Source of the DNA: Stomorhina lunata
Lineage: Eukaryota; Arthropoda; Insecta; Diptera; Rhiniidae
Length of the DNA stretch: 64,000 bases
Assembly (NCBI GenBank): GCA_933228675.1
Contig: OW121742.1
Location: forward strand, 19,992,850 to 20,056,849
Direction: 5' to 3'
A program made the translations under genes and the position numbers. Positions 1-64,000 of the stretch are shown here, piece after piece. Each line of letters begins with the position of its first letter. Within the stretch, counting starts at the first letter, position 1. Under the pieces are notes generated by a model. The model saw only the letters and a program-made list of their open reading frames with translations. It searched no databases and was not told where the DNA came from.

Positions 1-1899
1 AAAATTTTACGTTAAAAATTTTCAATAGAAAATTTTCAATATTAAATCATTCTTTAAAAATTTGCAATATAAAATTTGTCTATAGAAAATTTTCAATACA
101 AAATTTTTCTATAGAAAATTTTGAAAAGAAAATTCTCAATATAAATTTTTTCTATAGAAAATTTTCAATATAAAATTCTTCAATAGAAAATTTTCAATAT
201 AAAATTTTTCTATAGAAAATTTTCAATATAAAATTTTTCTATAGAAAATTTTCGATATAAAATTTTTCTATAGCAAATTTTCAATATAAAATTTTTCTAT
301 AGCAAATTTTCAATATAAAATTTGTCTATAGAAAATTTTCAATACAAAATTTTTCTATAGAAAATTTTGAAAAGAAAATTCTCAATATAAATTTTTTCTA
401 TAGAAAATTTTCAATATAAAATTCTTCAATAGAAAATTTTCAATATAAAATTTTTCTATAGAAAATTTTCAATATAAAATTTTTCTATAGAAAATTTTCG
501 ATATGAAATTTTTCTATAGCAAATTTTCAATATAAAATTTTTCTATAGCAAATTTTCAATATAAAATTTGTCTTTAGAAAATTTTCAATACAAAATTTTT
601 CTATAGAAAATTTTTAATAGAAAATTTTTAATATAAAATTTTTCTATAGAAAATTGTCGATATAAAATTTTTCTATACAAAATTTTCAATATAAAATTTG
701 TGTTTAGAAAATTTTTAATATAAAATTTTTATATAGAAAATTTTCAATATAAAATTTTTCTATAGAAAATTTTTAATATAAAATTTTCAATATAAAATTT
801 TTCTATAGAAAATTTTCAATATAAAATTTTTCTATAGAAAATTTTCAATATAAAATTTTTCTGTTGAAAATTTTCAATATAAAATGTTTCTGTAGAAAAT
901 TTTCAATATAAAATTTTTCTATAGAAATTTTTCAATATAAAATTTTTCTAAAGAAAATTTTCAATACAAAATTTTTCTATAGAAAATTTTCAATATAAAA
1001 TTCTTCTACAGAAAATTTTCAATATAAAATATTTCTATAGAACTTTTTCAATATAAAATTTATGTATAGAAAATTTTCGGTTTAAAATTTTTCTATCAAA
1101 AATTTTCAATTTAAAATTTTTTTATTTTTCAAAATTTTCTATAAAAAAATTTTATATTAAATAAAATTTTTTTATAGAAAATTTTGAATACAAAATTTTT
1201 CTATAGAAAATTTTTAATTTTAAATTTTTCTATCAAAAATTTTCAGTATAAAATTTTTTATAGAAAATTTTCAACATTAAATTATTCTTTAAAAAATTTT
1301 CGATATAAAATTTGTCTATAGAAAATTTTCAATATAAAATTTTTCTAAAGAAATTTTTCAAAAAAAATTTCCATAAATTTTTTTTTTTTAGAAAATTTTC
1401 AATATAATTATTTTTTAATATTTTCGATTTTAAATTTTTATATAGAAAATTTACGATATAAATTTTTCTATAGAAACTTTAAATACAAAACTTTTCTATA
1501 GAAAATTTTCCAATACAAAATTTTCGACAATTTTTATACAGAAAATTTTCTATACAAAACTTTCAATATAAAATTTTTAATAGATAATTTTCAATATAAC
1601 ATTTTCCTTTAGAAAATTTTTAAAATAATTTTTTTTATAGAAAATTTTCAAAATAAAATTTTTTTATAAAATATTTTCAATATAAAATTTTTCTATAGAA
1701 AATATGCAATATAAAATTTTTCTACAGGAAATTTTCAACATAAACTTTTTCGATAAAATATTTTCAATATAAAATCTTTCTATAGAACATTTTCAATATG
1801 AAATTTTTCTATAGAAAATTTACAACATAAAATTTTTCTATAGAAAAGTTTCTATAGAAAATTTTCAATAAATGATTTTTCTTGAAAGAAATTAATTTT
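1..1899. repeat. AT-rich satellite, ~29-bp unit (linker CAATATAAAA)
   Basis: Tandem units of about 29 bp, each made of TTTTTCTATAGAAAATTTT followed by the linker CAATATAAAA. Copies are fairly diverged (CTATAG to CTACAG, CTAAAG, CTGTTG), and the degeneracy increases towards the right end, as at the edge of an old array. No coding potential is seen. Confidence 0.95.
78..640. repeat. 246-bp higher-order repeat inside the first satellite
   Basis: A landmark string (TTTGTCTATAG, then CAATACAAAA, GAAAAGAAAATTCTC and a shortened CTTCAATAG unit) occurs with its G at positions 78, 324 and 570, an exact spacing of 246 bp. The first two copies are nearly identical over their full length. The third begins in register and then diverges. 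Confidence 0.8.
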
Positions 1900-1925
1900 T
1901 AGTAGAACCAAGAATTTATGTTAAG

Positions 1926-1960
1926 TGGTTGTGGGTTCGAACGCGGGCTCAGGTTCATAT
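1926..1960 (+). other. tRNA B-box-like fragment in satellite
   Basis: A short GC-rich island inside AT satellite contains GGTTCGAAC at 1934-1942, close to the RNA polymerase III B-box consensus GGTTCGANTCC. The position that should close the T-stem (C61) is G here, and no D-arm, anticodon arm or acceptor stem is present on either side. It may be a SINE or tRNA-pseudogene tail, or chance. It is not called as a tRNA. Confidence 0.25.
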
Positions 1961-1974
1961 CATAAATTTTTATT

Positions 1975-2480
1975 TTTAATAATTTTATATAGAAAATTTC
2001 TGATGTAAAATTTTTTTATATTTCTAAATTTTCAATATAAAATTTTTCTATGAAAAATTTTTCTAAAGAGAATTTTTGTATAGAAAATTGTTGTATAGAA
2101 AATTTTTATATAAAAAATTTCTAAAGAAAATTTTCATATAAAATTGTTAATAGAAAATTTTCAATACAAAATTTTTGTTTAAAAAATTTCAATATAAAAT
2201 TTTTCTAAAAAAAATTTTCAATATAAATTTTTTTAGAAAATTTTCAATAAAAAATTTTTCTATAAAAAATTTCACTATAAAATTTTCAATATAATTTTTT
2301 TTTTTTAGAAAAATTTTCAATATAAAATTTTTCAAGAAAATTTTAAATTTTTTTATAGAAAATTTTCAATAAAAAATGTTTCTATAGAAAATTTCAATAT
2401 AAAATTTTTCGATAGAAAATTTGCGATACAGAATTTTGCTATAGAAAATTTTTAACATAAAATTTTTAATCTATATATTT
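1975..2480. repeat. AT-rich satellite, degenerate continuation
   Basis: Decayed units of the same ~29-bp family as 1-1899, with frequent length changes. Confidence 0.85.
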
Positions 2481-2588
2481 TTCTTTTTCTTCGACCTATT
2501 TCCTTTTTCGCAAAAATAATAAAAGATTTTTTCAAGCTTGAGGTCTTATAGTTGTTTTTTTTTTTAAATTAAATATATTTATTTAATT

Positions 2589-2635
2589 ATTTATCGATAT
2601 TTCGCTATCCGTTGGATAGCATCATCAGGATTAAT
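2589..2635 (-). ncRNA. Hammerhead ribozyme motif, type I, left arm of foldback
   Basis: Read on the minus strand: stem I strand ATTAATC (2629-2635), CTGATGA (2622-2628), one unpaired T, stem II GCTATCC/GGATAGC with a 3-nt loop, GAAA (2600-2603), a minimal ATAT stem III, C17, then GATAAAT (2589-2595) closing stem I with one A-A mismatch. All core residues fit. The very short stem III suggests activity only as a dimer. Activity is not shown. Confidence 0.7.
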
Positions 2636-2718
2636 GAGTACAATAAAAGAGTACAAGTACAAGCAATTTTAATATTAAGAGCTATTATACGTAATTCTTG
2701 TACTCTTTTATTGTACTC

Positions 2719-2765
2719 ATTAATCCTGATGATGCTATCCAACGGATAGCGAAATATCGATAAAT
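2719..2765 (+). ncRNA. Hammerhead ribozyme motif, type I, right arm of foldback
   Basis: Mirror copy of the left-arm motif: ATTAATC 2719-2725, CTGATGA 2726-2732, stem II 2734-2740 with 2744-2750, GAAA 2751-2754, cleavage C at 2758, GATAAAT 2759-2765. The motif is identical to the left-arm copy. Confidence 0.7.
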
Positions 2766-2822
2766 AATTAAATAAATATATTTAATTTTTTAAAAAAACA
2801 ACTATAAGACCTCAAGCTTGAA

Positions 2823-2995
2823 ATAAAATTTTTAATAAAAAATTTTTCTATAGAAAATATTTAATACAAAATTTCGATAAACCTTTTTCATAAAATTTTT
2901 TAATATAAAATTTTCAATATAAAATTCTCTATAGAAAGTTTCTCAGTATAAAATTTATACTGAGAAATTTTTTTAATATAAAAAGTTTCTATGTA
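2823..2995. repeat. AT-rich satellite remnant
   Basis: A few degenerate CTATAGAAA units flank the right side of the foldback element, so the element sits inside satellite DNA. Confidence 0.7.
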
Positions 2996-4500
2996 AAATT
3001 TTGTATTTTGCTAAAAATTCGTTGTCATTGACGATATTTCGTTATATTGACGAAAAATTTCGTCACATGAACAAAATCTTATTTCAAAAGTTTTTTTTTT
3101 CTTAAATTTTTGAGTTATTACAATTTATCTATAATAGTGGAGCTCGATACCCCGTTCTATAACCACAATGGGCGTTTTTTTTTTTCTAAAAGCGTAAATT
3201 ATTTTGTTTTATTCTCTGCTGCAGCTTTTTTCAACTCCAGTGTCATATTATTATTCTTTGTTGCAAATATCGTTGAAGCGGATTTATGAGAATGACTTTT
3301 CAATAGAAAAACCTGTACATATGTGTAGTTTTTCTTATGTATTCCCATAGAACTCGTGCAACCGATTGAGTGCGTAAAAAAAAGTAAAACACTTGCAACA
3401 TTCAGCTGCAAATGCTCAATTTTAATGGTTTTAAATGTCGGTAGGAAATGGGTGATTTTGTAGGTTTATGGCTAACTATTTTAAATCGTAATTTACAATT
3501 TTGTTATTTACAAATTTAGTGCAAATTCTTGTAAAGAGGAAATAAATATTTTTGATTCATAACAAATAGATTGTTGTATTACAAGAGTATAGTATTAAGC
3601 CATATTAAGGCATTTGTTAAATTTGCTTTTGGACACTTGTTTAGTTTTCAGCCAAACTGTAAAGAAATTGGGGATAACATTTGTTATTGAAACTTTGAAA
3701 TAAGATACTTTCAGTTTTTCTTACATTTCCTATTAACCCTCAAAATGAAACCGGACCTGTAAAATTTAAGTGCGTATAAAATAATGGATTTCTTTGCACT
3801 TTTACTAAAAATCTGCTGCCATTTTTCTTGATTACAAGCGTTAGCTTGTAATTAACTGTTTCATTCAAAAGGGGCGTTCTATTCATTTTTCTGATCTTTA
3901 TTTTTTTGCATTAAAAATTTATAAAAATTATAAAATCATAAGTTGGTGTTTTGGAAAATTTTGAAATCTTGGCAATAATTGATTCTTTAAAGTAAAATGT
4001 GTAAATTTAATAGATGGTTTGCAAAACGTTTTTGACGATCAATATATGAGAGCCTGCCTTAAAACGGGGGAATTGAGGTGCGTTTAGGCAGCCTCCAAAT
4101 ATCTTCTAAATGAATTTTATATTTTCTGAATGCTGCCGTTTTAGTTTAACTATAATTATATAGTAGTTGTGACTTAATTTGCATAGTTTATGATTTTTCT
4201 TGTTGCCAGGGAATTAATTTCAAATTGAATTTTAGTTTTTTGCTCTTTTTCGTTAACAATCAACGAATTTAATATTTTTGATTACACTTAAAAAATCTAA
4301 ATTATTTAACAATTTAATTTCTAATAAATTTTATGTTTGTCATAAATAATTTTTATTTTTGCTGTTTTTAGTTGAGTGGGAATTTTTTTGAGATTTGCTC
4401 TATTTTACAATTAAGGCAACAAGGTTGCCTTAACAATTTTCGATAATTACTTGATTTCAAATAAATATTTTTTGAGATTTTTTGTTTATTATATTTGATA
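2996..4500. other. Non-repetitive AT-rich spacer, no gene recognised
   Basis: Low-complexity AT-rich sequence with moderate GC patches around 3140-3420. A 70-codon minus-strand frame (3199-3411) has a vaguely hydrophobic start, but it lacks coding bias, splice context or any family resemblance. No RNA gene is seen. Confidence 0.5.
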
Positions 4501-7215
4501 GTTATTAAAAAGTTAAACTAAAATTTAATTATATCTAAAAAAAATAAGAAATTTTTAAAAAAATCCTTTAAAGCTCTAAAACAAAATAAGAATTTAAAAA
4601 AAAAATTCTAAAACGATAATTAATTTTTAAAAAATTTCCAAAAGAAATAAGAAATTTTTGAAAATTTTTCTATAAAAATTAGAAATTTTTGAAAAATTTC
4701 CAATAAAAATAAGATATTTTTGAAAAATAAGACCTTTTATGAACATTGATTTTTTTTACATTTCCTATAAAAATTAAAATTTGAAACAAAATTCCTTAAA
4801 AAAATAAGAAATTTTTAAAAAATTTCTATAAAAATAAGAATTTTTGAAAAATTTCCTATAAAAATAAGAAATTTTTCTTATAAATTTTCCATAAAATAAA
4901 AAATTTTTGAAAAATTTTATATAGAAATTAGAAATTTTTGAAAAAATTCCAATAAAAACAGAAAATTTTCTAAAATGTTTGATAGTATTTTTAAAAAATT
5001 TCTTAAGAATAAGAAAGTTTTTAAAAGATTTCTGTAAAAATGATGAATTAAAAAAAAAATAAAAAATATTTAAAGAATTTTTTAAAAAATATAAGAAATT
5101 AAAAAAAAATCCTAAAAAAAATAAGAAAATTTTAAAAATATTTTTATAAAAATAAATTTTTGAAAAATCTCCTATAAAAACTAGTATATTTTGAAAAGTT
5201 TCTGATAAAACTAAGATATTTTTGAAAAATGTCTTAAAAAATAAGAAATCTTTGAAAAATTTCCTATAAAAATTGAAATTTAAAAATATAAGAAATTTTT
5301 GAAAAATTTTCTATGAAAATAAGAAACTTTTTAGAAAATCTTATAAAAATAAGATTTTGAAAAATTTCCTATAAAAATAGGAAATTTTTGAAAATTTTCC
5401 TATAAAAATAGGAAATTTTTGAAAAATTTCCTATAAAAATAGGAAATTTTTGAAAAATTTCCTACAAAAATAGGAAATTTTTGAAAAATTTCCTATAAAA
5501 ATAGAAAATTTTTGAAAAATTTCCTATAAAAATAGGAAATTTTTGAAAAATTTCCTATAAAAATAGGTAATTTTTGAAAACTTTCTTATAAAAATAGGAA
5601 ATTTTTGAAAAATTTCCTACAAAAATAGGAAATTTTTGAAAAATTTCCTACAAAAATAGGAAATTTTTGAAAAATTTCCTATAAAAATAGGAAATTTTTG
5701 AAAAATTTCCTATAAAAATAGGAAATTTTTGAAAAATTTCCTATAAAAATAGGAAATTTTTGAAAAATTTCCTATAAAAATAGGAAATTTTTGAAAAATT
5801 TCCTATAAAAATAGGAAATTTTTGAAAAATTTCCTATAAAAATAGGAAATTTTTGAAAAATTTCCTATAAAAATAGGAAATTTTTGAAAAATTTCCTATA
5901 AAAATAGGAAATTTTTGAAAAATTTCCTATAAAAATAGGAAATTTTTGAAAAATTTCCTATAAAAATAGGAAATTTTTGAAAAATTTCCTATAAAAATAG
6001 GAAATTTTTGAAAAATTTCCTATAAAAATAGGAAATTTTTGAAAAATTTCCTATAAAAATAGGAAATTTTTGAAAAATTTCCTATAAAAATAGGAAATTT
6101 TTGAAAAATTTCCTATAAAAATACGAAATTTTTGAAAAATTTCCTATAAAAATAGGAAATTTTTGAAAAATTTCCTATAAAAATAGGAAATTTTTGAAAA
6201 ATTTCCTATAAAAATAGGAAATTTTTGAAAAATTTCCTATAAAAATAGGAAATTTTTGAAAAATTTCCTATAAAAATAGGAAATTTTTGAAAAATTTCCT
6301 ATAAAAATAGGAAATTTTTGAAAAATTTCCTATAAAAATAGGAAATTTTTGAAAAATTTCCTATAAAAATAGGAAATTTTTGAAAAATTTCCTATAAAAA
6401 TAGGAAATTTTTGAAAAATTTCCTATAAAAATAGGAAATTTTTGAAAAATTTCCTATAAAAATAGGAAATTTTTGAAAAATTTCCTATAAAAATAGGAAA
6501 TTTTTGAAAAATTTCCTATAAAAATAGGAAATCTTTGAAAAATTTCCTATAACAATAGGAAATTTTTGAAAAGTTTCCTATAAAAATAGGAAATTTTTGA
6601 AAAATTTCCTATAAGAATAGGAAATTTTTGAAAAATTTCCTATAAAAATAGGAAATTTTTGAAAAATTTCCTATAAAAATAGGAAATTTTTAAAAAAAAT
6701 TTCCTATAAAAATAGGAAATTTTTAAAAAAAATTTCCTATATAAATAGGAAATTTTTGAAAAATTTCCTATAAAAATAGGAAATTTTTAAAAAAATTTCC
6801 TATATAAATAGGAAATTTTTGAAAAATTTCCTGTAAAAATAGAAAATTTTTAAAAAATTTTCTATAAAACTAGGAAAGTTTTACAAAATTTTCTTATAAA
6901 AAATGAAAGTTGTGAAAAATTTCTTTAAAAATAAGAAAGTTTTGAAAAATTTCTAGTAAAAATTAAAAATATTTAAAAAATTTCCTATAAAGGTAAGAAA
7001 TTGTTATAAAGTTTCCTATAAAAATAAGAATTTTTAGAAAAACCCTCTATAAAAATCAGAAATTTTTAAAAAATTTCCTATTAAAAAAAGAAATTCTTGA
7101 AAAATTTCCTATAATAAATAAGAAATTTTTGAAAAATTTTCTAAATTAAAAAATTTCCTGTAAAAATAAGAAATTTTGAAAAACTGTCTGTAAAAAAAAT
7201 AAGAAATTTTTGACT
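4500..7215. repeat. 31-bp satellite array, family B (TATAAAAATAGGAAA)
   Basis: Tandem 31-bp units composed of CCTATAAAAATAGG plus AAATTTTTGAAAAATTT. Units are essentially identical from about 5400 to 6700, with single-base variants, and decay progressively on both sides (4500-5330, 6840-7215). This is the classic pattern of unequal exchange homogenising the centre. The A/T tracts are spaced about 10 bp apart within each unit. Confidence 0.95.
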
Positions 7216-8765
7216 TAACTTAACACATTAAGTATATTTCAAAATAAGAAGTTAAAATTATAAGTGCTTTTGTAAAGCCGCATTTTTTAAAACAGTTTTT
7301 GATATAATAGATTTACAAAGTTTTAAATTTTTTGTTTTGGATTTTCAATTATTATCAAACATTTATGAAAATATTATGCATTCATTATTATTCATCATTT
7401 TTTTATTTTGTTTGAAATTTTGTATGGTTTAAAAAATCTATTAAGTTTCGCCTTTGTTTTCCACAACAAAGTCGGCTTTACAAAAAAAAATACATATTCA
7501 ATTTAATATTTTTATATCAAAAGCTACTTAAGTAGAGATTATTAAAGATACACGAATTATTATTTATTTTTTGACAAGTTGATCTACTTAAATTTTATAA
7601 CAATCTAAAAATTTCGACTGGCATTTTAATGCATCTGTGCAAATAATTTGATTCAAAATGAACATGCACTAGACATTTTTTCACGTCAAATGAATTTGTT
7701 AAAAATGACGTGATGAAATATAAAGATTTTTGCCAAAATTAATTGTTATATGTGGAAAACAGTAGCTGGATTTGAAGCATTTTTTTTTATTGATAGTCGA
7801 TATAAAAAAGTGTTTTGAAAATGAAAACTATTTGAGACTTAGATCAGGAAAAAACAGTTCATATGTCGATTATTTATAGAATTTTTACATGTAGATTACT
7901 TTAAGTAGATTAAGGCAATTTGTTAAGGTCTTTCAACAAAATTAAACTTTAAATGTCATCTTTCAAAAGAGCTATAGTAAAACCTGATACAAATAATATT
8001 ACCAAAGATATAACATTTTCTAGACATCTACCGCCACTTTAAAGACCAAGTTATTTCGAATACCTAATATTTTCGATTGTTGATTTTAAAGTGAGCAAAT
8101 TTTATAATTGTAGTCATTTAAAAAAATTTTGTTCACAATCTCCTAGATTTTATCTTTAATCTTAACAGAAAACTTAATTGTTATAATTAATTATAAACCA
8201 ATTTTAGGTCTTTATTTTCTGATAGCAATTTTCTTACGCATTTTAATTATTTTCTGTTTTTTTGCAAAAAACAATCTCTCAATTAAAAAATCTACTTTGA
8301 CATTTACATTCATTTTAGACCTACAATTTGTAATATTAGCGGGTCTATGTTTTTTTCATAAATTCAGCCGTTGAAATTTATTATTCTATTAAACATAAAT
8401 GTTACTGCATCGATTTTTAACGAAAAGTTATTAACTTACTTAATTTCAACACTTGGCTAAGACGTGGCTTATGAGACTTTGAGGCTCTGATCACTGCGCT
8501 CTAGTGATCTTGCAACCGCTTTGAGTTAGGAAATGCAAGGGTGGAGCATTTTAATAATATAAGTGTTACACAGTGTGGCATGAATAGAATTAATGTACAC
8601 CCATAATGTTGCTACATCGGCTAGAAGTTGTTAACAATTAATCTTATATGATATTGGCCAAAAAAAGGAGTTCTAAGCAAAAAATAGAAATCACAATTAA
8701 TCATAACTATAGACATCGTAGTTAAGAAATGGTATTCTAAATTTGTTAAAGAGATTGAAATTTAA
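7216..8765. other. Unique AT-rich spacer between two copies of the same satellite
   Basis: No repeat and no convincing gene. A GC-richer patch at 8450-8660 contains the perfect stem GATCACT (8489-8495) / AGTGATC (8503-8509) with a 7-nt loop. Nothing else is recognisable. Confidence 0.5.
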
Positions 8766-10446
8766 AAACAAAATCAAAAATTCTCTATAAAAACAGGAAA
8801 TTTTTGAAAAATTTCCTATAAAAATAGGAAATTTTTGAAAAATTTCCTATAAAAATAGGAAATTTTTGAAAAATTTCCTATAAAAATAGGAAATTTTTGA
8901 AAAATTCCCTATACAAATAGGAAATTTTTGAAAAATTTCCTATCAAAATAGGAAAATTTTGAAAAATTTCCTATAAAAATAGGAAATTTTTAAAAAATTT
9001 CCTATAAAAATAGGAAATTTTTGAAAAATTTCCTATAAAAATAGGAAATTTTTGAAAAATTTCCTATAAAAATAGGAAATTTTTGAAAAATTTCCTATAA
9101 AAATAGGAAATTTTTGAAAAATTTCCTATAAAAATAGGAAATTTTTGAAAAATTTCCTATAAAAATAGGAAATTTTTGAAAAATTTCCTATAAAAATAGG
9201 AAATTTTTGAAAAATTTCCTATAAAAATAGGAAATTTTTGAAAAATTTCCTATAAAAATAGGAAATTTTTGAAAAATTTCCTATAAAAATAGGAAATTTT
9301 TGAAAAATTTCCTATAAAAATAGGAAATTTTTGAAAAATTTCCTATAAAAATAGGAAATTTTTGAAAAATTTCCTATAAAAATAGGAAATTTTTGAAAAA
9401 TTTCCTATAAAAATAGGAAATTTTTGAAAAATTTCCTATAAAAATAGGAAATTTTTGAAAAATTTCCTATAAAAATAGGAAATTTTTGAAAAATTTCCTA
9501 TAAAAATAGGAAATTTTTGAAAAATTTCCTATAAAAATAGGAAATTTTTGAAAAATTTCCTATAAAAATAGGAAATTTTTGAAAAATTTCCTATAAAAAT
9601 AGGAAATTTTTGAAAAATTTCCTATAAAAATAGGAAATTTTTGAAAAATTTCCTATAAAAATAGGAAATTTTTGAAAAATTTCCTATAAAAATAGGAAAT
9701 TTTTGAAAAATTTCCTATAAAAATAGGAAATTTTTGAAAAATTTCCTATAAAAATAGGAAATTTTTGAAAAATTTCCTATAATAATAGGAAATTTTTGAA
9801 AAATTTCCTATAAAAATAGGAAATTTTTGAAAAATTTCCTATAAAAATAGGAAATTTTTGAAAAATTTCCTATAAAAATAGGAAATTTTTGAAAAATTTC
9901 CTATAAAAATAGGAAATTTTTGAAAAATTTCCTATAAAAATAGGAAATTTTTGAAAAATTTCCTATAAAAATAGGAAATTTTTGAAAAATTTCCTATAAA
10001 AATAGGAAATTTTTGAAAAATTTCGTATAAAAATAGGAAATTTTTGAAAAATTTCCTATAAAAATAGGAAATTTTTGAAAAATTTCCTATAAAAATAGGA
10101 AATTTTTGAAAAATTTCCTATAAAAATAGGAAATTTTTGAAAAATTTCCTATAAAAATAGGAAATTTTTGAAAAATTTCCTATAAAAATAGGAAATTTTT
10201 GAAAAATTTCCTATAAAAATAGGAAATTTTTGAAAAATTTCCTATAAAAATAGGAAATTTTTGAAAAATTTCCTATAAAAATAGGAAATTTTTGAAAAAT
10301 TTCCTATAAAAATAGGAAATTTTTGAAAAATTTCCTATAAAAATAGGAAATTTTTGAAAAATTTCCTATAAAAATAGGAAATTTTTGAAAAATTTCCTAT
10401 AAAAATAGGAAATTTCCTATAAAAATAGGAAATTTTTGAAAAATTT
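8766..10446. repeat. 31-bp satellite array, family B, second block
   Basis: Same 31-bp unit and orientation as the 4500-7215 block, with more than 50 nearly identical copies. One internal deletion leaves a shortened unit at about 10410-10430. The right edge is abrupt at about 10446 and the left edge is slightly degenerate. Confidence 0.95.
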
Positions 10447-12090
10447 TCTTTTATGTATCCTCGCTTACCTACTATAGGGTACTACAGACATTAAATTAAA
10501 TTTGTTTTTGAAAGAGTACAAATTATTACTAACCAATAATTATAATTTTTTTGTTTAATGACAACTTTTGTTGTGGTAAAATAACAAATCGTGAGATACA
10601 ATTTAAACAATTGTTTTTTCAGATAAACATAATTAAATGCCAGCATGTGGTGGTGGTTTAGGATTAATTTTGTTTAAACCTCTCAACAAATGCAAATTAA
10701 TTCAATTTAATTTAATTTTCACAAATTTGCTTTTTTAGTTGGAATATTTAAGTTTTAGTTTTAAAATTTTGGAAAATTTGCTTAATGCAAATTTCAGAGA
10801 AAAACAAATTAAGTTTTAATAGTTTTAGATAAAATCGACTAATTAGATGTTATGAAATGTTTGTAAATATTGATTTAAGAAAAATTAAACATAATTTTTT
10901 AATTTAGCTGTAATATGAGGTTTTCGAAAAAGATTTGTGGATGGATGTAAATAAGAGTGTTTATTTGGCTATAGTGCGAATAAACTATAATTTGAATTTG
11001 ACGACTTAATAAACGACAGTGGTCGAAATATACGATTATAGCCCAAATACACTTTACGTCACTATAAGGCCACTTGTTCTAGTTTTTCAAACTTTGTACG
11101 TGTTTGCCTTCATCGTAACAATTAAAAATAGAGTAGAATTATTTTAAAGTCCAAGGCTATTTAGTGATATTCTACTACAACTCACGTAATTATTAAATTC
11201 TAAACCGTAAAAGGTGCGCCCTACTTTTAGAGCCGACATAAAGTCTGTGATTATAAATCGCAATTTGTAACAATTAAATCAAAATGTTTAATATTCTAAA
11301 GGATTGTCGATTACGATTTTTTAACTAAAGCAAATTACTTTGTTTTTTTAGAAAGGAATTTTAAATATTTTTCTAAAAATTTTAAATTTCCGAATCAAAT
11401 TTCTTGAACCCTATTTAAATATAAATTAGACTATTTAATTCCTTTTTTTAATTTATTTGTATTTAACTGACGTCACAAGATATTTAGAATCTATTTGCGT
11501 TAAAACGTAAGTTTTTTTTAATTTTTTGAGTATCTGAAATAGTTTAAACAAAATTTCATTAAAATGTTAAACATTTTTTGCATATAAATTATTTTGTATT
11601 TTTAAACTATGTTTGGTTTTGCTCTAAAATGAAAGAGACGTTCTAAAAGTATCGTGGATGAATTTTCAATATATATGTATTTATGTTTTGACAAAAGTTT
11701 GAATACAAATTTGTAAATGCTCGAGTAAATACAATTAAGCAAAAATAGCTTGACGTAGCAAAGAAGCTAATACTTAAAGCGTGTGTGTATTTTTTTTATT
11801 GTTCAAGCTTAAAATGCTTAAATACACTGTGAATGCTTTAAATAGGATCCTGAATTAAATTTCAAAAAACAACTTCTTTATTATTGAACAAAAAATTTTT
11901 TTCCACTATTTACTCATTTCAAAATTTTGATTTCAAAGAATTTTACTGACTTCATTCTTTCGATAATCTTACGAAACTTCTGACGCAATAATCCGTGATG
12001 TATAAGGAATCTAAATACAATTTTTAAACAATTTAACATTAACTTTACAAAAGTTGTACACAAAATACTAAAAGAAGATCAAAAATAATT
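10447..12090. other. Unique AT-rich spacer, nothing recognised
   Basis: Plain AT-rich intergenic sequence without open frames of note, RNA genes or transposon ends. Confidence 0.5.
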
Positions 12091-13730
12091 TTGAAAAAAT
12101 TTTTTGGTCTGACGAAAAATTTTCTATAGAAAAATTGTTTTCTGACGAAAAATTTTCTATAGAAAAATTGTTTTCTGACGAAAAATTTTCTATAGAAAAA
12201 TTGTTTTCTGACGAAAAATTTTCTATAGAAAAATTGTTTTCTGACGAAAAATTTTCTATAGAAAAATTGTTTTCTGATAAAAAATTTTCTATAGAAAAAT
12301 TGTTTTCTGACGAAAAATTTTCTATAGAAAAATTGTTTTCTGACGAAAAATTTTCTAAAGAAAATTTTTCGATGTTTTATTTTTTGTGGTTAAAAATATT
12401 TTATAGAAAATTTTTTGTTATTAGAAATGTTTCTATAGAAAATTTTTCGTTGTTAAAAATTTTTTGTATAGAAAATTTTTCGTTGTTAAAAATTTATGTA
12501 TAGAAAATTTTTCGATGTTTTGTTTTTTGTGGTTAAAAATATTTTATAGAAAATTTTTTGTTGTTAGAAATGTTTCTATAAAAAATTTTTCGTTGTTAAA
12601 AATTTTTCTATAGAAAATTTTTCGTTGTTAAAAATTTTTCTATAGAAAATTTTTCGTTGTTAAAAATTTTCTATAGAAAAGTTTTCGTTGTTAAAAATTT
12701 TCTATAGAAAATTTTTCGTTGTTAAAAATTTTCTATAGAAAATTTTTCGTTGTTAAAAATTTTCTATAGAAAATTTTTCGTTGTTAAAAATTTTCTATAG
12801 AAAATTTTTCGTTGTTAAAAATTTTCTATAGAAAATTTTTCGTTGTTAAAAATTTTCTATAGAAAATTTTTCGTTGTTAAAAATTTTCTATAGAAAATTT
12901 TTCGTTGTTAAAAATTTTCTATAGAAAATTTTTCGTTGTTAAAAATTTTCTATAGAAAATTTTTCGTTGTTAAAAATTTTCTATAGAAAATTTTTCGTTG
13001 TTAAAAATTTTCTATTGAAAATTTTTCGTTGTTAAAAATTTTCTATAGAAAATTTTTCGTTGTTAAAAATTTTGTATAGAAAATTTTTCGTTGTTAAAAA
13101 TTTTCTATAGAAAATTTTTCGTTGTTAAAAATTTTCTATAGAAAATTTTTCGTTGTTAAAAATTTTCTATAGAAAATTTTTCGTTGTTAAAAATTTTCTA
13201 TAGAAAATTTTTCGTTGTTAAAAATTTTCTATAGAAAATTTTTCGTTGTTAAAAATTTTCTATAGAAAATTTTTCGTTGTTAAAAATTTTCTATAGAAAA
13301 TTTTTCGATGTTAAAAATTTTCTATAGAAAATTTTTCGTTGTTAAAAATTTTCTATAGAAAATTTTTCGTTGTTAAAAATTTTCTATTGAAAATTTTTCG
13401 TTGTTAAAAATTTTCTATACAAAATTTTTCGTTGTTAAAAATTTTCTATTGAAAATTTTTCGTTGTTAAAAATTTTCTATAGAAAATTTTTCGTTGTTAA
13501 AAATTTTGTATAGAAAATTTTTCGTTGTTAAAAATTTTGTATAGAAAATTTTTCGTTGTTAAAAATTTTCTATAGAAAATTTTTCGTTGTTAAATAATTG
13601 TTAGATAACTCTTCCTTGTTAGAAATTTTTCTATGAAATTTTTTTCTTGTTAAAAATTTTTCCATAGACAAATTTTCGTTGTTAAAAATGTTTCTATAGA
13701 AATTTTTTTTCTTAAAATATATTTTGAAAT
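12091..13730. repeat. CTATAG-core satellite: 33-bp GACGA block, then 31-bp CGTTGTTA block
   Basis: 12091-12360 has 33-bp units with linker TTTTCTGACGA. Because 33 is a multiple of three, it reads as an open frame, but only of repeats. From 12400 the linker changes to TTCGTTGTTA and the unit to 31 bp, highly homogeneous between about 12700 and 13600, with both edges degenerate. Confidence 0.95.
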
Positions 13731-14134
13731 CAACAATTTTTAAAATCCTTAAAAAAATTTTGGAAGTCTTACACCATTTTTTTCACATTTCGTTTTTTTT
13801 ATAAAATAACCCACTGTGTAAAAAAAAAGAAAATAAAAAAGGAAAACATTAAGTAGCAGTTGGAAAGAAAGAAGCAACAAAATAAATATAAAATCATACG
13901 TGATTAATTGTAGATGATCTCCTAGACTTGAAAACGTGTTTAGAATTTCAAAATTTTTCAAAATTTTTAAATAAAAATCTTACATAATACAAATAAAATT
14001 TATAATAAAAAAGAAATCGATCTCAAATAAAATATCAGAACATCCTTCTCAGATACAAAATATTTGTATGCAAAAATGCTTCCAAAAAGAATCTAGTAAT
14101 ATTTTACCCAAATTTGGTAAAACCAAATTTTGTC

Positions 14135-14142
14135 TATATAAA
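14135..14142 (+). promoter_or_regulatory. TATA box of the 14225 gene
   Basis: TATATAAA lies about 26 bp before an initiator-like TCAATG at 14161, giving a 5' leader of about 60 nt before the ATG at 14225. Confidence 0.75.
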
Positions 14143-14224
14143 CCGTAAGACATTCCAAATTCAATGTCATTACCCCTTTTTTCATTCACAAAAGCAGACA
14201 CCTTGACAAGTTCCTCAAGACAAA

Positions 14225-14602
14225 ATGTTCAAATTATTCATTGCTTGTCTCTTGGCCGTATTTGTTGTGGCTTTTGGAGCTGCTAAACCGGGACTTTTGG
14301 CTGCTGCTCCCGTAGCAGCCTATGGAACTCCTTTCGCCTACACTGCCGCTGTTCCTGCTGTCCGTGCTGCCTATACGGCTGGTTATGTGGCTCCCTATGC
14401 TAGCACCTATAGTGCCTACTCTGTTGCTCATACCGCTGCCTTTCCCGCTGCTTACGCTGCCGCTCCTGCTGTATATCATGCCGCTCCAGTTGTAGCTGCT
14501 GCCCCGGCTGCCAGTTTTGTGGCTCCTGTTGCTCGTGTTGTAGCTGCTCCTGCAGTTGTGCCCGCCGCTCCTGCTGTTCATTTCTTGAAAAAGAAGAAGT
14601 AA
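14225..14602 (+). CDS. Small secreted Ala/Pro/Val-rich cuticle-like protein (125 aa)
   Basis: Single-exon gene for a 125-residue protein. Residues 1-20 form a signal peptide (MFKLFIACLLA start, hydrophobic core, cleavage likely before KPG). The mature part is built of A, P, V and Y with spaced AAPAV / APVAA blocks and ends in HFLKKKK. Composition and the MFKL...AKPG start match the fly 825-Oak / 'cuticle protein 16.5-like' group, thought to be secreted into cuticle or other extracellular matrix; that assignment rests on composition, not on a diagnostic domain. A TATA box, initiator and downstream AATAAA frame the gene. Unlike three paralogues in the window, it has no intron after codon 4. It is flanked on both sides by CTATAG satellites. 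The reverse-strand 141-codon frame over it is a shadow caused by the repetitive codons. Confidence 0.85.
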   Translation: MFKLFIACLLAVFVVAFGAAKPGLLAAAPVAAYGTPFAYTAAVPAVRAAYTAGYVAPYASTYSAYSVAHTAAFPAAYAAAPAVYHAAPVVAAAPAASFVAPVARVVAAPAVVPAAPAVHFLKKKK

Positions 14603-14709
14603 TGGATTGGATTGTTTTAAGGAATTATGATCAAACGAAAAAGTATGAATTGTAAACAAAATTTAAAAAAAAAGATTCGAAAATTATAGAAAAAAAAACA
14701 AAACTAATG

Positions 14710-14715
14710 AATAAA
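14710..14715 (+). terminator. Polyadenylation signal of the 14225 gene
   Basis: AATAAA lies 108 bp after the stop codon, directly before the satellite block begins. Confidence 0.6.
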
Positions 14716-14749
14716 CCAAAAATTTAATTGAAATTTAAAAATAATAATA

Positions 14750-15525
14750 AATTTCGATAGAAAAATTTTTCCTATAGAAAAATTTTCAAAACAATTTTAT
14801 AGAATCAATAACTTTCCTGAAAAGTTTCGATAGAGAAATTTTTTTTCTATAGCAAAATTTTCGATAGAGAAATTTTTTCTAAAGAAAAAGTTTCGATAGA
14901 GAAATTTTTTCTATAGAAAAAGTTTCAAAAGAGAATTTTTTTCTATAGAAAAAGTTTCGACAGAGAAATTTTTTCTTTAGAAAAAGTTTCGATAGAGAAA
15001 TTTTTTCTATAGAAAAAGTTTCAATAGAGAAATTTTTTCTAAAGAAAAAGTTTAATAGAGAAATTTTTTCTAAAGAAAAAGTTTCGATCGAGAAATATTT
15101 TCTATAGAAAAGTTTCGAAAGAAAATTTTTTCTATAGAAAAAGTTTTGATAAAGAAATTTTTTCTATAGAAAAAGTTTTGATAAAGAAATTTTTTCTATA
15201 GAAAAAGTTTAGATAGAGAAATTTTTTCTAAAGAAAACGTTTAGATAGAGAAATTTTTTCTATAGAAAAAGTTTCGATAGAGAAATTTTTTCTGTAGAAA
15301 AAGTTTTGATAGAGAATTTTTTTATAGAAAAAGTTTCGATAGCGAAATTTTTTCTATAGAAAAAGTTTAGATAGAGAAATTTTTTCTATAGACAAAGTTT
15401 CGATAGACAAATTTTTCTATAGAAAAAGTTTCCATAGGGAAATTTTTCGTATAGAAAAAGTTTCGATAGAGAAAATTTTAACAAAGAAAAGGTTTCGATA
15501 TATAAATTTTTTTAAAAAGCTTTAC
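14750..15525. repeat. CTATAG-core satellite, 32-bp unit (linker GATAGAGAAA)
   Basis: Units of about 32 bp with AGTTTCGATAGAGAAATTTTTTCTATAG. Moderately diverged, with frequent CTAAAG variants. Confidence 0.9.
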
Positions 15526-15526
15526 T

Positions 15527-15570
15527 GTAGTGTATTGCACTAAGATACCAATTCATTATAATTAATTATT
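15527..15570 (+). repeat. Short fragment of the hammerhead satellite family
   Basis: GTGTATTGCACTAAGAT followed by ACCAATTC and a TTAATTATTATT stretch matches the left end of the diverged copy at 42914 and, more weakly, of the 465-bp units at 50 kb. Only the first ~45 bp survive, without the ribozyme region. Confidence 0.5.
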
Positions 15571-15589
15571 ATTTTTTAAAAAGTTTTTT

Positions 15590-17890
15590 GATAAACTATT
15601 TATTATTTTTCTTTAGAAAAAGTTTAGATAGATACATTTTTTCTATAGAAAATGTTTTTAAAATGAAAAATTTTCTATCGAGAAAATTTTTTAAAAAGGA
15701 AAAATTTCTAAAGAGAATTTTTTTTTCTAAAACTAAAAATTTTCTATAGGGAAAATTTTTTTAAAACTAAAAATTTTCTTTAGAGAAAATTAAAACGAAA
15801 AATTTTTAATAATAAAAAATTTTCAACAGAAAAAATATTTTTAAAGAAAGTTTCTGTGTCGAAACTTTATCTATAGACAACAATTCTCTATCAAAACTTC
15901 TGTAGAAAAAATTTCTATATCGAAATTTTTTCTATAGAAAAAATTTCTTGAAACTTATTTTATAGAAAAAATTTTTTTATTGAAACTTTTTCCATAAGAA
16001 GAATTTCTCTATCGAAACTTTTTCCATAGAACAATTTTCTATAGAAAAAAATTCTCTATCGAAACTTTTTCTACAGAAAAAATTTCGTAGTTAAAAATTT
16101 GTCTATAGAAAATTTTTCGTTGTTAAAAATTTTTATATAGAAAATTTTTTCTATTAAAAACATTTTCTCTATTGAAAATTTTTAGTTTTAAAAAAATTAT
16201 CTATAAAGATAATTTTTTGTTTTAAAAAAACTTTCGTATAGAAAATTTTTCGTTTCAATAAAATTTTCTTTATAGAAAATTTTTCGTTTCAATAAAATTT
16301 TCTTTATAGAAAATTTTTCGTTTTAATAAAATTTTCTCTATAGAAAATTTTTCGTTTTATTAAAATTTTTTCTATAGGAAATTTTTGGTTTTATTAAAAT
16401 TTTTTCTATAGAATTTTTTTTTAAACTATAGATTTTCTCTATAGAAAATTTTTCGTTGTTAAAATTTTTCCATAGAAAACGTTTCGTTGTTAAAAATTTT
16501 TCGTTGTTAAAAATTTTTGTATAGAAAATTTTTTGTTGTTAGAAAATTTTTTGTTGCTAAAAAAATTTTGTATGGAAAATTTTGCGATGTTAAAACTTTT
16601 TCTATAGAAATTTTTTCTTGGTTCAAAATTGATTCTAAAGAAAATTTTCTATAGAAAATTTTCGTACTTTAAAAATTTTTCTATATAAAATTTTTCCTTC
16701 TTTAAAAATTTTTCTATAGAAAATTTTTTGATCTTAAAACCAAATTTTTCAATAAAAAATTATCTATAGAAAATTTTTTGTTATAAAAAAGTTTTTTCAA
16801 TAAAAATATTTTGTTGTTAAAAATTCTTTTATAAAAATTTTCGTTGTTAAAAATTCTTCTATAGAAAATTTTTCGTTCTTAAAAAATTTTTCTTTAAATA
16901 ATTTTTCATTGTTAAAAATTTTTCGTTCTTAAACAATTTTTCTATAGAAAATTTTTCGTTCTTAAAAAATTTCGCTATAGAAAATTTTTCGTTGTTAAAA
17001 AAATTTTCTATAGAAAATTTTTCGTTGTTAAAAAAATTTTCTATAGAAAATTTTTCGTTGTTAAAAAAATTTTCTATAGAAAGTTTTTCGTTGTTAAAAA
17101 AATTTTCTATAGAAAATTTTTCGTTGTTAAAAAAATTTTCTATAGAAAATTTTTCGTTGTTAGAAAAATTTTCTATAGAAAATTTTTCGTTGTTAAAAAA
17201 ATTTTCTATAGAAAATTTTTCGTTGTTAAAAAAATTTTCTATAGAAAATTTTTCGTTGTTAAAAAAATTTTCTATAGAATATTTTTCGTTGTTAAAAAAA
17301 TTTTCTATAGAATATTTTTCGTTGTTAAAAAAATTTTCTATAGAAAATTTTTCGTTGTTAAAAAAATTTTCTATAGAAAATTTTTCGTTGTTAAAAAATA
17401 TTTTTAAAGAAAATTGTTCCTTTTAAAAAATGTTTCGTTGTTAAAACTTTTCTATAGAAAATTTTTCGCTGTTTAACAATTTTTCTATAGAAGATTTTTT
17501 AAGAAATGTTTATCTTTTCTAATAAAAAATTTTTCGTTGTTAAAAAATTATTCTATAAAAAATTTTTCGTTGTTAAAAAATTATTCTATAGAAAATTTTT
17601 CGTTCTTAAAAAAATCTTTCTGTAAAAAATTTTTCGTTCTTATGAAATTTTTTTATAGAAAATTGTTCGCTGTTAAAAAATTTTTCTTTAGAAAATTTTT
17701 CGCTGTTAAAAAATTTTTCTTTAGAAAATTTTTTGTTGTTTAAAAATTTTTCTAAACAAAATTTTTCGTTCTTAAGAAATTTTTCTATAGAAAATTTTTC
17801 GTTGTTAAAATTTTGAAAACTTTCTCTGTATATTTTTTTTAGTTTTTCTCTATAGAAAAATTTCCTCTATAGATTTTTTTTTTTTTTGTT
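15590..17890. repeat. CTATAG-core satellite, mixed then 33-bp CGTTGTTA block
   Basis: 15590-16980 is a degenerate mixture of CTATAG units in both orientations with changing linkers. 16980-17400 is a homogeneous 33-bp array (TTCGTTGTTAAAAAAATTTT plus CTATAGAAAA) that reads open as LLKKFSIENFS repeats because 33 is divisible by three. 17400-17890 is degenerate again. Confidence 0.9.
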
Positions 17891-17980
17891 TTAAAAAATT
17901 TATCTGTAGAAAACACTTTGATTTGTTAATTTTTGAAATAAATTATTTTATGTTTTTTATGTCTTTTTATTATAAAAAAA

Positions 17981-17986
17981 TTTATT
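17981..17986 (-). terminator. Possible polyadenylation signal of the 18165 gene
   Basis: AATAAA on the minus strand, about 180 nt after the stop codon of the upstream gene. Confidence 0.4.
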
Positions 17987-18164
17987 TCGAATATAAAAGT
18001 TTGTATTTTAAATCTAAAACTAATTTCTTAACTCAATAGAGTTAATTTTGCAAAACAGCCAATTGTAAAAAAAAATCAAAATCATTTTTATCCTTTAAAT
18101 GGAAAAATCCTTAGTCAGTGTAATCATTAACAAGTCCTTTAGTGTTTTTCAAATCCTTTTCAAC

Positions 18165-18798
18165 TTAACGTACGAAGGCAGTAGCATAAGGATAGGCAGA
18201 GTAACCAGCAGCATAGGGATAGGCACCATAAGTAGCGGCAGCAACGGGAGCGGTATAGGCAGCGGCAGCATAAGGAGTATAGGCTGAGTAGGCCGAGTAG
18301 GCAAAGGGAGCGGCAACTACGGCGGGCTTAGCCATGGCACAGGCAATGAGGGCCAACAAGCAGACAAGGAACTGGGGGAAGAAAAATTGAGATGCAAATT
18401 TATTTATTAAAATTATAAGTTTAAAATGTTTCTTAGTTTTTAAAAATATTTTATAATATATTGTCCATTTTGAAATTAAAATCATAACCCAGTAGTTCCA
18501 AATTTTCAATACCACTCAAACTTCGAGAAAAACTTGTAATTTTTTTTTATTGAAGAGGTTCGATAGCCGCTTTTGTGTCAGCCAAAGTGTCAGCTGGCAA
18601 TTGTTTTAAAAGTCATCCAGTCCGTATTGGAGATAGTTCTATATATATTGAACTGTTGGGAATGTTTTCTATAACAATTTCAGATTTCTGAGTATTTTTT
18701 TATTTCAAATATTTGTCCTTTTTATTTTTGAAATACTTTTTGATCACTTTTTTTAATTTAAAGACTTGATATTTTTTAACACTTACGAATTTGAACAT
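18165..18798 (-). CDS. Small secreted Ala/Tyr-rich cuticle-like protein, two exons (72 aa)
   Basis: Exon 1 is only 18787-18798 (MFKF), followed by a GTAAGT donor. The 415-bp intron ends at CTTCCCCCAG and exon 2 is 18165-18371. The joined product has 72 residues: a signal peptide MFKFFLVCLLALIACAMA, then KPAVVAAPFAYSAYSAY and further AY/PY repeats, ending ATAFVR. Low complexity and the AKPAVVAAP motif after the signal place it with fly cuticle-like 825-Oak-type proteins. A minus-strand TATA box and TCAGTT initiator lie at the expected distance from exon 1. An uninterrupted frame running to 18515 exists only because the intron happens to be open near the acceptor; that N-terminus lacks a signal peptide, so the spliced model is preferred. 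The large intron holds a GC-richer stretch around 18550-18640 of unknown meaning. Confidence 0.8.
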
Positions 18799-18870
18799 TT
18801 TGATTTAATTTTTTTTTTTAGTTTTCTGTAGTTCTAGACAAACTGATGATAATCCCTTCAAAATCAAAAG

Positions 18871-18878
18871 CTTTTATA
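18871..18878 (-). promoter_or_regulatory. TATA box of the 18165 gene
   Basis: TATAAAAG on the minus strand. The initiator TCAGTT (18841-18846) lies about 30 nt downstream, and exon 1 starts 48 nt after that. Confidence 0.8.
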
Positions 18879-18879
18879 C

Positions 18880-20000
18880 AAATTCTAGTTATGGTATACC
18901 AGAAATAGTCAAAACTATAATAAATTCCACTAAATCCATACTCATTCTTTAAGTCCACTAGAACAAAAGGGAACGCCAAAAAATATTCTGAAAACAAATT
19001 TTGGAAAAACAAAATTAAGAATTCCGATCAGGCTTCTTCAGAAAATTTTGATTCTTTTCATATTTATTTTGGTTTTAAATTTTTTGAATAACAAAATTTC
19101 CATATTGTTTTGAAACGATCGTGTTCTTGGATTGTCCAGAATTTCTTATGATTCATATGTTTTGATTCTTGAAGTCTAAAGATAATCAGATATCTAAATA
19201 CTTATAACATAAATTAAATTAATTATAGGGTAGTAAATAAATAAAGTTATAAGAAAAACGTTTGAGTAAAAACATTAATGTCTCAGACATTTCTACATAA
19301 CTAAAACGTTCTACACATTATCCCGGACTTGTAAAGGCCGTTTGAGTGTGTGTTCTACCTTTGAAAGTAGCAACGATTCAGTAGCAGATCAGACAAATAT
19401 CACTTATTTACAATAATAACAATAACAATTACAATATTATTTAATTATATTTGTATAACTCACTCTATATATTTACTCGTAAGGTATAATGTGGTCTGCA
19501 TATTAATTTTTTTAATATTTGTGCACTCTACACCTCCATTAGCAAGTTTTTGCTAACGTTTGTCACACATTGCTCTATCGCCCTTTTAAGTGTAACAGAA
19601 TCAACTCCCAAATCAATAAGTTTAAAAACTGAAACAATGACTATTTAAATTTGATGAAATCGGTTCGTTATACCCAGAAGTAGGCAGCCCATACCACCAG
19701 TAGCCGATGTATATTTTTAATTTTCGTGAATACCACGATCATCAATAAAACTCGTGGAAATGAGTATTAAAATCATTCAGTTGGAATTTTAATGTTAAAA
19801 GAGTTGGTTGGTGCCGCTTTGTCAAAGCAAATACAAAAACAAAATAAACAAGAAACAAATCAAAATCCATTTTAAAGCAACAAAATACATGATTCAAGAG
19901 AACAAAAAAATATTATCTCGAACATTGTTGCCATGACACTATTATTTTTGTAAACATTGGGAATATTTTTCAAATTCTTATATTAAACAATTTTAGATTT
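18880..20000. other. Unique spacer upstream of the 18165 gene
   Basis: Non-repetitive AT-rich sequence with slightly higher GC patches (19310-19420, 19560-19720). No open frame, RNA gene or transposon end is recognised. Confidence 0.5.
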
Positions 20001-22725
20001 TTTAGATATTTTCGATCCAAACATTTTTTTATAGAAAAATTTTTAATAAAAATATTTTTCTTTGAAAAAATCTTCGACAAAAAGTAGACCTTATAGAAAT
20101 TTTTCAATAAAAGTTTTCGATTTATTTGTTATATTTTTATATAAAAAAATTTTTGATAAAAACATTTTCTACAGAAAAATTTTCGATCAAAAAATTTTCT
20201 ATACAAAAATTTTTGATAAAAAATATTAAATAGAAAATTTTTTGATAAAAAAAATTTTCGATTTTGATAAAAAAATTTTCTATAGAAAAATGTTTGATAA
20301 AAAAATTTTCGATAGAAAAATTTTTGATAAAAAAATTTTCGATAGAAAAATTTTTGATAAAATAATTTTCTATAGAAACATTTTTGATAAAAAAATTTTC
20401 TATAGAAAAATGTTTGAAAAAAAAAATTTCTATAGAAACATTTTTGATAAAAAAATTTTCTATAGAAAAATGTTTGAAAAAAAAAAAATTTTCTATAGAA
20501 AAATTTTTGATAAAAAAAATTTTCCAAAATTTCTATAGAAAAATTTTTGATAAAAAAATTTTCTATAGAAACATTTTTGATAAAAAAATTTTCTATAGAA
20601 ACATTTTTGATAAAAAAATTTTCTATAGAAAAATGTTTGAAAAAAAAATTTCTATAGAAACATTTTTGATAAAAAAATTTTCTATAGAAAAATGTTTGAA
20701 AAAAAAAAAATTTTCTATAGAAAAATTTTTGATAAAAAAAATTTTCCAAAATTTCTATAGAAAAATTTTTGATAAAAAAATTTTCGATAGAAAAATTTTT
20801 GATAAAAAAAAATTTCAATAGAAACATTTTCGATAAAATAATTTTCTATAGAAACATTTTTGATAAAAAAATTTTCTATAGAAACATTTTTGATAAAAAG
20901 ATTTTCTATAGAAAAATGTTTGAAAAAAAAAAATTTTCTATAGAAACATTTTTGATAAAAAAATTTTCTATAGAAAAATGTTTGAAAAAAAAAATTTCTA
21001 TAGAAAAATTTTTGATAAAAAAAATTTTCCAAAATTTCTATTGAAAAATTTTTGATAAAAAATTTTTCGATAGAAACAAATCTAAACAAAAAAAATTCTA
21101 TAGAAAAAATTTAATAAAAAAAATTTTCTATAGAAAAATTTTTGATAAAGAAAATTTTCTATATAAACATTTTTGATAACAAAATTTTCTATAGAAAAAT
21201 TTTTGATAAAAAAAAATTTCTATATAAAAATTTTTGATAAAAAAAATTTTCAATAGAAACATTTTTGATAAAAAAATTTTCTATAGAAAAATTTTTGATA
21301 AAAAAATTTTCTATAGAAACATTTTTGATAAAAAAATTTTCTATAGAAAATTTTTTGATAAAAAAAATTTTCAATAGAAACATTTTTGATAAAAAAATTT
21401 TCTATAGAAAAATTTTTGATAAAAAAATTTTCTATAGAAAAATTTTTGATAAAAAAATTTTCTATAGAAAAATTTTTGATAAAAAAATTTTCTATAGAAA
21501 AATTTTTGATAAAAAAATTTTCTATAGAAACATTTTTGATAAAAAAATTTTCTATAGAAAAATTTTTGATAAAAAAAAATTTCAATAGAAACATTTTTGA
21601 TAAAAAAATTTTCTATAGAAAAATTTTTGATAAAAAAATTTTCTATAGAAAAATTTTTGATAAAAAAATTTTCTATACAAAAATTTTTGATAAAAAAAAT
21701 TTTCAATAGAAACATTTTTGATAAAAAAATTTTCTATAGAAAAATTTTTGATCAAAAAATTTTCTATAGAAAAATTTTTGATATAAAAATTTTCTATAGA
21801 AAAATTTTTGATAAAAAAAAATTTTTTTTATAGAAAAATTTTTGATAAAAAAATTTTCAATAGAAAAATTTTTGATAAAAAAAATTTTTGATAACAAAAT
21901 TTTCTATAGAAAAATTTTTTGATAAAAAAAACTTTCAATATAAAAATTTTTGATAAAAAAAGTTTTCTATAGAAAAATTTTTGATAAAAAAATTTTCAAT
22001 ATAAAAATTTTTGATAAAAAAATTTTCTATAGAAAAATTTTTGATAAAAAAATTTAAAAAAAAAAATTGTTGATAAAAAAATTTTCTATAGACAAATTTT
22101 TGTTACAAAATTTTCCATAGAAAAATTTTTGATAAAAAAATTTTTTATAGAAAATTTTTGATAAAGAAAATTTTCTATAGAAAGATTTTTGATAAAAAAT
22201 TTTCTATAGAAAAATTGTTGATAAAAAAATTTTCTATAGAAACATTTTTGATAAAAACATTTTCTATAGAAAAATTTTTGTTAAAAAAATTTTCTATAGA
22301 AAAATTTTTGATTAAAAATTTTTGATAAAAAAATTTTCTATAGAAAATTTTTTTATAAAAAAAAAATTCTATAGAAAAATTTTTTATAGATTTTTTTTTT
22401 TTTTTTTTTAAATTAGACCTTATAGAATATTTTTAAAATATTTTTATGTCAAAAAATTTTCAAATCTTCTATACAAAAATTTTTGATAAAAAAATTGTCT
22501 ATACAAAAATTTTTGATAAAAAAATTTTCTATAGAAAAATTTTTGATAAAAAAATTTTCTATAGCAAAATTTTTGATAAAATAAAATTTGTGATAACAAA
22601 ATTTTCTATAGAAAATTTTTTGATAAAAAAAATTTTCTATAGAAAAATTTTTGATAAAAAAAAATTTTCTATAGAAAAATTTTTGATAACATAATTTTCT
22701 ATAGAAAATAGAAAAATTTTTGATC
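20000..22725. repeat. CTATAG-core satellite, 30-bp unit (linker TTGATAAAA)
   Basis: 30-bp units of AAAAATTTTCTATAGAAA plus AATTTTTGATAA, best preserved at 21250-21800. Because 30 is divisible by three, both strands show long frames (up to 232 codons of KIFYRKIFDK-type repeats), none of which is credible as protein. A higher-order duplication is visible: 20384-20540 is repeated at 20665-20790 and again near 20915-21045. Confidence 0.95.
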
Positions 22726-23335
22726 CTAGCTATCATATCAGACCTAACATCGGAAATAACTTAAATATATAATTAAATCATGATACTAACCAAATTTTGC
22801 AAAATTGTAACTCTAGTCTTTAAAAGAAGTCTCATTATTTTTCCACAAATGGCCAGTATTTCACTTCATTGGTATAAGGTTTCTTCTTGTCGGGGCAGAC
22901 CGACAATAATACCTTCATACTTGTTTTACATACAAAACAACAAAATGAGCAATATCAGGGTTAGACTTTATAGGAAATGACTTTTTTATTTTGATCACCA
23001 TAAAAAAGTTTGGGAACTGCTTTTAATATATAAAGCCTTTCTTGTAAGGTATAGGAACTGAACTTGGCACATATTTGGAAATATTGATTTATAAGACAAA
23101 ATTCAAGTTCGGGTCAATGTACGAAGGCTTAGCTAATAGTAAATAGATTTAAAACTTGCCCAAAATATAGGCCACTGAACTCAGATTTGTTTTCATAACT
23201 TCCTATTGAATATGAATAAGTAATAGACAGAGACTAAACAAAAATATTGACTAAATTTGGACAAACATATAAATATGCTAAGACATAGCTTTATATATAT
23301 AATAATATATACATAGTAGTATCTAAGATAAAAAC
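22726..23335. other. Unique spacer, nothing recognised
   Basis: Non-repetitive stretch of about 600 bp without a gene, between a satellite and a minisatellite. The 66-codon frame at 22780 has no signal of being real. Confidence 0.5.
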
Positions 23336-23336
23336 T

Positions 23337-23575
23337 ATGAAACATACTAAGAGAAACATACTAAGACATAAACTAAGACATAGACTAAAACATAGAATAA
23401 GACATAGACTAAGACATAAACTAAGACATATACTAAGACATAGACTAAGACATAGACTAAGACATAGACTAAGACATAGACTAAGACATAGATTAAGACA
23501 TAGACCAAGATATAGATTAAGACATAGACTAAGACATAGACTAAGCCATAGACAAAGGCATAGGAGAACAATCTC
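23337..23575. repeat. 12-bp minisatellite (ACTAAGACATAG)
   Basis: About twenty tandem copies of the 12-mer ACTAAGACATAG, with a few substitutions at both ends. It is unrelated to the CTATAG satellites around it. Confidence 0.95.
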
Positions 23576-23599
23576 ATATTTTTTTTTCCATATACAAAT

Positions 23600-24065
23600 T
23601 TTGTAGCGAAAATTTTTCTAGCCAAAATTTTTTTTTATAAAAATTTTGTACCGAAAATTTTTCTATATAAAAAATTTGTCACGAAAAATTTCAATATCAA
23701 AATTTTTCTATATAAAAATTTTGTAGCGAAAATTTTTCTATACAAAAATTTTGTAAAGAAAATTTTTCTATATACAAATTTTGTATTAATAATTTTTCTA
23801 TATAAAAATTTTGTACCGAACATTTTTCTATATAAAAATTTTTTACCTAAAATTTTTCTATATAAAAATTTTGTACCGAAAATTTTTCTATATAAAAATT
23901 TTGTACCGAAAATTTTTCTATATAAAAATTTTGTACCGAAAATTTTTCTATATAAAAATTTTGTACCGAAAATTTCTCTATTTAAAATTTTTGTAGCGAA
24001 AATTCTTCTATATACAAATTTTGTGGCGAACATATAAACATTTTTAGCGAAAATTTTTCTATATA
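23600..24065. repeat. 30-bp satellite, family C (GTACCGAAAA), forward orientation
   Basis: Units GTACCGAAAATTTTTCTATA plus TAAAAATTTT. The exact reverse complement of this unit makes up the array at 25630-27470 on the other side of the 24643 gene. Confidence 0.9.
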
Positions 24066-24385
24066 GATTTTATACTTTAAACCTTTGGGAATCTCTGTTA
24101 ATTGTGTTGTAACCTACTTAACAAAAGTGGCTTCATCCTAAATAATTGATTTGTTTTATATATTTAATTGTTATTATTGTCTTGATATTTTCTTTAGATA
24201 TAAAAACAATGAATGCATTTATTGTATAGCCAGTCATTGGCTTCTGTTAAGTAACTAAATATTATGTGTTTGACTTTGAAAAGTTTTAATACTTACAAAT
24301 AAAATATTGTATATAATTTATAATGTAAATACTTATACATTTAATTCTGCCGGTTAAAAAAAATAACCTTAAAAAGTTTGAAAAA

Positions 24386-24393
24386 TATAAAAT
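24386..24393 (+). promoter_or_regulatory. TATA box of the 24643 gene
   Basis: TATAAAAT lies 29 bp before an initiator-like TTCAATTC (24415-24422), predicting a 5' leader of about 225 nt. Confidence 0.6.
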
Positions 24394-24642
24394 CCACAAC
24401 TGCTTGAAATTCTAATTCAATTCTCATTTAAACGTTTTTCGCAACACCCACAAAAATCAAACGAGAATTCATTTAGTCGATCATATACGCGATTAAAGAC
24501 GATTTAGTAAAATAAGCAAAACTTAAAAGTTGGTAAAAAATAAATAAACAAACAAACGATAAAATCAAAATTTTGTTAAGAATTTTAATTTTGAAAAAGT
24601 TCGAAAATTGTGCCTAAAATTTAAAAAGACTTAAACGTAATA

Positions 24643-25228
24643 ATGTTGTTCAAATTTGTAAGTGCCAAACGTCATAATTATGACTTTGTTGATAACGACG
24701 ATAATGATTTTAATAATAATCAACAACTACCACCATCTCCAACTACTTTTTTGCTTTCGAAAAAACCTCCCATAACTCTTATACCCAAAAATTCTTATCC
24801 CTCAAAAACTTTCGACACATATTCCCATCCTACAAAAATTACAGATTTTAAGTGTTTGGACTGTAGCCGCGATAGTCGCTCATTATCAAGTTTCAGCGAT
24901 TCCGGGAGATTTCAAAGATGCTGCCGAGAATGTAGATGTACCGCCAGAACATCGTGCTGCTCCTCCTCAGCCACCACAACAACATCCTGTTCAGCCTCCT
25001 TATCAGCCAAGAGCTCTATTCCCAGCCGGGGCCGTGCCAGCGGGTGCTGTACCACCGGGTGCCCCACAATACCCCCTCTTCTTTACCACTCAAAACGGCT
25101 TTGTACCCTTCGGCAGCATTTACAGCAGCTACCCACAGCCACAAGCTGCTGCTATAGTGCCCAGTCCTGCATATTTCTTGCCTCAAGATCAAGCAATAGC
25201 ATCGCCAATTGTTGCTGCTATTCTGTGA
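24643..25228 (+). CDS. Secreted Pro/Gln/Ala-rich small protein, two exons (132 aa)
   Basis: Exon 1 (24643-24657) codes MLFKF and is followed by GTAAGTG. The 187-bp intron ends in ATTACAG at 24844 and exon 2 runs 24845-25228 (TGA). The 132-residue product has a signal peptide MLFKFILSVWTVAAIVAHYQ ending near VSA-IPG, then an acidic stretch (GDFKDAAENVDVPPEH), a Q/P-rich segment (PPQPPQQHPVQPPYQ), and a hydrophobic P/A/G/Y-rich tail ending IVAAIL. It shares the tiny-first-exon architecture with the cuticle-like genes nearby but not their AAYTAP repeats, so the family is unknown; an extracellular structural role is an inference. The unspliced 196-codon frame from the same ATG leaves the coding frame at the donor and reads Cys/Ser-rich nonsense over exon 2. 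The island is bracketed by the same satellite in opposite orientations. Confidence 0.75.
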
Positions 25229-25479
25229 AGTAAAGTTTATTTTTTGTATAATGAATTTGTTCATATTTTTTAACTAATTTTTATTATTTATTTTATTATA
25301 TCATTATCCTCTAATTTAATTATACAAAATAATAATTAAAAAAATATTAAAACAATTTTATTATAAAGAAAAAGAAAACGTGAATTGTATTTAATTTGAT
25401 TTGTTTGTGAGTCATTTGTTTGATTTTGAATAATTTTTGGAAATAAATTTTCAAAATGGGTTTTATTATAAAAAAAAGT

Positions 25480-27770
25480 TTTTATAGAAAATTTATGGTA
25501 TAAACTTTTTATAGAAAAATTTTCGATACAAAATTTTTTTAGAAAACTTTTCGGTATAAAATTTTTTTAAAAAAAATTTCGGTATAAAATTTTTTTTGAA
25601 AAATTTTAGGTATAAAATTTTTATGAAAAATTTTCGGTATAAAATTTTTATATAGAAAAATTTTCGTTACAAAATTTTTATATAGAAAAATTTTCGGTAC
25701 AAAATTTTTATATAGAAAAATTTTCGGTACAAAATTTTTATATAGAAAAATTTTCGGTACAAAATTTTTATATAGAAAAATTTTCGGTACAAAATTTTTA
25801 TATAGAAAAATTTTCGGTACAAAATTTTTATATAGAAAAATTTTCGGTACAAAATTTTTATATAGAAAAATTTTCGGTACAAAATTTTTATATAGAAAAA
25901 TTTTCGGTACAAAATTTTTATATAGAAAAATTTTCGGTACAAAATTTTTATATAGAAAAATTTTCGGTACAAAATTTTTATATAGAAAAATTTTCGGTAC
26001 AAAATTTTTATATAGAAAAATTTTCGGTACAAAATTTTTATATAGAAAAATTTTCGGTACAAAATTTTTATATAGAAAAATTTTCGGTACAAAATTTTTA
26101 TATAGAAAAATTTTCGGTACAAAATTTTTATATAAAAAATTTTCGGAACAAAATTTGTATATAGAAAAATTTTCGGTACAAAATTTTTATATAGAAAAAT
26201 TTTCGGTACAAAATTTTTATATAGAAAAATTTTCGGTACAAAATTTTTATATAGAAAAATTTTCGGTACAAAATTTTTATATAGAAAAATTTTCGGTACA
26301 AAATTTTTATATAGAAGAAAATTTTCGGTACAAAATTTTTATATAGAAAAATTTTCGGTACAAAATTTTTATATAAAAAAATTTTCGGTACAAAATTTTT
26401 ATATAGAAAAATTTTCGGTACAAAATTTTTATATAGAAAAATTATCGGTAAAAAATTTTTATATAGAAAAATTTTCGGTACAAAATTTTTTTATAGAAAA
26501 ATTTTCGGTACAAAATTTTTATATAGAAAAATTTTCGGTACAAAATTTTTATATAGAAAAATTTTCGGTACAAAATTTTTATATAGAAAAATTTTCGGTA
26601 CAAAATTTTTATATAGAAAAATTTTCGGTACAAAATTTTCATATAGAAAAATTTTCGGTACAAAATTTTTATATAGAAAAATTTTCGGTACAAAATTTTT
26701 ATATAGAAAAATTTTCGTTATAAAATTTTTATATAGAAAAATTTTCGTTATAAAATTTTTATATAGAAAAATTTTCGGTACAAAATTTTTATACAGAAAA
26801 ATTTTCGGTACAAAATTTTTATATAGAAAAATTTTCGGTTCAAAATTTTTATATAGAAAAATTTTCGGTACAAAATTTTTATATAGAAAAATTTTCGGTA
26901 CAAAATTTTTATATAGAAAAATTTTCGGTACAAAATTTTTATATAGAAAAATTTTCGGTACAAAATTTTTATATAGAAAAATTTTCGGTACAAAATTTTT
27001 ATATAGAAAAATTTTCGGTACAAAATTTTTATATAGAAAAATTTTCGGTACAAAATTTTTATATAGAAAAATTTTCGGTACAAAATTTTTATATAGAAAA
27101 ATTTTCGGTACAAAATTTTTATATAGAAAAATTTTTGGTACAAAATTTTTATATAAAAAAATTTTCGGTACAAAATTTTTATATAGAAAAATTTTCGGTA
27201 CAAAATTTTTATATAGAAAAATTTTCGGTACAAAATTTTTATATAGAAAAATTTTCGGTACAAAATTTTTATATAGAAAAATTTTCGGTACAAAATTTTT
27301 ATATAGAAAAATTTTCGGTACAAAATTTTTATATAGAAAAATTTTCGGTACAAAATTTTTATGTAGAAAAATTTTTGGTACAAAATTTTTATATAGAAAA
27401 ATGTTCGGTACAAAATTTTTATATAGAAAAATTTTCGGTACAAAATTTTTATATAGAAAAATTTTCGTGATTAAATTTTTATATAGAAAAATTTTCGTGA
27501 TTAAATTTTTATATAGAAAAATTTTTGTGATTAAATTTGTATATAGAAAAATTTCCGTGACAAAATTTTTATATAGAAAAATTTTCGTAATAAAATGTTA
27601 AATAGAAAAATTTTCGTAATCAAATTTTTAAATAGAAAAATTTTTGTGATTAAATTTTTATATAGAAAAATTTTTGTGATTAAATTTTTATATAGAAACA
27701 TTTTCGTGATAAAATTTTTATATCAAAAAATTTTTGTGATAAAATTTTATAAATTAAAAACAATCTTTTT
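25480..27770. repeat. 30-bp satellite, family C, reverse orientation
   Basis: About sixty near-identical 30-bp units (TATAGAAAAATTTTCGGTAC plus AAAATTTTTA) between 25630 and 27470. The edges are decayed, and at the right side a variant linker (GTGATTAAA) takes over from 27470. It reads open in several frames (up to 231 codons of YRKFFYIKIL) purely because of the 30-bp period. Confidence 0.95.
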
Positions 27771-27951
27771 TGATTATACTTAATGAGCGTAGTTATATTT
27801 TCTTTCCATCTTCTTTTAACTATTAAACAAATAACACAATTTTTTTTAACAAATTAAAAAAACTTCAAAAATAAAGTTTTTTCTCCAAAAATTTCTACTA
27901 TATATTAAACGTTATAAAGTCCAGTCAACAAAATCTTATATCGCAAATACT

Positions 27952-28394
27952 CTAGAAAAGGGTGGTGTAAGCGGCAGCAGAGTAGGGATAATAAGAAGCG
28001 TAGGGTGCAGCATAAGCAGCAGCTACAGGAGCGGTGTAGGCAGCGGCAACAGGGGCTGTGTAGGCAGCTGCTACGGGAGCAGTATAGGCAGCAGGGGCAA
28101 CAGGAGCAGTGTAAGCGGCAGCTACAACAGGGGCGGCAGCAATACCATTGTAGTTACGGGCAATATATTGGGAACTAGTGGCAGTAACAACACCAGCAGG
28201 AGCGGCAGCTACAAAGGGAGCAGCAGCGAAAACAGCGGGTTTAGCATAGGCTGAGCACACCAAAGCGAACAAGGCTATGAAGACGGACTGCAGAGAAAAA
28301 AAATAAGAAAAAGGATATTAGTTTTTTGAAATCAAAATTAGTTGAAAAGTTAACTAGTTGTCAATAAAATAGATTATCCTACCAATTTGAACAT
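27952..28394 (-). CDS. Small secreted Ala-rich cuticle-like protein with AAYTAPV repeats, two exons (115 aa)
   Basis: Exon 1 (28383-28394) codes MFKL and is followed by GTAGGA. A 95-bp intron with a strong polypyrimidine tract and CTGCAG acceptor leads into exon 2 (27952-28287, TAG stop). The 115-residue product has a signal peptide (MFKLSVFIALFALVCSAYA), then KPAVFAAAPFVAAAPAG, a VVTATSSQYIARNYNGIAAA segment, four to five AAYTAPVA repeats, and a Tyr-rich end (ASYYPYSAAAYTTLF). The TATSSQ..ARNYNGIAAAP segment is, as I recall it, characteristic of fly 825-Oak-type proteins, so this is the best family match in the window. A minus-strand TATA box sits upstream. The role is presumably extracellular matrix or cuticle; the exact function of this family is not established by sequence. 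Confidence 0.85.
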
Positions 28395-28461
28395 TTTGTT
28401 TAAGATTTTGTTGTGTTAACTACGATCAGAAAACTATACCTAATCCATATTTTAACCAGGG

Positions 28462-28469
28462 CTTTTATA
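28462..28469 (-). promoter_or_regulatory. TATA box of the 27952 gene
   Basis: TATAAAAG on the minus strand, 68 bp before the ATG. An initiator-like TATAGTTT (about 28430-28437) lies about 30 nt downstream. Confidence 0.75.
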
Positions 28470-28884
28470 GTCAAATTATTTTTTGATTAGCTTCTCTTTG
28501 CCAATAGAATTAATTTACTTTTTTATAATTTACTTGAAGATGTCCGCCAAAAATTTATTTAAAAAAATTCGTAAAAAAAAGTTTTTTTTGTTGAGAATGT
28601 ATCTGTTGAGTCTTTGCATATCAATTACGTTCTACAGACCCTATATTTGTATAATTTCTGCCAACGCTTAAAATGCCTTGCAAATACATGCACAATCACG
28701 CACCATTTGAAATTGTCTTTATATACAAAAATATATTAAATTTTATAAATTGAAGGTCTTGATACAATTGATGTCTTCCAATTTGAGCTTTTTCAATTCT
28801 TGCCAAGTTTTTTGAAATTTAAAAACTGCGTATGGCAGCAGCTGCATTGTTGGCAGACCTACAGTAATAGAAAAGTGAACATTT

Positions 28885-31800
28885 TTTTAAAAATTATTTC
28901 TTTAGAAAAAATTTTTGGAATACAAATTTTTCTTTAGAAAAATTATTGGTATGAAAATTTTTTCTATAGAAACATTTTTGGTATGAAAATTTTTTCTATA
29001 GAAAAATTTTTGTTCAGAAAATTTTTTCTTTAGAAAAATTTTTGGTCTGAAAATTTGTTCTGCAGAAAAAATTTTGGTATGAAAATTTTTTCTATAGAAA
29101 AATTTTTGTTCAGAAAATTTTTTCTATAGAAAAATTTTTGTTCAGAAAATATAGAAAAATTTTTGTTCAGAAAATTTTTTCTATAGAAAAATTTTTGTTC
29201 AGAAAATTTTTCTATAGAAAAATTTTTTTTCATAAAATTTTTTCTATCGAAAAATTTTTGTTCAGAAAATTTTTTCTATAGAAAAATTTTTGTTCAGAAA
29301 ATTTTTTTATAGAAAAATTTTTGTTCAGAAAATTTTTTCCATAGAAAAATTTTTGTTCAGAAAGTTTTTTCTATAGAAAAATTTTTGTTCAGAAAATTTT
29401 TTTTATAGAAAAATTTTTGTTCAGAAAATTTTTTCTATAGAAAAATTTTTGTTCAGAAAATTTTTTCTATAGAAAAATTTTTGTTCAGAAAATTTTTTCT
29501 ATAGAAAAATTTTTGTTCAGAAAATTTTTTCTATAGAAAAATTTTTGTTCAGAAAATTTTTTCTATAGAAAAATTTTTGTTCAGGAAATTTTTTCTATGG
29601 AAAAATTTTTGTTCACAAAATTTTTTTTCTAAAGAAAAATTTTTGTTCAGAAAATTTTTTCTATAGAAAAATTTTTGTTCAGAAACTTTTTTTTCTAAAG
29701 AAAAATTTTTGTTCAGAAAATTTTTTCTATAGAAAAATTTTTGTTCAGAAAATTTTTTCTATAGAAAAATTTTTGTTCAGAAAATTTTTTCTATAGAAAA
29801 ATTTTTGCTCTAAAATTTTTTTTCTATAGAAAAATTTTTGTTCAGAAAATTTTTTCTATAGAAAAATTGTTGGTCTGAAAATTTTTTGATATAGAAAAAT
29901 TTTTGTTCAGAAAATTTTTTCTATAGAAAAATTTTTGTTCAGAAAATTTTTTCTATAGAAAAATTTTTGTTCAGAAAATTTTTTCTATAGAAAAATTTTT
30001 GTTCAGAAAATTTTTTCTATAGAAAAATTTTTGTTCAGAAAATTTTTTCTATAGAAAAATTTTTGTTCAGAAAATTTTTTCTATAGAAAAATTTTTGTTC
30101 AGAAAATTTTTTTATATAGAAAAATTTTTGTTCAGAAAATTTTTTCTATAGAAACATTTTTGTTCAGAAAATTTTTTTTATAGAAAAATTTTTGTTCACA
30201 AAATTTTTTCTATGGCAAAATTTTTGTTCAGAAATTTTTTTCTATAGAAAAATTTTTGGTCTGAAATTTTGTTTATATAGAAAAATTTTTGTTCAGAAAA
30301 TTTTTTTTATATAGAAAAATTTTTGTTCAGAAATTTTTTTTTATAGAAAAATTTTTGTTCCGAAAATTTTTTCCATAGAAAAATTTTTGTTCCGAAAATT
30401 TTTTCCATAGAAAAATTTTTGTTTAGAAAATTTTTTCTATAGAAAAATTTTTGTTCAGAAAATTTTTTCTAAAGAAAAATTTTTGTTCACAAAATTTTTT
30501 CTATAAAAAAATTTTTGTTCACAAAATTTTTTCTATGGCAAAATTTTTGTTCAGAAAATTTTTTCTATAGAAAAATTTTTGTTCAGAAAATTTTTTCTAT
30601 AGAAAAATTTTTGTTCAGAAAATTTTTTCTATAGAAAAATTTTTGTTCAGAAAATTTTTTCTATAGAAAAATTTTTGTTCAGAAAATTTTTTCTTTAGAA
30701 AAATTTTTGTTCAGAAAATTTTTTCTATAGAAAAATTTTTGTTCAGAAAATTTTTTCAAAATTTTTGTTCAGAAAATTTTTTCTTTAGAAAAATTTTTGG
30801 TCTGAAAATTTTTTTCTTTAGAAAAATTTTTGTTCAGAAAATTTTTTCTATAGAAAAATTTTTGTTCAGAAAATTTTTTCTATAGAAAAATTTTTGTTCA
30901 GAAAATTTTTTCTATAGAAAAATTTTTGTTCAGAAAATTTTTTCAAAATTTTTGTTCAGAAAATTTTTTCTTTAGAAAAATTTTTGGTCTGAAAATTTTT
31001 TTCTTTAGAAAAATTTTTGTTCAGAAAATTTTTTCTATAGAAAAATTTTTGTTCAGAAAATTTTTTCTATAGAAAAATTTTTGTTCAGAAAATTTTTTCT
31101 ATAGAAAAATTTTTGTTCAGGAAATTTTTTCTATGGAAAAATTTTTGTTCACAAAATTTTTTTTCTAAAGAAAAATTTTTGTTCAGAAAATTTTTTCTAT
31201 AGAAAAATTTTTGTTCAGAAAATTTTTTTTCTAAAGAAAAATTTTTGTTCAGAAAATTTTTTCTATAGAAAAATTTTTGTTCAGAAAATTTTTTCTATAG
31301 AAAAATTTTTGTTCAGAAAATTTTTTCTATAGAAAAATTTTTGCTCTAAAATTTTTTTTCTATAGAAAAATTTTTGTTCAGAAAATTTTTTCTATAGAAA
31401 AATTTTTGTTCAGAAAATTTTTTCTATAGAAAAATTTTTGTTCAGAAAATTTTTTTTTATAAAAAAATTTTTTCTATCGAAAAATTTTTGTTCAGAAAAT
31501 TTTTTCTATCGAAAAATTTTTGTTCAGAAAATTTTTTCAATCGAAAAATTTTTGTTCAGAAAATTTTTTCTATAGAAAAATTTTTGTTCAGAAAATTTTT
31601 TTTATAGAAAAATTTTTGTTCACAAAATTTTTTTTATGGCAAAATTTTTGTTCAGAAATTTTTTTTTATAGAAAAATTTTTGGTCTGAAAATTTGTTTAT
31701 ATAGAAAAATTTTTGTTCAGAAAATTTTTTTTATAGAAAAATTTTTGTTCCGAAAATTTTTTCCATAGAAAAATTTTTGTTTAGAAAATGTTTTCTATAG

Positions 31801-32160
31801 AAAAATTTTTGTTCAGAAAATTTTTTCTATAGAAAAATTTTTGTTCAGAAAATTTTTTCTATAGAAAAATTTTTGTTCAGAAAATTTTTTCTATAGAAAA
31901 ATTTTTGTTCACTAAATTTTTTCTATAGAAAAATTTTTGTTCAGAAAATTTTTTCTATAGAAAAATTTTTGGTCTAAAAATTTTTTCTTTAGAAAAATTT
32001 TTGGTCTGAAAATTTTTTTCTTTAGAAAAATTTTTGGTCTGAAAATTTTTTCTTTAGAAAAATTTTTGGTCTGAAAATTTTTTTCTTTAGAAAAATTTTT
32101 GGTCTGAAAATTTTTTTCTTTAGAAAAATTTTTGGTCTGAAAATTTGTATATATCAAATG
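28885..32160. repeat. CTATAG-core satellite, 32-bp unit (linker GTTCAG)
   Basis: About one hundred 32-bp units of TTCAGAAAATTTTTTCTATAG plus AAAAATTTTTG. Local sub-variants occur (GGTCTG linker, ATGG, 7-T stretches). A segment of roughly 120 bp at 30730-30850 is repeated at 30920-31030, and the 29580-29830 segment is repeated at 31110-31350, so multi-unit duplications shaped the array. Confidence 0.95.
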
Positions 32161-33705
32161 TTTCTATAATTAAAATTGTTTGTCATTTTGATTTAGGTTA
32201 AGGAAAAAATAGTTATTTATATTTATTTTTAGAAAAATCTGTTCATTACATTTAGGTATTATATTATATATTAATATCGCTTTGTAATCAAATCCAATTT
32301 TGTTATTTAAGATTGAAAACAAATTAAGTCTTCCTCTTAAATTTGATTAGAGGATATTTTTACATTAATAACACAAATTCCAGTAGCCGCCAATCAAATC
32401 CATTTAAATGCTAAATAACATTTAATACGCAACATTTTCATTTGATTTATCAATCATATAATTTAATTTGATGTTATGATTTTTAATCTGTTAAACTCAA
32501 TGTGTAGCCAGAGTTTAGATATATTCATCCCAACATGAATAATATCGTAAACGAATTGTCATTTGACTGTAATTTATCCTATGTGATATTTAAAAAACTT
32601 TTTAGTAGCGGCCAAATGTTGAGAGTTTGTGTATGAAAGGGGTTTAATTTCTAAATAACCTCTGAACCATTAGAGATTTTTCTACAGATTTTGAATCTGA
32701 AAATTTGATTTTGATTAGAAACCATTACTATCGTATATTTGGTTAATTAAGAAAAAAATTTCAAAATTCACATGAGTCATTTTGTAGGAATTAAGAGGTT
32801 ATGAACTAGTGTTTAGTTATTTATATTTTATTTATATGAATAATTTGGTAATGTACTTAAATAATTTGTTTTAATGGAATTATTTGTTGATGTGAGAACA
32901 TCATCATGGTCCTGATAGATAACATAACCTGATTATGTTCCATATTTTGTTACGAATTTATCCTATAACTTAATTGGTAGCAATGATGTTGCATACTTTT
33001 AGCCATAAATAGAATTTAACTGAAAATATCATTTCCAAACGAATGTTTTAGTAATCCATACCCAAACAAAAAAAAACCTTGTGATTATGAATCTAATGAT
33101 AACAAATAAAGAAATAGAAGAAACTTAATAACAACAATTTATAAAGCCTTAAACAATTGTATTCATTAATGCCATGTAATTAATGTTAAATTGAATTTAA
33201 AATCTATACTAAATTCTCAACACAATTTAAATTTAAATTCTAAAATATTCACTTCCCGAAACTTTGTATCACATATTTTTCATATACGAGCACCTTTCAC
33301 CTTTTAGACATAATAAACATAGAACAAAATATTTCAAAAATTTATCCAATCTCTTTTTTAATTAAACAACAGATATTTTCTTTGAATAGGTATTTTTTCT
33401 TGATATAGTAAAATATATTTATTACAATACCCAACTCTTTAAGCCTAATTTGATTTGCAATTATACAATGACTTTTTGTAGTATTCATTCAAGCCATCAG
33501 GTCTACATAAATACGTGGGCAAAATTAAATTTTGTCAACTTTATTATTTTGTGAACAAACAAAAAATGAATTTAAGTAACAAACCCAAAACTGCCAATTA
33601 GTGTTTTAATTTGGAGTATTTTGTGGTTTAAAATAAAATTAATGGATTTTAAATATTAATAAATACCCTATAGAAGGCAAATTAGAAATCAACAAATTAA
33701 AAAAA
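32161..33705. other. Unique AT-rich spacer, nothing recognised
   Basis: Non-repetitive intergenic stretch of 1.5 kb between two long arrays. No open frame above background, no RNA gene. Confidence 0.5.
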
Positions 33706-36700
33706 ATCGAAAATTTTTTATCAAAAAATTTTGTCAAAAATTTCCGTCAAATGTCTCGAAAATTTTTCTATATAAAAATTTTGTCTCCAAAATTTTTCTA
33801 TATAAAAATTTTGCCTCGAAATTTTTATATAAAAATATTTTGTCTCGAAAATTTTTTTATAAAAAAAATTTTGTCTCGAAAATTTTTTTATAAATAAAAT
33901 TTTGTCTCTAAAATTTTTCTTTAACAGAAAAATTTTCCAACCAAAATTCTTTATAAAAATTGTAAAACAAAAATTTTTCTATGTAAAATATGTAAAACGA
34001 AAATTTTTCTATATAAAAATTTTTCTTTACAAAAATTTTAAAACGAAATTTTTTCTAAACAACAATTTTTTAATGAAAGTTTATCTAATAAAAATAATAT
34101 AAGGAACATTTGTATAGAAATTATATAACATAAATTTTTCTATACAAAATTTTTTATCGAAATTTTTCCTATATAGAAACTATATAACGAAAATTATTCT
34201 GTATACAAATCTTACAACGAAAATTTTTCTATGTAAACAATTTGGAACGAAAATTCTTTTATATAAAAATTTTTTAACAACAATACTTCTATATAAAAAT
34301 TTTTTAACGACATTTTTTCTATATAAAATTTTTTTAACGAACATTTTGCTATATAAAAATTTTTTAATGAAAATTTTTTTTATAAAAATTTTACAACGAA
34401 AATTTTTTTATATAAAAATTTGATAACGAAAATTTGTCTATATAAAAATTTTGTCTCGAAAATTTTTCTATATAAAAATTTTATAATTTTTATTTTATAA
34501 ATTTTATTTTTCTATATAAAAATTTTATAACGAAAATTTTTCTTCATAAAAATCTTACAATGAAAATTTTTCTGTATGAAAATTTTTTAACGAAAATTTT
34601 TCCATATAAAAAATTTTTAGCAATAATTTTCTATATAAACATTTTCTAACGAAAATTTTTCTATATAAAATTTTTATAACAAAATTTTTCTATATAAAAA
34701 TTTTATAACGAAAATTTTTCTATATAAAAATTTTACAACAAAAATTTTACTATATAAAAATTTTTGAATGAAAATTTTTCTTTATAACATTTTTTTAACG
34801 AAAATTTTTCTATATTTAAATTTTATAACGAAAATTTTTCAATATAAAAATTTTAAAAGGAAAATTTTTCTATATAAAAATTTTTTAACGAAAATTTGTC
34901 TATTTATAAAAATTTTGTCTCGAAAATTTTTCCATTAAAAATTTTTGCATATAAAAATTTAATAGGGAAAATTTTTTTTATACAAATTTGATAACGAAAA
35001 TTTGTCTATATAAAAATTTTATAACAAAAATTTTTCTATATAAAAATTTTATAACGAAAATTTTTCTACATAAAAATTTTACAATGAAAATTTTTCTGTA
35101 TGGAAATTTTTTAACGAAAATTTTTCTATATAAAAATTTTTTTAGCGATAATTTTCTATATAAAAATTTTTTAACGAAAATTTTTCTGTATAAAATTTTT
35201 TAACGAAAATTTTTCTATATAAAAATTTTATAACGAAAATTTTTCTACATAAAAATTTTAAGACGAAAATTTTTCTATATAAAAATTTTTTAACGAAAAT
35301 TTTTCTATATACAAATTTTTCTATATAAAAATTTTAAAACGAAAATTTTATTATATAAACATTTTTTAACGAAAATATTTCTCTTTAAAAATTTTTTAAC
35401 GAAAATTTGTCTATATAAAAATTTTATAACAAAAATTTTTCTAGATAAAAATTTTATAACGAAAATTTTTCTGTATGAAAATTTTTTAACGAAAATTTTT
35501 CTGTATGAAAATTATTTAACGAAAATTTTTCTATATAAAAATTTTAAGACTAAAATTTTTCTATATAAAAAATTTTTAACGAAAATTTTTCTATATAAAA
35601 ATTTTATAACAAAAATTTTTATATAGAAAAATTTTCGAGACAATATTTTTATATAGAAAAATTTTCGGTACAAAATTTTTCTATATAAAAATTTTTAACG
35701 AAAATTTTTCTATATAAAAATTTTAAGACGAAAATTTTTCTATATAAAAATTTTTTAACGAAAATTTTTCTATATAAAAATTTTATAACAAAAATTTTTC
35801 TATATAAATATTTTTTAACGAAAATTTTTCTATATAAAATTTTTTAACGAAAATTTTTCTATATAAAAATTTTAAGACGAAAATTTTTCTATATAAAAAT
35901 TTTTTAACGAAAATTTTTCTATATAAAAATTTTATAACGAAAATTTTTCTATATAAAAATTTTAAAACGAAAATTTTTCTATATAAACATTTTTTAACGA
36001 AAAATTGTCTATATAAAAATTTTGTTTCGAAAATTTTTCCTTAGAAAAATTTTGTCTCGAAAATGTTTCTATATAAAAATTATGTCTCGAAAATTTTTCT
36101 ATATAAAAATTTTGTCTCGAAAATGTTTCTATATAAAAATTATGTCTCGAAAACTTTTCTATATAAAAATTTTGTGTCGAAAATTTTTCTGTATTGAAAT
36201 TTTGTCTCGAAAATTTTTCAACGTTTAAAAATTTTGTCTCGACAATTTTTCTATATAAAAATTTTGTCTCGAAAAAAAATATTGTTCTATATAAAAATTT
36301 TGTCTCGAAAAAAATATTGTTCTATATAAAAATTTTGTCTCGAAAAAAATATTGTTCTATATAAAAATTTTGTCTCGAAAATTTTTCTATAAAAATTTTG
36401 TCTCGAAAATTTTTCTATAAAAATTTTGTCTCGAAAATTTTTCTATATAAAAATTTTGTACCGAAAATTTTTCTATATAAAAATTTTGTACCGAAAATTT
36501 TTCTATATAAAAATTTTGTACCGAAAATTTTTCTATATAAAAATTTTGTACCGAAAATTTTTCTATATAAAAATTTTGTACCGAAAATTTTTCTATATAA
36601 AAATTTTGTACCGAAAATTTTTCTATATAAAAATTTTGTACCGAAAATTTTTCTATATAAATATTTTGTACCGAAAATTTTTCTATATAAAAATTTTGTA

Positions 36701-37670
36701 CCGAAAATTTTTCTATATAAAAATTTTGTACCGAAAATTTTTCTATATAAAAATTTTGAACAGAAAATTTTTCTATATAAAAATTTTGTACCTAAATTTT
36801 TCTATATAAAAATTTTGTACCGAAAATTTTTCTATATAAAAATTTTGTACCGAAAATTTTTCTATATAAAAATTTTGTACCGAAAATTTTTCTATATAAA
36901 AATTTTGTACCGAAAATTTTTCTATATAAAAATTTTGTACCGAAAATTTTTCTATATAAAAATTTTGTACCGAAAATTTTTCTATATAAAAATTTTGTAC
37001 CGAAAATTTTTCTATATAAAAATTTTGTACCGAAAATTTTTCTATATAAAAATTTTGTACCGAAAATTTTTCTATATAAAAATTTTGTACCGAAAATTTT
37101 TCTATATAAAAATTTTGTACCGAAAATTTTTCTATATAAAAATTTTGTACCGAAAATTTTTCTATATAAAAATTTTGTACCGAAAATTTTTCTATATAAA
37201 AATTTTAAAACGAAAATTTTTCTTTATAAAAATTTTGTAATAAAAGTTTTACTATATAAAAGCTTTTTAACGAAAATTTTTCTATATAAAAATTTTTCAA
37301 CCAAAATTTTTCTATATAAAAATTTTTTAACGAAAATTTTTCTATATAAAATTTTTTTAACGAAAATTTTTCTATATAAAAATTTTGTTACGAAAATTTG
37401 TCTATATGAAAATCTCGAAAATTTTTCTGTATCGAAATTATATCGGAAAATTTTTTTTATAAAAATTTTGTCTCGTAAATTTTTCTATATTAAAATTTTG
37501 TCTCGAAAATGTTTCTATATTAAAATTTTGTCTCAAAAATTTTTCGATATAAAAATTTTGTCTCGAAAATTTTTCTATATATAAAAATTTTGCTTTGAAA
37601 ATTTTTCTATATATACAAATTTTGTCTCGAAAATTTTTCTTTATAAAAATTTAGGCTCCAAACTTTTCTA
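33706..37670. repeat. 30-bp satellite, family C and relatives (GTCTCG / TAACG / GTACCG linkers)
   Basis: Units TCGAAAATTTTTCTATATAA plus AAATTTTGTC or TTTTTTAACG. 36430-37200 is a homogeneous GTACCG block identical to the 23.6-kb array and the reverse complement of the 25.6-27.5-kb array. Two units at 35615-35665 are inverted relative to their neighbours. A 280-codon frame at 36398-37240 is pure repeat. Confidence 0.95.
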
Positions 37671-37787
37671 TTGTTTTATTACAAAATTTAATTTTCTAAA
37701 ATTCAAAGTTTTTTTATACCCACCTTTTTGTGAGAATTGTCTTAATTAATCCAAACTTAATCATGATAAAACTATATAAAATACTTT

Positions 37788-37793
37788 TTTATT
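37788..37793 (-). terminator. Polyadenylation signal of the LRR gene
   Basis: AATAAA on the minus strand, 64 nt after the stop codon. Confidence 0.55.
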
Positions 37794-37856
37794 TTTAATT
37801 ATTTATAATGAAATTCTTTGCTGAAGGATTTTCGAAAAAGCTTTTTTGTTCAGGCT

Positions 37857-39551
37857 TTACTGCTCCACATGAGTATTGACTGTGGCATTCGAATGAAAGA
37901 CAATAGCTCCCGCTCTGCGTTGAACATATTTCGCCCTCTGAGTCCGCCAATAATGGACAGCCGATATCAGGCAGATACTGCAAAGCACGAAAACGAAACA
38001 GGACAGAGTGATGGACATAACCATTAGATATTTTTGCATTTGTTGAGCATGCTCGGACATGGTATCCAAAGATTTTTGAAGAATGGATTGAAAATTTTTT
38101 GAAGATTGCAGTTCATTTTCGGCCTCTTGTAGATCTTCCGGAATATGGCTAATACAGGTAACATCTTTTATATGAGTGGTTTCCTTGTCACTGTTATCAT
38201 GTTCTATATGAAGAATCGTATATTCGGTCAATTGAGGCTTAAGCAGAAGCCAATGGAGATAAGAGCAATTGAAACGATTTCGAGAAACACCCAGTTCTAT
38301 GAGTTGAGGAAAAGCTTTGGCAAAGCTATATTTTCCCTGAATTTCTGTTAGATTATTGGCATCTACGAAAAAGGATCTGATATTGGAATTGGCAGGCACG
38401 AAAATATCGAGATTCAGATCGGTTAAATTGTTATAGGACAAATCCAAATTGTCCAGTTGACCCAGTTTGGCAAACATGCCAAAGCATAATTTTCTTATGC
38501 CAGTGGCCTTTAGATTCAAAATAGTCAAATGCTGCAGATCCTGGAAGGTGCTAATATTAGGTGTTCCCACGGGATTAAAGGACAAATCCAGTTCGGTTAA
38601 ATGGCTTAGCAGGGTAATATTGGTTATATCCGATAAATTGTTGCTGCGCATTAGCAAAACATTGACATTTTGCCCATTGTAGACTTGAACCTTGGAAATG
38701 GAATTATTAACGGCTGTCAGAAAATTAGTGCCATTCACCACCAAGAAAGTCAATCTATTCGAATCCAAGTCCAATTTTTTGGTTATGGTTTTATTGCATA
38801 AATTAAAATCATCCAACTGATTGCGTGCCAATATCAAGACCTCGGGACCATAGGAATGTTGAAAGGTCTGAGGATCAAATGACTTCAAACGATTATTGGC
38901 CAGATTCAAGTCTCTTATATGTCTCAAATGATAAAACACTTCCGGTTTAATAGACTCCAACTGATTATTATCCAAGTAGACGGCATCCATGTAGGTATTC
39001 TCAAAAAACAAATCCTCGGGTATGAAGGACAATTGATTATTGGACAAGATGACCTTATTCATATTGGTCAGACCCCTAAAGGCCAGGGAGCCCAAAGTAT
39101 GCAATTTATTAAAACTCAAATCCAAACGCATTAAATTATGGGCCCCCACAAAGACCGAGGTATTTATCTTCTCTATAAGATTATGGCTCAAGTTCAAAGT
39201 AGTCAAGGTACTGGCCGAGGTGAAAGTATTCCTAGAAATATCCTCTATCTCCGTATTGGAAACATCCAAAGTCTTCAAACTACTAAAGACATCAAACAAC
39301 TTTGCAGGTATATCCAACAAAACCGAATTGTAAAATTTCATAAAATTCGTTTGATTCGCCTTAACATAGGGAGGTATCTTAACATTTTGCGAATGCGTCA
39401 CTTGGAAACCCGATACCGTACAGAACTTCTCCATGCCCACAATATTCGTATTGTATTCATCGCATTTCAAGACAATATCCTCCGCGGCGCCTAAGGATGT
39501 TATCAGTAGGAGCGAGTAAAAAACTTTCAAGAAAATTTTTATTTCTTTCAT
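37857..39551 (-). CDS. Leucine-rich-repeat single-pass membrane protein (564 aa)
   Basis: A 564-codon single-exon frame. Residues 1-23 are a signal peptide. A cysteine-containing N-terminal part (C30, C44) leads into about thirteen leucine-rich repeats between residues 70 and 428, with clear LxxLxLxxN units at 92-103 (LKTLDVSNTEIE), 116-127, 140-151, 188-199, 212-223, 318-329, 366-377 and 417-428. A short C-terminal cap (FNCSYLHWLL, second Cys at 466) follows, then a polar stretch (472-505, possibly helical) and one transmembrane segment at 509-533. The cytoplasmic tail of about 30 residues is basic (RTQRAKYVQRRA) with no TIR or kinase domain. A dozen N-glycosylation sequons support extracellular exposure of the LRRs. 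It is therefore a type I LRR receptor- or adhesion-like protein; ligand and pathway cannot be told. It is the only long, complex gene here, lying between a satellite array and a foldback element. No clear promoter is seen; a 5' non-coding exon is possible. Confidence 0.92.
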   Translation of the reverse strand: MKEIKIFLKVFYSLLLITSLGAAEDIVLKCDEYNTNIVGMEKFCTVSGFQVTHSQNVKIPPYVKANQTNFMKFYNSVLLDIPAKLFDVFSSLKTLDVSNTEIEDISRNTFTSASTLTTLNLSHNLIEKINTSVFVGAHNLMRLDLSFNKLHTLGSLAFRGLTNMNKVILSNNQLSFIPEDLFFENTYMDAVYLDNNQLESIKPEVFYHLRHIRDLNLANNRLKSFDPQTFQHSYGPEVLILARNQLDDFNLCNKTITKKLDLDSNRLTFLVVNGTNFLTAVNNSISKVQVYNGQNVNVLLMRSNNLSDITNITLLSHLTELDLSFNPVGTPNISTFQDLQHLTILNLKATGIRKLCFGMFAKLGQLDNLDLSYNNLTDLNLDIFVPANSNIRSFFVDANNLTEIQGKYSFAKAFPQLIELGVSRNRFNCSYLHWLLLKPQLTEYTILHIEHDNSDKETTHIKDVTCISHIPEDLQEAENELQSSKNFQSILQKSLDTMSEHAQQMQKYLMVMSITLSCFVFVLCSICLISAVHYWRTQRAKYVQRRAGAIVFHSNATVNTHVEQ

Positions 39552-39699
39552 AATTTTTCTTTATTTTTCCTTTTCGAAATTTAAGACTTTTTGCCAATTA
39601 TACGATTTACTGCGTCCGCTATTCGTTTATAACTAAATTCATTATTTTACTTAAAGGAATATTTTCCTTTTAATTCTTGACTAAATAAGAATTTATCTC

Positions 39700-40046
39700 T
39701 TTATTTATTTACATTATATATTTAGTATAAGATTTTTTTTTGTAATTTTATTTAAACTTAAATTGTGATAACAATTAACATTTTTTTTTTATAAGAAAAA
39801 TTTTAAATTATTTTAAATTGTGAGTTTATTGAAAAGTTTGTAACATTTTAGAAAAATCTTCTAAAAATTTTTCTTAATTTATTCTAACCTTTTTTTTACT
39901 GTCGAAATGTTGGGAAGAAGATAAGTTTGAGACAAAAAATTTTTAATTTTTTCGTAAATTATGGAACTTAAAAGAATATATGTTCCTTTTTTGACCCATA
40001 TTTTTTGATATATATTCTACGACGCACAGTAGAGCGGTTCGTTTTA
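39700..40046. other. Unique AT-rich spacer upstream of the LRR gene
   Basis: AT-rich sequence without repeats or frames. It may contain the 5' region of the LRR gene, but no TATA or initiator stands out. Confidence 0.4.
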
Positions 40047-40594
40047 TTCAAAAAAAAAAGTTATGTCAGTCACTTCCTATTATCAAAGATAATGTTAAAA
40101 CAATTCTAAAAATTTTTTTTTATTTTTTTACCACGCCTACAAATACCGCCCTTTTAGTATTTTATTCACTGTGTCGCCATTTTAAGTCCGATATTAACAT
40201 TTTAGATATCGGTGTTCGCGGCTCTGTAAAGGCTACATTTCTTTCTTTAATAGTTTTTTACTACCACGTCAATTTATAGTCATAATTTAAAAAAAAAGAC
40301 TAGATTTGTACTCGATTCGATTTGGGTGGGTACGAATCGAATTTTGAAAAATTATGACTAGAAATTGACGTGGTAGTAAAAAACTATCAAAGTGAGAAAT
40401 GTAGCCCTTATACAGCCGTGAACACCGATATATAAAGTGTTTTGATCGGACTAAAGATGGTCACACAGTTAACAAAATACAAAAAGGGCGGTATTTGTAG
40501 GCGTGGTAAAAAAATATTTTTTTTTTAGAATTATTTTTATATTTTCATATTATCTTTAATCCTAGGGGGTGACCGCCTCAACTTTTTTTTTGAA
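40047..40594. mobile_element. Foldback element without a ribozyme (~548 bp)
   Basis: Inverted-repeat arms 40047-40290 and 40347-40594 are imperfectly complementary along their whole length. Shared blocks include ACCACGCCTACAAATACCGC and TACCACGTCAATTT. The centre holds a second small palindrome TCGATTCG...CGAATCGA. The arms differ by many substitutions, so the element is old. No transposase is present and no hammerhead core (CTGANGA / GAAA) is found. Weaker similarity may extend outwards to the GCACAGT / ACTGTGC pair near 40024 and 40609. Confidence 0.75.
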
Positions 40595-40639
40595 CCACAC
40601 TAACCCACAGTCGCACAGTGCAACCATCCCATACAACCA

Positions 40640-42415
40640 ATGGATAAAAATCAAAGCAGTTGCCTTAGATCAACGAAATTTGGTATTTGACTTGAAATGG
40701 ATTTAACATGATCATATTCGAAATTTTAACAAACTTGGTCAATTTCTTAATATTGAAAAATAAATGGAATTCACAAAACTAAAAATATCTTCTATATGAG
40801 TTAGATTAGACAAATGAAGATTTGGTTAAATTTTTTGAAAAATTTTGACAAATTTGGCCTAAGGATACGACTAGGATGCACAAATCCTTAAATCTGGAAG
40901 AATCAACAAAAATCAAAAAATGAAACAAAATATCTGAAAGCATGTGACTTGATATGGATTTAACATGATCATATTCGAAATTTTAACAAAATTGGTCTTA
41001 GGATACGCCTACAGCCCACATATTTTTTAATATTGAAAAATAAATGGAATTTACAAAACTAAAAATATCTTCTATATGAGTTACATTAGACAAATAAAAT
41101 TTTGTGCGTAATTTAACAAAGATTTAAATAAATTGTCTAATAAATTTCGACAAAATCGTCTTAAGGATACGCCTAGGATGCACAAATCCTTAAATCTGGT
41201 AGAATCGGCAAAAAACACAAAATTAAAAATATATCTGAAAGCATTTGTCATATATAAATGAAATTTAGAGTGTAATGTATTGCCGAATAGATATACTTGT
41301 GCGTAATATCTTAACAAAATTGGTCAAAGGACACGCCTACCGCCCACATCTTTATAAATATTCAAAAATAAATAGAATTCATAAAATTAAAAATATCTCC
41401 TAAATAAGTTATTTTAGACAAATAAAATTTGATGCATGATTTAATATAGAATTGTTAAAATTGTTTGCAAACTTTCGGCAAAATCGGCCCAAGGATACGT
41501 CTAGGATGCACAAATCCTTAAATCTGGTAGAATAGGCAAAAATCACAAAATTAAAAATATATCTGAAAGCATTTGTCGTATATAAATGAAATTTAGAGTG
41601 TAATGTGATGCCAAATAGATATACTTGTAAGCAATATCTTAACAATATCGGTCATAGGTTACGCCCACCGCCCACATCTTTATTTATATCCAAAAATAAA
41701 TAGAATTTACAAAACTAAAAATATCTTCTATATGAGTTACATTAGACAAATAAAATTTTGTGCGTAATTTAACAAAGATTTAATTAAATTGTCTAATAAA
41801 TTTCGACAAAATCGGCCTAAGGATACGCCTAGGATGCACAAATCCTTAAATCTGGTAGAATCGGCAAAAAACACAAAATTAAAATTATGTCTGAAAGCAT
41901 TTGTCGTATATAAATGAAATTTAGAGTGTAATGTGTTGCCGAATAGATATACTTGTAAGCAATATCTTAACAATATCGGTCATAGGTTACGCCCACCGCC
42001 CACATCTTTATTTATATCCAAAAATAAATAGAATTCACAAAATTAAAAATATCTCCTATATAAGTTATTTTAGACAAATAAAATTTGATGCATGATTTAA
42101 TATAGAATTGTTAAAATTGTTTGCAAATTTTCGACAAAATCTACTCTAGGTTATGCTAAGGATTCGCAAATCCTTAAATATGGAAGAATCGAAAAAATCA
42201 CAATATGAAAAATATATCTAAAAGCAGTTGTCGTATATAAATGAAATTGGATGTGGATAACTTGAAGCCGATATATTTGTGTGCAAAATCTTAACAAAAT
42301 CGGTCTAAGGACACTCCTACCACCCATATATACTTCAATATTGAAGAATCGACAAAAATCACAAAATTCAAAATAAGTCTATCACTCATATTTTCTCTAA
42401 ATGTATCAAATTTAG
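40640..42415. repeat. 328-bp satellite, about five copies
   Basis: The landmark GCACAAATCCTTAAATCTGG recurs near 40878, 41180, 41508, 41836 and (diverged) 42158. The central copies are exactly 328 bp apart and highly similar; the outer ones are diverged or shortened. The 78-codon minus-strand frames at 41081, 41409 and 41737 are the same piece of satellite, not genes. The unit is unrelated to the CTATAG families and has no ribozyme core. Confidence 0.9.
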
Positions 42416-42913
42416 CTAAAATCATAAAAAAATGCTACATAGCATTTATTGGATAAGATTGACGTTCTGAAATTCTATTCCACAAAACATTACAAAATTA
42501 ACTGAATTTTTGTATTTTTTCAAATACGCTTGTGTAACAAAAAACTCAAAAATCTTTGAAATCTTCGAAAAACTAGATTTTTTACGACCTTTTTTGTGAA
42601 GCCAGCAAAAAATGTTTTTGAAAAACTGCTTTTTTCTTAATTTTGCTCATCTTGGGCGCCACCTGGCGGCAACAAAAAATAATAAAATGTTTAACAAAGT
42701 TTTTTTTTTTTTTTTTGTCCAGTAATGGTAGCACTGTGATTCGTGTGCAAAAGATGTATCCAAAAGAGTTTGTAATCCTCAAGGCGTATGACAAAATCGT
42801 CCAATCGAAATAAAATGTTGTGTGTTTGTTCATTATACAAAAAATCCTTAGAAAGAAACAAATTTTTATAGACAAAATTATTTAATTAAACAAATGTATT
42901 AGAAAGGTTTACA
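42416..42913. other. Unique spacer
   Basis: Non-repetitive sequence with a 16-T run near 42700. No gene is recognised; the 97-codon minus-strand frame has no coding signal. Confidence 0.4.
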
Positions 42914-43195
42914 CAAGTGTATTGCACTAGGATCCCAATTTTTACATTTATTTATTATTGTAATAAATAATTTGTTGATAAAACCAAAAAAAGTTGGTGG
43001 GGAGAACCTTTCCTCTACGAGTTCCGATGGTTGTTTTGACCACCATCATTATCAGAAACATCGAAAACCAAGCATTATATCTAAGTTTATAGACAGAATA
43101 AATACGAATTATCGTGTCTTTGTAAACATCAACATAAAGCAAAGATTATCATCTAAACGGAAACATACATCATTTTTCAGTTTTATCTGATTTAA
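42914..43195. mobile_element. Diverged single copy of the hammerhead satellite unit
   Basis: Aligns end to end with about 280 bp of the 465-bp unit found at 50 kb. Shared blocks include GTGTATT...GATCCCAA, TTACATTTATTTATT, TTTGTTGATAAAA, GGAGAA, CGATGGTTG, CATCATTATCAG, ATCGAAAACC, GATTATC and CATTTTTCAGTTTT. On the minus strand the ribozyme core is broken: CTGATAAT replaces CTGANGA and GGAA replaces GAAA. It is an old, inactive, dispersed copy and shows that the family predates the array. Confidence 0.75.
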
Positions 43196-43555
43196 ATGAT
43201 TTTTTGTAGCATCTAACAAAGTCGTTTATTATTTTCGACAAACCTTAATGATTAGACATAATATTTCTTTCTGTGTATTCTTGAGACTGAACTTTGTCAA
43301 TAAAACTAAAACAATAGTCGCATTTTTTGTTTAATACACAAAGACTTGAACTGATAAAGAAACTTGGATTTTATGAATTAATCGCAAGATGCAGACCTTT
43401 TTTGTTTTAAAACATGGGGAGTATCTTAAAACGTTGCCAGAAAAAAAACTTATCACTTACATTTTTTTTGCAAATTTAAGTCAGTAATTCTAAGTATATA
43501 AATACTGTCATGGAACATTTAAGTTAAATAAGGAGTGTTCCGAATAGAATATGCA
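43196..43555. other. Unique spacer
   Basis: Short non-repetitive AT-rich stretch; nothing recognised. Confidence 0.4.
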
Positions 43556-44470
43556 TTTTATTCTATAAAAATAGGATTTTTTTTTAATTTCCTATAAAAA
43601 TCGGAAATTTTTGAAAAATTTCCTAAGAAATAGCAAAGTTTTGAAAAATTTCCTATAAAAATAGGAATTTTTGAAAATTTTCCTATTAAAATAGAAAATT
43701 TTTGAAAAATTTCCTATCAAAATTGAAAATTTTTGAAAAATTTCCTACACAAATAAGAAATTTTTGAAAAATTTGCTATAAAAATAAGAAATTTTTGGAA
43801 AAATTCTTATAAAAATAAGAAATTTTTGACAAATTTCCTATAAAAATAAGACATTTTTGAAAAATTTCCTATAAAAAAAGAAATTTTTGAAAAATTTCTT
43901 ATAAAAATTAAAAAATTTTTAAAAGTTTCTTATAAAAATTAAGAAATTTCAAAAATTTCCTATTTTTAAAGGAAATTTTTGAAAAATTTCCTATAAAAGT
44001 AAAAAATTTTTAATAAATATCATAAAAAAAATATTAAATTTTTGAAAAATCCATCCTATCAAAGTAGGAAATTTTTAAAAAATTTCCTATAAAAACAAAA
44101 AATAAAAAAAATCCTACACAAATTTTTAATAAAAATTATCTATAAAAATAACAAAATTTAAAAAAAATCCTATAGAAATTAGAAATTTTTGGAAAATTTC
44201 CTATAAAAATAGGAAATTATTGAAAATTTTTCTATAAAAATAACAAATTTTTGAAAAATTTAATATAAAACTAAGAAGTTTTTGAAAAATATCCTAACAA
44301 TAATAGAAATTTGTAAAAAAAAAATTGTATACAAATAATAAATTTTTGAGAAATTCTTATGAAATAGGATATTTTTGAAAATTTTCGTATAAAATTAGGA
44401 AATTTTTAAAAATTTTCTTATAAAAATAGGAAATTTTTGAAAAATTTCCGATAAAATTTTCGAAAATTTT
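43556..44470. repeat. 31-bp satellite family B, forward arm of an inverted block
   Basis: Degenerate TATAAAAATAGGAAATTTTT / GAAAAATTTCC units, same family and orientation as 4500-10446. Confidence 0.9.
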
Positions 44471-45690
44471 TCTATATTTATAGGAAATTTTTGAAAAATT
44501 TCCTATTTTTACATGAAATTTTTAAAAATTTTCCTGTTTTTATAGGAAATTTTTGAAAAATGTCCTTTTTTATAGGAAAATTTTCAAAAATTTCTTATTT
44601 TAATAAGAAGTTTTTAGAAAATTTCTTATTTTTATAGGAAATTTTTCAAAAATTTCCTTTTTTCATAGGAAAGTTTTCAAAAAATTCTTATTTTTATGGG
44701 AAATTTTTTAAACACTTCTTATTTTTATAGGAAGTTTATCAAAAGTTTCTTATTTTTATAGGAAATTTGTCAAAAATTTCCTATTTTTATAGGAAATTTT
44801 TCAAAAATTTCTTATTTTCATAGGAAATTTTTCAAAAATTTCTTATTTTCATAGGAAATTTTTCAAAAATTTCTTATTTTCATAGAAAATTTTTCAAAAG
44901 CTTCTAACTTTTATAGGAAATTTTTCAAAAATTTCTTATTTTAATAGGAAATTTTTCAAAAATTTTATATTGTTATAAGAATTTTTTTAAAATTTTTTTA
45001 TTTTTATAGGAAATTTTTCAAAAATTTCTTGTTTTTATAGGAAATTTTTCAAAAATTTTTTATTCTTATAAGAAATTTTTCAAAACTTTCTTATTTTTAT
45101 AGGATATTTTTCAAATTTCTTATTCTTATAGGAAATTTTTCAAAAATTTCTTATTTTTATAGGAAATTTTTCAAAAATGTCTTATTTTTAAGGGAAATTT
45201 TTCGAAAATTTCTTATTTTTATAGGAAATTTTTCAAAAAATTCTTATTTTTATAGGAAATTTTTCAAAAATTTCTTATTTTTGTACTAAATTTTTCAAAA
45301 ATTTCTTATTTTTATGGGAAATTTTTCAAAAATTTCCTATTTTTATAGAAAATATTTCAAAAATTTCATATTTTTATAGGAAATTTTTCAAAAATTTCTT
45401 ATTTTAATAGCAAATTTTTCAAAAATTTCTTATTTTATTGGAAATTTTTCAAAAATTTCTTATTTTTATAGGAAATTTTTCTAAAATTTCTTATTTTTAT
45501 AGGAAATTATTCAAAAAATTCTTATTTTTATAGGAAATTTTTCAAAAATTTCTTATTTTGATTGAAAATTTTTCAAAAATTTCTTATGTTTATAGGAAAT
45601 TTTTCAAAAATTTTATATTTTTAACAAATTTTTCATTTATTTTATAAAAATTTCCTATTAAAATATGAAATTTTTGAAAAATTTTCTATA
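44471..45690. repeat. 31-bp satellite family B, inverted arm
   Basis: From about 44480 the unit switches to its reverse complement (TTTTTATAGGAAATTTTTC, AAAAATTTCTTA) and stays inverted to 45640, then flips back for two units before the array ends. It forms a ~2-kb inverted repeat with the preceding block. Confidence 0.9.
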
Positions 45691-46486
45691 GAAATTAGAA
45701 AATTTACATTGAAAGCTTTAAGCTTATATATTTGACTTAACACAGCTACCAATTTCATTTGGAGCCAAAAGCTCCAAAAGATGAATATTTTCAATAGGAG
45801 ACCTCAACATTAATAATATTGTAGAGTTTTAAACAAAAACTTAATACTTTCTTTTTATTTAAAAAAAATATATATATAGAGATTTCTTGACTTCCGGTTT
45901 AAGAGAATATTTTTATACATAAAAACAAGACCTTGAAAAAAAGATATAATTTATTTAAGTACATAAGAAATATCATTTAAGTTATTGTTTATAATAAAAC
46001 AAATAAATAAATTTTATAAAAATAATTGATAAAAAACAAAAACAATTTGTACATAATAAATAACTATTTAGTTGCTTATAGGCTACTGTGTTACTACTTC
46101 TAAAGAAGGAAAATACGTGACTAGAATAAAAGTTGTCACAAATGTTTAGTTAAGTTTCGATTTATTTTATAATTTTTTTATATTTATTTTATGGTTAAAC
46201 AAAACTGTAGACAAATATTGGTTTAATGCCAAAAAAAATTAGTCTGTTGATTTTAATTTTTATGTGTTTCTGCTTTTAATGTGGGGTTTTCTCAAGGAAT
46301 TCTTAAAATTTTAACTTAATATCTATACCTCACTCTTTGCCTCGACGAATCATCATCCAAAAAATTTACATAAAAATCCAATTCGACAAGGTTCTTTAGC
46401 TTGTTTTTCTTTGAGTCCTCACTACAAAATAATTCATACATTAAATTTACCACAAACAACTTAATTTGTCTTGTCTTCTCTTTCGC
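45691..46486. other. Unique spacer upstream of the 46575 gene
   Basis: AT-rich, non-repetitive sequence; no further gene is recognised. The 61-codon minus-strand frame at 46316 has no support. Confidence 0.5.
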
Positions 46487-46494
46487 TATATAAT
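46487..46494 (+). promoter_or_regulatory. TATA box of the 46575 gene
   Basis: TATATAAT lies about 31 bp before the initiator-like ATCACAGTTC (46516-46525), predicting a 5' leader of about 55 nt. Confidence 0.75.
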
Positions 46495-46574
46495 GGGTCA
46501 CTAAATTGTATGATTATCACAGTTCAATTTGTTTTCTTTTGCAAATCACAACTAAATCACTCAACTCTTACAAG

Positions 46575-46883
46575 ATGTTCAAATTCTTCACTACTGTCTT
46601 GTTGGCTGTCATTGCCTGCGCTGCTGCCAAGCCCGGCATTGTTGCTCCTTTGGCCTACACTGCTCCTTTCGCTGCCAGTGCTGTTGTCTCCCAGGAATAT
46701 CATGGTAACTTTGCTGCTCCCTATGTAGCTGCCGCCTCACCCTACGTTGCTGCCTCCCCCTATGTGGCTTCTCCTTACGTTGCCTCTCCCTATGTAGCTG
46801 CTCCCTATACCGCTGCCACTTATGCTGCTGCTGCTCCTTACGTTGCCGCTCCCTACTCAGCTCCTCTTTTGTTGAAGAAGTAA
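46575..46883 (+). CDS. Small secreted cuticle-like protein with SPYVA repeats (102 aa)
   Basis: A single-exon gene. The ATG at 46575 is chosen because it starts the typical MFKFFTTVLLAVIACAAA signal peptide and lies downstream of the predicted transcription start; an in-frame upstream extension to 46506 lies at or before that start and would bury the signal. The 102-residue product continues KPGIVAPLAYTAPFAASAVV, then SQEYHGNF, and repeats of ASPYVA / APYVAA before ending APLLLKK. Start motif and composition place it with fly 825-Oak / cuticle-like proteins, closest in layout to the 14225 gene: both lack the intron after codon 4 and both end in lysines. TATA box, initiator and AATAAA are all in place. 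Confidence 0.85.
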   Translation: MFKFFTTVLLAVIACAAAKPGIVAPLAYTAPFAASAVVSQEYHGNFAAPYVAAASPYVAASPYVASPYVASPYVAAPYTAATYAAAAPYVAAPYSAPLLLKK

Positions 46884-46968
46884 ATTGTTAATGTTCGTTA
46901 AATTTGTGATTTGTTGTTTCCGATACTCAGGAAAGTTTTTTTTATACAATAGACAATTTTATTAAATT

Positions 46969-46974
46969 AATAAA
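46969..46974 (+). terminator. Polyadenylation signal of the 46575 gene
   Basis: AATAAA, 86 bp after the stop codon. Confidence 0.6.
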
Positions 46975-47119
46975 ATAATTAAATAAAAAAAATACAGTTA
47001 AAAAAACAATCTAAAAATATTTAGTTTTAATTTAATAAAAAAATTTTTTAAGCCCTAAAGTATGCTTTAGTTTTTACAGTTATAATGATTATAACAGTTA
47101 CTATCTAAAGTGTCATAAT

Positions 47120-47241
47120 CAGACGAAAAATTTTCTATACAAAAATTTGTAAGATAAAATTTTCTGTACAAAAAATTTTCAGACAAAAAATTTTCTGTAC
47201 AAAAAATTTTCAGACAAAAAATTTTCTATAGAAAAATTTTT
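47120..47241. repeat. CTATAG satellite, left of foldback element
   Basis: Four to five CAGACAAAAAATTTTCT-type units; the array resumes at 47660 on the other side of the foldback element. Confidence 0.8.
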
Positions 47242-47360
47242 AATTAATTGAAAAATTAGGATTTATCAGGCTTGAGTTCATTTTTAATTTTCAAATTATT
47301 AATTTGAAAATTTGAAAGTAATAATGTGGAGAAAAACCGAAAAAATTATTTTTGAACGCG

Positions 47361-47411
47361 GCTAGTGGATTGCAATTTCTGTCCCGCCACAGGACGTCAT
47401 CAGCACTTAGC
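47361..47411 (-). ncRNA. Hammerhead ribozyme motif, left arm of the 47-kb foldback
   Basis: Read on the minus strand: GCTAAGTG (47404-47411), CTGATGA (47397-47403), stem II GTCC/GGAC with a C-A mismatch at its base, GAAA (47376-47379), stem III from the palindrome ATTGCAAT (47369-47376), C17 at 47368, and CACTAGC (47361-47367) pairing with the first strand apart from one bulged A. Stem I is fully paired. The stem II base mismatch may lower activity. Confidence 0.75.
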
Positions 47412-47464
47412 GCCCTCGATGATGATTATCTCTGCAATTTGATAACTCGACTGTGGTCGAGGGC

Positions 47465-47515
47465 GCTAAGTACTGATGACGTCCTGTGGCGGGACAGAAA
47501 TTGCAATCCACTAGC
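47465..47515 (+). ncRNA. Hammerhead ribozyme motif, right arm of the 47-kb foldback
   Basis: Mirror of the left-arm motif with CTGATGA 47473-47479, GAAA 47497-47500, ATTGCAAT 47500-47507, C17 47508 and CACTAGC 47509-47515. One change (G to A at 47472) breaks the stem I pair next to the core, so this copy is predicted to be weaker than the left one. Confidence 0.65.
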
Positions 47516-47659
47516 CGCGTTCAAAAATAGTTTTTTCAGTTTTTCTCCACATTATTACATTGAAATTTTCAAATTAATAATTAAAAATGAACTCAAGCCT
47601 GATAAATCCTAATTTTTCAATTAATTCAATTTAAAGTTCAAATAATTAATTCCCAAATA

Positions 47660-48840
47660 ATGAAAAATTTTTAAGACAAAAAATTTTATATAAAAAAATA
47701 TTTAAGACGAAAAATTTTCTATAGAAAAATTTTTAAGACGACAAATTTTCTATAGAAAAATGTGTAAGACGAAAAATTTTCTATAGAAAAATTTTGAAGA
47801 CGAAAAATTTTCTATAAAAATATTTTTATATCGAAAAATTTTCTATAGAAAAATATTTATATCGAAAAATTTTCTATAGAAAAATATTTATATCGAAAAA
47901 TTTCTATAAAAAAATATTTATTATTTTTTATAGAAAATTTTTTAAGACGAAAAATTTTCTATAGAAAAACGTTTAAGACGAAAAATTTTCTATAGAAAAA
48001 CGTTTAAGACGAAAAATTTTCTATAGAAAAACGTTTAAGACGAAAAATTTTCTATAGAAAAATGTTTAAGACGAAAAATTTTCTATAGAAAAACGTTTAA
48101 GACGAAAAATTTTCTATAGAAAAACGTTTAAGACGAAAAATTTTCTATAGAAAAATTTTTAAGACGAAAAATTTTATATAGACAAATTTTTAACACGAAA
48201 AATTTTCTATAGAAAAATTTTTAAGACGATAAATTTTCTATAGAAAAATTTTTAAGACGAAAAATTTTCTATAGAAAAATTTTTAAGACGAAAAATTTTC
48301 TATAGAAAAATTTTTAAGACGAAAAATTTTCTATAGAAAAATTTTTAAGACGAAAAATTTTCTATAGAAAAATTTTTAAGACGAAAAATTTTCTATAGAA
48401 AAATTTTTAAGACGAAAAATTTTCTATAGAAAAATTTTTAAGACGAAAAATTTTCTATAGAAAAATTTTTAAGACGAAAAATTTTCTATAGAAAAATTTT
48501 TAAGACGAAAAATTTTCTATAGAAAAGTTTTTAAGACGAAAAATTTTCTATAGAAAAATTTTTAAGACGAAAAATTTTCTATAGAAAAATTTTTAAGACG
48601 AAAAATTTTCTATAGAAAAATTTTTAAGACGAAAAATTTTCTATAGAAAAATTTTTAAGACGAAAAATTTTCTATAGAAAAATTTTTAAGACGAAAAATT
48701 TTCTATAGAAAAATTTTTAAGACGAAAAATTTTCTATAGAAAAGTTTTTAAGACGAAAAATTTTTAAGACGAAAAATTTTCTACAGAAAAATGATCAACA
48801 CGGAAAATTTTCAGACAATAAATTTTCTATAGAAAACTTT
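47660..48840. repeat. CTATAG-core satellite, 31-bp unit (linker AAGACGA)
   Basis: Units GACGAAAAATTTTCTATAG plus AAAAATTTTTAA, highly homogeneous at 48170-48740. A sub-block at 47940-48130 carries an ACGTTTAAGACGA variant. Confidence 0.95.
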
Positions 48841-50027
48841 TTATGAAAATGTTATATTTTGTACATTAGAAATTTTCAATAGAAAAATTTTCTGTAGAAA
48901 ATTTTCTGTAGAAAATATTTTCAGACAATAAATTTTCCATAAAAAAATTTCTAAGACAATAAATTTATTTTATATCGGAAAATTTTCTATGGGAAAATTT
49001 TTATATCGGAAAATTTTCTATGGGAAAATTTTTATATCGGAAAATTTTCTATGGAAAAATTTGTATATCGGAAAATTTTCTATGGAAAAATTTTTATATT
49101 GAAAAAATTTCTATAGAAAAATTTTTATATCAAAAAATTTTCTATAGAAAAATTTTTATATCGAAAAATTTTCTATAGAAAAATTTTCATATCAAAAAAT
49201 TTTCTATAGAAAAATTTTTATATCAAAAAATTTTCTATAGAAAAATTTTTATATCGAAAAATTATCTATAGAAAAATGGAAAAATTTTTTAGAGAAAGTT
49301 TTTTATATCGAAAAATTTTCTATGGAAAAACTTTTATATTAAAAAATTTTCTAGAAAAATTTTTACATGGAAAAATTTTTATATCGAAAAATTTTCTACA
49401 GAAAAATTTTTATATAGAAAAATTTTCTACAGAAAAATTTTTATATCGAAAAATTTTCTATAGAAAAATTTTTATATCGAAAAATTTTCTATAGAAAAAT
49501 TTTTATATCGAAAAATTTTCTGTAGAAAAATTTTTATATCGAAAAATTTTTTTAGAAAAGCTTTTATATCGAAAAATTTTCTATAGAAAAATGTTTATAT
49601 CGAAATATTTTTATATGGAAACATTTTTTAGAGAAAGATTTTTATATCGAAAAATTTTCTATAGAAAAATCTTTATATCGAAAAATTTTCTATATAAAAA
49701 TTTTTATATCGAAAAATTTTCTATAGAGAAATGGAAATGGAAAAATTTTTTAGAGAAAGTTTTTTATATCGAAAAATTTTCTATGGAAAAACTTTTATAT
49801 TAAAAAATGTTCTAGAAAAATTTTTACATGGAAAAATTTTCTACAGAAAAATTTTTATATCGAAAAATTTTCTATAGAAAAATTTTTATATCGAAAAATT
49901 TTCTGTAGAAAAATTTTTATATCGAAAAATTTTTTTAGAAAAGCTTTTATATCGAAAAATTTTCTATAGAAAAATGTTTATATCGAAATATTTTTATATG
50001 GAAACATTTTTTAGAGAAAGATTTTTA
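48841..50027. repeat. CTATAG-core satellite, 31-bp unit (linker TATATCG)
   Basis: Units ATATCGAAAAATTTTCTATAG plus AAAAATTTTT. A distinctive stretch (GAGAAATGGAAATGG, TTTTAGAGAAAG) occurs at 49270, 49730 and again at 54010 beyond the hammerhead array. Confidence 0.9.
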
Positions 50028-50649
50028 TCAAAAAATAACAAAATAGTCGGGATGTAAATATTATTCAAAAAGAAGTGTATTTGCATTTGATCCCAAACCT
50101 GTTACATTTATTTATTAATGTAACAGATCAATTTATTGATAAAAAGCCAAAAAATGTTTGCGGAGAAACCAAATTCCTCGACGCGTTTCGATGGTTGGTT
50201 AAGCCATCTCTTCAGGAGGATTATCCCCAATTTAGACAGATCGAAAACCTCGCATTATTACTAAATTTACAAACATAACTATTAAGAATTATGTTTATAA
50301 ACCAAAAGTAAAAGCGTAGATTATCGCCTGAACAAAAACAAACATTTTTCAGTTTTCATCTACCTTCACTTCCCACATTCTTGCTGTAGCCGTCGGCTAC
50401 TATATGCAGAATGCTGTGAAGAAGGGGGGGGTAAGATGTTTTAAAATAAACAAGTTTATTTTAAAAAATAAGCTGAATGCATGCAGTTTTATCAAAAAAT
50501 AACAAAATAGTCGGGATGTAAATATTATTCAAAAAGAAGTGTATTTGCATTTGATCCCAAACCTGTTACATTTATTTATTAATGTAACAGATCAATTTAT
50601 TGATAAAAAGCCAAAAAATGTTTGCGGAGAAACCAAATTCCTCGACGCG
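50028..50649 (-). mobile_element. Hammerhead satellite, first minus-oriented block (1.3 units)
   Basis: Begins abruptly after satellite at ATCAAAAAATAACAAAATAG. One complete ~465-bp unit is followed by the first ~160 bp of a second, cut off inside its ribozyme region. 'Minus' means the hammerhead reads on the minus strand. The unit contains a G tract of 8 at 50434-50441. Confidence 0.85.
50174..50220 (-). ncRNA. Hammerhead ribozyme motif, unit 1
   Basis: Minus-strand copy of the consensus motif described for 50994-51040, with no change in core or stems. Confidence 0.8.
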
Positions 50650-50800
50650 ACGTTTGGGATCAAATGCAAATACACTTCTTTTTGAATAATATTTACATCC
50701 CGACTATTTTGTTATTTTTTGATAAAACTGCATGCATTCAGCTTATTTTTTAAAATAAACTTGTTTATTTTAAAACATCTTACCCCCCCCTTCTTCACAG

Positions 50801-50838
50801 CATTCTGCATATAGTAGCCGACGGCTACAGCAAGAATG
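50801..50838. other. Imperfect hairpin in the hammerhead unit
   Basis: GTAGCCG (50814-50820), A, CGGCTAC (50822-50828) forms a perfect 7-bp stem. With a few bulges it extends to CATTCT (50801-50806) pairing AGAATG (50833-50838). It is repeated in every unit, next to the C tract at 50783-50790. It could help to structure a monomer RNA; no function is shown. Confidence 0.6.
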
Positions 50839-50993
50839 TGGGAAGTGAAGGTAGATGAAAACTGAAAAATGTTTGTTTTTGTTCAGGCGATAATCTACGC
50901 TTTTACTTTTGGTTTATAAACATAATTCTTAATAGTTATGTTTGTAAATTTAGTAATAATGCGAGGTTTTCGATCTGTCTAAATTGGGGATAA

Positions 50994-51040
50994 TCCTCCT
51001 GAAGAGATGGCTTAACCAACCATCGAAACGCGTCGAGGAA
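50994..51040 (+). ncRNA. Hammerhead ribozyme motif, type I, unit 2 (reference copy)
   Basis: Stem I strand TCCTC (50994-50998); CTGAAGA (50999-51005); stem II GATGG (51006-51010) / CCATC (51020-51024) with a 9-nt loop; GAAA (51025-51028); stem III from ACGCGT (51028-51033); C17 at 51034; then GAGGA (51035-51039) pairing with the first strand. Stem I continues beyond a 9-nt bulge with CTAAAT (50980-50985) pairing ATTTGG (51040-51045). All catalytic-core bases match the hammerhead consensus, including G10.1-C11.1. Stem III is only 2 bp with a 2-nt loop within one molecule but 6 bp between two molecules, so a dimeric form is expected. The predicted cut lies between 51034 and 51035. Confidence 0.85.
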
Positions 51041-51457
51041 TTTGGTTTCTCCGCAAACATTTTTTGGCTTTTTATCAATAAATTGATCTGTTACATTAAT
51101 AAATAAATGTAACAGGTTTGGGATCAAATGCAAATACACTTCTTTTTGAATAATATTTACATCCCGACTATTTTGTTATTTTTTGATAAAACTGCATGCA
51201 TTCAGCTTATTTTTTTAAAATAAACTTGTTTATTTTAAAACATCTTACCCCCCCTTCTTCACAGCATTCTGCATATAGTAGCCGACGGCTACAGCAAGAA
51301 TGTGGGAAGTGAAGGTAGATGAAAACTGAAAAATGTTTGTTTTTGTTCAGGCGATAATCTACGCTTTTACTTTTGGTTTATAAACATAATTCTTAATAGT
51401 TATGTTTGTAAATTTAGTAATAATGCGAGGTTTTCGATCTGTCTAAATTGGGGATAA

Positions 51458-51504
51458 TCCTCCTGAAGAGATGGCTTAACCAACCATCGAAACGCGTCGA
51501 GGAA
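51458..51504 (+). ncRNA. Hammerhead ribozyme motif, unit 3
   Basis: Identical to the reference motif. The unit carries a C tract of 7. Confidence 0.82.
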
Positions 51505-51926
51505 TTTGGTTTCTCCGCAAACATTTTTTGGCTTTTTATCAATAAATTGATCTGTTACATTAATAAATAAATGTAACAGGTTTGGGATCAAATGCAAATA
51601 CACTTCTTTTTGAATAATATTTACATCCCGACTATTTTGTTATTTTTTGATAAAACTGCATGCATTCAGCTTATTTTTTTAAAATAAACTTGTTTATTTT
51701 AAAACATCTTACCCCCCCCCCCCTTCTTCACAGCATTCTGCATATAGTAGCCGACGGCTACAGCAAGAATGTGGGAAGTGAAGGTAGATGAAAACTGAAA
51801 AATGTTTGTTTTTGTTCAGGCGATAATCTACGCTTTTACTTTTGGTTTATAAACATAATTCTTAATAGTTATGTTTGTAAATTTAGTAATAATGCGAGGT
51901 TTTCGATCTGTCTAAATTGGGGATAA

Positions 51927-51973
51927 TCCTCCTGAAGAGATGGCTTAACCAACCATCGAAACGCGTCGAGGAA
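51927..51973 (+). ncRNA. Hammerhead ribozyme motif, unit 4
   Basis: Identical to the reference motif. The unit carries the longest C tract, 12. Confidence 0.82.
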
Positions 51974-52394
51974 TTTGGTTTCTCCGCAAACATTTTTTGG
52001 CTTTTTATCAATAAATTGATCTGTTACATTAATAAATAAATGTAACAGGTTTGGGATCAAATGCAAATACACTTCTTTTTGAATAATATTTACATCCCGA
52101 CTATTTTGTTATTTTTTGATAAAACTGCATGCATTCAGCTTATTTTTTTAAAATAAACTTGTTTATTTTAAAACATCTTACCCCCCCCCCCTTCTTCACA
52201 GCATTCTGCATATAGTAGCCGACGGCTACAGCAAGAATGTGGGAAGTGAAGGTAGATGAAAACTGAAAAATGTTTGTTTTTGTTCAGGCGATAATCTACG
52301 CTTTTACTTTTGGTTTATAAACATAATTCTTAATAGTTATGTTTGTAAATTTAGTAATAATGCGAGGTTTTCGATCTGTCTAAATTGGGGATAA

Positions 52395-52441
52395 TCCTCC
52401 TGAAGAGATGGCTTAACCAACCATCGAAACGCGTCGAGGAA
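52395..52441 (+). ncRNA. Hammerhead ribozyme motif, unit 5
   Basis: Identical to the reference motif. C tract of 11. Confidence 0.82.
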
Positions 52442-52831
52442 TTTGGTTTCTCCGCAAACATTTTTTGGCTTTTTATCAATAAATTGATCTGTTACATTAA
52501 TAAATAAATGTAACAGGTTTGGGATCAAATGCAAATACACTTCTTTTTGAATAATATTTACATCCCGACTATTTTGTTATTTTTTGATAAAACTGCATGC
52601 ATTCAGCTTATTTTTTTAAAATAAACTTGTTTATTTTAAAACATCTTACCCCCCCCCCTTCTTCACAGCATTCTGCATATAGTAGCCGACGGCTACAGCA
52701 AGAATGTGGGAAGTGAAGGTTCAGGCGATAATCTACGCTTTTACTTTTGGTTTATAAACATAATTCTTAATAGTTATGTTTGTAAATTTAGTAATAATGC
52801 GAGGTTTTCGATCTGTCTAAATTGGGGATAA

Positions 52832-52878
52832 TCCTCCTGAAGAGATGGCTTAACCAACCATCGAAACGCGTCGAGGAA
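52832..52878 (+). ncRNA. Hammerhead ribozyme motif, unit 6
   Basis: Identical core and stems. This unit has lost about 30 bp upstream (near 52720), outside the ribozyme. Confidence 0.82.
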
Positions 52879-53296
52879 TTTGGTTTCTCCGCAAACATTT
52901 TTTGGCTTTTTATCAATAAATTGATCTGTTACATTAATAAATAAATGTAACAGGTTTGGGATCAAATGCAAATACACTTCTTTTTGAATAATATTTACAT
53001 CCCGACTATTTTGTTATTTTTTGATAAAACTGCATGCATTCAGCTTATTTTTTTAAAATAAACTTGTTTATTTTAAAACATCTTACCCCCCCCTTCTTCA
53101 CAGCATTCTGCATATAGTAGCCGACGGCTACAGCAAGAATGTGGGAAGTGAAGGTAGATGAAAACTGAAAAATGTTTGTTTTTGTTCAGGCGATAATCTA
53201 CGCTTTTACTTTTGGTTTATAAACATAATTCTTAATAGTTATGTTTGTAAATTTAGTAATAATGCGAGGTTTTCGATCTGTCTAAATTGGGGATAA

Positions 53297-53343
53297 TCCT
53301 CCTGAAGAGATGGCTTAACCAACCATCGAAACGCGTCGAGGAA
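53297..53343 (+). ncRNA. Hammerhead ribozyme motif, unit 7
   Basis: Identical to the reference motif. C tract of 8. Confidence 0.82.
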
Positions 53344-53761
53344 TTTGGTTTCTCCGCAAACATTTTTTGGCTTTTTATCAATAAATTGATCTGTTACATT
53401 AATAAATAAATGTAACAGGTTTGGGATCAAATGCAAATACACTTCTTTTTGAATAATATTTACATCCCGACTATTTTGTTATTTTTTGATAAAACTGCAT
53501 GCATTCAGCTTATTTTTTTAAAATAAACTTGTTTATTTTAAAACATCTTACCCCCCCCTTCTTCACAGCATTCTGCATATAGTAGCCGACGGCTACAGCA
53601 AGAATGTGGGAAGTGAAGGTAGATGAAAACTGAAAAATGTTTGTTTTTGTTCAGGCGATAATCTACGCTTTTACTTTTGGTTTATAAACATAATTCTTAA
53701 TAGTTATGTTTGTAAATTTAGTAATAATGCGAGGTTTTCGATCTGTCTAAATTGGGGATAA

Positions 53762-53808
53762 TCCTCCTGAAGAAATGGCTTAACCAACCATCGAAACGCG
53801 TCGAGGAA
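53762..53808 (+). ncRNA. Hammerhead ribozyme motif, unit 8, base pair 10.1-11.1 broken
   Basis: The motif reads CTGAAGAAATGG instead of CTGAAGAGATGG. G10.1 at 53774 has become A, turning the conserved G10.1-C11.1 pair into A-C. Otherwise intact. It is the terminal unit of the block, next to satellite DNA. Confidence 0.75.
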
Positions 53809-53921
53809 TTTGGTTTCTCCGCAAACATTTTTTGGCTTTTTATCAATAAATTGATCTGTTACATTAATAAATAAATGTAACAGGTTTGGGATCAAATGCA
53901 AATACACTTCTTTTTGAATAA

Positions 53922-54570
53922 GATTTTTATATCGAAAAATTTTCTATAGAAAAATCTTTATATCGAAAAATTTTCTATATAAAAATTTTTATATCGAAAA
54001 ATTTTCTATAGAGAAATGGAAATGGAAAAATTTTTTAGAGAAAGTTTTTTATATCGAAAAATTTTCTATGGAAAAACTTTTATATTAAAAAATGTTCTAG
54101 AAAAATTTTTACATGGAAAAATTTTCTACAGAAAAATTTTTATATCGAAAAATTTTCTACAGAAAAATGTTTATATCCAAAAATTTTCTACAGAAAAATG
54201 TTTATATCGAAAAATTTTCTACAGAAATTTTTTTATATCGTTATACTTCCTATAAAAAAATTTTCTATAGAAAAATTTTTATATCGAAATATTTTCATAT
54301 GGAAAAATTTTTTAAAGAAAGATTTTTATATCGTAAAATTTTTATGTTAAAAAATTTTCTAGAAAAATTTTTATATGGAAAAATTTTTTATAGAAAAATT
54401 TTTATGTAGAAAAATTTTCTTTAGAAAAATTTTTATATCGAAAAGTTTCTCAAGAAAAATTTTTATATCCAAAAATTTCTATAGAAAAATTTTAATATCG
54501 AAAAATTTTCTATAGAAAAAATTTTATATCGAAAAATTTTTATATGGAAAAATTTTTTATAGAAAAATTT
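53922..54570. repeat. CTATAG satellite (TATATCG linker) between hammerhead blocks
   Basis: The first ~190 bp (53926-54115) are almost identical to 49640-49830 on the far side of the array, including the GAGAAATGGAAATGG landmark. The rest is degenerate. Confidence 0.85.
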
Positions 54571-54683
54571 TTATTCAAAAAGAAGTGTATTTGCATTTGA
54601 TCCCAAACCTGTTACATTTATTTATTAATGTAACAGATCAATTTATTGATAAAAAGCCAAAAAATGTTTGCGGAGAAACCAAA

Positions 54684-54730
54684 TTCCTCGACGCGTTTCG
54701 ATGGTTGGTTAAGCCATCTCTTCAGGAGGA
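54684..54730 (-). ncRNA. Hammerhead ribozyme motif, unit 9
   Basis: Minus-strand copy, core and stems unchanged. Confidence 0.82.
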
Positions 54731-55146
54731 TTATCCCCAATTTAGACAGATCGAAAACCTCGCATTATTACTAAATTTACAAACATAACTATTAAGAATT
54801 ATGTTTATAAACCAAAAGTAAAAGCGTAGATTATCGCCTGAACAAAAACAAACATTTTTCAGTTTTCATCTACCTTCACTTCCCACATTCTTGCTGTAGC
54901 CGTCGGCTACTATGTGCAGAATGCTGTGAAGAAGGGGGGGTAAGATGTTTTAAAATAAACAAGTTTATTTTAAAAAATAAGCTGAATGCATGCAGTTTTA
55001 TCAAAAAATAACAAAATAGTCGGGATGTAAATATTATTCAAAAAGAAGTGTATTTGCATTTGATCCCAAACCTGTTACATTTATTTATTAATGTAACAGA
55101 TCAATTTATTGATAAAAAGCCAAAAAATGTTTGCGGAGAAACCAAA

Positions 55147-55193
55147 TTCCTCGACGCGTTTCGATGGTTGGTTAAGCCATCTCTTCAGGAGGA
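55147..55193 (-). ncRNA. Hammerhead ribozyme motif, unit 10
   Basis: Minus-strand copy, core and stems unchanged, although the hairpin of the same unit has mutated. Confidence 0.82.
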
Positions 55194-55621
55194 TTATCCC
55201 CAATTTAGACAGATCGAAAACCTCGCATTATTACTAAATTTACAAACATAACTATTAAGAATTATGTTTATAAACCAAAAGTAAAAGCGTAGATTATCGC
55301 CTGAACAAAAACAAACATTTTTCAGTTTTCATCTACCTTCACTTCCCACCTTCTTGCTGTAACCGTCGGCTACTATGTGCAGAATGCTGTGAAGAAGGGG
55401 GGGTAAGATGTTTTAAAATAAACAAGTTTATTTTAAAAAATAAGCTGAATGCATGCAGTTTTATCAAAAAATAACAAAATAGATGAAAACTGAAAAATGT
55501 TTGTTTTTGTTCAGGCGATAATCTACGCTTTTACTTTTGGTTTATAAACATAATTCTTAATAGTTATGTTTGTAAATTTAGTAATAATGCGAGGTTTTCG
55601 ATCTGTCTAAATTGGGGATAA

Positions 55622-55668
55622 TCCTCCTGAAGAGATGGCTTAACCAACCATCGAAACGCGTCGAGGAA
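55622..55668 (+). ncRNA. Hammerhead ribozyme motif, unit 11
   Basis: Identical to the reference motif. It lies 140 bp from the inversion point. Confidence 0.82.
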
Positions 55669-56084
55669 TTTGGTTTCTCCGCAAACATTTTTTGGCTTTT
55701 TATCAATAAATTGATCTGTTACATTAATAAATAAATGTAACAGGTTTGGGATCAAATGCAAATACACTTCTTTTTGAATAATATTTACATCCCGACTATT
55801 TTGTTATTTTTTGATAAAACTGCATGCATTCAGCTTATTTTTTAAAATAAACTTGTTTATTTTAAAACATCTTACCCCCCCTTCTTCACAGCATTCTGCA
55901 CATAGTAGCCGACGGCTACAGCAAGAATGTGGGAAGTGAAGGTAGATGAAAACTGAAAAATGTTTGTTTTTGTTCAGGCGATAATCTACGCTTTTACTTT
56001 TGGTTTATAAACATAATTCTTAATAGTTATGTTTGTAAATTTAGTAATAATGCGAGGTTTTCGATCTGTCTAAATTGGGGATAA

Positions 56085-56131
56085 TCCTCCTGAAGAGATG
56101 GCTTAACCAACCATCGAAACGCGTCGAGGAA
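56085..56131 (+). ncRNA. Hammerhead ribozyme motif, unit 12
   Basis: Identical to the reference motif; the last one in the array. Confidence 0.82.
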
Positions 56132-56275
56132 TTTGGTTTCTCCGCAAACATTTTTTGGCTTTTTATCAATAAATTGATCTGTTACATTAATAAATAAATG
56201 TAACAGGTTTGGGATCAAATGCAAATACACTTCTTTTTGAATAATATTTACATCCCGACTATTTTGTTATTTTTT

Positions 56276-56400
56276 GAAAAATTTTTATATGGAAAAATTT
56301 TCTATAGAAAAATTTTCATATCAATAAATTTTCGATTTAAAAATTTTTCTATAAAAAATTTTTCGATAATAAAATTTTTCTATAGCTTTAATTTTTCATT
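56276..56400. repeat. CTATAG satellite remnant at the right edge of the array
   Basis: Three to four degenerate units with CATATC, CGATAA linkers. Confidence 0.7.
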
Positions 56401-59090
56401 CAGCTTTAATTTGGCTTCTTGGCAATATTTTCGATATTAATCAAAATAGATCAAAATATTCATCTCAAGTTTTTAATTAATAAAATTGAAACTTAATATA
56501 TTTGGGAACACATAATATTTATTTACATCAACTTTAACTGTTTACAATAATTTATATCTATCAGCTAAATGTAGTTGTTTTATATTATTATCGAAATTTG
56601 TTATAACACTGGGCATGTTGAATAAGAAACTATTTCTACTTAACAAATGTGTATTTTTGAAAGACTTTTTTTAAATGAACATTTTTTTTACTAATTGTTT
56701 TGTGAGAAATTTGGAGTTTTTAAAACCAAACTAAAAACTGCTATGAGGTTACTACAACAGACTAGACTCTCTAGATTATTTTTTCTGAAGAAATCATTAA
56801 AATCGGTTCATTAGTTTTTGAGTTATGGACGAAAAACTATAAAAGTATTTTAATTATGGTATTAGTTTTTATTTGGATGTTGTCTTGGCTAGGCTTAGTA
56901 GAGACAACAACGCTAGTTAATGCTAGTATAAATTTGTACTTAACCGTTCATGATTTTTCTTAAATATCTCGGAAATTTGAGAATCGATTTTAATGATTTC
57001 TTTTGCAAAGTTTATGTAAAGAATTTGATCTATCTATTTGTTAAATAACCTGGTCTTTAGAGTATTAAGAATTCTATTTTTGTACCAAAATGTATTACCC
57101 GGAAACAAATTTAGTTTATTCGAGGCATCTCAGAAAATCATTACAAATCATTACATTAAAATGATAGTTTTTAGAAAATCATTGACATTTTCAAGCACAG
57201 TGTAGTTGTGTGATTTAAATTAAATCCTATAAATTATTTTACGCTGCAGTTCTTACATTTTTATATAAGGTTTTATGAATCTGTAGGTTTAAAAAATCTT
57301 TGGTTTAAATTTCGATGATAATGACCATTAAGTTTTCTGACAATCATTCCAAAGGTAAAAGTTCATTACACAAATAATTTGAATATTGAATGTTAAAATA
57401 CTACTCTTACCTTAAGTTTACACAATGATTTCTATTATATATGACATTGACTTGGTCACTTACCTTGTGGCAAGAAAAAAAATGGGGACAGTATTTTTCC
57501 TTGACAATTAAAAAGGGGAATGTCTTAATTGTCTATTAGGCCTGTGTTCAGAAACCTTAAGAAGACAAAAGAGAAATCCTAGAAATGTTTTAGATGAATA
57601 CAATGTCTTTTATGTAAATAAATTTGATTCAATGTCTCTGCTCGTATGAATGTCTAGTCGTTGACATTGACATTGGCTCTGAACTGAGCTATTATCGGGT
57701 TATGTCCATTGCTCTTAATATAGAGAAAAAAAATTGGAGTTAGAGGCATTAAGCAGATAAAATCAGGCAAAAAAAAACATATAATTAACATAAGCATGAT
57801 ATCATAAATATATAAAGTGTATGATAAATCTGATATGTTTATAAGAAGACAAGTCTTACTAAAAAAAAACTGTGTAAAAAAATACTTTCAAAAATATATT
57901 TTAACTTGACTAGGTTAACTGGAAATACCTACATACCCCTTTAACTTGTTCATAATTTGCTCTTGTTACCACGAAACCAAACACATTTTTACTTTCAACT
58001 ATTTCCAACACATTTTCTAATTTTTCCACACTATTTTCTTTGTCGTTTTCTTTGTCACGACACACTTTCAAACGTGATAGTTTGTTTGAGGTAAATCTCA
58101 GTACCTCAGCTCTCACGTGAAATTCTTAAGAAATACATGTTGCTCTACAAAAGGACTTTTTATACAACAAATCAGGATACACGTTAAACATATGTAAAAT
58201 ACCATTAACCTACACATGAATGCCTTGAGTCATGTGTGAGCTCAATGCAAAATTGATGAGTATTAATGTGATATTCTAATCACATTCACATTTATTTTCA
58301 ATGAGATATGTACCATAATATTATCATAACTTATATTAATCTATATTATGTAATTGGTAGTTTGGATAAATTTCTAAATGACTAAGAAGGAATAGAGATT
58401 TTAAAACCTTTAAAATCTTTGAAAAGTTGAAAATAGTTAATTAGGCCACTAATAAAATACAAGACAACAGTATAATTTATTAACGTACCATTATTATTAA
58501 TTTATTAAGTACCAAAAATATGTATGATTCTTTTGTCATATTGTATTGATTTCCAAAAAGTACCAAAAAATGTAAATAGAATACAAGAAGTAACGTAAAA
58601 TTGCAATATTATTTTTTTTAATTAATTCCCTAGAAGTTCGAGAAATGTTTACTAAATATAAAAAGTACCGTAAAATAACTCAAACATTGTTAAGCCCCTA
58701 AGAACAAATTCTGAAAATAGTACTAAAAATATCATTATTATTATTTTTTTTTTTTGTTATTGTATTGATTTCCAAAAAGTACCAAAACTGTTAATTGAAT
58801 ACAAAAAGTATCATAAAAGTACTAAAAATGTATATACACCTAAATGGAAAAAATCTAAAGTACATAGTACTAAAGAGCATCAGAAATGTAAACTTAATAC
58901 AAAAAGTACCATAAAAATACTCAAATTATGTTTTTACCATAATGAAAATATCTAAAAGTAGTAAAATATTTTAAAGTAGTCTCCAACAGTTGTTTCCAAA
59001 TTAGAGTAAAATGACACCAAAATGACGGTGACACCATTTTTATGGGACTTATTTTAAATACCCAAAAAAAACGCCTATAAATTTAAATAC
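56401..59090. other. Unique spacer with a decayed foldback and an orphan coding-like stretch
   Basis: Non-repetitive 2.7 kb. 56780-57010 holds two inverted copies of GAAATCATTAAAATCG that look like a decayed foldback. 57934-58116 (-) is an open stretch without ATG. 58500-58960 has loosely repeated AAAAAGTACCA / AAAAATAC phrases. No complete gene is recognised. Confidence 0.45.
57934..58116 (-). pseudogene. Possible exon or gene fragment (orphan frame)
   Basis: A 60-codon open frame with a balanced composition (KLSRLKVCRDKENDKENSVE, then a KNVFGFVVTRANYEQVKG end), unlike the AT-biased frames around it. It has no ATG: the frame is closed by TAA just upstream, and the only nearby ATG (about 58139) gives a 10-codon frame. 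It runs into GGGGTATGT, a plausible donor. A minus-strand TATAAAAAG (58156-58164) and an E-box CACGTG (58114-58119) lie just upstream. It may be an internal exon, a pseudogene or a non-coding leader; no family is recognised. Confidence 0.2.
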
Positions 59091-59094
59091 AATT

Positions 59095-60911
59095 TTGCAC
59101 AGATAAGTTTTTATTAAAAACTTTTCTATACAAATTTTTTTTATCAATATTTTTCTATAGAAATGTCTTTTATTTTTCTGTAGACAATTTTTTATTAAAA
59201 ATTTTTCTATAGAAAATTGTTTTATCAACAATTTTTCTATAGAAATTTTTGTTATCAAAAATTTTTGTATAGAACATTTTTTTATCACAAATTTTTCTAT
59301 TGAAATTTTTTTTTATCAATTTTTTTTTATCAAAAACTTAAAATTTTTTCATCAAAATTATTTTATATAAGTCTTTTAATTTTCTAAAGACAATTTTTTT
59401 ATAAAAAATTTTGATAAAATATTCTTTTACCAAAAAATTTTCTATATAAAAATTGTATCAAAAATTTGTATATAGAAATTTTGTTTGCCAAATTCTACAG
59501 AAAAGTCTTTTTTTTAATTTTTCTATAGACATTTTTTTTATTAAAAAATGTTCGATAGAAAATTTTTTTATTAAAGACTTTTCTATTGAAAAATTTTTTT
59601 AACAAAATTTTTAAATAAATTTTTTTATTAAAATTTTTCTATAGAAAATTTCTTTATCAAAAATGTTTCTATAGAAAATAGAAAATTGTTATATCAAAAA
59701 TTTTTCTATAGAAAACTTTTATATCAAACATTTTTCTATAGAAAATTTGTATGTCAAAAATTTTTCTATAGAAAAATTTTTTATCAAAAATTTTTCTACA
59801 GAAAGTTTTTTTATCAAAAATTTTTCTATCAAAAATTTTTTTATCAAAAATTTTTCTAAAAATTTTTTTATCAAAAATTTTTCTATAGAAAATTTTTTAT
59901 CAAAAATTTTTTATACACAATTTCTTTACCAAAGATATTTTTATAGAAAATTTTTTTCATCAAATATTTCTCAATGAAAATTCCTTTATAAGTTTCTCAA
60001 TAGACAATTTTTTATGAAATATTTGTTTTATCAAAAATTTAAAATTTTTCTATAGAAAAGTCTTTTATCAAAAATTTTTCTATAGATCAACATTTTTTTT
60101 TATCAAAAATGTTTCTATAGAAAACTTTTTTATCAACATTTTTCTACAGAAAAGTCTTTTATTTTTGTATAGACAATTTTTTTATCAAAAATTTTTCTAT
60201 AGAAAATTCTTTTATCAAAAAAATTTCTCTAGAAAAAATAATATTTTTATATATATTTTTATACAAATTTTTTTTACCAAATTTTGTAATTTTCTATAGA
60301 CATTTTTTTATTATTTCTATCGAAAATTTTTTATCAAAAATTTTTCTATTGAAAATTTTTTTATCAAAATTTTTCTAAAGAAATCTTTTTTATCCAAAAT
60401 TTTCTATAGAAAATTTCTTTATAAAAAATGTTTCTATAGAAAATTTCTTTGTCAAAAATGTTTCTATAGAAAATAGAAAATTTTTATATTAACAACTTTT
60501 CTATAGAAAATTTTTATATCAACATTTTTCTACAGAAAAATCTTTTATTTTTCTATAGACAATTTTTTTGTCAAAAATTTTTCTATAGAAAATTCTTTTA
60601 TCAAGAAATTTCCTCTATAAAATAGAATAGTTTTATATCACAACTTTTTTATACAATTTTTTTACTAAATTCTTTAGAAAAGTCTTTTATTAAAAAAATT
60701 TCTATAGACATTTTTTTTTTTTTTTTAATTTTTCTATAGAAAATTTTTTTATTAAAAATTTTTCTACAGAAAATTTTTTTTATCAAAAATTTAAAATTTT
60801 GTTAACAACATTTTTCATAGAAAAGTCTTTTATTTTTCTAAAGACAATTTTTTTTCAAACATTTTTCTAAAGACAATTTTTTGTTTCAAACATTTTTCTA
60901 TAGAAAATATT
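59095..60911. repeat. CTATAG-core satellite, ~30-bp unit (linker TTTATCAAAAA), left part
   Basis: Degenerate units TTTATCAAAAATTTTTCTATA plus GAAAATTTT, interspersed with AAAGTCTTTTATTTTTCT variants. From about 59442 it belongs to a ~2.24-kb tandem duplication (second copy from about 61683). Confidence 0.9.
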
Positions 60912-60916
60912 TTAAC

Positions 60917-61093
60917 GCAAAAATAAAAATCTGGTTGAGCTTGAGGTCTTTGTTTTTTATTATTTATTAAATATATTTATTTAATATTTAATCAATATTT
61001 CGCCATCCATTGGATAGCATCTTCAGGATAATGAGTGACAATAAACCAGACAACATTTGTTTACGTCCAGTTTGCCTTAATTTTAAAATTAAC
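60917..61093 (-). mobile_element. Solo hammerhead element, recent insertion with 5-bp TTAAC duplication
   Basis: Compared with the duplicated locus at 63139-63190, which reads straight through ATTTTAACAAAAAATT, this copy has 177 extra bp ending in a second TTAAC (60912-60916 and 61089-61093). The inserted sequence starts GCAAAAATAA, carries GAGCTTGAGGTCTT as in the 2509 element, and has one hammerhead on the minus strand. The empty site fixes both boundaries exactly: a 172-bp element plus a 5-bp target duplication. Confidence 0.85.
60990..61032 (-). ncRNA. Hammerhead ribozyme motif in the solo element
   Basis: Minus strand: CTGAAGA (61020-61026), an unpaired T, stem II GCTATCC/GGATGGC (one G-T pair) with a 3-nt loop, GAAA (60998-61001), minimal ATAT stem III, T at the cleavage position (60994), then GAT beginning the second strand of stem I. 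Stem I (ATTATC with GATTAA) has a T-T mismatch. The core is intact, the stems are weaker than in the 465-bp units. Confidence 0.6.
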
Positions 61094-64000
61094 AAAAAAT
61101 TTTTCTACAGCAAATAGAATACTTTTATATCAAAAATGTTTCTCTATAAATTTTTTACCAAATTCTATAGAAAAGTCTTTTATCAAAAATGTTTCTATAG
61201 AAAATTTTTTCATCAAAAATTTTTATCAAAAAATTTTCTATAAAAAATTTTTCTGTAAAAAATTTTTTATAGAATTTTTTTATCAAATTCTAAGAAAAGT
61301 CTTTTATCAAAAATTTTTCTATAGAAAATTCTTTTATCAAAAATTTTTCTGTAGAAAATTCTTTTATCAAAAACTTTTCTATAGAAAATTCTTTTATCAA
61401 AAAATTTTATAGAAAATAGAATATTTTTATATCAAAAATTTTTCTATAGATTTTTTTTTTATCAAATTATATAAAAAGGTCTTTTATTAAAAATTTTTCT
61501 ATAGAAAATTTTCTTGTCAAACATTTTTCTGTAGAAAATTAAAAAAAAAATTCTTATAGAAAATTGTTTTATCAAAAATTTTTTAATAGAAAATTGTTTT
61601 TCTAAAATTCTCTATAAATTTTTTCATCAACATTTTTCTATACAAAAGTTTTTAATTTTCTAAAAAATTTTAAAAAAATTTTCTATATAAAAATTGTATC
61701 AAAAATTTGTATATAGAAATTTTGTTTGCCAAATTCTACAGAAAAGTCTTTTTTTTAATTTTTCGATAGACATTTTTTTTTATTAAAAAATGTTCGATAG
61801 AAAATTTTATTTATCAAAAACTTTTCTATTGAAAATTTTTTTCTCAAAATTTTTCTAAAGAAATTTTTTTATCAAAATTTTTCTATAGAAAATTTCTTTA
61901 TCAAAAATGTTTCTATAGAAAATAGAAAATTTGTATATCAAAACTTTTTCTACCGAAAATTTTTTTATCAAAAATTTTTCTATCAAAAATTTTTTTATCA
62001 AAAATTTTTCTAAAGAAAATTATTTTTATCAAAAAATTTTCTATAGAAAATTCCTTTATCAGTTTCTCTATAGACAATTTTTTTATGAAAAATTTTTCGA
62101 TAGAAAATTTTTTTATGAAAAATTTTTCGATAGAAAATTTTTTTTATCAAAAATTTTAAATTTTTCTATAGAAAACTTTTTATCAAAAATTTTTCTATAG
62201 ATCAAAAATGTTTCTATAGATCAAAGATTTTTTTATCAAAAATTTTTCTATAGAAAACTTTTTTATCAACAATTTCTACAGAAAAGTCTTTTATTTTTCT
62301 ATAGACAATTTTTTTATCAAAAATTTTTCTATAGAAAATTCTTTTATAAAAAAAAATTCTCTAGAAAAAGGAATATTTTTATATAAATTTTGATACAAAT
62401 TTTTTTCACCAAATTTTGTAATTTTTCTATAGACATTTTTTATTAAAAAATTTTCGATAGAAAATTTTTTTATCAAAAATTTACTATTGAAAATTTTTTT
62501 ATCAAAATTTTTCTAAAGAAATCTTTTTTATCAAAAATTTTCTATAAAAAATTTCTTTATAAAAAATGTTTCTATAGAAAATTTTTTTATCAAAAATGTT
62601 TCTATAGAAAATAGAAAATTTTTATATCAACAATTTTTCTATAGAAAATTTTTATATCAACATTTTTCTACAGAAAAATTTTTATATAAATTTTGATACA
62701 AATTTTTTTTTACCAAATTTTGTAATTTTTCTATAGACATTTTTTATTAAAAAATTTTCGATAGAAAATTTTTTTATCAAAAATCATTTATTTTTCTATA
62801 GACAATTTTTTTGTCAAAAATTTTTCTATAGAAAATTCTTTTATCAAGAAATTTCCTCTAGAAAATAGAATAGTTTTATATCACAACTTTTCTATACAAT
62901 TTTTTTTACTAAATTCTTTAGAAAAGTCTTTTATTAAAAAATTTCTATAGACAATTATTTTTTTAATTTTTCTATAGAAAATTTTTTTATTAAAAATTTT
63001 TCTACAGAAAATTTTTTTTATCAAAAATCTAAAATTTTGTTAACAACATTTTTCATAGAAAAGTCTTTTATTTTTCTAAAGACAATTTTTTTTTCAAACA
63101 TTTTTCTAAAGACAATTTTTTGTTTCAAACATTTTTCTATAGAAAATATTTTAACAAAAAATTTTTCTACAGCAAATAGAATACTTTTATATCAAAAATG
63201 TTTCTCTATAAATTTTTTACCAAATTCTATAGAAAAGTCTTTTATCAAAAATGTTTCTATAGAAAATTTTTTCATCAAAAATTTTTATCAAAAAATTTTC
63301 TATAAAAAATTTTTCTGTAAAAAATTTTTTATAGAATTTTTTTATCAAATTCTAAGAAAAGTCTTTTATCAAAAATTTTTCTATAGAAAATTCTTTTATC
63401 AAAAATTTTTCTGTAGAAAATTCTTTTATCAAAAACTTTTCTATAGAAAATACTTTTATCAAAAAATTTTATAGAAAATAGAATATTTTTATATCAAAAA
63501 TTTTTCTATAGATTTTTTTTTTATCATATTATATAAAAAGGTCTTTTATTAAAAATTTTTCTATAGAAAATTTTCTTGTCAAACATTTTTCTGTAGAAAA
63601 TTAAAAAAAAAAATTCTTATAGAAAATTGTTTTATCAAAAATTTTTTAATAGAAAATTGTTTTTCTAAAATTCTCTATAAATGTCTTTTATCAAAAATTT
63701 TACTATTTAAAATAGAATATTTTTATATTAAACATAATCAAAAATTTTCCTACAGACAATTTTTTTATCAAAAAAAATTTTTCTCAACAATTTTTCTATA
63801 AAAATTTTTTTATAATAGTCTTTTATCAAAAATTTTTTTATCAACTTCTTTTATCAAAAATTTTTTTATAGAAAATTTTTGTATAAAAAATTTTTTTATA
63901 GAAATTTTTTGTATCAAAAATTTTTTCATAGAAAATTTTTTGATCAAAAATTTTTTTTTAGAAAATTTTTTTTATCAAAAATGTTTCTATAGAAATTTTT
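61094..64000. repeat. CTATAG-core satellite (TTTATCAAAAA linker), right part with duplicated block
   Basis: Continuation of the array. 61094-61690 is near-identical to 63156-63700, and 61683-63155 corresponds to 59442-60916 with local rearrangements (an extra ~130-bp piece near 62660-62790). The 125- and 145-codon frames at 61035 and 63037 are the same duplicated satellite and not proteins. The array runs off the window. Confidence 0.9.

Follow-up and report, generated by a model that had tools for sequence, protein, structure and literature searches.

The repetitive DNA at 50023–56281 of the window (the whole 64,000-nucleotide stretch of the Stomorhina lunata genome analysed here) consists of two adjacent insertions of one dispersed element and is not a single satellite. 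The element is best read, from its sequence, as a non-autonomous, non-coding retrozyme of the animal type that would be moved by the reverse transcriptase/endonuclease of a Penelope-like element (PLE). The shape of the insertions suggests that the element is pasted in by Penelope-type reverse transcriptases working simultaneously from the two cut DNA strands, a point of relevance to the spread of ribozyme elements in animals. An initial sequence-only reading had described a tandem satellite of about 465 bp; that description is not supported, and the reading missed both that the outer ends are fixed and that the arms pair in inverted orientation in what is a two-armed insertion with target duplications.

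Each insertion has two inverted arms whose outer ends fall at different fixed positions, Q and P. In insertion A (50023–53926) a minus arm (50023–50649; outer end P) meets a plus arm (50652–53926; outer end Q at about 53921) at a centre at 50650–50651. In insertion B (54571–56281) the minus arm (54571–55482) has outer end Q and the plus arm (55483–56281) has outer end P, at about 56277. The insertions are separated by an AT satellite (53927–54570), and TRF reports a period of 465 at 50652–53926 and of 463 at 54571–55482. Target-site duplications flank both insertions: for A on the left at 50018–50028 (+; AAGATTTTTAT) and on the right at 53920–53930 (+), with equally good matches in 9 of 200 offset controls, and for B at 54562–54574 (+; GAAAAATTTTTAT) and 56276–56288 (+), with equally good matches in 0 of 200. 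Numbered from the base after C17 of the ribozyme, the 464-nt reference unit (51035–51498, +) has site Q at unit positions 113–119 (51147–51153, +; after TTCTTTTTGA) and site P at 150–159 (51184–51193, +; after TTATTTTTTGA), 37–38 nt beyond Q. Complete units in the window are 463–470 nt long, with length differences that by eye are largely poly-C; one exceptional unit of 437 nt carries a deletion of about 30 nt.

Across the genome of 728 Mb the element has 208 matches or more, dispersed over at least 39 loci. The best 40 of 1601 candidates were scored, and the 38 loci fetched from them, which as best matches are young copies, form with the two insertions in the window a comparison set of 40. 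Older or partial copies in loci L014, L016, L021, L022, L027 and L040 were left out of the insertion count, and arm boundaries were placed by hand. Two inverted arms are present in 29 of the 40 insertions and a single arm in 11. Relative to the predicted ribozyme cut, Q lies about 115 nt and P about 152–153 nt downstream. Among the 26 insertions with both ends typed, 24 combine P with Q (23 typed by script, L024 by eye), two are Q+Q and none is P+P, against 12.9 P+Q insertions expected under independence (p = 4.6e-6). Ten of the one-armed insertions end at Q and one at P. Target duplications longer than 4 bp, as in retrozymes, stand out clearly at 16 of the 26 loci tested, where no more than 10 of the 200 offset controls do as well, and are not clearly above chance at 10 of 26; a summary of the duplications omits L012, L016, L020, L027 and L029, and retains L045 and L046 (one mismatch) and L009, L011, L018, L021, L031 and L038 (13–91 of 200 controls equal). 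Both arms of a locus carry one haplotype, with 200 of 200 majority calls in agreement (permuted mean 0.815; 0 of 2000 permutations). Gene conversion between arms could raise such concordance.

The unit itself is short, tandem and AT-rich (GC 0.32), with a predicted circular fold of -123.2 compared with -84.5 (s.d. 6.0) for 30 mononucleotide shuffles. No open reading frame of at least 100 amino acids lies inside either insertion, and hence no frame for the reverse transcriptase and GIY-YIG endonuclease of a PLE member; the element therefore depends on another, as had been proposed. A full type I hammerhead motif occurs in 12 copies, with cores at 50999, 51463, 51932, 52400, 52837, 53302, 53767, 55627 and 56090 on the plus strand and at 55188, 54725 and 50215 on the minus strand. 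The copy at 50979–51045 (+) is representative: stem I CTAAAT..TCCTC pairs with GAGGAATTTGG, the core is CTGAAGA/GAA, stem II is GATGG/CCATC, stem III is A-CGCG-T and C17 is at 51034, so that the motif predicts a cut between 51034 and 51035. The motif has the conserved core (CUGANGA, GAA, H17) and three helices, with helix I open, of a type I hammerhead. The twelve copies and their core bases, identical in 12 of 12, are as previously described; the stems are identical in only 11, since in the copy at 53767 AATGG replaces GATGG and the G10.1–C11.1 pair that closes stem II is lost. The ACGCGT palindrome and C17 are likewise present, but the palindrome cannot self-fold into a 3-bp stem III: either a single A–U pair closes the CGCG palindrome, or a 6-bp helix forms between two ribozymes. 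In the available text of PMC7229834 the satellite hammerheads of newt and axolotl also have a one-bp helix III closed by a palindromic tetraloop and are active mainly as dimers; the unit and the host differ from those of the fly element, whose ribozyme is a predicted one.

The covariance-model check proposed with the earlier reading was less favourable. In a 121-base search the Rfam model RF00163 (Hammerhead_1) scores 23.1 bits (E = 8e-4), end to end over model positions 1–45 and with no stem III loop, which falls below the curated cut-off of 34 bits. At the gathering threshold Rfam gave no match in the whole 64 kb, and no hammerhead family appeared at E ≤ 10 in a search of 6.4 kb. Other Rfam matches (mir-8196, STnc350, mir-70, MIR5743, mir-722, twister-P3 and bxd_5) were all under their own cut-offs. 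The hammerhead fold (-4.6 kcal/mol) is not the minimum-energy fold (-12.4 kcal/mol), and the local fold around it is no more stable than shuffles (z = -0.17). A regular-expression search requiring all three helices, over 258 kb (overlapping loci included), matched only the unit motif and two further sets, families 2 and 4. The motif is a real hammerhead by sequence, as first read, within a retrozyme-like unit, and a putative cleaving ribozyme.

Candidate partners are resident in the same genome. A Pfam GIY-YIG search gave two matches, L047, which we take to be the host SLX1 gene, and L048, whose protein as query returned 150 endonuclease matches. The 864-residue open frame of L076, the only full open frame scanned, has a reverse transcriptase domain (RVT_1); GIY-YIG did not reach E 0.01 in its domain scan. 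The label Penelope-like is our own, and the GIY-YIG domain in L048, RVT_1 in L076, the minimal hammerheads and the inverted copies point to it; no source gives these proteins that name, NCBIfam gave no match, and PF26215, presumably a PLE domain, is listed for P0145. In seven of nine inverted PLE pairs, picked by hand out of about twenty and with ends read by eye, a tail is present on one arm and missing from the other; the remaining two pairs are uninformative. The spacing from Q to P is 35–46 nt in the PLE copies measured and 37 in the 464-nt unit, and CTGANGA occurs in seven of ten PLE ends (L049, L051–L055 and L058). In the window, a Penelope-type terminal pair at 2540–2826 (ends GACCTCAAGCTTGA) carries two minimal hammerhead-like motifs, one on the minus strand (2628) and one on the plus strand (2726), and the end of a putative PLE of the L052 subfamily at 60930–61090 (-) has one at 61026. 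These copies bear out the link to PLEs drawn in the sequence-only reading. By eye, the PLE terminal motif GACCTYRAGCYT is not in the unit, and Q and P are U-rich whereas the published start is AC-rich, so we name no specific PLE partner; both points count against the PLE reading.

It is probable, from these sequence comparisons, that the element is inserted by two-strand priming of the PLE type, with a circle or a multimer as template. Tandem copies would be transcribed, and the hammerheads, probably working in pairs because stem III amounts to no more than A-CGCG-U, would cut the RNA into monomers of about 464 nt that may be ligated into circles (the sequence-only reading presumed a monomer of about 465 nt and a circle). 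A PLE protein would cut AT-rich DNA in a staggered manner, and both exposed 3′ ends would prime reverse transcription, one at Q, about 115 nt past the cut, and the other at P, about 38 nt further. Each polymerase would travel round the RNA, in many cases for more than one turn, and the two cDNAs would be joined at a variable point. The outcome would be two inverted arms of one haplotype, with fixed, differing outer ends and a target duplication.

This scheme can be set beside known systems. The insertions have inverted ends, a tail on one of them, short duplications and AT-rich targets, as Penelope-type insertions do. In the available text of PMC11167929 and PMC3846280, PLEs including Poseidon of Anolis and Penelope of Adineta vaga also have inverted ends, short target duplications, a tail of about 30–40 nt on one end, AT-rich targets and a hammerhead upstream of the starts, and the two-end rule is found in the fly's own PLEs. 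The fly element differs from PLEs in having neither reverse transcriptase nor endonuclease, in lacking the GACCTYRAGCYT motif and in its fuller hammerhead. According to the text seen of PMC11167929, a PLE protein, once purified, nicks each of the two strands and extends it, with a preference for AT-rich DNA, and its internal starts fall at two neighbouring sites that bound the ‘tail’; the start site in vitro is equal on both strands, and the rule of one P and one Q is therefore not predicted by the published PLE. The metazoan non-LTR retrozymes described in PMC7229834 and PMC7761336, as far as the accessible text goes, share with the fly element short, AT-rich, non-coding tandem units, a type I hammerhead, no long open reading frame, strong self-pairing as a circle and target duplications longer than 4 bp. 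Their RNAs are about 170–400 nt, compared with the 464-nt unit, and that text makes no mention of insertions composed of two inverted arms and having a pair of fixed ends; a literature search of titles and abstract openings found no description of such retrozyme insertions. The accessible text of both papers leaves the mobilising enzyme open, with PLEs as a candidate, and that of a 2024 review still gives LINEs or PLEs (PMC11722881). A single fly offers dozens of young insertions that can be dissected, together with many PLE copies, which makes both the retrozyme mover and the inverted ends of Penelope directly testable.

The form of the copied RNA is less certain than the two-strand chemistry. 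Arm length runs from 66 to 3275 nt, or up to seven units, and 63 of 69 arms exceed the start-to-cut distance; the RNA that was copied therefore crossed the predicted cut without a break and was not a self-cut linear monomer. It is possible, if somewhat doubtful, that the template is an uncut multimeric transcript copied by the same two-strand chemistry, with no need of the hammerhead; this overlaps with the preferred explanation and differs in the RNA form. In line with it, the text seen of PMC11167929 reports that ribozyme mutants of a PLE still inserted; this, and the finding there that the RNA reads of that PLE neither began nor ended at the cut, also count against the preferred explanation. 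Against it, arms of up to seven units demand repeated escape from cutting, and animal retrozyme RNAs build up as circles in the part of PMC7229834 available. One haplotype in both arms would also be expected from a multimer of one homogeneous locus, a counterpoint to the two-strand, PLE reading.

Movement by a LINE-type reverse transcriptase in place of a PLE is unlikely. Twin priming can invert LINE insertions, but it is not known to yield two fixed starts 38 nt apart, and the two-end rule recurs in the resident PLEs and in family 2. The centres bear on a further account, in which self-priming on an antisense template produces the inverted arms; the text seen of PMC3846280 favours this for PLE copies that lie head to head and have palindromes where the inverted copies meet. 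None of 29 centres is palindromic within 10 nt, which argues against this account for the fly element, and both outer ends join the target duplication at a fixed start; we regard it as very unlikely. Inner arm ends cluster weakly (Rayleigh p = 0.04), and of the 58 just 1 falls exactly on the cut. An origin as a DNA foldback transposon or MITE, with a repeated unit inside the inverted repeats, would account for inverted arms, target duplications and the centre common to L016 and L018, but it predicts many copies with common centres and arm lengths, not seen among the 40 compared: there are 28 distinct inner-end pairs among 29, arm length varies widely, one-armed copies occur and the fixed 38-nt offset is also found in resident PLEs, making this account highly improbable. 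The centre common to L016 and L018 counts against the preferred explanation. An ordinary satellite shaped by unequal crossing-over and inversions fits the tandem units and homogeneous arrays and is equally improbable given at least 39 short dispersed loci with two fixed ends, opposite arms and duplications, and long arrays without fixed ends were not seen in the sampled loci.

Returning to PLE-type two-strand priming, family 2 extends the pattern to a second hammerhead-like element. Its two inverted arms at 47241–47660 (ends by eye) have a minus core at 47403 without a tail and a plus core at 47473 with a tail of about 35 nt; the distances from cut to Q and P are 118 and 153 nt, compared with 115 and 152 in the 464-nt unit. 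Many Penelope copies and two other ribozyme elements have a stem that covaries and encloses Q in its loop. In the unit, a GGGAT..ATCCC stem with Q in its loop (51120–51165, +; unit positions 86–131) has matching geometry, but the match is only weakly beyond chance, as 72 of 2000 shuffles also produce a stem that straddles the site; older copies keep the GGGAT arm wherever it is reached and show no compensatory changes. We tentatively suggest, with confidence a little short of an even balance, that retrozymes and PLEs use one insertion machine, in which a hairpin presents one start in its loop (Q), a second start lies about 35–45 nt downstream (P), and a PLE dimer places the two cut target strands on the same circular RNA, each at its own site, so that both polymerases run round the circle. 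Each insertion would then record rolling-circle reverse transcription in two directions on one molecule, which would explain why Penelope has a tail on one of its inverted ends as well as how tandem retrozyme arrays originate. The fly host assumed in the sequence-only reading is also supported: elsewhere in the window, the LRR protein at 37857–39560 shares 86% identity with one from Lucilia cuprina.

The 465-nt unit has at least 208 matches in the genome (40 of 1601 candidates scored), and the matches listed fall at 39 places on five contigs. We fetched 38 of the 39 places (loci given L-numbers) and counted the window as two insertions, A (50023-53926) and B (54571-56281), giving a sample of 40. 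Alignment of a tandem unit to these insertions revealed a shared plan in which the left arm is minus and the right arm plus, so that the 3' sides of the hammerheads point outward in inverted arms. The inner arm ends lie at varied unit positions and the outer ends at two fixed ones, Q (unit 113-119, after TTCTTTTTGA) and P (unit 150-159, after TTATTTTTTGA), where unit position 1 is the base that follows C17. Among the 29 of 40 insertions with two arms, 24 have one P and one Q end (23 by script; Q of L024 by eye), two have Q at both ends (L020, L029) and none has P at both; L017 has an unusual end at unit 187, and L019 and L040 each have one end cut or untyped. The 24 mixed insertions among 26 typed compare with 12.9 predicted under independence (p = 4.6e-6). 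Ten of the 11 one-armed insertions end at Q (L023, L025, L026, L032, L033, L035, L036, L039, L042 and L043) and one at P (L044). Judged from the one-armed ends and the P+Q counts, Q looks like the usual start, with P serving mostly as a second one.

Flanking repeats were assessed at the 26 loci with two scripted ends, using 200 offset controls for each. At 16 of these, at most ten of the 200 controls equalled the flanking repeat, and no control was as good at L013, L015, L017, L030, L045, L046 and insertion B. At the other ten (L009, L011, L012, L016, L018, L021, L027, L029, L031 and L038) 13 to 200 of 200 controls equalled it, as the AT satellite yields frequent chance repeats. The 21 summarised repeats (15 from the 16 clear loci) are 11-15 nt long; A makes up 73% of the 5' half and T 74% of the 3' half, so that both strands, once cut, tend to finish with a T-run.

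At nine variable sites, units within one locus are concordant almost everywhere and loci differ from each other. Within arms, 4 of 1198 unit pairs are discordant, all owing to one L036 unit that differs at a single site, and majority calls agree between arms in 200 of 200 cases; when arm partners were permuted the mean agreement was 0.815 and the maximum 0.900, with none of 2000 permutations attaining the observed value. Gene conversion between arms may have raised this between-arm concordance. Substitutions number 0.35 per kb within an arm, 0.83 between arms and 4.70 between loci. Arms exceed the start-to-cut distance in 63 of 69 cases, and 1.34 units in 49 of 69, so the template ran unbroken across the predicted cut, as either a circle or an uncut multimer.

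In its anatomy the 465-nt element is a retrozyme, and the scars it leaves are those of a Penelope-type insertion. The simplest mechanism would be target-primed: both cut strands would start reverse transcription on a single RNA, at Q for one strand and at P for its partner, copying would go multiple rounds along the template, and the two arms would join in the middle. The sequences show the ends, their pairing, the duplications, the haplotype sharing and the matching rule in resident Penelope-like elements, from which we infer a Penelope-type enzyme, an RNA circle and ribozyme activity. PMC11167929 describes a purified Penelope-like protein that cuts and extends both DNA strands and favours DNA rich in A and T; it initiates within the RNA, at a pair of neighbouring sites bounding a 30-40-nt 'tail', and no difference in start site was seen between the strands. 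Ribozyme mutants of that element retained insertion. PMC3846280 reports pLTRs in inverted orientation, one of them bearing a 31-bp tail, together with duplications of 8-10 bp, and prefers self-priming as the origin of inverted copies. In our sample the 29 centres (junctions between inverted arms) comprise 28 distinct inner-end pairs, and in none of the 29 are the inner ends equal within 10 nt, so the centres are not hairpin tips. Loci L016 and L018, which are different haplotypes, have an identical centre junction (unit 460 joined to 18), which may reflect a hotspot or a common origin.

Penelope-like elements (PLEs) are resident in this genome. The endonuclease-like ORF of L048 gave 150 scored matches among 206 candidates; 14 of the 150 have open frames of at least 750 aa without a stop in the match, and many are paired, minus left and plus right, one pair (C11:74117354-74125413) with an arm made of tandem copies. 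A domain scan of one full frame (L076, 864 aa) placed a reverse transcriptase above the Pfam cut-off, and the N-terminal residues of this frame are, by eye, the translated tail, in agreement with the published pLTR/tail/ORF-start overlap. The 465-nt loci L014 and L028 adjoin PLE copies. The one-tail rule was also observed in resident PLEs: outer ends were compared by eye for nine inverted pairs, chosen from about twenty listed, and seven have a tail on one arm and none on the other, the remaining two being uninformative (left arm truncated in L067/L068, right arm in L074/L075). Target duplications seen by eye include AGAAATATTTTTC (L061/L062) and AAAAACTATTAGG (L072/L073). With anchors placed by eye, Q-to-P spacing is 35-46 nt in measured PLE copies, 35 in family 2 (another hammerhead-like element) and 37 in the 465-nt unit; distances from the predicted cut to Q and P are 118 and 153 in family 2 versus 115 and 152 in the 465-nt unit. 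The sequence-only reading had proposed a search for a PLE with matching terminal repeats; resident PLEs and a reverse transcriptase domain were found. A specific partner is disfavoured by the lack of the PLE terminal motif GACCTYRAGCYT in the 465-nt unit and by its U-rich start sites.

A scan for Watson-Crick stems (at least 5 bp, at least three G or C, loop 22-60) covered 17 sequences from the ribozyme onwards. It returned GACCT/AGGTC in PLEs A, B, E, J, J2 and K, TGACCA/TGGTCA in G and H, TGAACC/GGTTCA in family 4 (also hammerhead-like), GGGAT/ATCCC in the 465-nt unit, an unrelated stem pair in PLE F, and no stem in PLEs C, D, I and L or both family-2 rows. By eye, family 2 has a TGAACT/AGTTCA stem that falls under the G+C filter. 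PLEs C and D appear by eye to stop short of the tail. The 3' strand lies within the tail in ten measured cases, which places Q inside the loop. Some qualifying stem arose in 1 to 53 of 200 shuffles per sequence (33 of 200 for the 465-nt unit), and a stem straddling Q in the 465-nt unit alone also occurred in 72 of 2000. In the chosen arms (12 rows, eight distinct) 95.8% of cells are paired, four of six stem pairs are changed on both sides and covariation is 0.601 versus 0.186 when shuffled (0 of 500), a value overstated because stemless sequences were omitted and complementarity itself had guided the choice of some arms.

Twelve hammerhead motifs are present at the place first described, nine on the plus and three on the minus strand; 11 are identical, and the copy at 53767 lacks the G10.1-C11.1 pair. 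TRF gives periods of 465 and 463. The Rfam type I model aligned from end to end, with stem III (ACGCGT) lacking a loop, but its score of 23.1 bits falls short of the 34-bit cut-off; an Rfam search of the window gave no match above any cut-off. A three-helix pattern search of 258 kb (overlapping loci included) recovered only the 465-nt-unit motif and two other families. The ViennaRNA optimum is not the hammerhead (-12.4 kcal/mol, against -4.6 for the hammerhead fold), so it is solely the motif that points to the predicted ribozyme activity; the stability of the 71 nt is like that of shuffles (z -0.17). Read as a single A-U pair that closes a palindromic CGCG loop, stem III is similar to that of the salamander type, which is more active as a dimer (PMC7229834). 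Animal retrozymes and PLE hammerheads have been described before, and a helper role has been suggested for PLEs (PMC7229834; PMC8969392). In the literature covered by our partial survey, two-ended inverted retrozyme insertions are undescribed, as is a stem common to PLEs and ribozyme elements, and we claim priority for neither. By eye, poly-C tract length differs among units within a single arm of insertion A, a pattern that slippage would produce either in the course of copying or afterwards.

Family 2 occurs with inverted arms at 47241-47660 in the window, in L018 near 5337 (-) and in L021 near 3625 (+). Its motif is AGTG CTGATGA C GTCC..GGAC A GAA ATTGCAAT C CACT, with a C-A mismatch at 10.1-11.1, and the window copy has one tailed and one tail-less arm. 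A fourth hammerhead-like element lies in L027 around 660-830 (AGTGTG CTGATGA..GAA AATGCAGCATT C CACACT) and is followed by CCCGACTCGAACCC, which we take to resemble the tRNA B-box complement. PLE ends at 2540-2826 and 60930-61090 of the window carry minimal hammerhead-like motifs, with four matches in 237 kb including L048 and none in 20 mononucleotide shuffles. The copy at 61026 is without a GTAAG..AG stretch that L052 has, and therefore looks like an insertion of spliced RNA. The PLE 3' ends L050 and L057 have hammerhead-like cores TTGAAAA, in which C3 and G8 are both changed and could still pair (U-A).

The window (C7:19992850-20056849) lies within a 728-Mb assembly. By eye, AT-rich repeats of ~30 bp (AAAATTTTTCTATAGAAAA type) occupy much of 1-64000 and border most compared insertions. 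An LRR protein at 37857-39560 shares 86% identity with its match in Lucilia cuprina and 73-76% with those in Stomoxys, Haematobia and Musca, which points to a calyptrate fly host close to the blowflies. A 328-bp tandem repeat (4.1 copies) lies at 40983-42326. Four short alanine-rich ORFs, at 14207-14602 (+), 18165-18515 (-), 27952-28317 (-) and 46494-46883 (+), give the impression of secreted cuticle proteins.
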